34,048 bases of DNA from an uncultured Lentisphaerota bacterium (GTDB lineage: Bacteria > Verrucomicrobiota > Lentisphaeria > Oligosphaerales > CAJXKU01), in assembly GCA_913055945.1 (NCBI GenBank), contig CAJXKU010000003.1, forward strand, positions 1 to 34,048, given 5' to 3'. Below the pieces are notes generated by a model. That model worked only from the letters and a program-made list of their open reading frames with translations. It did no database searches and was not told the origin of the DNA. Both the position numbers and the translations under genes were made by a program. Shown here piece after piece: positions 1 to 34,048 of the stretch (positions are counted from its first letter, which is position 1; every line of letters begins with the position of its first letter).

Positions 1-1
1 G

Positions 2-574
2 ATATTCCCCGTTCTTCTCAAGACCGCGGTATGGTTGCAGCAGCGTCATCCGGGCGTGCGCTTTGTGACGCCGTTGCCCTCGGAAGAGCTCAGAAATCTG
101 GCACAGAAACAGGTGGACAAGGGGGTTTATGGGCAGAGCCTGAACATAGACATTGTTCAGGGACAGGAGGCGAAATATTGGATGCAGAAAGCCTGCTGTG
201 GTATTGCAGCAAGCGGTACTGTGACGATGGAGGCAGCAATCCTGGGGTTACCTCTGGTGGTGGTTTATCGGGTGCATCCCGTCACGTATTTGCTTGGTCA
301 GTTGATGGTAGATGTGCCTTATGTAACAATCGTGAACCTTGTTGCAGAGAAAGTGATTTTTGAGGAATTTCTGCAGGGAGAGGCCCGGCCTGATAAGGTG
401 GGCACTGCACTGGAAGCCGTGTTCCCGGATGGGGAGCGACGTGCTGAAGTGGAAAAGGATATGCGGAATGTAATTGAAAAGCTTGGTGAGCGACAGAAGG
501 TTTGCGAGAATGTCGCACGGATAGTGATTGAAGAAGCAGACAACAGCGGTAGCGACGAAGAAGAGTCGCCGTGA
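2..574 (+). CDS. lpxB: Lipid-A-disaccharide synthase, C-terminal part (5' truncated by window edge)
   Basis: Open frame from position 2 (IFPVLLKTAVWLQQRHPGVRF...); LpxB-like ASGTVTMEAAILGLPLVVVYR ... TIVNLVAEKVIFEEFLQ. Confidence 0.88.
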   Translation: MFPVLLKTAVWLQQRHPGVRFVTPLPSEELRNLAQKQVDKGVYGQSLNIDIVQGQEAKYWMQKACCGIAASGTVTMEAAILGLPLVVVYRVHPVTYLLGQLMVDVPYVTIVNLVAEKVIFEEFLQGEARPDKVGTALEAVFPDGERRAEVEKDMRNVIEKLGERQKVCENVARIVIEEADNSGSDEEESP

Positions 575-588
575 CTGGAGGTCAGACG

Positions 589-1326
589 ATGCGCGTGGCA
601 TTATGCGGTTGGAATCAGGAAGAGCTGAAGCAGACCCTGGCGGATTTTTCGTTTAAGGTGGTGGAGAAAAACCCCGAGGTGGTCATTTCGTATGGGGGGG
701 ACGGTGTTCTGCTCGGGGCTGAGCGGAAGTATCCGGGGGTGCCGAAGTGTCCCGTCAGGGACGCGAAGACACATCCCCAATGTGCTGATCACGACGAGCG
801 CAAAGTGTTGAGTCTGCTGAATGAGGACAAACTGAAAAAGACCACGGCAATGAAGCTTGAAGGGGAAAAAGCAGGGCACCATAATAAATTGTACGCGTTG
901 AATGATGTGGTTATAAACAAACAGATTATGACCAGTTGCGTGCGATATCGGATCTGGCTTGACGGGACCCCCTACGCAGACCAGATTGTGGGCGACGGCT
1001 TAGTGGTGGCTACCCCGTTCGGCAGTACCGCTTACTACAGGAGTATCACGCGAAGTCTTTTCCAGACAGGCATCGGGGTTGCCTTCAACAATTCGACGGA
1101 ACCGTTTGATCACCTTCTGATCTCGGAGGGGACTGAAATAACGGTAGAGATTATTCGGGGACCTGCTGTAGTCATGGCGGACAATGACCCGCAGCGGATT
1201 CCGCTGGAGGAGGGCGAGCAGGCGCATGTCCGGAAATCACCGCAGGGAACTGTGCTTCTGGGCATTGATATATTCCGTTGTCCCCTCTGCTCAAATCAGC
1301 GCCAGAATTCGTTTCCGATGTCGTGA
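589..1326 (+). CDS. nadK: NAD(+)/NADH kinase family protein
   Basis: GGDGVLL, NDVVI and DGLVVATPFGSTAY motifs; ATG at 589 follows ggagg, so ORF-track start 571 is probably too early. Confidence 0.85.
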   Translation: MRVALCGWNQEELKQTLADFSFKVVEKNPEVVISYGGDGVLLGAERKYPGVPKCPVRDAKTHPQCADHDERKVLSLLNEDKLKKTTAMKLEGEKAGHHNKLYALNDVVINKQIMTSCVRYRIWLDGTPYADQIVGDGLVVATPFGSTAYYRSITRSLFQTGIGVAFNNSTEPFDHLLISEGTEITVEIIRGPAVVMADNDPQRIPLEEGEQAHVRKSPQGTVLLGIDIFRCPLCSNQRQNSFPMS

Positions 1327-1378
1327 AAAACGGAAAAGCCAACGCAGCAGAGTTTGAGTGAATGAAGGAGGTGGAGCA

Positions 1379-2011
1379 ATGAACGTGCTGTTAGGCCTGA
1401 CAATCCTTATGGCTGCATACCTGGTGGGCAGCATCCCGTGCGGACTGCTTTTGTGTAAAGCAAAAGGGCTCGACATTCGGCGACATGGAAGCGGGAACAT
1501 AGGTGCCACAAACGTGCGAAGGGTGTTAGGGAAAAAGTGGGCTGTCGGTTGTTTCCTGTGTGATTTTGCGAAAGGTTTCGTCCCGGTGATGCTCACTGTT
1601 ATATTTGCAGGGAGAAGTTGGGCCGATTGGTTGCCTGTGCTGGTAGCCGTTGCGAGTATTGCGGGGCATGTCTGGCCGGTCTATTTACGGTTTCAGGGCG
1701 GGAAAGGAGTTGCCACGAGTGCCGGCGCACTTTGTCCCGTTGCCCCCTTGGCCATTATTGTTTGTATCATGGCGTGGGGCGTTGTGTTCGGCTTAACGCG
1801 CTACGTTTCCGTCGCAAGCTTGACGGCCGCTGTTGTTCTGCCGGTGACCGGGCTGATGTTGTATACTGCAGGCACAGGAACCGTGCGGGGGCCGGATGTA
1901 GTGCTTCTGGCAGTGGCAGGAGCGCTTGTCGTGTATCGCCATCAGTCGAATATTGCCAGGCTTGTGCGCGGCGAAGAGAATCGTTTTAGTTCTAAAGGAG
2001 GTTCGAATTGA
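1379..2011 (+). CDS. plsY: Glycerol-3-phosphate acyltransferase PlsY
   Basis: YLVGSIPCGLLLCKAKGLDIRRHGSGNIGATNVRRVLG and FQGGKGVATSAGA motifs; RBS gaaggaggtgg before ATG 1379. Confidence 0.93.
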   Translation: MNVLLGLTILMAAYLVGSIPCGLLLCKAKGLDIRRHGSGNIGATNVRRVLGKKWAVGCFLCDFAKGFVPVMLTVIFAGRSWADWLPVLVAVASIAGHVWPVYLRFQGGKGVATSAGALCPVAPLAIIVCIMAWGVVFGLTRYVSVASLTAAVVLPVTGLMLYTAGTGTVRGPDVVLLAVAGALVVYRHQSNIARLVRGEENRFSSKGGSN

Positions 2012-3027
2012 AAACAGCGGTTATCGGTGACGGCGCTTGGGGTACGGCATTGGCTTTGGTCCTCTGCCGGAACGGACATGACGTTTATCTGTGGGGCCCC
2101 TTCCCGGAGTACATAGAGCAGATGTCCGATACCCGGGAGAATGGTCAATTTCTGCCGGGCGTGCGGATTCCGGAAGAGATCCGGCTGACCTCCGATCTAC
2201 GGCAAGCCGTTCAAGGGGCGGGGCTGCTCGTTTTGGCGACACCCTCGCAGTTTATGCGCAACGTCTTAAAGAAGTTGGGGGAAACTGAGCGGACGCCGGA
2301 TGCGATTTACCTGAATGTGGCGAAAGGTTTGGAGCTTGAAACGGGGCTTAGAATGGGGCAGCTTGTTGACGCTGAGTTGGGCGATGTTCCCTACGGAGTA
2401 TTATCCGGTCCCAGCCACGCGGAAGAAGTGGCCGAGGCTGTACCCACCGCCGTTGTAGCGGCATCGGCTGATAAAGAACTGCGCGAGAAAGTGCAGTCAT
2501 GGTTCGGCAATGAAACCTTCCGGGTGTACACGTGTGACGATACGGTGGGGGCGGAACTGGGCGGAGCCCTTAAAAACGTTCTGGCGATCGGTGTGGGCTT
2601 TTGTGACGGAATGGGGCTGGGCGATAATCCCAAAGCAGCATTGATTACCAGAGGCATCGCCGAGATGGCTAGATTGGGCCAGGCGGTGGGAGGACGAGCG
2701 GAAACCTTTGCCGGTTTGAGCGGCATTGGGGACTTGGTTGTGACCTGTATGAGTGAACACAGCCGCAACAGGTACGTGGGGCGCGAATTGGGACGCGGTC
2801 GCTCGGCTGAAGATATACAGAAAACGATGGGCAATACGGTGGCTGAAGGCGTAAAAACAGCTGCCAGCGCCAGATCCTTTGCTCAGCAATACAGCGTGGA
2901 TGCGCCCATTACAAATGCCGTGTATGAAAAACTTTACGAAGGCAAGACCTGCCAGGCGGTTATTGAGGAGTTGATGACACGGAAACCGAAACCCGAACAT
3001 TACGGAGAAGAAGGATGGATGCCATAA
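2008..3027 (+). CDS. gpsA: NAD(P)H-dependent glycerol-3-phosphate dehydrogenase
   Basis: GDGAWGTALALVL, SGPSHAEEVA, GGALKNVLAIGVGFCDGMGLGDNPKAALITRG; TTG start overlapping plsY stop by 4 bp, RBS aaaggagg. Confidence 0.94.
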   Translation: MKTAVIGDGAWGTALALVLCRNGHDVYLWGPFPEYIEQMSDTRENGQFLPGVRIPEEIRLTSDLRQAVQGAGLLVLATPSQFMRNVLKKLGETERTPDAIYLNVAKGLELETGLRMGQLVDAELGDVPYGVLSGPSHAEEVAEAVPTAVVAASADKELREKVQSWFGNETFRVYTCDDTVGAELGGALKNVLAIGVGFCDGMGLGDNPKAALITRGIAEMARLGQAVGGRAETFAGLSGIGDLVVTCMSEHSRNRYVGRELGRGRSAEDIQKTMGNTVAEGVKTAASARSFAQQYSVDAPITNAVYEKLYEGKTCQAVIEELMTRKPKPEHYGEEGWMP

Positions 3028-3800
3028 ACCTTACATCCGCGCGTATACGAAGTGTCCCGGGCACTGTATGTATCCTGATCGTCGTCGGCTTTGCGATGAA
3101 TGCGTTGAGTCAACCTCAGCAGCCGGATCGTTCCGTGGAGAGTGCAGAAAAGCCGGAAAAAGAGCGGTTGAAAAAACGGTATCTGGAAGATGCGGACGTG
3201 GAGATCGAGCGCCTTGAAAGTGGAAAAGTGAAGTTGGGGAACATAAAAATTGCCCCCGGGAAGAAACGTATTACGTTTCCCGCACAGATCAATCAGGTCC
3301 GGGGACCCATCGAGTGTTTGATCGTCACTGAAGAAGGTCGTGTGCACGAGAGTGTACTGCGCACGAAGATTCGGCCTTTGCACCTGCAGTTGGCTCTGTA
3401 TCTGCTGGGGCTGGACAACGGCACGCGCCTTCCGGCAGAAGAACATAAAGGCACACAGGGCGATTTGGTCAATCTGGACATCCTCTGGCAAACGGAGGAA
3501 GGTGAACCTCGGAGTCTTCCGATCGAACGTTGGGTTCTGGATACACGCACCGAAAAAAGAATGGAGTGCATCGGATGGGTATTTGTGGGATCCCCTGTAG
3601 TAGAAGGGACGTTTTTGGCGGATCGGCAGGGCAACGTTGCTCTCGTGTGGTCCGTCGGTGCGACTGTTTTGGATATCCCTGATCCCGAAAGTGACAACGA
3701 CATGGTGTTTGAAGCGAAGGCCCCGGCAAAGGGGCCGGATGAAATTGGCCGGGAAATTCAGGTACGAGTTACACCTGTCAAGGAAAACAATTCTGAATAG
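3015..3800 (+). CDS. YdjY-domain-containing probable exported protein
   Basis: N-terminal hydrophobic segment; ...ECLIVTEEGRVHESVLRTKIRPLHLQLALYLLG typical of YdjY-domain proteins. Confidence 0.65.
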   Translation: MDAINLTSARIRSVPGTVCILIVVGFAMNALSQPQQPDRSVESAEKPEKERLKKRYLEDADVEIERLESGKVKLGNIKIAPGKKRITFPAQINQVRGPIECLIVTEEGRVHESVLRTKIRPLHLQLALYLLGLDNGTRLPAEEHKGTQGDLVNLDILWQTEEGEPRSLPIERWVLDTRTEKRMECIGWVFVGSPVVEGTFLADRQGNVALVWSVGATVLDIPDPESDNDMVFEAKAPAKGPDEIGREIQVRVTPVKENNSE

Positions 3801-3814
3801 GAGATCGCACGGTT

Positions 3815-5107
3815 ATGAGCGTGCTTGAAATCGAAGGCGGTGTTCCTCTGTCCGGCGAAATGGATGTCCGGGGGAGTAAGAACGCCGTCCTGCCCATGAT
3901 TGCAGCCAGTCTTTTGACCACCGATGAAGTGGTCCTGGAAAATATCCCGGATATTCGGGATGTTCGGACGATGGTCCGGATCGTGTCAGCTTTGGGCGTG
4001 GAAACCGATTGGCAGGTCGAACAGAGGCGATTATCTATTTGTGCAGGGACAGTTGCAGAGCATAGGCTGCCGCCCAAGGCCTGTTCCGAAATGCGGGCGA
4101 GTATCCTGCTTCTTGCACCGTTGCTCTACCGGATGGGGTGTGCAGAGATGAGTCCGCCCGGGGGCGACGTTATAGGTGTCAGAGGGGTGGATACGCATTT
4201 TTACGGTCTGGAAAAACTGGGGGCAGAAATACAGATGGGGCGGACGTTTTTTCTGAAGCTCCATCATGCGCTGCAGGGAAATGATCTCTTCCTGTCGGAG
4301 GCAAGTGTGACCGCCACTGAGCAGTTGCTTATGGCCGCATGCGCGGCGGAGGGACGGACAATTATACGGAACGCCGCATGTGAACCGCACGTTTCTGACC
4401 TCGCCGTCCTGTTGCAGAAAATGGGCGCCGATATCAAAGGGGTGGGGTCCAATGTCCTGGAAGTGCAAGGAGGAAAACAGCTGCAGGGCGCTACACACCG
4501 CGTGGTATCGGATCACACCGAAGCGGGAAGTTTCCTCGCAATCGCTGCGGCCACGGGAGGAAATCTGACGGTGAGAGGCATAGACCGACCGCATTATTGG
4601 ATGATCCGTCGTGTATTCGAGACGCTGGGCATATGGATTGAGTTGGAGGGCGATGAAGCTCGCGTCGCACAGGAACAGCAGCGCCGGGTTCAGCCTACCT
4701 ACAGTGGGGGGATTCCTTGTATCGATGATGGTGTATGGCCGCATTTTCCTTCGGACTTGATGAGTATGGCCATTCTCCTTGCCACTCAGGTGCACGGCAC
4801 CGTCCTGTTTTTTGAAAAGCTGTACGAGAGCCGGATGTATTTCGTGGACAGACTTAACACCATGGGCGCGAATACGGTGGTGTGTGACCCGCACCGCGTC
4901 GTTGTTTGCGGCCCTTCACAGCTGTACGGAATTGAATTGGCAAGTCCGGATATTCGGGCGGGGGTGGCTTTGGTAGGAGCGGCTTTATGTGCCTCCGGTA
5001 TCAGCACAATCCGCAACGTGGAGTGTATTGACCGAGGGTATGAGGACATTGCAGAACGGCTTAAGCATCTGGGCGCCCGGGTGGCGCGGCATTCAGATCA
5101 GATGTAA
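3815..5107 (+). CDS. murA: UDP-N-acetylglucosamine 1-carboxyvinyltransferase (Asp at the Cys115-equivalent)
   Basis: RGSKNAVLPMIAASLLT, PPGGDVIGVRGVDTHF, TEAGSFLAIAAATGG, LASPDIRAGVALVGAAL. Confidence 0.93.
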   Translation: MSVLEIEGGVPLSGEMDVRGSKNAVLPMIAASLLTTDEVVLENIPDIRDVRTMVRIVSALGVETDWQVEQRRLSICAGTVAEHRLPPKACSEMRASILLLAPLLYRMGCAEMSPPGGDVIGVRGVDTHFYGLEKLGAEIQMGRTFFLKLHHALQGNDLFLSEASVTATEQLLMAACAAEGRTIIRNAACEPHVSDLAVLLQKMGADIKGVGSNVLEVQGGKQLQGATHRVVSDHTEAGSFLAIAAATGGNLTVRGIDRPHYWMIRRVFETLGIWIELEGDEARVAQEQQRRVQPTYSGGIPCIDDGVWPHFPSDLMSMAILLATQVHGTVLFFEKLYESRMYFVDRLNTMGANTVVCDPHRVVVCGPSQLYGIELASPDIRAGVALVGAALCASGISTIRNVECIDRGYEDIAERLKHLGARVARHSDQM

Positions 5108-5147
5108 TAGCGAGTGAACATTTTTCCCGAAAATTGGCAATTGGCGA

Positions 5148-6947
5148 ATGGGGTCGGACGAAACTTCATACGAAGAGATACGTAAGCGGCTGAGTCGGGT
5201 GGGCTGCAAACCGATATGGATTGCCGTGGCGTTTGTTGTCGCCTTCTTCCTGTACTTGGGTAGACGTGAGTTTTCGACCGAAGAAGCTTTGTTGGTGACA
5301 GCAGCCCGCGAGATTCTCCGCAACGGTGAATGGCTGCAGTTCACGGTGCTGAATCAGTCGGTGGATTTATTTCCCCTTCCGGTATGGCTGACTCAGGCCG
5401 GGCTTTTATTGAAGAAAATGATCGAGCCGGCGATTGAGGGAGTATTCTCTTACGCTTCTTTTGTGAATCATCTGGTGGCCGGTTCAGGAACAACCGTTTT
5501 CCTGGAGCGTTGCGTGCGCCTGACGTCGGTGATAGCTGTGGGGGTAATGGTTTTATTCACCGGATTGGCAACCAGAAAGAGAGTGGGGGCACTGGCGGGA
5601 GCTGTCGCGGCAATGGCGGTGTGTACGAATCCGCTGGTGTTGCAATATGGTTCAAAGGCTTCAGGGGAAGGTATATTCGCTGCATTGATATGCGGCGCCT
5701 GGTTCTGCCTGTATTGGCGGGGACGGCTCGGCAAACGTTGGAATCAGGCGTGGGCACTTGCTATCCTTCTCACGACAATTGCAGCAGCGGTGCAGGGGTT
5801 CATTGCGTTTGTATACTTTTATGTGCCCCTGCTTTTTCTGCCGCGTGCGCTGGGCATCAGGCGTAGGATGTTAACGCCGCGACACCTGGTCAGTATCGGA
5901 GGGGTACTGGCGCTTGCGTCCGTGGGGTACGGCTTGTTTTTTGAACATAGGTTCTTTCCCTGGGTCGGGTTGAACTTTGTCGTATTCGGCGGCGAGGGAG
6001 GGGAGCTATGGCAGCACTACCTTTTGTTCCCCCTGAAAGCCGGGGCCGCGCTTCTGCCCTGGAGCCTGCTTTTGTGGCCCGCGTTCTGTGTGGCTTATGA
6101 TCCGCTGGACAAAGCTCCGGATTTGTCAAGATATCTGAGGCGAATTGTGGTCGTGTTGTTTGTTTTCTGCTGGCTGGTGCCGCATGCCGGGGTGCAGAGC
6201 CTGCTGGTACTGACAGCGCCGGCAGCGGTTCTTGTGGGATTGCACTTTGAAATTCTGGTCAGACGGTACACTCATGTGTTTCGATGCATCATTCATGGGG
6301 TGGCCAGGAGTATTTCCATCGTAGCGGCCGTCTGTGGTGTGTTTGTGTTATTGCGGATAAGCGATGTTGTTCAGGTGGGGGATACGAAGCTGAGTGTCTG
6401 GTTGGGGTTGCTTTTGGCGGTGATCATTGCATTCACGTTAAGCCGGATGAGTCTGCAAAAGTGGTGGGAACCGCACTACTGGGTGCATGTAGGGCTGCTT
6501 GTTGTGGCGGGCTGGGTCCTGTGGTTGGGGGTTCTGCCCTTGGTCCGGCCCTTCAGAGAGATTTCTGCGGAAAAGCAGGCGACACGGCTTGTTCGACAGG
6601 TCCCTGAAGGGCAGACCGTCTATTCTACGACCGGAAAGGCCCTGGTAAGGCATGCTGCGTATATGCCGCAGTTGGTGCGTATGGTTGCTTCACCGGAGGA
6701 AATACCGGAAGAAAGAGGCCTGGTGTATGTCCTGGGTGGAGAAGACCCGCCTATCGCTGAAGAAAGAAGTTGGAGTGCAGTGAGTCTGCCGGTGGTGCTC
6801 AATCCGCAGATCGAGCCGCGGGTCCGCCTCCGCAGTGATACACCGTACGCGGTCAGTTTCGTCCCGCACTTCGCAGAAAGAGAAAAAGACGCCTCTGCTT
6901 CCGTGGTGCGCATGTATAAAGGTGTGTTGAAGTCCGGTGTTGACTGA
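5148..6947 (+). CDS. Multi-pass membrane glycosyltransferase, ArnT/PMT-like
   Basis: EEALLVTAAREILRNGEWLQFTVLNQSVDLFPLPVWLTQAG followed by many hydrophobic segments. Confidence 0.65.
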   Translation: MGSDETSYEEIRKRLSRVGCKPIWIAVAFVVAFFLYLGRREFSTEEALLVTAAREILRNGEWLQFTVLNQSVDLFPLPVWLTQAGLLLKKMIEPAIEGVFSYASFVNHLVAGSGTTVFLERCVRLTSVIAVGVMVLFTGLATRKRVGALAGAVAAMAVCTNPLVLQYGSKASGEGIFAALICGAWFCLYWRGRLGKRWNQAWALAILLTTIAAAVQGFIAFVYFYVPLLFLPRALGIRRRMLTPRHLVSIGGVLALASVGYGLFFEHRFFPWVGLNFVVFGGEGGELWQHYLLFPLKAGAALLPWSLLLWPAFCVAYDPLDKAPDLSRYLRRIVVVLFVFCWLVPHAGVQSLLVLTAPAAVLVGLHFEILVRRYTHVFRCIIHGVARSISIVAAVCGVFVLLRISDVVQVGDTKLSVWLGLLLAVIIAFTLSRMSLQKWWEPHYWVHVGLLVVAGWVLWLGVLPLVRPFREISAEKQATRLVRQVPEGQTVYSTTGKALVRHAAYMPQLVRMVASPEEIPEERGLVYVLGGEDPPIAEERSWSAVSLPVVLNPQIEPRVRLRSDTPYAVSFVPHFAEREKDASASVVRMYKGVLKSGVD

Positions 6948-6951
6948 GGTG

Positions 6952-7131
6952 CAGAACTCAAGCACGTACTGCGGTTTTGATGACAACCAGAACGCCTGAG
7001 CGGTACCATTGTATGGGCAGGGACGTCCTCGTCCGTTTCTATACCGCGTTCATAACGGCGGCGGACCGCCGTCCCCAGCAGAGAACTGCCTTTACTTCAG
7101 GCGTTCCGGTTGTCCGTCAGCGTGAGTTCTG
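6952..7131. repeat. MITE-like D element with imperfect terminal inverted repeats
   Basis: Left CAGAACTCAAGCACGTACTGCGGTTTTGATGACAACCAGAACGCCTGA; right end reverse complement CAGAACTCACGCTGACGGACAACCGGAACGCCTGA; no ORF of known family. Confidence 0.7.
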
Positions 7132-7190
7132 TGGTGCACTGCGTTATGTTATGCATGATCCTAAATTTCAGGATGATGGGAGGCTGAATG

Positions 7191-9440
7191 TCAATTCAGT
7201 CTCTCAGCCTTCCGGCGATAGCGTTGGGCATCCGTTCCGCGGCCCATCTCTTCCAGCAGTGAAGCCATTTCGCTGTGCAGGTGACGGCTCGTGGGGGAGA
7301 AGTTTATCGCTTTCTTCATATAGTCGAAGCTTTTGTCGAAAAGTTCGGTCCTGAAGGAAGAGGAAATCTCGTTTTTGTTGGCACGCAGGCGGTAAAGTGT
7401 AGCGATCATATAATAGGGATTGCTGGAATTGGGTCTCAGTTCGGCAAGTTGCTTATGACTGTTGAGCGCGGCACGCCATAACCTTGGCTCTCCGGTTTCT
7501 GCCCAGAGCGTCCGCTGAATTTTCCCGGCGGCCGACCACAATTCCGGCGCTGCGGGATCGTTCTCCAGCCGCTCTGCGATGCGGCGCTGGAGCGTTTGCC
7601 CTAACGGCCGGCGAAGTTGCTTTAATCTGCGAAGATCGGACGTTTGTTGTGCGGTCTGCGTTTGCTTTGCCTTCAGGTTTTTGTATTTGCGTAACTGCAT
7701 AAGCGCGTCTTCTGCCAAACGGCGGCTCGTATAGGCAGGTTTTACCCAGAACACACCCGCCGTTATCAGCACACCGGCTACAACAAGGCCGATAACAGTG
7801 CGTGTGATCTGCAGGTTTCCGCGAACGGGCGGGGAAGGGGGTTCATGTTCTTCTTTCCGTAATCCGAAGAAGATGATGATAAATGCCGGCAAAGACACTG
7901 CAATGCCCGGCACTTCCCAGTCTATATCAACAAGAAAGTGCACGAGGAATACAACAATACCGCACAAAATGCCGCGTTGAGTGTGGGGCAGACGGGGCAT
8001 AAGCTGTGGTGAATGCTTCGGGCGGTATAAGAGGCGGAAGTTGAATGCAGCCACGAGTGGGGGTACCACTGTCCAGAACACTAGAGTCGGCGCGTTTTCT
8101 GCAGAAAAGCCGGTACGTAGGGTGCTGATGATCACAGCGGCTGATACAGTCGCTGAGTACGCGAAGATCATTTTTCTTTCGAACAGCGGATCGCTTTTTT
8201 CTACCGAAGATTTTTTTCCTTCGGGCGGACTGGAAGGCTGACGCACTCGTCGATAAAAACCGAACAGCCCGCAGATAAAAGACACCAGCCCCACGAGGCC
8301 GCACGTGACCCAGATATTCAGGTAACTGTTATGCGGTGCTCCTACCGGCCGGGCGTACGCGGGCTTGAGGTGGTGGTACCATTGTTTGAAGTTCCCAGGC
8401 CCGACGCCCAACAGGGTGTGTTTCGGGTTGTGGGTGATTACATTGAACGTGCCGTGCCAGTATCCGAGGCGATACTCCATAGAAGTCAGCGGTCCGACGG
8501 GGAGTATGCTGGTGAAGCTGATCGTGGAGCCTGCGACGCTTATCAGTAAGGCGCCCGTGAGGAAAAGAAGCCGGTACCGATGCCAAATGCGCGGGCGGTG
8601 CATCAGCCACATAGCAATCAAACCGCACACTAAAGCCACCCCCGCGCCTTTGCTGGCGGTCAGAATCAGGTCGATGGCGGCGATCGTCAGCAGGCCCGCC
8701 AGGATAAACATGGACAGGAGCGTACGACGAGGGAGCTGGCGAGCTCGTGAAAGGCCGCGCGCCTTCAGAATGTCAAGGATCAGGCCTATGATAAGGGGGA
8801 TGAAGGCGGCGAGATAGCCTGCATAGGCATTGGGGAGTGTGAAGGTGCCGAAAAGGTTACGGGCATGAGCCCTGCCCATAAAACGGTCAAATTGGCCGCC
8901 GGGGACGTCAAGAAGGTTTCGTACAGTTTGGGGGTGCTGATTGAGGTTTTCCAGCATGCGGGGGAAGATGTACAGATATTGGAAAAGGCCGTACAGAATC
9001 GCGCAGGCGGCTGCTGTCATAAGCAGGCTGAACAGCAGTCGGACAATACACCGAAGCTGCGAAGTTTCACGAGGGATGGTGAACGTAAAAACAAAGAAAG
9101 GGATAAGCGGAAGGAGGCGCCTGCATCCGTCCAAAAGCGCGTCACGTTCGGCTTCGGCTCCTGCGGCACTTGCCCATAGAGCAAGCGCATATGCCGCAAG
9201 TGCGAATATCATTCCGCTGTTCAGAATCTGGAAACACACGCGCCCGCGGAGAGGATGCTGGAGGGCAAAAACGAGCGCCGCGGATCCGGCTGCAAGCAGG
9301 CCCGTAATCTGTAAAAGTTGTTGCAGGCTTGGCATCAGGGCCGTGTATGGGGCCAGCGGCAGAATAAGTATTAAAAGCCCGGTCAATGCAAAAGTGGCGG
9401 CGTGAAGTGTGTCGAATAACCGTTGTCGTTCTGATTGCAT
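7191..9440 (-). CDS. O-antigen ligase (Wzy/WaaL) family protein with TPR-like C-terminus
   Basis: Polytopic; GVGPGNFKQWYHHLKPAYARPVGAPHNSYLNIWVTCGLVGL signature; soluble helical C-terminal ~170 aa. Confidence 0.82.
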   Translation of the reverse strand: MQSERQRLFDTLHAATFALTGLLILILPLAPYTALMPSLQQLLQITGLLAAGSAALVFALQHPLRGRVCFQILNSGMIFALAAYALALWASAAGAEAERDALLDGCRRLLPLIPFFVFTFTIPRETSQLRCIVRLLFSLLMTAAACAILYGLFQYLYIFPRMLENLNQHPQTVRNLLDVPGGQFDRFMGRAHARNLFGTFTLPNAYAGYLAAFIPLIIGLILDILKARGLSRARQLPRRTLLSMFILAGLLTIAAIDLILTASKGAGVALVCGLIAMWLMHRPRIWHRYRLLFLTGALLISVAGSTISFTSILPVGPLTSMEYRLGYWHGTFNVITHNPKHTLLGVGPGNFKQWYHHLKPAYARPVGAPHNSYLNIWVTCGLVGLVSFICGLFGFYRRVRQPSSPPEGKKSSVEKSDPLFERKMIFAYSATVSAAVIISTLRTGFSAENAPTLVFWTVVPPLVAAFNFRLLYRPKHSPQLMPRLPHTQRGILCGIVVFLVHFLVDIDWEVPGIAVSLPAFIIIFFGLRKEEHEPPSPPVRGNLQITRTVIGLVVAGVLITAGVFWVKPAYTSRRLAEDALMQLRKYKNLKAKQTQTAQQTSDLRRLKQLRRPLGQTLQRRIAERLENDPAAPELWSAAGKIQRTLWAETGEPRLWRAALNSHKQLAELRPNSSNPYYMIATLYRLRANKNEISSSFRTELFDKSFDYMKKAINFSPTSRHLHSEMASLLEEMGRGTDAQRYRRKAERLN

Positions 9441-9760
9441 GGAGGATGTATGTTTACTTGTTTAGTTGTTGACCCCGGCTTAACATGTGCAGTCGTAAAA
9501 GCCAAAAAAATGTTGTTGATTTTTAGGTAAGATGGTATTCAATTTACAGTTTCGTCTTGTTACGTTGTATATGCAGTCATAAACCGAATACGAAGTATAA
9601 TGTAAGGCTTTGTTCAAAACTTTGCCTTCTACGTTGTGCAAGGTGTAACACCTTTCCGGTCCAGGGTATCCGGTATAGTGGTGACGGACGGAACTGCGCA
9701 TGACATACAATCCGGATGTGGTGAGCGCTGTGAAAGACAAAATAAGGGCTTTGGTGAAAA

Positions 9761-11533
9761 ATGGACGGGCATACCGCCTGGATTCAGGTCGGACCTTCTA
9801 CGTGGTACGAATTTGCAGAACTTGTCGGCATTGTGGAAGCGGTAAAGCTTTCCGAGGTGATGCCGGCGCTTCGCCGGATCGAGGATGCGGCGGCGAGGGG
9901 AGTTTATGCGGCGGGCTTCGTCTCGTACGGGGCCGCTCCCGCTTTTGATAGTGCCTTGACTGTTGAATCCTCCGCGGAATTACCGTTGCTCTGGTTCGGA
10001 TTATACCGCATGTGCCGGCAACACGCTTACCCGCCGTTTGGTTCTTCAGCATCCGCGGGCGATGAGCCGTCCTACCATCTCGGTAAATGGCGAACGGGCT
10101 GTGACAGGGGGTGTTATGAACAGGCGATCAGGGCTATCCGGGATTACATCCGGGCCGGGGATACCTACCAGGTCAACTATACGTTCCAGCAGTATGCGCA
10201 CTTCGACGGAGATCCCCGGATGTTCTTCAGGAATCTTTGTCGGTCCCAGCGGGAAGCTTACTCGGCATACCTGGACCTGGGATCTTTTGTGGTGTGCTCT
10301 GCTTCGCCTGAATTGTTTTTTCATCGGAAAGGCAATAGAATCATAAGTCGGCCGATGAAGGGGACTGCCCCCCGCGGGGTGGATCTCGCATCTGATCAGC
10401 GTTTGCGCAGGCAGCTGGAGGAGTCAGAGAAGGACCGTGCCGAGAATGTTATGATCGTGGACATGATCCGTAATGATCTGGGGCGAATTGCTGAGCCGGG
10501 CACGGTAAGTGTAAGTGACATGCTTGCGATCGAGCGTTATCGGACTGTTTACCAGATGACGACAACAGTGAGCGCTGAGACGGAGGAATCGCTGGAAGGG
10601 ATTTTCGGAGCTCTTTTCCCTTGTGCCTCCATAACCGGAGCTCCGAAAAAGCGGGCAATGGAGATTATCCGTGAGCTTGAACCCGGCGCACGGGGGCTTT
10701 ACACGGGAGCAATCGGCTGTATTATGCCCGACGGGGAAGCGCAGTTCAATGTTGCGATCCGAAGCCCCATCATTAATCGCCGTAAACATGAGATATCCTA
10801 CGGCGTCGGCGGAGGCATTGTCTGGGACTCCGATGCGGCAAAGGAATTTGAGGAATGTCGTACAAAGACGCGAGTGCTGAAGCCTCCCCGCTCGCCGTTG
10901 ACTTTGTTCGAGACGATTCTGTGGAGGCCGGAAGCAGGCTATTACCTGCTTGGTTATCACTTGTCACGTATGGAGGCCTCGGCTGCCTATTTTGGTATTC
11001 TTTTTGACAGCGAAGAGGCAGATGAATATCTGCAAAGCCTTAACGTTAGCAACGATGCCCTTCGGGACCCCTTTGTGGTTAAATTTTTGGTGGATGAGGA
11101 GGGCGGATTCAGCTGCGAGACGCGTTCCCTGCCGGTTGGCGGGAACGGCGGAACGTCGGTGATCGCAATAGCCGAAAATTCGGTAAGCAGCGACGACTGG
11201 CGTTTGTACCACAAAACCAACCACCGGGGGGTTTATGATAAGGCGCGGGAGCGCTACCCCACGTATGACGACGTTTTGTTGCAGAACGAGCGCGGCGAAA
11301 TCACTGAGTCAACGATAGCGAATGTTGTTATCGAACGGAAAAAAGGCGGTCCGTTTGTGACGCCCCCGGTACGTTCGGGGGTGCTGGCGGGGACAAAGCG
11401 TGCTGAGCTGCTCGATGCGGGGCGGATCGTGGAGGGAGTGCTTCACAAATCTGATCTGAGGCAGGCTCATAGAATTTACCTCATTAATTCAGTGCGGGAG
11501 TGGACCCCGGTGCATTGCTGTTTCGACGCGTAA
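9761..11533 (+). CDS. pabB-pabC: Aminodeoxychorismate synthase component I fused to class IV aminotransferase / ADC lyase
   Basis: Chorismate-binding DYIRAGDTYQVNYTFQ, SRPMKGTAPRG, RAENVMIVDMIRNDLGRIAEPG, CASITGAPKKRAMEII; C-terminal FETILW...HLSRMEASAAYFG ... NERGEITESTIANVVI. Confidence 0.92.
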   Translation: MDGHTAWIQVGPSTWYEFAELVGIVEAVKLSEVMPALRRIEDAAARGVYAAGFVSYGAAPAFDSALTVESSAELPLLWFGLYRMCRQHAYPPFGSSASAGDEPSYHLGKWRTGCDRGCYEQAIRAIRDYIRAGDTYQVNYTFQQYAHFDGDPRMFFRNLCRSQREAYSAYLDLGSFVVCSASPELFFHRKGNRIISRPMKGTAPRGVDLASDQRLRRQLEESEKDRAENVMIVDMIRNDLGRIAEPGTVSVSDMLAIERYRTVYQMTTTVSAETEESLEGIFGALFPCASITGAPKKRAMEIIRELEPGARGLYTGAIGCIMPDGEAQFNVAIRSPIINRRKHEISYGVGGGIVWDSDAAKEFEECRTKTRVLKPPRSPLTLFETILWRPEAGYYLLGYHLSRMEASAAYFGILFDSEEADEYLQSLNVSNDALRDPFVVKFLVDEEGGFSCETRSLPVGGNGGTSVIAIAENSVSSDDWRLYHKTNHRGVYDKARERYPTYDDVLLQNERGEITESTIANVVIERKKGGPFVTPPVRSGVLAGTKRAELLDAGRIVEGVLHKSDLRQAHRIYLINSVREWTPVHCCFDA

Positions 11534-11591
11534 ATGTACGGATTTTTTAAATGGAGAACGCGTAAGCCCACTGATATCTGCGGAATAAAGT

Positions 11592-11641
11592 CTCATACGA
11601 GCCTTTTCCGCCGGACAATGTCCTGATACCCCCGTATGAGA
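11592..11641 (+). repeat. C-module repeat copy C1
   Basis: CTCATACGAGCCTTTTCCGCC GGAC-AAT-GTCC TGATACCCCC then GTATGAGACTCG. Confidence 0.7.
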
Positions 11642-11766
11642 CTCGCCGCCTTTGAGAATTCGGCAGACCGCCTAAAGGCGGTACTACAAACCTTCAGATA
11701 TCCAGGGAGACAATTGCTTGTAGTTCCGGCTTCAACCGGATCTTTACCCGGCGAGTCTCATACGAG
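11632..11766 (+). repeat. B-type module with terminal inverted repeats
   Basis: CCGTATGAGACTCGCCG ... CGGCGAGTCTCATACGAG; last 56 bp recur inverted at 33993-34048 with one mismatch. Confidence 0.85.
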
Positions 11767-11860
11767 CTCTGCAGTTCAGATGGTCTTGATAAAAATATTA
11801 CAAGGCATCTTCTCTGGAAGATGCGATTCAGGATTCGACGGGAGGTCGGCTGGAAACGCT

Positions 11861-14800
11861 CTATTCGCTGGAGCTCTTCCGGGATACGGAAAGGTCGGCG
11901 TCTTCGATTCTTGGGAGCATAATGCGGAAGGTTGTGCCTTGTCCCTCTTTGCTGTCTACAATAAGGTTGCCCTGATGACGCTGGACGATTCCCTGCAGCA
12001 CGGCCAGGCCTAAGCCGCTGCCGCCGGCTGTCTTGGTGGTATAAAAGGGGTCAAGGCATCTGTCTTCTGTCTCTTCCGCCATTCCCTCACCGTTGTCGCT
12101 GAAGTCTATAACGACGCGTTGATCCTGTACGTAGGTGGATATGTGAATGATGCCATTTTCCGGGATGGCATCGACAGCGTTAAAAATAAGATTTGTTAAC
12201 GCTTCGTTCATTTCAGCTTCATGTCCCCACACCGGAGGGATATCACCGAGATCGGTCTGGATATCAATGGTTTTGCCTGCCGCCGCGGCCTCTTCTTTCC
12301 AGCGGGGTTTGGTAATGGAAATCGCATCTGTGATCGTTTCGTTAAGGTCGAGGGAGTTGAAAGCATCCTGTTCTCTGGGGCGGTAGAACTTGCGCATGCG
12401 GCGAATGGTTTTCGCTGCGTTGGTGGCCGCTTTTTGAACTTGTTCAAGGTAATGCACAGCCTTATCCCGGTCCTGCAGCGTTTCAGGCTGTTCCAGCAGG
12501 AGGGTGGTGAACCCCTGAATCGGAGAGAGGGCGTTGTTGAACTCGTGAGCAATGCCGCTTACCATCGTGGTCAGGGCACGCTGGCGTTCCTGGTCGATGA
12601 GCTGGCTCTGCGTGTTACGCAGTTCTTCCAGGGTATCCTGCAGCCTTTGGTTCGTGGTTTGAAGTTCCTGCTGAGTTTTTCTCCATTCGGTTATGTCATC
12701 GAACACGGCGAGTGCCATCGGTTCATCCGCGAGTCGGAGAGGTGCGCTCTGCAGCAGAAAGATTCGCTCTTCATCTCCGGCGTCACGGTTCAGGCTCATC
12801 TTTGTCTCGACATCATTGTGTTCGCGTTGCCGGTGAAGGGTGTCAAGCAACGTGCAGCGTAACATACATTGCCCGCAATGCTCTGTATGGCCACATCCTG
12901 CCGGATCGTTAAGGGCGTGGATACAGCTCAGCGCTTCTCCAGGATCCAGTCCATACAGCTTTTCCGGAGAAGATCCTGTGAATTCGGCCCCTTGTCTGTT
13001 CACCTGTCTGATGTTCAGGTTGCTGTCCACCAGCACCATCGTGTATGGGACCTTTTTTACGATTGCATTCAGTTCCGACTCGCTGTCAAGCAATGATTGT
13101 TCCGCTCGTTTACGTTCTGTAATATCTCTGACGTGTTCAATGATGCCTGTTATTTGGTTGTTGTGGTCTCTGAGCGGATAGGCGGTGAGCTCGGCCCAGC
13201 GGGGGCCTTGTTCACGGAACAGCTGAATTTCTTCGGTGTGAGGTTCTCCGTTGTACAACGCCCTGATCGAAGGGCACCCTGTACACACTTCTGAGCGATC
13301 GTGGTACGCGGCGTAGCATTTCTTGCCGACTAAAGGCATTTCGGCAGAATGCCTTTTTTCCATCCAGTTGTTGACCTGAACGATGTTGAAATCGGTGTCG
13401 AGGATGCTGAGGCCGTCCTGAATACTGTCAAAAATATTCTGCAGGAACTGCTCGCTTCTTCGCAAGGCTTCTTCCGTGCGTTTATGCTCTGTAATGTCGG
13501 TGGCTACGCAGACCACGTAGGTTACGTTGCCGTTCCCCTCGAGTTTGGGCGTTTTGTCGATCGAGAAAAGCCGTGCTTCACCGTCAACACTTGACAGCCA
13601 TTCTTCTGTGGTTAGAGAGGTTCCGCTCTCGAAGACTTTGCGGTTTCCTTCTTTACAGACTTCGGCGACCTCTTTCGGGAGAAAAGTATCCAACTTTTTA
13701 TGTTCGATATCTTCGCGCCGCAGACCGAAGAAATTGGCGTGGGCCGTGTTGGCCGTTCCGTACGTGTCAACATCGGTCAAATACCATACCTGGGCTTCCA
13801 TGTTTTCCAGCAGAAGTGCCTGTTCGTCACATTTCTGCTGTAGTTCCTGCTTTATGCGGTTGCTTTCTGTAACGTCGCGGATTGTTCCCTGAAATTCGAC
13901 GATTTCGCCGTCTTCGTTCTGAACAGGCACCGACGTAATCAATGTATCAATGACGGAACCGTCTTTTTTGCGCATTTGTATCGGATTATCCTGGACAAAG
14001 CCTCTCTCGCAGATGAGCCGCAGATGTTCGTCTCTCTCGGAGGAGTTGGCGTACATGGCCGGAACCCCCATGCGTTCAAGTTCTTCCCGGCTGTCACAGC
14101 CAAAAAGGTCTACGGTTGCCTCATTTACATCCAGCCATCGTCCGTCCGGACTTGTAATGAACAGGGCGTCTCTACAGGTGCGGAAGAAGTTGCGGTATCT
14201 GTGTTCAGACTGTTGCAAACGTTTTTGGTGTTCAAAGTTCCGTTCTTTGCGGGTTTCAAGTTTTTGCATCCAGTGCTTCAGCTTTTCGTCAGAAGAAGCA
14301 CTCGCTTGTGAGTTGCGGGGCGGGATATAATAAAAGTTTTCGTAGACTTCTGTGCCCAGGATTATGTTTTGATGGGCCTGAAGCACTCTAAGAAGGACGT
14401 CTGCATCACATTGAGATCGATCATATTGGCACAGACCGATGGTCTGGTGGCTGGAAGAGAATTTTTGGTTGAGTTCTATTTCGTATTCGAGCAGCTGATC
14501 AGAGTCGGGCATTCTGCTCAGCACAGGGGTCATATCACTTGCCACCCGAAGGGCTGTATATCCTTCCGCCAGAGCGTTTTCAGCTTCTTTCTGGAGAAAG
14601 GAAAGTGCAGCCTCGGGATCGAAGATATCCCCTTTTACATACATCTTTTCCGGGCTGAGCATCTGCAGACTTCCGCATTCGACCGACTCCTGGAGTGTGC
14701 ATTCGTCTTTTTCCGTATACTCCTGTAGCGGGACAAGCGACTGATCCTGTGAAATGCAAAGCGCTTTCTGGTTCTGCTGCAAACCGCACAGCAGGAACCT

Positions 14801-14896
14801 GGAAAGAACGCACCGACGTTCTTCCCCGGTGTTGTAAAAGTGGCAGGGGTGGTCGCCCGCCTTCAAATCTTTAAGTGTCAGGACGTGATCGTACAT
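11861..14896 (-). CDS. Multi-PAS sensor histidine kinase with N-terminal MEDS (DcmR-type) domain
   Basis: N-terminus GDHPCHFYNTGEERRCVLSRFLLCGLQQNQKALCIS; PAS/PAC repeats; H-box MVSGIAHEFNNALSPIQGF; N-box NLIFNAVDAIPENG; GSGLGLAVLQGI. Confidence 0.88.
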   Translation of the reverse strand: MYDHVLTLKDLKAGDHPCHFYNTGEERRCVLSRFLLCGLQQNQKALCISQDQSLVPLQEYTEKDECTLQESVECGSLQMLSPEKMYVKGDIFDPEAALSFLQKEAENALAEGYTALRVASDMTPVLSRMPDSDQLLEYEIELNQKFSSSHQTIGLCQYDRSQCDADVLLRVLQAHQNIILGTEVYENFYYIPPRNSQASASSDEKLKHWMQKLETRKERNFEHQKRLQQSEHRYRNFFRTCRDALFITSPDGRWLDVNEATVDLFGCDSREELERMGVPAMYANSSERDEHLRLICERGFVQDNPIQMRKKDGSVIDTLITSVPVQNEDGEIVEFQGTIRDVTESNRIKQELQQKCDEQALLLENMEAQVWYLTDVDTYGTANTAHANFFGLRREDIEHKKLDTFLPKEVAEVCKEGNRKVFESGTSLTTEEWLSSVDGEARLFSIDKTPKLEGNGNVTYVVCVATDITEHKRTEEALRRSEQFLQNIFDSIQDGLSILDTDFNIVQVNNWMEKRHSAEMPLVGKKCYAAYHDRSEVCTGCPSIRALYNGEPHTEEIQLFREQGPRWAELTAYPLRDHNNQITGIIEHVRDITERKRAEQSLLDSESELNAIVKKVPYTMVLVDSNLNIRQVNRQGAEFTGSSPEKLYGLDPGEALSCIHALNDPAGCGHTEHCGQCMLRCTLLDTLHRQREHNDVETKMSLNRDAGDEERIFLLQSAPLRLADEPMALAVFDDITEWRKTQQELQTTNQRLQDTLEELRNTQSQLIDQERQRALTTMVSGIAHEFNNALSPIQGFTTLLLEQPETLQDRDKAVHYLEQVQKAATNAAKTIRRMRKFYRPREQDAFNSLDLNETITDAISITKPRWKEEAAAAGKTIDIQTDLGDIPPVWGHEAEMNEALTNLIFNAVDAIPENGIIHISTYVQDQRVVIDFSDNGEGMAEETEDRCLDPFYTTKTAGGSGLGLAVLQGIVQRHQGNLIVDSKEGQGTTFRIMLPRIEDADLSVSRKSSSE

Positions 14897-15072
14897 AAAA
14901 ATTGCGTATTCAGCCCCTCAACCGTTCCCTAAATAACATCCTGTATTATAACTGCTTTTCGGTTTCTGCAAAATAACGCGTAGTCTGTGTTACGCTTGCT
15001 CCCTCTTTTCGTGGTCGGCAGGGCACTTTTGGGGATAATTTTCAGCGAAATGAAAACACGTAGCGACCACTC

Positions 15073-16641
15073 TCAGCGGGCGTGATGAACATTTGCGGCT
15101 TGATTCAGAAGCTGTTCAAAGGCCGCATTAAGTTTTTCTTTAGTCAAAGGTTTAGAGATTATTTTGTCTATATTTTCTGTGCGGCCTTCGTTGACCTCCA
15201 TCATGTCCCCGAATCCCGTAAGCATGATGAGCGGTTTTTCAGGGGCAATGGATTTGATTTCCGCAGCCAGCTGGTCCCCATTCATCTGAGGGGTGGCCCG
15301 GTCAGTGATTACTGCATCATATCTGTCTTTATTGAAATATTCTAAAGCTTGAGCGCCGTGGCATGTGACATCCGCGATATGGCCTTGATGTTCCAGCAAT
15401 TCTTTCAAGAATTCCCGTTGAGACTCTTTGTCTTCGACGATCAGTATCGTGAGAGAAGGGAATCCGCTGGTATTCTGCACGAATGCGGAGGATTCCTGGT
15501 CTTCTTCGTTTTCTGATGGCGGAAAAAGTATCCGGAAGCTCGTACCTTTAGCTTCTTCGCTTTCCACGGTAAAATCGCCCAGATGCCTTTGGATAATTCC
15601 CTGTAGGACGGCGAGGCCCAACCCGCTGCCGTCTGGGCCTTTTGTGCTGTAGAAAGGGTCCAGGCATCGCTGTTTTGTTTCTTCTGACATTCCCATGCCA
15701 GTATCCGAAACCAGCAGCAGTACGTTTTCCTCCTGCATTGAGGTTGTGATTCGGATTGTACCTTCATCGGGAATGGCGTCAACAGCGTTGAAAATGAGAT
15801 TGGTCAGTATCTCGTTGAGTTCCGCTTCATTTCCTTCAATGCAAGGGATGTCGCCCAATTCTGTGTGAATGTCAATGTTTTTTCCGGAAGCTTGAGCCTC
15901 CTCTTTCCACATGAGCCTTGTCACAGAAACGGCGTCTTTGACCACTTTGTTAAGATCAATAGATGTAAATGCGTCCTGTTCCCGCGGACGGTAGAATTTG
16001 CGCATCCTGCGGATGGTTTCCGTGGCGTGATCCGCTGCCTGCTGGATGTGTTTTAGATAATGCAGGGCCTTGTCCTGGTTTTTCAGCATATCGGGTTGTT
16101 CCACCAGCATACTGGAAAAGCCCTGAATAGGGGAGAGCGCGTTGTTGAAGTCATGTGCGATGCCACTGACCATGGTTGTCAGTGCCCGCTGACGTTCATG
16201 GTCGATGAGTTGCTGCTGAGTACTGCGCAGTTCCGTCAGCGTCTCTTCCAGTTTCCGGTTCGTCGTCTTTACATTCTGTTCGGCTTGCCGGCGTTTGGTA
16301 ATATCGAATATTGTGTTTGCAAACCCGGCAGGGGCTTGCTTGTCATCTTTAACTACGGATGCACTGAACAGGATATTCAACTTCTGGCCGCTCTTTGTGG
16401 AGATTGTCATTTCTCCTGTCCATGTCCCGTTCTCTCGCGCTTTTCGGAGCAGCTCTTCGCCTTTGTGTTCATTATCCAGAAATTCTTTTATGTTTTTACC
16501 GACAGCGTCACTGCGTTCACACTCCCAGAGTGACAAAAACGCCGGGTTTACATAAGTCATGACCCCACTCATGTCCGTACAGGAGAAAGCTACAGCCGCG
16601 TATTCGAGGGCATGAGTAAGTGGAAACGGTTGTTCGCTCAT
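15073..16641 (-). CDS. PAS hybrid histidine kinase with C-terminal receiver domain
   Basis: PAS, H-box MVSGIAHDFNNALSPIQGF, NLIFNAVDAIPDEG, GSGLGLAVLQGI; receiver LTILIVEDKESQREFLKELL...YDAVITDRATPQMNG...KIISKPLTKEKL. Confidence 0.9.
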   Translation of the reverse strand: MSEQPFPLTHALEYAAVAFSCTDMSGVMTYVNPAFLSLWECERSDAVGKNIKEFLDNEHKGEELLRKARENGTWTGEMTISTKSGQKLNILFSASVVKDDKQAPAGFANTIFDITKRRQAEQNVKTTNRKLEETLTELRSTQQQLIDHERQRALTTMVSGIAHDFNNALSPIQGFSSMLVEQPDMLKNQDKALHYLKHIQQAADHATETIRRMRKFYRPREQDAFTSIDLNKVVKDAVSVTRLMWKEEAQASGKNIDIHTELGDIPCIEGNEAELNEILTNLIFNAVDAIPDEGTIRITTSMQEENVLLLVSDTGMGMSEETKQRCLDPFYSTKGPDGSGLGLAVLQGIIQRHLGDFTVESEEAKGTSFRILFPPSENEEDQESSAFVQNTSGFPSLTILIVEDKESQREFLKELLEHQGHIADVTCHGAQALEYFNKDRYDAVITDRATPQMNGDQLAAEIKSIAPEKPLIMLTGFGDMMEVNEGRTENIDKIISKPLTKEKLNAAFEQLLNQAANVHHAR

Positions 16642-16831
16642 ATCTATCTGGCCCTGTCAGTTCTTTCTTTGGTATATGGCGTGAGTGTCTGTGTCCGCTC
16701 TCAATCTGCTGCATTTGTCTTTAAAACGAAACGCCAGTAAAAACGGCGATACTATGTATCGAAGGAAGCGACCTGATAAGTTAGCATACACCCCGAAGAA
16801 GTTTTTGCCAAAAGGGTTAGCCGGTGCTGAG

Positions 16832-17038
16832 TTAATCGGGCGGTCCAGTTAGATGTTTAAGAAGCTGTAACTCCCAGAACTCACGCGCATCTCCCGGGTT
16901 CGTGACAGCTGGATTTCTGATCAGGCGGTCTTCTGCAAATGGAATGCAACAGTTCTTACCCCCTGCGACAGCGAAGTCACTCCCTAAGCGCCACGCCTTG
17001 ACGGGCTGAACGCCTGGGGTAATGCAGGCTGATATCAC
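16832..17038 (-). other. Short ORF of unknown nature; possible remnant of a larger gene or repeat
   Basis: Protein-like composition (AGGKNCCIPFAEDRLIRNPAVTNPGDAREFWELQLLKHLTGPPD) inside a repeat-rich region; family not identified. Confidence 0.25.
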
Positions 17039-17172
17039 GGATGATTCCGGCTACCAGGTTGCTCAGTATGGTGAGCTCTGGAAACTCGATCTTTCGGAGT
17101 ATTGCGTGCAGCATGACACATCGGCGCGCTCCGTGCGCCGCTCTGCACTGCGTGCAGGCATTGCATGCAGCG

Positions 17173-17263
17173 GACTGCGTCCAGCGTGACGATTACAGCA
17201 TGGATGCTTACGACATGCTGAATGCAATTCCTGAACGCAGTTTGACAGGCTGAACGCAGTTCC
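17173..17263 (+). repeat. A-module repeat copy A1
   Basis: gactgcgtccagcgtgacgattacagcatggatgcttacgacatgctgaatgcaattcctgaacgcagtttgacaggctgaacgcagttcc; near-identical to 19378-19487 and, inverted, to 33829-34002. Confidence 0.85.
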
Positions 17264-17266
17264 AAA

Positions 17267-17287
17267 GCGCTACATAAAACGTAGCGC
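17267..17287. repeat. Hairpin GCGCTAC-ATAAAAC-GTAGCGC
   Basis: 7-bp perfect inverted repeat, loop 7. Confidence 0.7.
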
Positions 17288-17384
17288 AGTCCAAAGACAG
17301 CCTTGCGGCTGTCGTACATGTGGTGATCGACGAAGTCGCAAGATCCCGACCTTTATAAAGTCTCGGGGGCGATCCTTCGGAGTG

Positions 17385-17412
17385 GTCCCGATCTCTCTAG
17401 AGAGATCGGGAC
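17385..17412. repeat. Perfect 28-bp palindrome GTCCCGATCTCTCTAGAGAGATCGGGAC
   Basis: Both 14-nt halves exactly reverse complementary. Confidence 0.9.
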
Positions 17413-17615
17413 TTTGGTACGGCATGCCCTGGCGCGGCGACATTTTTTTGCGATGCGAAAGACCGGACCGGGTTTCGGGCTACCAAAGCGGCGATCGGGA
17501 TGGGTCGCCGCACGCCCAAAATGCTTCGCATCAGTATACTGATCACCGAAAAAGCCTTCGGCTTACTCATACGTAAAACAGTGGATACTTGTCAAAGTAC
17601 TCGTCTAACAGGACA

Positions 17616-17696
17616 CGTTATGTTGCGGAAAAAGAGTTTATTCAGATCAAATCAGCCATGGTGCGGACTCATTGAAAGCGTTCACGCAACATAACG
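17616..17696. repeat. Inverted-repeat-bounded segment CGTTATGTTGCG ... CGCAACATAACG
   Basis: 12-bp perfect inverted repeats at 17616-17627 and 17685-17696. Confidence 0.75.
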
Positions 17697-17948
17697 CCGC
17701 GCACCACATAACTCACTTCGGTACGGCATAAGTTCTGGTTATCTGTTTACGTTCCTTCCGGCCAGCATAGATAGCTCCATGGACAGAAGCTAAATTCATG
17801 ATAGAGTATGGCACCCTATTACTGAAACGATTCAGCTATAGGCAAGGATATATATTCAAAACCGGTTCGGCAAAATCAGGCCGTCTGTCGAAGCTGAAAC
17901 GGCATCCTTTTACTTGTGCAATTTATTGAACCTAAGGAAATACGGACA

Positions 17949-18917
17949 ATGATTAAAACGCTGAAGAAAGGACTTATTACCGGCCTATTGGGTGTGGCAG
18001 GATGCACTATGCTGGCAGCTTCTGCTGAGGAGACGGGAACGCAGCAGATGCAGGGAGGTAACGCGCAGTGGAAAAACCCCATTTCCAACCCGATCTTTAA
18101 TGACACCGCAGAACTCAAGCGGCAGTTCGACTTTCAGTTCATCTGGCAAAGCCTTGCGAGTCACTTCAGGACCATACACGGACCTATTCTGAAGGTAGGT
18201 GTGGATATGAACGTGGGGCTTTTCCAATTGGAATATCCGATCAGCGAGAGGTGGGCGTTACTTATCAATAAGGCTGGCTATATAGATTTCAATCCCAGCG
18301 GAACCCTGATGAATAAACGGGAAGGTTTCGCCAACATTTCAGGCGGCGTCAAGTACGCACTCCCGTCTGCTCAGATAGAGCCGCTGAACTGCGCGGTCCG
18401 TACCACAATTGAAGCACCGACCGGCGATGACCAGGTATTCCAGGATGGGCGCGGCAGCATCAGTCCCGCCTTTATCGCGACTTATGACTTCGACCGAATT
18501 GCCTTAAATGGTGTAGCGGGGGCAATTCTGCCGTTCGATGGGAGCGAACAGAGCAGTAAAGGGTATATGAGCTTCGACTTCGCCGCTAAGCTGACGCGAT
18601 CTGTCTCCTCTCATGTGGAACTCAACTGGTTTCGCGTGTTAGACACGGGTAATGGTGATGCAGTCTATGACAGTCACGGAGAGATCCAGACCGCCAGCCA
18701 TCCCTCGGTAGGATTCGAAGGAGGCGATCTTTTCAACCTGGGTGCAGAGAATGCCGACAAATTTCCGGACCTTGTGACGGGTGCCCTGGGCCTCCGCTAC
18801 CAGGCACTCGAGAATGTCAGTCTCGGCATGGCTTACGAAATTGCAATGACGCACACTCATAAAGAACAGAGTTTTATGGACGAACGGGTAACGGCCAACG
18901 TAAGCATGCAGTTCTAA
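17949..18917 (+). CDS. Probable outer-membrane beta-barrel protein with signal peptide
   Basis: MIKTLKKGLITGLLGVAGCTMLAASAEE signal-like N-terminus; alternating-pattern strands; C-terminal ...VTANVSMQF ends in Phe. Confidence 0.65.
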   Translation: MIKTLKKGLITGLLGVAGCTMLAASAEETGTQQMQGGNAQWKNPISNPIFNDTAELKRQFDFQFIWQSLASHFRTIHGPILKVGVDMNVGLFQLEYPISERWALLINKAGYIDFNPSGTLMNKREGFANISGGVKYALPSAQIEPLNCAVRTTIEAPTGDDQVFQDGRGSISPAFIATYDFDRIALNGVAGAILPFDGSEQSSKGYMSFDFAAKLTRSVSSHVELNWFRVLDTGNGDAVYDSHGEIQTASHPSVGFEGGDLFNLGAENADKFPDLVTGALGLRYQALENVSLGMAYEIAMTHTHKEQSFMDERVTANVSMQF

Positions 18918-19207
18918 GTCAGCGTCCCCCCAGATACGGTCTTACGCTGAGTAGCCATATGATACCACTTTCTCAGTATCTATTGTGTATGCACAGCTTC
19001 TCTACTCAGAACCGGAGTGATTGGTTGGGTGAACACTTCTTCTATAAAGAATAGTCAGCCAACATATCGCCGTAATTGATTTCTTCCATAGTTACAAACA
19101 GGGCCGCGCAACCTATAAAAACATAGGATTTAGCGGGTGTGCGACTTCAGGATAAATGAAACATTCTTTGCCCGCTCCCGATTTTGAGACTAATGTTTGA
19201 CACGCTG

Positions 19208-19257
19208 ACGCAGTTCTCATACGAGTCTGAGCGCCGGTGTAGCCACCGGACACCCCA
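19208..19257 (+). repeat. C-module repeat copy C2
   Basis: CTCATACGAGTCTGAGCG CCGGTG-TAGC-CACCGG ACACCCCA followed by GTATGAGACTCGG. Confidence 0.75.
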
Positions 19258-19383
19258 GTATGAGACTCGGCAGACATGCTGAAGCATGAACTCCGACGAG
19301 TCGATCGCGCGGTTTTGGCCCGTCAGAGTTCATACTTTAGTATGGTTTGGATTCATGCAGTCGCTGCATACCGAGTCTCATAC
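19258..19383 (+). repeat. B-module, 13-bp perfect terminal inverted repeats
   Basis: GTATGAGACTCGG (19258-19270) ... CCGAGTCTCATAC (19371-19383); inverted homologue at 25562-25685. Confidence 0.9.
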
Positions 19384-19487
19384 GAGGGACTGCGTCCAGC
19401 TTGACGCTTACAGCATGGATACTTACGACATGCTTAATGCAATTCCTGAACGCAGTTTGACAGGCTGAACGCAGTTCTCATACGAGC
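19378..19487 (+). repeat. A-module repeat copy A2 with CTCATACGAG at both ends
   Basis: CTCATACGAGGGACTGCGTCCAGC...CTGAACGCAGTTTGACAGGCTGAACGCAGTTCTCATACGAG. Confidence 0.9.
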
Positions 19488-19580
19488 CTGACCGCTGGCC
19501 ATAGTCCAGACACCCCTTACAAGAGACCAACTGCGGCATTGACGGTAAATACTGGCTCCACGCAGTGGTCTCATACGAGC
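19477..19580 (+). repeat. C3 module plus divergent B-like segment
   Basis: CTCATACGAGCCTGACCG CTGG-CCATAGT-CCAG ACACCCC, then GAGACCAACTGCGG...CCACGCAGTGGTCTCATACGAG. Confidence 0.7.
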
Positions 19581-19691
19581 CAAACCGCCGGGCGGCGCAA
19601 CCGCCCTGACACCCCGCGGCGAGACTTTGTCTCCGGTATGTTCCGGCCTTTTTGCGGTACACCTGTCTATGCACGCCGCCCGGCGGTTTGG
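19580..19691. repeat. Long inverted repeat beginning in C4 module
   Basis: CCAAACCGCCGGGCGGCG (19580-19597) and CGCCGCCCGGCGGTTTGG (19674-19691), 18 bp perfect. Confidence 0.85.
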
Positions 19692-20016
19692 CTTTATCCC
19701 CCGTATTACACTTGACGCGGTTGCCGGCGGGTGGTACTTCACCGGATAAAACAGCATGAGCTTTCCTGTCCGTTCTTGATCGAAATCGAAATCGCTTTGC
19801 CGATATCTCTTCCTCGCACGACCTATAACCGTTTTAACCGACGTTTTTGCCTGCACGGAACTGCAGTTGATCTTGCATGGAGTCCATGTTATATTCAATA
19901 CGAGCTTTTTGCGCCCGCCTTATCCATTTTCTGTTGCGCAGTCATCGGTCGCGATGAAGTCGATACTATCGACGAAGCGAGGTTTTCCGTAAATTTCAGC
20001 TCAGGACATAACAAGA

Positions 20017-21543
20017 ATGCCTCAGAGAACATACACTCACGCACAACTCGCGCTGATTGCCCGAATTGCGCGCGAACTGGCAGATGCGCAGGAACTCCAG
20101 CGCACCCTGGGAACTGTGCTGGATTGGCTGTCCGCCGAAATCGGACTGCGCCGGGGTGTGATCACCCTGATCAACGAAGAGGGCACGGAAATCCAGGCAG
20201 ATATCACCGGAAGTGATATCCCCGAAAGTCAATCGGAGCGGATGTCCTACCAACCCGAGGAAGGCATCACCGGCAGGGTTTTCTCCTCCGGTGAACCGGT
20301 CTACCTCCCCCGCCTGGACGAGAACCAGGAATTTCTGGACCGGGCCGGGCTGCGGAAAAACCTCGATCAGTCCCGGATTGCATTTTTCTGCGTGCCGATA
20401 ACCTATCGGGAAACTGTGATCGGAACCCTTTCTGCGGACAAAGACATTGCGCAAATCACAGATCATCAGGCGGAACAATCCTTCGTTATGGAAGTTGGCC
20501 ATCTGCTGGCGCCTTTTGTACAACGCCGCCGCCTCGAAGAGCAGCTCGAGGTCTTCCAACATGCCCGTGAGCCCCAGGGCCTTTTCCGCAAACTCATCGG
20601 ACGTTCGCCACAGATTGAAGAAATACAAAGACTTGTTGTGAAAGTGGCCGATGCGAGTACAACCATCCTGATCGGAGGCGAAACCGGTACCGGCAAAGGG
20701 GTAGTGGCGGAACTTATCCACGAAATGAGCCCCCGTAAGGACCATCCCTTCCTGGAAGTGAATTGCGGAGCAATCCCGGAACACCTCGTAGAAAGCGAAC
20801 TGTTCGGTCACGAAAAAGGCGCATTCACCGGCGCCACCCACAGACGTACAGGTGTTTTAGAGCGTGCGGGAGCCGGCACCGTGTTTCTTGACGAGATCGG
20901 TGAATTGCCGCTGACCGCCCAGACCCGCCTTCTGCGCGTGCTTCAAAGCCGCGAATATGAACGGGTGGGAGGCAATGAAACCCTCCGATGCGCCGCGCGC
21001 ATTATAGCGGCGAGCAACCGGGACCTTGAACAGGCTGTCACTGACGGATCCTTCCGGTCGGATCTTTACTACAGAGTGAATGTCTTTCCCATCCATATGC
21101 CGCCGCTACGGGAGCGGGGTAAAGCAGACATTATGCTGCTGGCTGAACACTTTGCCCAGCGCTTCGCACAGGATCAGGGCAAACACATTGAACGCATGGA
21201 TACCCCTTGCATTGACATGCTTACAGCCTATCACTGGCCGGGCAACGTCCGCGAACTGGAAAACGTCATTGAGCGCGCCGTGCTTTTGACCGACGGCAGT
21301 GTCCTGCATGGTCACGACCTCCCCCCCTCTCTGCAGATGAACAGGTACACAGAGCACCAGGAATCCCACAACGATTTTAATACAAGAGTCCGCAACTATG
21401 AAATTGAACTGATTACTGAAGCCTTGAAGGAGACCAACGGTAATCAGACGAAGGCTGCGGAAAATCTGGGTATAACCAAACGCATGATTCAGTACAAAAT
21501 CAGAAACTACGGCATAAATTACCGTCGTTTCCGCCGGACCTGA
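20017..21543 (+). CDS. GAF-domain sigma-54-dependent transcriptional activator (NifA/NtrC-like)
   Basis: N-terminal GAF-like region; Walker [51 protein letters not shown]; Fis-type [30 protein letters not shown]. Confidence 0.93.
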
Positions 21544-21763
21544 ACAGTGACTCCTGAACTCCGTCTGCTTTAAAATAGGGCGGGAGCTGTTCATTTGGTG
21601 AATCTTCGCAATTAAAAGATACAATTACGTACCGATAGAGCGCAAAAAACGATACAATCCTGAATCACGCGCCGGGCACCACGAGGCAAAACAAAGGTAC
21701 ACGAAACATCTACTGGAATCCTATCTCTCGTAAATTCCAGCACTTACATTTCGCCTACACAAC

Positions 21764-21780
21764 TTGGCATACAATGTGCT
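21764..21780 (+). promoter_or_regulatory. Candidate sigma-54 (-24/-12) promoter for glnA
   Basis: tTGGCATACAATGTGCT: TGGC...TGCT with the GG-N10-GC spacing of the sigma-54 consensus; about 90 bp upstream of glnA ATG. Confidence 0.68.
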
Positions 21781-21871
21781 TACCTACCCGGCGAGTTCTA
21801 AAAAAACTCCCTTACACACAGCAACTCTCGTAACGCAAAACCTAAAGAAAAAAACAAGGAGCAATCTCACC

Positions 21872-23284
21872 ATGACACCACAGGAATTCTTCGAGTACGC
21901 ACGCAAAAACGGCGCTGAGATGATGGACCTCAAGTTCGTCGACATGCTGGGAAGCTGGATGCATTGCAGCTACCCCATCGAAACCCTTGATGAAGATATT
22001 TTCACTGAAGGGCTGGGCTTTGACGGCTCCTCCATCCGCGGCTGGCAGGAGATTCATCAATCCGACATGACAGCCGTATGCGACCCTGACACCGCGACCA
22101 TGGACCCCTTCTTTGAGAAACCGACGGTCAGTGTTATTGCCACCATAGCTGATCCGGAAACAGGGAAGGATTACGCTAAATGCCCCCGGCACGTCGTTAA
22201 GCGCGCGGCTGAGTATATCAAGAGCGAAGGAATCGCGGACACATGTTTCGTCGGTCCGGAGCCGGAATTCTTCATCTTTGACGAAGTGCAGTACGAACAG
22301 AATCAGCATACCGGCTTCTACCGAATCGATTCCGTCGAAGGCGCATGGAACACCGCACGTTTCGAAGAACCGAACCTCGGCTATAAACCGAGCTTTAAAG
22401 GCGGCTACTTTCCGGTCAGCCCCACGGATACATATCACGACCTCCGCGGGGAGATGTCCTACGAGATGATGAAGCAGGGCATCAAGGTTGAAGCCCATCA
22501 CCACGAGGTTGCCACCGCCGGACAGGCCGAAATCGACCTCCAGTACAACGACCTTGTAACGATAGCTGACCAGTTTATGTGGTATAAGTACATTGTCAAA
22601 AACGTCGCTCGCCGCAACGGAAAGACGGTCACCTTCATGCCGAAGCCGGTCTTCGAAGACAATGGCAGCGGCATGCACACGCACCTCAGCCTGTGGAAGG
22701 ACGGCGAGAACCTTTTCGCCGGCGACGGCTACTCCGGAATGTCAAAAATGGCACTTAATGCGGTCGGCGGTCTTCTTAAACACGCTCCGGCGGTGCTGGC
22801 GTTCGGCGCCCCGACGACCAACAGTTACAGACGCCTGGTCCCCGGATTTGAGGCGCCGGTGAATCTTGCCCTTTCGGCGCGAAATCGTTCCGCCGCCATC
22901 CGAATCCCGATGTATTCCCAGAGCGAAAAAGCCAAGCGGCTGGAGTTCCGCTGTCCCGATGCAACGGCCAACGGCTACTTGGCTTGGTCGGCAATGCTCA
23001 TGGCCATGATCGACGGCATTATCAACGAAACCGATCCGGGCGAACCGCTGGATCGGAACATCTTCGAACTCTCATCGGAAGAGCTGGCCAACATTCCTAA
23101 GGTTCCGGGAAGTCTGGATGAGGCAATCAACGCCCTCGAAGAAGATCATGACTTTCTGTTACGCGGCGACGTATTTACAGAAGACCTGGTCCGTTCCTAT
23201 ATCGACTGGAAACGGGAGCAGGAGCTTCTCGAGATGGCGCTGCGGCCGCAACCTTACGAGTTCCATCTGTACTACGACTCGTAA
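21872..23284 (+). CDS. glnA: Type I glutamine synthetase
   Basis: [93 protein letters not shown] aagga upstream of ATG 21872. Confidence 0.94.
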
Positions 23285-23305
23285 GTGAATCTGTCGGCAG
23301 ACATA

Positions 23306-23386
23306 ACCAGAGAAGAGCAGGACATGAGATCTGTCCGGGACGTGCACCCTTCTCTACTGAATGTCCCCTCTTCTCTGGTTTTTTTT
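23306..23386 (+). terminator. Intrinsic terminator after glnA with extended stem
   Basis: AACCAGAGAAGAG-C-AGGACAT ... ATGTCC-C-CTCTTCTCTGGTT followed by T-run. Confidence 0.85.
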
Positions 23387-23615
23387 GTCCCCAACACTGT
23401 CCTTTGCCGAACTTCTCAGCCCCCACATCCCCTCCCGCAAGATGTTTTTCTTCAGAATTGCAGTGCCATGGTTCAAAAGGCGCAGGATTTGCACCAGGAT
23501 ATACACGACGAATATTCGAAATACGATATCCGATTTTGAGAAGATACGTAATTACGTTATAGTCTAATTACCACAGATACGTTGACAGGACTTTCCGGTA
23601 TGGAAGAATAAGGCT

Positions 23616-25511
23616 ATGATTGCAGAACAGTGTGCAAGCATCATCCGCAACCGTCTCCGCACTCCTGACCAATCACTTCAGCTATATCCCACTCGGGAGC
23701 AGAGAGGTGCATGGGAGAGCATCCCCCATGGTGTTCGCCAAGCGCATATCAGGCGTGCTGAAAAAAGACAAGGGGGCGATTGGCCACCGTTGCCGGCTAC
23801 ACTCTTTCTGGAGTTTGTACGACAGGGAAACCGCAAGAACTACGAACAGGCGCGTTTTGCCAGACGAGAAGCGCTTTGTGATCTGGTGCTCGGCGAATGT
23901 ATAGAGGCGGACGGTCGGTTCACAGATGACATCATCAACGGTGTATGGGCCGTTTGCGAGGAAACCTACTGGGGTGTTCCTGCCCACCTGGGGATGCAAA
24001 TGGCAGGGCAAGGCCTTCCCGATGCGGCTGAGCCGACCGTTGATTTGTTCGCAGCCGAGACCGGCGCTCTGCTGGCATGGACCCACTATTTGCTGGAGCA
24101 ACCCCTTGCTGACGTTTCCCCGGTTATTCCGCGCAGAATAGAGGATGAGGTCAATCACCGTATACTTACACCGCTCTTACAGCGGGACGACTTTCGATGG
24201 ATGGGGTTTCATGGCGCCCGTGTCAACAACTGGAATCCATGGATCTGCTCAAACTGGCTGACGTGTGTGTTACTACTTGAAAGGGACGAAACGAAGAGAT
24301 TAAATGCTGTACTAAAAATCCTGAGGGTCCTTGACAATTTCCTCGAATCCTATCCCACAGACGGTGGCTGTGATGAAGGGCCGCTGTACTGGGGAAAAGC
24401 CGGGGGCGCACTTTTTGACTGCCTGGAACTTTTGTACAAGAGCACAGACGGACACTTTAATCTATACGAGCACCCGCTTATTCAGGAGATCGGGCGATAT
24501 CTGTATCGGGTCCATATCGCAGATCACTATTTTGTGAACTTCGCAGATGCGCCTGCAACGTTAACGCCACCGCCAGCGGTGATGTTGGGCTACGGAAAGC
24601 GTATCGGTGACAAGCCGCTGATCCAGCTTGGCGCATGGTTTGCCCACCGGCAACGATGGACTGAAAAGGGTGTCGCCGGCAATATCGGACGCCAGCTCTA
24701 CGCGCTGTTTCATCTAAGTGAACTGAGTCAAACAAAACCACGGCAGCCGCTTGTGCGGGATACTTGGTTCCCGGAGATTCAGGTGATGGCGGCAAGAGAT
24801 CGGAGCGGCAGCAAAAAGGGCCTTTATGTCGCTGCCAAAGGAGGTCATAATGCGGAAAGCCACAACCACAATGACGTGGGTAACTTCGTGTTTTTCGTCG
24901 ACAGTAAACCGGTCATCGTTGACGCCGGCGTGGGAACGTATTCGAGGGAGACATTCAGCAACCAACGCTACGATATCTGGACCATGCAGTCAGCGTATCA
25001 TAACGTTCCTGCCGTAAACGGGATGCAGCAACAGGCAGGCGATGCTTTTGCCGCTTCGCATGTGACATATGACGCTGACGCCCACTGTGCGGCGCTTTCT
25101 ATGGATATGAGTGGCGCCTACCCGGAGAAATCGGGACTTAAAAGGTGGAACCGAACAGTAAGCATATATCGGGAAAAAGCACTCGAAATCCGCGATGATT
25201 ATGAGCTGGATCACCCCTCCGAAGATGTCTGTGTCGTATTACTTACGCCGTGTCATGTTACAGCACCTTCCTCAGGCGAAGTCCAACTGCATGAGCGACG
25301 CCTGCCCGAAAACCGCAGAAGCGGCACTGCTTTTCTATGGTACGACGCAGAGCGCTTGAGCTGTAATCTAGAACCCCTTCAGATTGAGGATGAAGCCTTG
25401 ACACGCGTATGGGGTAGCGAGATGAAGCGGATGGTATTTGCGGTCAGAAACGCTGAGAAGGCACAATTACTGAAATTTCAGCTTCGATCCGCGTTGGCGA
25501 ATCAGGGATAA
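23616..25511 (+). CDS. Heparinase II/III family protein (polysaccharide lyase-like)
   Basis: GGHNAESHNHNDVGNFVFFVDSKPVIVDAGVGTYSRETFSNQRYDIWTMQSAYHNVPAVNGMQQ. Confidence 0.85.
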   Translation: MIAEQCASIIRNRLRTPDQSLQLYPTREQRGAWESIPHGVRQAHIRRAEKRQGGDWPPLPATLFLEFVRQGNRKNYEQARFARREALCDLVLGECIEADGRFTDDIINGVWAVCEETYWGVPAHLGMQMAGQGLPDAAEPTVDLFAAETGALLAWTHYLLEQPLADVSPVIPRRIEDEVNHRILTPLLQRDDFRWMGFHGARVNNWNPWICSNWLTCVLLLERDETKRLNAVLKILRVLDNFLESYPTDGGCDEGPLYWGKAGGALFDCLELLYKSTDGHFNLYEHPLIQEIGRYLYRVHIADHYFVNFADAPATLTPPPAVMLGYGKRIGDKPLIQLGAWFAHRQRWTEKGVAGNIGRQLYALFHLSELSQTKPRQPLVRDTWFPEIQVMAARDRSGSKKGLYVAAKGGHNAESHNHNDVGNFVFFVDSKPVIVDAGVGTYSRETFSNQRYDIWTMQSAYHNVPAVNGMQQQAGDAFAASHVTYDADAHCAALSMDMSGAYPEKSGLKRWNRTVSIYREKALEIRDDYELDHPSEDVCVVLLTPCHVTAPSSGEVQLHERRLPENRRSGTAFLWYDAERLSCNLEPLQIEDEALTRVWGSEMKRMVFAVRNAEKAQLLKFQLRSALANQG

Positions 25512-25561
25512 CAGCCCCACAGGGACGGGACGATGTTCTGCCTCTTGGAAGCACAGTGCCC

Positions 25562-25685
25562 GTATGAGACTCGGCACCGCGACTGCATGAATCCAAAGCA
25601 TACTGAAGTATGAACTCTGACCAGCCGAACCCGCGCTATCGCCTCGTAGGAGTTCATGCTTCAGCATGTCTTCCGAGTCTCATAC
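25562..25685 (-). repeat. B-module (inverted homologue of 19258-19383)
   Basis: GTATGAGACTCGG ... CCGAGTCTCATAC perfect 13-bp TIRs; interior shares ATGCTGAAGCATGAACTC and GTCAGAGTTCATACT blocks with the 19 kb copy. Confidence 0.9.
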
Positions 25686-25730
25686 CCTGGTGCCTGGGCG
25701 GCTCCGCCGCCCGGCGGGTTGGCTCGTATA
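25676..25730 (-). repeat. C-module repeat copy C5
   Basis: Reverse strand TATACGAGCCAACCCGCC GGGCGGC-GGA-GCCGCCC AGGCACCAGG GTATGAG. Confidence 0.7.
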
Positions 25731-25731
25731 G

Positions 25732-25910
25732 CAGAACTCACGCTCGTACCGCGATTTTGATGACAACCTGAACGCCTTACGTAAGACCTCTGCGCGCAGG
25801 GGGGAGTCCTCCGCCGTGTTTTTACCCCCCTGTTACCGGACAGGGTTGTTCGGCTCCAGACGCCGGTTCCGCTGAGGCCGGCATTCCGTTTTCATCAAAA
25901 CCATGCGCTG
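25732..25910. repeat. Second D-like element
   Basis: CAGAACTCACGCTCGTACCGCGATTTTGATGACAACCTGAACGCC matches left end of 6952-7131; opposite end carries inverted GTTTTCATCAAAACCATG. Confidence 0.6.
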
Positions 25911-25928
25911 TGCCTGGTTATGACATTG

Positions 25929-26049
25929 ACCCTAAATTTCGCAGTTGATTTTGTGGTTGCATATGCAAGGCAGCGAGATGACGCGGTAGTTCCTACCGCG
26001 AATCGAAGCTAACGAAGCAGATGCAATCACAAAATTAACCCTTTAGGGT
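25929..26049. repeat. 121-bp near-symmetrical inverted-repeat element with central hairpin
   Basis: ACCCTAAA/TTTAGGGT termini; GTTGATTTTGTGGTTGCAT (25944-25962) vs ATGCAATCACAAAATTAAC (26021-26039); central CGCGGTAG-TTC-CTACCGCG (25982-26000). Confidence 0.85.
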
Positions 26050-26146
26050 AGAAAAACCAAACAACTAACGTTTCACCCAATGGGTGAAACGTTCTAATTA
26101 GCTAACACCTTATAAACCAATAACTTAGAGACTCTTTGGTTTTTCT
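26050..26146. repeat. Nested palindromes
   Basis: Outer AGAAAAACCAAA (26050-26061)/TTTGGTTTTTCT (26135-26146); inner perfect AACGTTTCACCCA-A-TGGGTGAAACGTT (26067-26093). Confidence 0.85.
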
Positions 26147-26242
26147 GCTGCGTATTTTAGGTTGATTGATACACCATCCCCTTAAGACCGACAGTTCTGT
26201 TTCATCCGGTCTTGACGAATGGCGAGGACATGTTATTGTAAA

Positions 26243-26278
26243 TTGTGAATTTCGTCACAGAGTGAACACTGTCACAAT
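26243..26278 (+). promoter_or_regulatory. Two tandem CRP/FNR- or Rex-like operator palindromes upstream of hydrogenase operon
   Basis: TGTGA-ATTTCG-TCACA (26244-26259) and AGTGA-ACACTG-TCACA (26261-26276), centres 17 bp apart. Confidence 0.6.
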
Positions 26279-26504
26279 GCCGCGCGGGTAGATGTTCAAC
26301 AGAGCAAAGCGATGTTGTCGTGGCCGCGGCACGGGAACAAACAAAACAGGGGCTCTAAGAAGGCGCCACGAACTGAATGTTTCAGTTGGACTTCGCCCTT
26401 CAGCGAATGAATCGGCGCTCACCATCCGCCTCCGGCATACGCTTTTCGCCGGTTCGCGGTTCTGAATTACCCCCCTTCGCCACTAACGGATAAGGAGGTT
26501 CCAG

Positions 26505-27017
26505 ATGGGAGAGGTTATAGATTTTGAACAACTCGACGAACACCAGCAGATGGAAAAAGTGGACGAAATTATCGAAGCCGAGAAAAACACGGATGGTGCG
26601 CTCATGCCGATCCTGCAACGCATGCAGCACACGTTCGGTTTCCTGCCGGAACCTGCTTTGAAAAGAGTTGCCAAGCAGCTCAACAAGTCCTATAGCGAGA
26701 TCGTGGGTGTCGTGGGCTTTTACTCTCTCTTTTCCACTACCCCGCGCGGCAAACACACGATCCAGGTCTGCCTGGGAACGGCCTGTTATGTACGTGGCGG
26801 AAAATCCATCCTGGAGGCGATCTCAGAATACCTCGGTATCGGGGTGGGCGAAACCACCGAAGACCGAATGTTCACCCTGGAAGTGGCACGCTGTTTCGGC
26901 GCCTGCGGGCTCGCACCGGCGATCACGGTCGATGACAACGTCCATCACCGCGTAAAGTCGACGAATATACCCGAAATCCTTGAACGTTACCGTGAGGAGG
27001 AAGAGGAGGATACATGA
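26505..27017 (+). CDS. hydC: NuoE-like [2Fe-2S] subunit of electron-bifurcating hydrogenase
   Basis: CLGTACYVRGG ... CFGACGLAPAITVDDNVHHRV; first gene of operon. Confidence 0.9.
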   Translation: MGEVIDFEQLDEHQQMEKVDEIIEAEKNTDGALMPILQRMQHTFGFLPEPALKRVAKQLNKSYSEIVGVVGFYSLFSTTPRGKHTIQVCLGTACYVRGGKSILEAISEYLGIGVGETTEDRMFTLEVARCFGACGLAPAITVDDNVHHRVKSTNIPEILERYREEEEEDT

Positions 27018-27184
27018 CACTTTTCAGTTTACAGGTCTTCCCTCACGGGTGGCTTCATACCCCCCGCACTTGCGGCGTCTTTTTGTATAGGGACAATTCA
27101 GGCAGTCAAGTGTTAGAAGAAATCCAGCTCAGCGTTGCAGAATCTCACACGTGCACTGTGTCAATGAGTGAGTGTGCAGATTGA
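27014..27184 (+). CDS. Candidate small ORF between hydC and hydB (56 aa)
   Basis: ATGA overlap with hydC stop, GAGGAGGA upstream; MTLFSLQVFPHGWLHTPRTCGVFLYRDNSGSQVLEEIQLSVAESHTCTVSMSECAD. Confidence 0.35.
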   Translation: MTLFSLQVFPHGWLHTPRTCGVFLYRDNSGSQVLEEIQLSVAESHTCTVSMSECAD

Positions 27185-27224
27185 ACATCAATCCGAAACA
27201 AACAACCAACGAAGGTCGTCAGTT

Positions 27225-30200
27225 ATGGCAAATACAATTACCTCGCCCAAGGATTTGACCGCCATCAAAGAACGCTTCACCGCTGCACGATGTCCGAAGC
27301 AGGTATTGCTTTGCGCAGGGGCCGGCTGCGTGGCTTCAGGCTCCCAGGAAGTAAGCAAAGCGCTCAGCGAAGAGATACAGAAACACGAACTGGGTTCAGA
27401 GGTGGAGATCATTGAGTGCGGTTGCCTCGGATTGTGTGCACAGGGTCCTGTGGCTCTCGTCCAGCCCGACGGCGTATTCTACGAACAGCTCCAGCCGGAG
27501 GATGCTGCAGAAATCACTGAAAGCCATCTGAAAAACGGCACGGTTGTGGAGCGTCTGTTACACACAACCCCCGAAGGAAAAAAGGTTCCCGAGATCAACG
27601 AAATCCCCTTTTTCCAGAAACAACAGAAGTACGTTTTAAAAAATTGCGGCAACATTGACCCCAATGACATAGATGCCTACATCGCCAACGGCGGCTATAC
27701 GGCGTTAGCCAAATGCCTCACGGAAATGTCTCCGGATGAGGTTGTGGATACCGTTTACCAGTCCGGACTCCGCGGCCGCGGCGGCGCCGGCTTTCCGACA
27801 GGGCTGAAATGGCAGTTTACGCGAAAAGCAGAGGGTGATCAGAAATACGTGCTGTGTAACGCCGATGAAGGGGACCCCGGCGCATTCATGGATCGCAGTG
27901 TGCTGGAAGGGGATCCTCACAGCCTCGTTGAGGCCATGATGATCGCGGGTTACGCTGTGGGAGCCAGCCGGGGCTTTGTTTATGTCCGCGCCGAATACCC
28001 CCTTGCTGTCGAACGCTTGTCCCGGGCACTGGAACAGGCGCGTGAGTACGGCCTGCTCGGACAAAACATTATGGGCCATGATTTCACCTTCGATCTTCAG
28101 ATCCGCATGGGCTCAGGCGCGTTTGTCTGCGGCGAAGAGACAGCCCTGATGCGCTCCGTCGAGGGGAAACGCGGAGAACCCCGCCCCCGCCCGCCATTCC
28201 CGGCAAACAAGGGGCTTTGGGAAAAACCCAGCCTCCTGAACAATGTGGAAACCTATGCCAACGTACCGCAGATCATCCTTAACGGAGCGGAATGGTTCCA
28301 GAACATCGGGACCGAAAAAAGCAAAGGCACCAAGGTATTTGCCTTGGCCGGATCGGTCACATACTCGGGACTGATTGAAGTTCCCATGGGGACCGAACTC
28401 GGCGACATCGTCTACGACATCGGCGGCGGAATTCCGAATGATAAGGAATTCAAGGCCGCCCAGATCGGAGGACCGTCCGGTGGTTGCATCCCGCGGGCAA
28501 ACTTAAGCGTGCCCGTAGATTACGAATCCCTGAGTGAACTCGGGGCGATTATGGGATCCGGCGGACTCGTCGTTATGGACGAAGATTCCTGTATGGTGGA
28601 CATTGCCCGCTTCTTCCTAGAGTTTGTTCAGGAGGAATCGTGCGGCAAATGTACGCCCTGCCGAGTCGGCACCAAACGTATGCTGGAAATGCTGGACCGC
28701 ATCTGTCACGGTCAGGGCGAGGACGGCGATCTTGAAAAACTCGAACAACTGGGCCGCGTAATCACCGACACGGCCCTTTGCGGCTTAGGTCAGACCGCGC
28801 CGAACCCGGTTCTGTCCACAATACGCCACTTCCGCGACGAATACATTGCCCATATCCGGGATAAGCAGTGTCCAGCCAGCTTGTGTCCGGCCCTGGTACG
28901 GGCGCCATGCCAGAACGAATGTCCTGCCAGTGTGGACGTACCCGGTTTCCTCTCATTGATCGGGGAAGAAAGATACAACGAGGCCCTCCGGTTGCACCGG
29001 GAGCGGAATCCGTTCGCAGTGGTATGCTCGAGGGTCTGCCCGAACCCCTGCGAGTCCAAATGCCGCCGGCATACAATGGACGGCGCAGTAGCCGTGCGGC
29101 ATGCCAAAAGATTTATGGTTGATCAGGAAGCCTCAGTTGAACTCCCTGAAGTCCGGGACAACGCGGAAAACGCCTCGCGGAAGATTGCGCTTGTCGGCGG
29201 CGGCCCGGCAAGCTTGGCATGTGGCTACTTTCTCGCCCGGCTGGGGTATAAGCCGACGCTTTTTGAAGCGGAAGAGTACTTGGGCGGCATGATGATGCAG
29301 GCCATTCCTGCTTACCGGCTCCGGCGCGAGCCGCTGGGCTATGAAATCTGGATGATTAAACGCATGGGGGTTGACATTAAAACGCCGATGAAGCTGGGCG
29401 AAGATTTCACGCTTCAGAGTCTTAAAGACGAAGGCTACGACGCAGTGTTTCTAGGTGTGGGGGCTCCGGATGGTATGGCTCTTAAACTCGACGGAGACGG
29501 CAGAGCTGAGGACGATGTCGTGGATGCACTGAACTTTCTGCGGGATTACAACATCCGCTACGGCAGCAAACAGACCGATGAACACGGTAACAGAATCGCA
29601 GTCGTGGGCGGAGGCAACGCCGCCATTGACGCCGCCCGCACTTCCCTCCGTCTCGGCGCTGAAAAGGCCACCGTCATTTATCGGCGTTCACGCGGAGACA
29701 TGCCGGCGTACAACGAAGAGATCGAAGACGCGATCGAGGAAGGTGTAGACCTGGAACTGCTTACCAACCCTGAAGAGGTTATCAGCTCCGAAGACGGCAG
29801 CATCCATGGGGTAAAATGCCGCCGCATGAAACTCGGAAATTTCGATAAGAGCGGCCGCAGACGCCCCACCCCTACGGACGAAATGGTCACCGTGGAGGCG
29901 GATAAAATCATTGCGGCTATCGGACAGAACGTGAATGCCGACCAGCTCGTTTCCCCGGAACAGGTGACATTGACGGAGAATGGCCGCATTCAGGCGGACG
30001 CCGTCAACGGACAGACCTCATTGCCGTGGGTATTCGCAGGAGGCGATTGCGTAACCGGCCCCGCATCAGTCATCGAGGCTGTGGCGGCCGGTGAACGAGC
30101 CGCTGTCGGCATCGACGAATACCTCACGGGGGAAAACCATGCATTCTGGCGGGAAGAAAAACCGGTGGACACTCACGTCGATCCGGATGCGGATCCGTTC

Positions 30201-30347
30201 CCTGACGCTCGTATCGATATCCCAAAAGTGGCGGCGGAACACCGTGCCGACAGTTGGGAAGAAATTGAACAGACCTGGGACAGACGCTTAGCCGTCCGCC
30301 AGGCGAAACGTTGTTTACGGTGCGATTACCGTCCGGAAGAAAATTAA
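27225..30347 (+). CDS. hydB-nfnB: HydB/NuoF-like flavoprotein fused to NfnB/GltD-like NADPH oxidoreductase domain
   Basis: N-terminal thioredoxin-like 2Fe-2S domain (CAGAGCVASG...CGCLGLCAQGP); NuoF RGRGGAGFPTGLKW, CNADEGDPGAFMDRS, SCGKCTPCRVGTKRMLE; C-terminal GltD-like CPASVDVPGFLSLI, IALVGGGPASLACGYFLARLGY, IAVVGGGNAAIDAARTSLRLGAEKATVIYRRSRGDMPA. Confidence 0.93.
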   Translation: MANTITSPKDLTAIKERFTAARCPKQVLLCAGAGCVASGSQEVSKALSEEIQKHELGSEVEIIECGCLGLCAQGPVALVQPDGVFYEQLQPEDAAEITESHLKNGTVVERLLHTTPEGKKVPEINEIPFFQKQQKYVLKNCGNIDPNDIDAYIANGGYTALAKCLTEMSPDEVVDTVYQSGLRGRGGAGFPTGLKWQFTRKAEGDQKYVLCNADEGDPGAFMDRSVLEGDPHSLVEAMMIAGYAVGASRGFVYVRAEYPLAVERLSRALEQAREYGLLGQNIMGHDFTFDLQIRMGSGAFVCGEETALMRSVEGKRGEPRPRPPFPANKGLWEKPSLLNNVETYANVPQIILNGAEWFQNIGTEKSKGTKVFALAGSVTYSGLIEVPMGTELGDIVYDIGGGIPNDKEFKAAQIGGPSGGCIPRANLSVPVDYESLSELGAIMGSGGLVVMDEDSCMVDIARFFLEFVQEESCGKCTPCRVGTKRMLEMLDRICHGQGEDGDLEKLEQLGRVITDTALCGLGQTAPNPVLSTIRHFRDEYIAHIRDKQCPASLCPALVRAPCQNECPASVDVPGFLSLIGEERYNEALRLHRERNPFAVVCSRVCPNPCESKCRRHTMDGAVAVRHAKRFMVDQEASVELPEVRDNAENASRKIALVGGGPASLACGYFLARLGYKPTLFEAEEYLGGMMMQAIPAYRLRREPLGYEIWMIKRMGVDIKTPMKLGEDFTLQSLKDEGYDAVFLGVGAPDGMALKLDGDGRAEDDVVDALNFLRDYNIRYGSKQTDEHGNRIAVVGGGNAAIDAARTSLRLGAEKATVIYRRSRGDMPAYNEEIEDAIEEGVDLELLTNPEEVISSEDGSIHGVKCRRMKLGNFDKSGRRRPTPTDEMVTVEADKIIAAIGQNVNADQLVSPEQVTLTENGRIQADAVNGQTSLPWVFAGGDCVTGPASVIEAVAAGERAAVGIDEYLTGENHAFWREEKPVDTHVDPDADPFPDARIDIPKVAAEHRADSWEEIEQTWDRRLAVRQAKRCLRCDYRPEEN

Positions 30348-30363
30348 GCAGGGAGATACGACA

Positions 30364-32136
30364 ATGCTTACGGCTTATATCAACAACCAGGAAATCCAAG
30401 TCCCGGAAGGAACAACTATTCTGCAGGCCGCGTCTCAGCACGGCATCAGAATTCCCACACTGTGCTACCTGGAGAATCTCCAGGCCATCGGCGCATGCCG
30501 CGTATGTATGGTCGAAGTGGAAGGTGCCCGCAACCTCCTGGCTTCATGCGTTACTGAGGTCAAGGACGGCATGAACATCAAAACCAACACTCGTCGGGTG
30601 CGCGAAGCCAGGCGAAGTGTCGTGGAATTGATGCTTTCCGCCCACGACGGGGACTGTCAAACTTGTGAGCGCAACGACGACTGCGAATTACAGGAACTTG
30701 CCCGCGAACTCGGCATTAGAGAACTCACCTTCACCGGTGAAAAACGCGTCAAGATCGAAGATAACAGCACCCCTGCTCTGTCCCGCGATACGGGTAAATG
30801 CATTTCGTGTCAGCGCTGCATAGCGGTCTGCAACCAGATTCAGGGGGTTGATGCCCTGGCGCCGCAGGACAGGGGCTTTACAACGGTCATCGGGCCGGCC
30901 TTCTGCAGCACCCTTGACTCGGTCGCGTGCGTGCAGTGTGGACAATGCGCTGCCGTGTGCCCGGTGGGGGCCATCAGCGAAAAAGACCATGTCGATGATG
31001 TATGGGATGCCCTGGACGATCCCGACAAACACGTCGTGGTGCAGACGGCTCCGGCAATCCGTGCAGCACTCGGCGAATGTTTCGGCGAAGACCCCGGCAG
31101 TCTCGTGACCGGAAAAATGGTCGCCGCTCTAAGGCGCCTCGGTTTCGACCGCGTCTTTGATACCAACTTTACGGCGGATCTTACAATCGTGGAAGAAGGC
31201 AATGAGCTGCTGACCAGACTCAAACAGACACTTACGGGGGATGGTCAAGCAGTCCTGCCCCAATTCACCAGCTGTTGTCCGGGGTGGATCAAATATATGG
31301 AGTATTTCTACCCTGACATGCTCGAAAACCTCTCCACTTGTAAATCACCGCAACAGATGTTCGGGGCAGTCGCCAAAACCTATTACGCCGAACAGACAGG
31401 TGTGAATCCGGAGAATCTTTACGTTGTCTCCATCATGCCCTGTACCGCGAAAAAGTTTGAATGTGAACGCGAAGAGATGACAGACAGCGGTTACAAAGAT
31501 GTGGACGCTGTGCTCACCACACGGGAGTTGGGCCGCATGATGCAGCAGGCGGGCATAGAATTTGACACGCTTCCTGAAGAAAGACAGGACAGTCCCCTCG
31601 GCAACTCCTCGGGAGCGGCTGATATTTTCGCTAACACCGGAGGTGTGATGGAAGCAGCTCTCAGAACGGCATACGAGGTTGTGACCGGTCGTGAACTGCC
31701 TTTCGACGATCTCCGTGTAGAACCCATCGAATCGCTCGACGGGGTGAAAGCGGCATCAGTTTCTATCACGGATCCCGTCGAAGAATGGTCGTTCCTGGAC
31801 GGCGCCACGCTGAACATCGCCGTCGCGCACGGCCTGGAAAATGCGAATAAGGTCATTCAGCAGGTCAAAAACGGCGAAGCCGAGTACCACTTCGTGGAAG
31901 TTATGACGTGTCCCGGCGGATGCATCGGCGGCGGCGGACAACCGCGGTTTACCGACGACAAGGCACGGCAGCGCCGAATCGACGCTATCTTCAAGGAAGA
32001 TGAACAGAAAGAACACCGCAAATCACACGAAAACCCCGAAATTGTTCAGATTTACCAGGACTTCCTTTCAGAACCGCTGGGGCACAAGTCCCATGAACTG
32101 CTTCACACTGAGTACACAGAGCGCGAGGTGATGTGA
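30364..32136 (+). CDS. hydA: [FeFe]-hydrogenase catalytic subunit
   Basis: N-terminal 2Fe-2S and His-Cys3 (HDGDCQTCERNDDC), two 4Fe-4S sites (CISCQRCIAVC, CVQCGQCAAVCP); H-cluster motifs TSCCPGW, MPCTAKKFE, EVMTCPGGCIGGGGQP all intact. Confidence 0.96.
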   Translation: MLTAYINNQEIQVPEGTTILQAASQHGIRIPTLCYLENLQAIGACRVCMVEVEGARNLLASCVTEVKDGMNIKTNTRRVREARRSVVELMLSAHDGDCQTCERNDDCELQELARELGIRELTFTGEKRVKIEDNSTPALSRDTGKCISCQRCIAVCNQIQGVDALAPQDRGFTTVIGPAFCSTLDSVACVQCGQCAAVCPVGAISEKDHVDDVWDALDDPDKHVVVQTAPAIRAALGECFGEDPGSLVTGKMVAALRRLGFDRVFDTNFTADLTIVEEGNELLTRLKQTLTGDGQAVLPQFTSCCPGWIKYMEYFYPDMLENLSTCKSPQQMFGAVAKTYYAEQTGVNPENLYVVSIMPCTAKKFECEREEMTDSGYKDVDAVLTTRELGRMMQQAGIEFDTLPEERQDSPLGNSSGAADIFANTGGVMEAALRTAYEVVTGRELPFDDLRVEPIESLDGVKAASVSITDPVEEWSFLDGATLNIAVAHGLENANKVIQQVKNGEAEYHFVEVMTCPGGCIGGGGQPRFTDDKARQRRIDAIFKEDEQKEHRKSHENPEIVQIYQDFLSEPLGHKSHELLHTEYTEREVM

Positions 32137-32304
32137 TAGATTACTCGTGAAGACCCGCCGCAGTGGCTGCTTACACCTTTGACCGGTTCAGCCCCGTAAA
32201 TGCGGACAATATCGCCCGAGAGGCGGGATACAGCGTACCGGACAACCCGTGAGGCTCCAACAAGACGGCGTAGGACAGAGGAAGGAAACCATAGGAGAAA
32301 ACGA

Positions 32305-32701
32305 AATGAGCGAAGACAAGCTCACCATACTTCTCGTGGACGATGATGTTGATTTTATCGAGGTGAACAAAGTTTTCCTTGAGCAGGAAGGCTACGAAGT
32401 CTTGACAGCCCATAACAGCAAACAGTGTATGGATGTCCTGAAAGAACAGAAACCCGACGGCATGATCATCGACGTGATGATGGATTACAAAAGTGAAGGC
32501 TTCGACCTTGCTCGAGATCTACGTCACTCAGAAGAGTATAAGGACATTCCGCTGATTATGCTGACGTCCGTAAACAGCCAGTTTCCGTATGACTTTGAAC
32601 CTCACGGAACCTGGCTTCCGGTCGATATCTTTCTGGAAAAACCGATAGAGGGCGACAAACTCGCCGAACAGGTAAACAAACAATTAAAATCCGAGTCATA
32701 G
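32305..32701 (+). CDS. Receiver-only response regulator (no output domain)
   Basis: ILLVDDDVDFIEVNKVFL...GMIIDVMMDYKSEGFDLARDLR...PLIMLTSVNS...DIFLEKPIEGDKL; ATG 32305 after taggag. Confidence 0.88.
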
Positions 32702-32705
32702 CGTC

Positions 32706-33554
32706 ATGTATAAGATTCTAACAAAAGAAACGATTGCGCAGGATACGTACCGCATGAAGATCGAGGCACCGCTTATCGCTGAAGAGCGGGAGCCGGGACA
32801 GTTTGTCATCCTTTCCGTTCATGGAGAATACGGCGAACGGATCCCCTTAACAATCGCGGATGCGGACAGCAGGGAAGGCAGTATTACTGTAATTTTCCAG
32901 GTGGCGGGCTATTCCACAAGCGAACTGGCCAAGCTGAACCCGGACGACCACGTGCCTGTGCTCCTGGGGCCACTCGGACATCCGACACACATAGACCGTT
33001 TCGGTCATGTGGTATGTGTGGCCGGAGGTATAGGGGCGGCGCCTCTTTACCCCATTGCTGAAGCCCTCCGTGAGAACGGAAATACAATCACGACCATTCT
33101 CGGGGCCCAGTCCAAAGACATGATGATCCTGGAAGAAGAGATGAGATCGCTCAGCGATGAAACCATTGTGTGCACAGACGACGGCACCTATGGCAGAAAG
33201 GATGTCGTTACCGGACCTCTGGAAGAGATTTGCGCAAGCGACCGCACGCCGGATCTGGTTGTCGCCGTCGGTCCGCCGGTCATGATGAAATTCTGCGCTG
33301 AAACCACCAGACCTTACGGAATCAAAACAATGGTTTCGCTCAACACTATCATGATCGACGGTACAGGCATGTGCGGCGGTTGTCGCGTAACAGTCGGCGA
33401 GGAAACAAAATTCACTTGCGTAGACGGACCGGAGTTCGATGGACATCAAGTGGACTTTGACGAGATGATAAACCGCTTAAACGCCTATACAGACCACGAA
33501 CAGGACGCCCTCGAACGTAAGCCCCACTCCGGTTGCTGCCAGTCTGCAGGTTAA
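32706..33554 (+). CDS. nfnA: NfnA/SudB-like ferredoxin-NAD(P)+ reductase subunit alpha
   Basis: EPGQFVILSVHGEYGERIPLTIAD; GGIGAAPLYPIAEAL; LNTIMIDGTGMCGGCRVTVGEETKFTCVDGPEFDGHQVDFDEM. Confidence 0.9.
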   Translation: MYKILTKETIAQDTYRMKIEAPLIAEEREPGQFVILSVHGEYGERIPLTIADADSREGSITVIFQVAGYSTSELAKLNPDDHVPVLLGPLGHPTHIDRFGHVVCVAGGIGAAPLYPIAEALRENGNTITTILGAQSKDMMILEEEMRSLSDETIVCTDDGTYGRKDVVTGPLEEICASDRTPDLVVAVGPPVMMKFCAETTRPYGIKTMVSLNTIMIDGTGMCGGCRVTVGEETKFTCVDGPEFDGHQVDFDEMINRLNAYTDHEQDALERKPHSGCCQSAG

Positions 33555-33828
33555 TCCTCCGCCGGTGTCACCCAACGGCCGCCTCAGCTGAGACTATCCC
33601 GGAACATCTTTGAGTAGGCCACGAAACGGCTCCACGCGGCTACCCATGACCGCGACCCCGTGGCCCCCCGGATACACCAGCATATATGTATCCCGAAACA
33701 CGCACGCGTGATGCCTGGACGTCCATGCATATCTTGCGATCTAACAGGACGACGGGATTACCGGAACTCAAGCGCATCCCCTCGATTTTCGCGACAAGCC
33801 GGATACCTGAGCATGCAGTCTTTTGCAG

Positions 33829-33904
33829 AGGAATTGCATTCAGCATGTCGTAATGCATCCATGCTGTAATCGTCACGCTGGACGCAGTCCCTCGTATGAG
33901 AGAA
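33829..33904 (-). repeat. A-module repeat, truncated copy A3
   Basis: Reverse strand CTCATACGAGGGACTGCGTCCAGCGTGACGATTACAGCATGGATGCATTACGACATGCTGAATGCAATTCC. Confidence 0.85.
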
Positions 33905-34002
33905 CTGCGTTCAGCCTGTCAAACTGCGTTCAGGAATTACATTCAGCATGTCATAAGTATCCAGGCTGTAATCGTCACGCTGGACGCAGTCCCTCGTATG
34001 AG
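33897..34002 (-). repeat. A-module repeat, full copy A4
   Basis: Reverse strand CTCATACGAGGGACTGCGTCCAGCGTGACGATTACAGCCTGGATACTTATGACATGCTGAATGTAATTCCTGAACGCAGTTTGACAGGCTGAACGCAGTTCTC. Confidence 0.9.
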
Positions 34003-34048
34003 ACTCGCCGGGTAAAGATCCGGCTGAAGCCGGAACTACAAGCAATTG
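33993..34048 (-). repeat. Partial B-type module, inverted copy of 11711-11766, cut by window end
   Basis: 56 bp reverse-complement match with a single mismatch. Confidence 0.95.

Follow-up and report, generated by a model that had tools for sequence, protein, structure and literature searches.

Pneumococcal BOX elements are modular intergenic repeats built of interchangeable modules in variable number, and the hallmark of integron attC sites is a folded single-strand site with covarying arms. REP, REPIN and BIME repeats, which go with RAYT genes, consist of short palindromes between genes. Their 5' head is fixed, their loop short and their stem free in sequence but paired; they have a strand polarity and form inward-facing pairs. 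The S. maltophilia TnpA-REP cuts at a CT beside the REP. The head plays a part in this cleavage, and the enzyme cannot do without G as the first base of the loop; its activity is severely impaired when the loop is reverse-complemented, and a stem mismatch lowers or nearly eliminates cleavage (PMC8266576). Compensatory changes have been reported in REPINs, and it was proposed that more complex repeats are built from them (PMC3116915). Tagged palindromes that lack a dedicated transposase have a precedent in the CGTC-tagged palindromic repeats, mostly head-to-head dimers with 8-9 bp stems and 4-5 nt loops (PMC3733652). In Planctomycetes, Y1-associated structures of class 3 have a CnGA foot (PMC6006769).

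The window is the whole 34,048-nt stretch of DNA that we analysed, contig C3 of an assembly (3.39 Mb, 376 contigs, 87% complete) from an uncultured Lentisphaerota bacterium. Its genes are those of ordinary metabolism and signalling, and all repeats discussed here sit intergenically. They share the REP properties listed above, and GTAG REPs and RAYT genes are themselves present in this genome. Unlike REPs, the GCT hairpins described below have GCT in place of GTAG, a 4-bp stem, a single fixed GCA loop and no adjoining RAYT gene, the C-module has two stems and no REP head, and several families are fused in one mosaic. The fixed tag, the predominance of head-to-head dimers and the lack of a dedicated transposase recall the CGTC repeats; the GCT hairpins differ from these in tag, stem (4 bp) and loop (3 nt), and a CGTC tag directly at the stem was absent from their flank profiles. 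Like the class 3 structures, they are atypical and REP-like with a non-GTAG foot, but with GCT as this foot; no gene of class 3 was identified next to them.

A mosaic of intergenic palindromes joined at a common box

We found that the hairpins in the window belong to an extensive, lineage-specific mosaic of palindromes between genes, in which several REP-like hairpin families are joined at CTCATACGAG boxes. The families are GTAG REPs, 14-nt GCT mini-hairpins with a GCA loop, GAGTTC-headed hairpins and the two-stem C-module, which is one piece of this composite BIME-like mosaic. The following boxes (from the genome pattern count), GAGTTC-headed hairpins (from sequence and fold) and GTAG REPs (from the GTAG REP listing) lie in the window.

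11668..11687, minus strand: GTAG REP, CCGCC/GGCGG stem
11720..11739, plus strand: GTAG REP, CCGGC/ACCGG stem
11757..11766, plus strand: CTCATACGAG box, module junction
19275..19288, minus strand: hairpin CATGCT/AGCATG, inward GAGTTC head
19331..19344, plus strand: partner hairpin CATACT/AGTATG, inward GAGTTC head
19377..19386, plus strand: CTCATACGAG box, module junction
33891..33900, minus strand: CTCATACGAG box, module junction
33993..34002, minus strand: CTCATACGAG box, module junction
34020..34039, minus strand: GTAG REP, CCGGC/GCCGG stem

The box occurs 151 times in the 3.39-Mb assembly, compared with 3 times for the reversed control pattern. To its left we found GAACGCAGTTCT, TTAACGCAGTTAGT, CACGCAGTGGT, CAATGCAATTGT, TTTACCCGGCGAGT or GTCGCGGTACCGAGT, and to its right a C-module, a B unit (GGACTGCGTCC...) or unique DNA; a listing of genome copies showed left and right neighbours mixed. 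The interchangeable modules in variable number resemble those of BOX. To our knowledge the BOX modules are unrelated to the modules here. The partner hairpin at 19331 differs from that at 19275 by a paired change, and the 446-nt region as a whole folds better than shuffled sequence (z -4.9). The repeats also limit the assembly, because many contigs end inside them. An apparent enrichment of the box in two other genomes (G015 and G020) was rejected, the three G015 copies read being unrelated sequence. A pattern scan of genome contigs was too permissive, giving 78 scattered single chance matches, and two scans of viral contigs gave no match.

The GTAG REPs (78 in the genome and 0 in the control) carry the GTAG/GTGG sequence 5' of the palindrome by which REPs are recognised; GCT hairpins and C-modules do not. 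Their stems show paired changes (CCGCC/GGCGG, CCGGC/GCCGG, CCTAC/GTAGG and CCGAC/GTCGG). They form inverted pairs within box-bounded units, many of them in the same mosaic; those at 11668..11687 and 11720..11739 are such a pair, in a BIME/REPIN layout. GTAG REPs cluster around a 198-aa RAYT gene on contig C25 (NCBIfam NF047646, above cut-off), and GCT hairpins have no such position beside a RAYT gene. A second RAYT gene (C258) and an IS200-type TnpA gene (C51) are flanked by other palindromes. These Y1 loci contained no GCT hairpins, C-modules or boxes, with one hairpin elsewhere on C51.

The IS200-type TnpA locus (L201 960-1880) has near-identical GTAG-headed palindrome blocks on both sides (CCCCAGGC/GCCTGGGG and CCCAAGGTT/ACCTTGGG). 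An adenine-methyltransferase-like ORF on the minus strand of C26 (L202 2-3991), with weak PglX matches, contains an in-frame RAYT-like domain, and its in-frame peptide repeats (SSTGFQPV, SSTGIPAC and GKDACATF) look REP-derived. A prepilin encoded on C6 is a weak hint that the organism belongs to the PVC superphylum.

The C-module and its inner stem

The earlier note had described five C-module hairpins with different stems between constant flanks. We recovered all five stems in the window. Scores are from R1, a sequence-only model without base pairs, which is therefore unbiased toward pairing.

11590..11649, plus strand: C-module, GGAC/GTCC type, closed by CTCATACG/CGTATGAG (R1 47.7 bits, fold); inner hairpin of this copy (11592) CCGGAC-AAT-GTCCTG, GGAC/GTCC 4 bp with a mismatch below
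19215..19269, plus strand: C-module, CCGGTG/CACCGG type (R1 47.6 bits, fold); inner hairpin of this copy (19216) CCGGTG-TAGC-CACCGG, 6 bp
19476..19535, plus strand: C-module, CTGG/CCAG type (R1 56.4 bits); inner hairpin of this copy (19477) CTGG-CC-ATA-GT-CCAG, 4 bp plus an internal C.T mismatch
19568..19627, plus strand: C-module, GGGCGG/CCGCCC long-stem type (R1 38.7 bits); inner hairpin of this copy (19570) GGGCGG-CGCAA-CCGCCC
25675..25729, minus strand: C-module, GGGCGGC/GCCGCCC, diverged flanks (R1 19.2 bits, fold z -2.7); inner hairpin on the minus strand GGGCGGC-GGA-GCCGCCC

The flanks vary more than had been claimed. That of the 19216 copy reads CTCATACGAGTC, and the 25.7-kb copy has TATACGAGCC on the left and, on the right, GGCACCAGG in place of GACACCCC. 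Single C-modules such as 19477 fold no better than shuffled sequence.

The pattern CTCATACGAGN{15,45}AYMCCCC occurred 55 times genome-wide and 0 times in the control. Chance is excluded for the C-module family because of this count and that of the CTCATACGAG box. The R1 matches, strong and weak, numbered 89 and 92 in 1.24 Mb and in 48 further repeat loci; this sample covers roughly one third of the genome, with loci chosen for their repeats added. Of 69 C-modules, 65 lie outside ORFs of at least 150 aa.

We read the inner-stem arms at fixed offsets, which gave 45 distinct stems. Pairs were GC (29) and TA (6) at position 3; GC (30) and AT (10) at position 4; TA (9), CG (8), AT (8) and C.T (10) at position 5; and CG (20), GC (18) and AT (1) at position 6. 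Pairing at positions 3, 4, 5 and 6 was clearly above that in column shuffles. Here, as in the other statistics, each copy counts as independent; relatedness among copies is lessened, and not abolished, when identical sites are collapsed together with their flanks. Double changes at these positions separate about six subfamilies, and the types seen are GGAC/GTCC, CTGGAC/GTCCAG, GGTG/CACC, TACG/CGTA, CACG/CGT, CACA/TGT and the long GGGCGGC/GCCGCCC.

The strength of the signal depended on the class. In a set wider than the 31 cores below, 112 cells with 4-nt loops were paired compared with 94.2 after arm swapping (P<0.0005), a clear excess. With 3-nt loops, this set gave 110 paired cells, barely above the 107.2 with swapped arms (P=0.023), and the arms of the dominant type are almost interchangeable. 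Within the dominant subfamily (31 distinct 24-nt cores), native and arm-swapped energies were -3.50 and -3.49 kcal/mol (P=0.47), and many copies have broken inner stems. This little covariation and the many broken stems indicate that the C-module fold is kept at the level of subfamilies; in many members it is decaying or unneeded. The claim that pairing is kept while the stem changes thus holds between subfamilies and fails within the commonest one: the larger alignment contains paired changes (GC/TA at position 3, GC/AT at position 4, CG/GC/AT at position 6), almost none of them in that subfamily.

Among 390 genomes of the phylum, R1 had matches only in this genome (G000) and in one other (G002), which belongs to the same order and a different family. 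C-modules of G002, such as AGTCTCATACAAGCCCGGCCGCCGGCGCGAAGCGCCTGACACCCCGAGGGAGAGACT, retain GTCTC/GAGAC, ATACNAGCC and GAYACCCC, and have GGCGC/GCGCC as inner stem with a 3-nt loop. A diverged C-module with another paired stem in a different family argues that the fold outlasts the sequence. In both genomes, T/G (and A) stands opposite C at stem pair 2 (variants TCCTGA/TCCGGA and GCGCCTGA/GCGCCGGA). At some loci of G002 (L311-L323), C-modules alternate with an inverted-repeat unit of about 100 nt (GAGACTTGTTGAATGGTTTCTGGTGTCAGG...AAGTCTC) that is unrelated to GCT hairpins.

GCT mini-hairpins and B units

Sites of the form GCT-NNAY-GCA-RTNN adjoin C-modules. Those in the window are given below, with the mini-hairpins taken from the pattern listing and the B units from pair spacing or sequence matches.

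17158..17171, minus strand: GCT mini-hairpin, stem GCAT/ATGC, loop GCA
17172..17230, no strand: B unit, 59-nt inward GCT pair with a GGAC end and a GAAT end (pair spacing)
17249..17262, plus strand: GCT mini-hairpin, stem GAAC/GTTC
19387..19445, no strand: B unit, right hairpin imperfect, TAAT/ATTC (sequence matches)
19464..19477, plus strand: GCT mini-hairpin, stem GAAC/GTTC
19555..19568, plus strand: GCT mini-hairpin, stem CCAC/GTGG
33831..33890, no strand: B unit, 60 nt, with a GAAT end and a GGAC end (pair spacing)
33902..33915, minus strand: GCT mini-hairpin, stem GAAC/GTTC
33934..33992, no strand: B unit, left hairpin imperfect (sequence matches)

We found that these sites are mostly paired and that their stems vary. 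In 1.24 Mb, 158 of 195 sites were fully paired, compared with 42 of 575 with other heads; an unbiased 1.08-Mb sample gave 148 of 184. Counting distinct sites, 139 of 175 were paired, compared with 16.8 +/- 3.8 when arms were swapped (maximum 32 in 5000). The stems were GAAC, GGAC, TAAC, AAAC, CAAT, GCAT, GCAC, GAAT, CCAC, CAAC and CCAT, with GTAC once. All four pair types occur at position 1 (GC 97, CG 35, TA 16, AT 15); in the paired hairpins A-T holds position 3, and Y-R position 4, almost without exception. Each of at least 11 stems is found beside more than one 6-nt left flank (from 2 to 17 different ones). Covariation is far stronger here than in the C-module.

The loop has a polarity: 160 sites with loop GCA were paired, compared with 0 of 605 with loop TGC (GCT....TGC....). 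A CT follows within 4 nt in 117 of 158 hairpins, and one precedes all of them by definition of the pattern. The sequence GCTNNACGCAGT occurred 368 times genome-wide and 5 times in the control, and the other 59 genomes searched had at most 36. Its enrichment in G060 and G066, of the same class, was discarded as a multi-copy IS-like repeat (containing GCTAGACGCAGT or GCTCAACGCAGT), unpaired and unrelated.

As in REPINs, there are inverted repeats at a preferred short spacing. Of 57 inward-facing pairs, 35 have exactly 31 nt between heads, giving 59-nt units. The two ends of a unit usually carry different stems, and each hairpin therefore keeps its own pairing. The 91-nt region around the B unit at 17172..17230 matches 23 places in the genome, and among 48 genomes of the order no other contained the B unit. 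As short palindromes with a small loop in many intergenic copies, these repeats agree with the description of REPs, and the earlier note's comparison with REPs was apt: GTAG REPs lie in the same mosaic, the genome encodes a RAYT and the GCT hairpins covary. Elsewhere, TAACTGCGTTAAGC is repeated four times in tandem, 2 nt apart, at L251 14550-14698 (C21) and L244 4187-4335 (C14); the L251 array adjoins the apparent end of a tRNA gene.

Possible origins of the paired changes

Stem letters are free provided that they pair, strongly so in the GCT hairpins and between subfamilies in the C-module. Paired stem changes with a fixed loop and head suggest folded ssDNA as the form in which these repeats, like REPs, are kept or copied. 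Alongside the observed anatomy, covariation, polarity, spacing and lineage restriction, we lean towards a composite REP/REPIN-like system that may be kept or spread in this form, its stem free but paired; by analogy the agents are probably HUH (Y1) transposases. A nuclease would read head and loop on folded ssDNA, as TnpA-REP/RAYT (HUH, Y1) proteins do, the repeats would spread or be kept in that form, and the mosaic would result from subsequent duplication in tandem and from recombination between repeats at the boxes. Against this reading, the ORFs examined between clusters of C-modules or GCT hairpins were either ordinary genes or spurious short frames, with no Y1 or other transposase gene; the head is GCT, neither GTAG nor CGTC; the 4-bp stem is shorter than those of described REPs (5-13 bp, PMC3733652); the dominant C-module subfamily does not covary within itself; and neither an empty site nor an excised copy was seen.

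The earlier note had taken compensatory change to imply selection on folding. A conserved fold is supported by the larger alignment and by the second family of the order. However, five copies overstated the case, and covariation alone is no proof, since replication template switching (quasipalindrome correction) copies arm onto arm without selection on folding and can give multi-base compensatory changes (PMC8794818). This mechanism is established (see also PMC7202029), and the sequences are dense palindromes; we nevertheless think it an improbable source of the pattern. Switching across the loop should invert loops, and no TGC loop was paired; the preferences at positions 3 and 4 of the GCT stem mean that changes are restricted; and 4-bp arms seem, in our judgement, short for this process. 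It is also unlikely that the C-module is a structured RNA (an attenuator, mRNA stabiliser or small ribozyme-like motif), in which GTCTC/GAGAC would form the outer stem and ATACRAGCC/GAYACCCC a conserved internal loop, while the inner hairpin would be free. Loop letters kept across two families while the inner stem varies are usual for structured RNAs, and convergent sites are somewhat commoner than divergent ones (17 vs 7). But there was no Rfam match, a relaxed threshold giving only unconvincing ones, the module lies in either orientation to tandem neighbour genes (12 same, 19 opposite), and the inner stem is lost in many copies of the main subfamily. Many adjoining GCT stems also fail to fold as RNA, although energies of single mini-hairpins are weak and DNA and RNA are not firmly separable by them.

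Ordinary MITE-like dispersed repeats, in which covariation would be subfamily structure only and folding irrelevant, would account for much of the C-module signal, which lies between subfamilies whose stems go with their flanks. We consider this quite improbable given the GCT stems that recur on different left flanks and the pairing kept again in G002. The earlier comparison with attC fared worse: covarying arms are a shared trait, but an integron origin is very improbable indeed. The best integrase match scored 90.5 bits, below the IntI cut-off of 265, in an assembly that is 87% complete; weak matches were to general tyrosine recombinases and were given by all 14 control genomes too. The spacing of 50-100 nt has no space for cassettes, the units of 59-97 nt are without genes, and two recombinase loci that we read (L331 and L332) had no module.

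The folded-ssDNA, REP/REPIN-like reading bears on how REP-type repeats are recognised and spread. Possible, though doubtful, is a further step in which the GCT hairpins would be a third REP-like tag class, with GCT head and GCA triloop as the whole code, the 4-bp stem read mainly as a paired shape and a putative ssDNA nuclease as reader, beside an independent, fold-coded, cross-family two-stem C-module. The results also carry a caution, that covariation need not imply RNA. Hundreds of copies tell the fixed features (head, loop, closing pairs and strand) apart from those that need only pair, so that the genome serves as a mutational scan, which would be one of a likely ssDNA recognition code.
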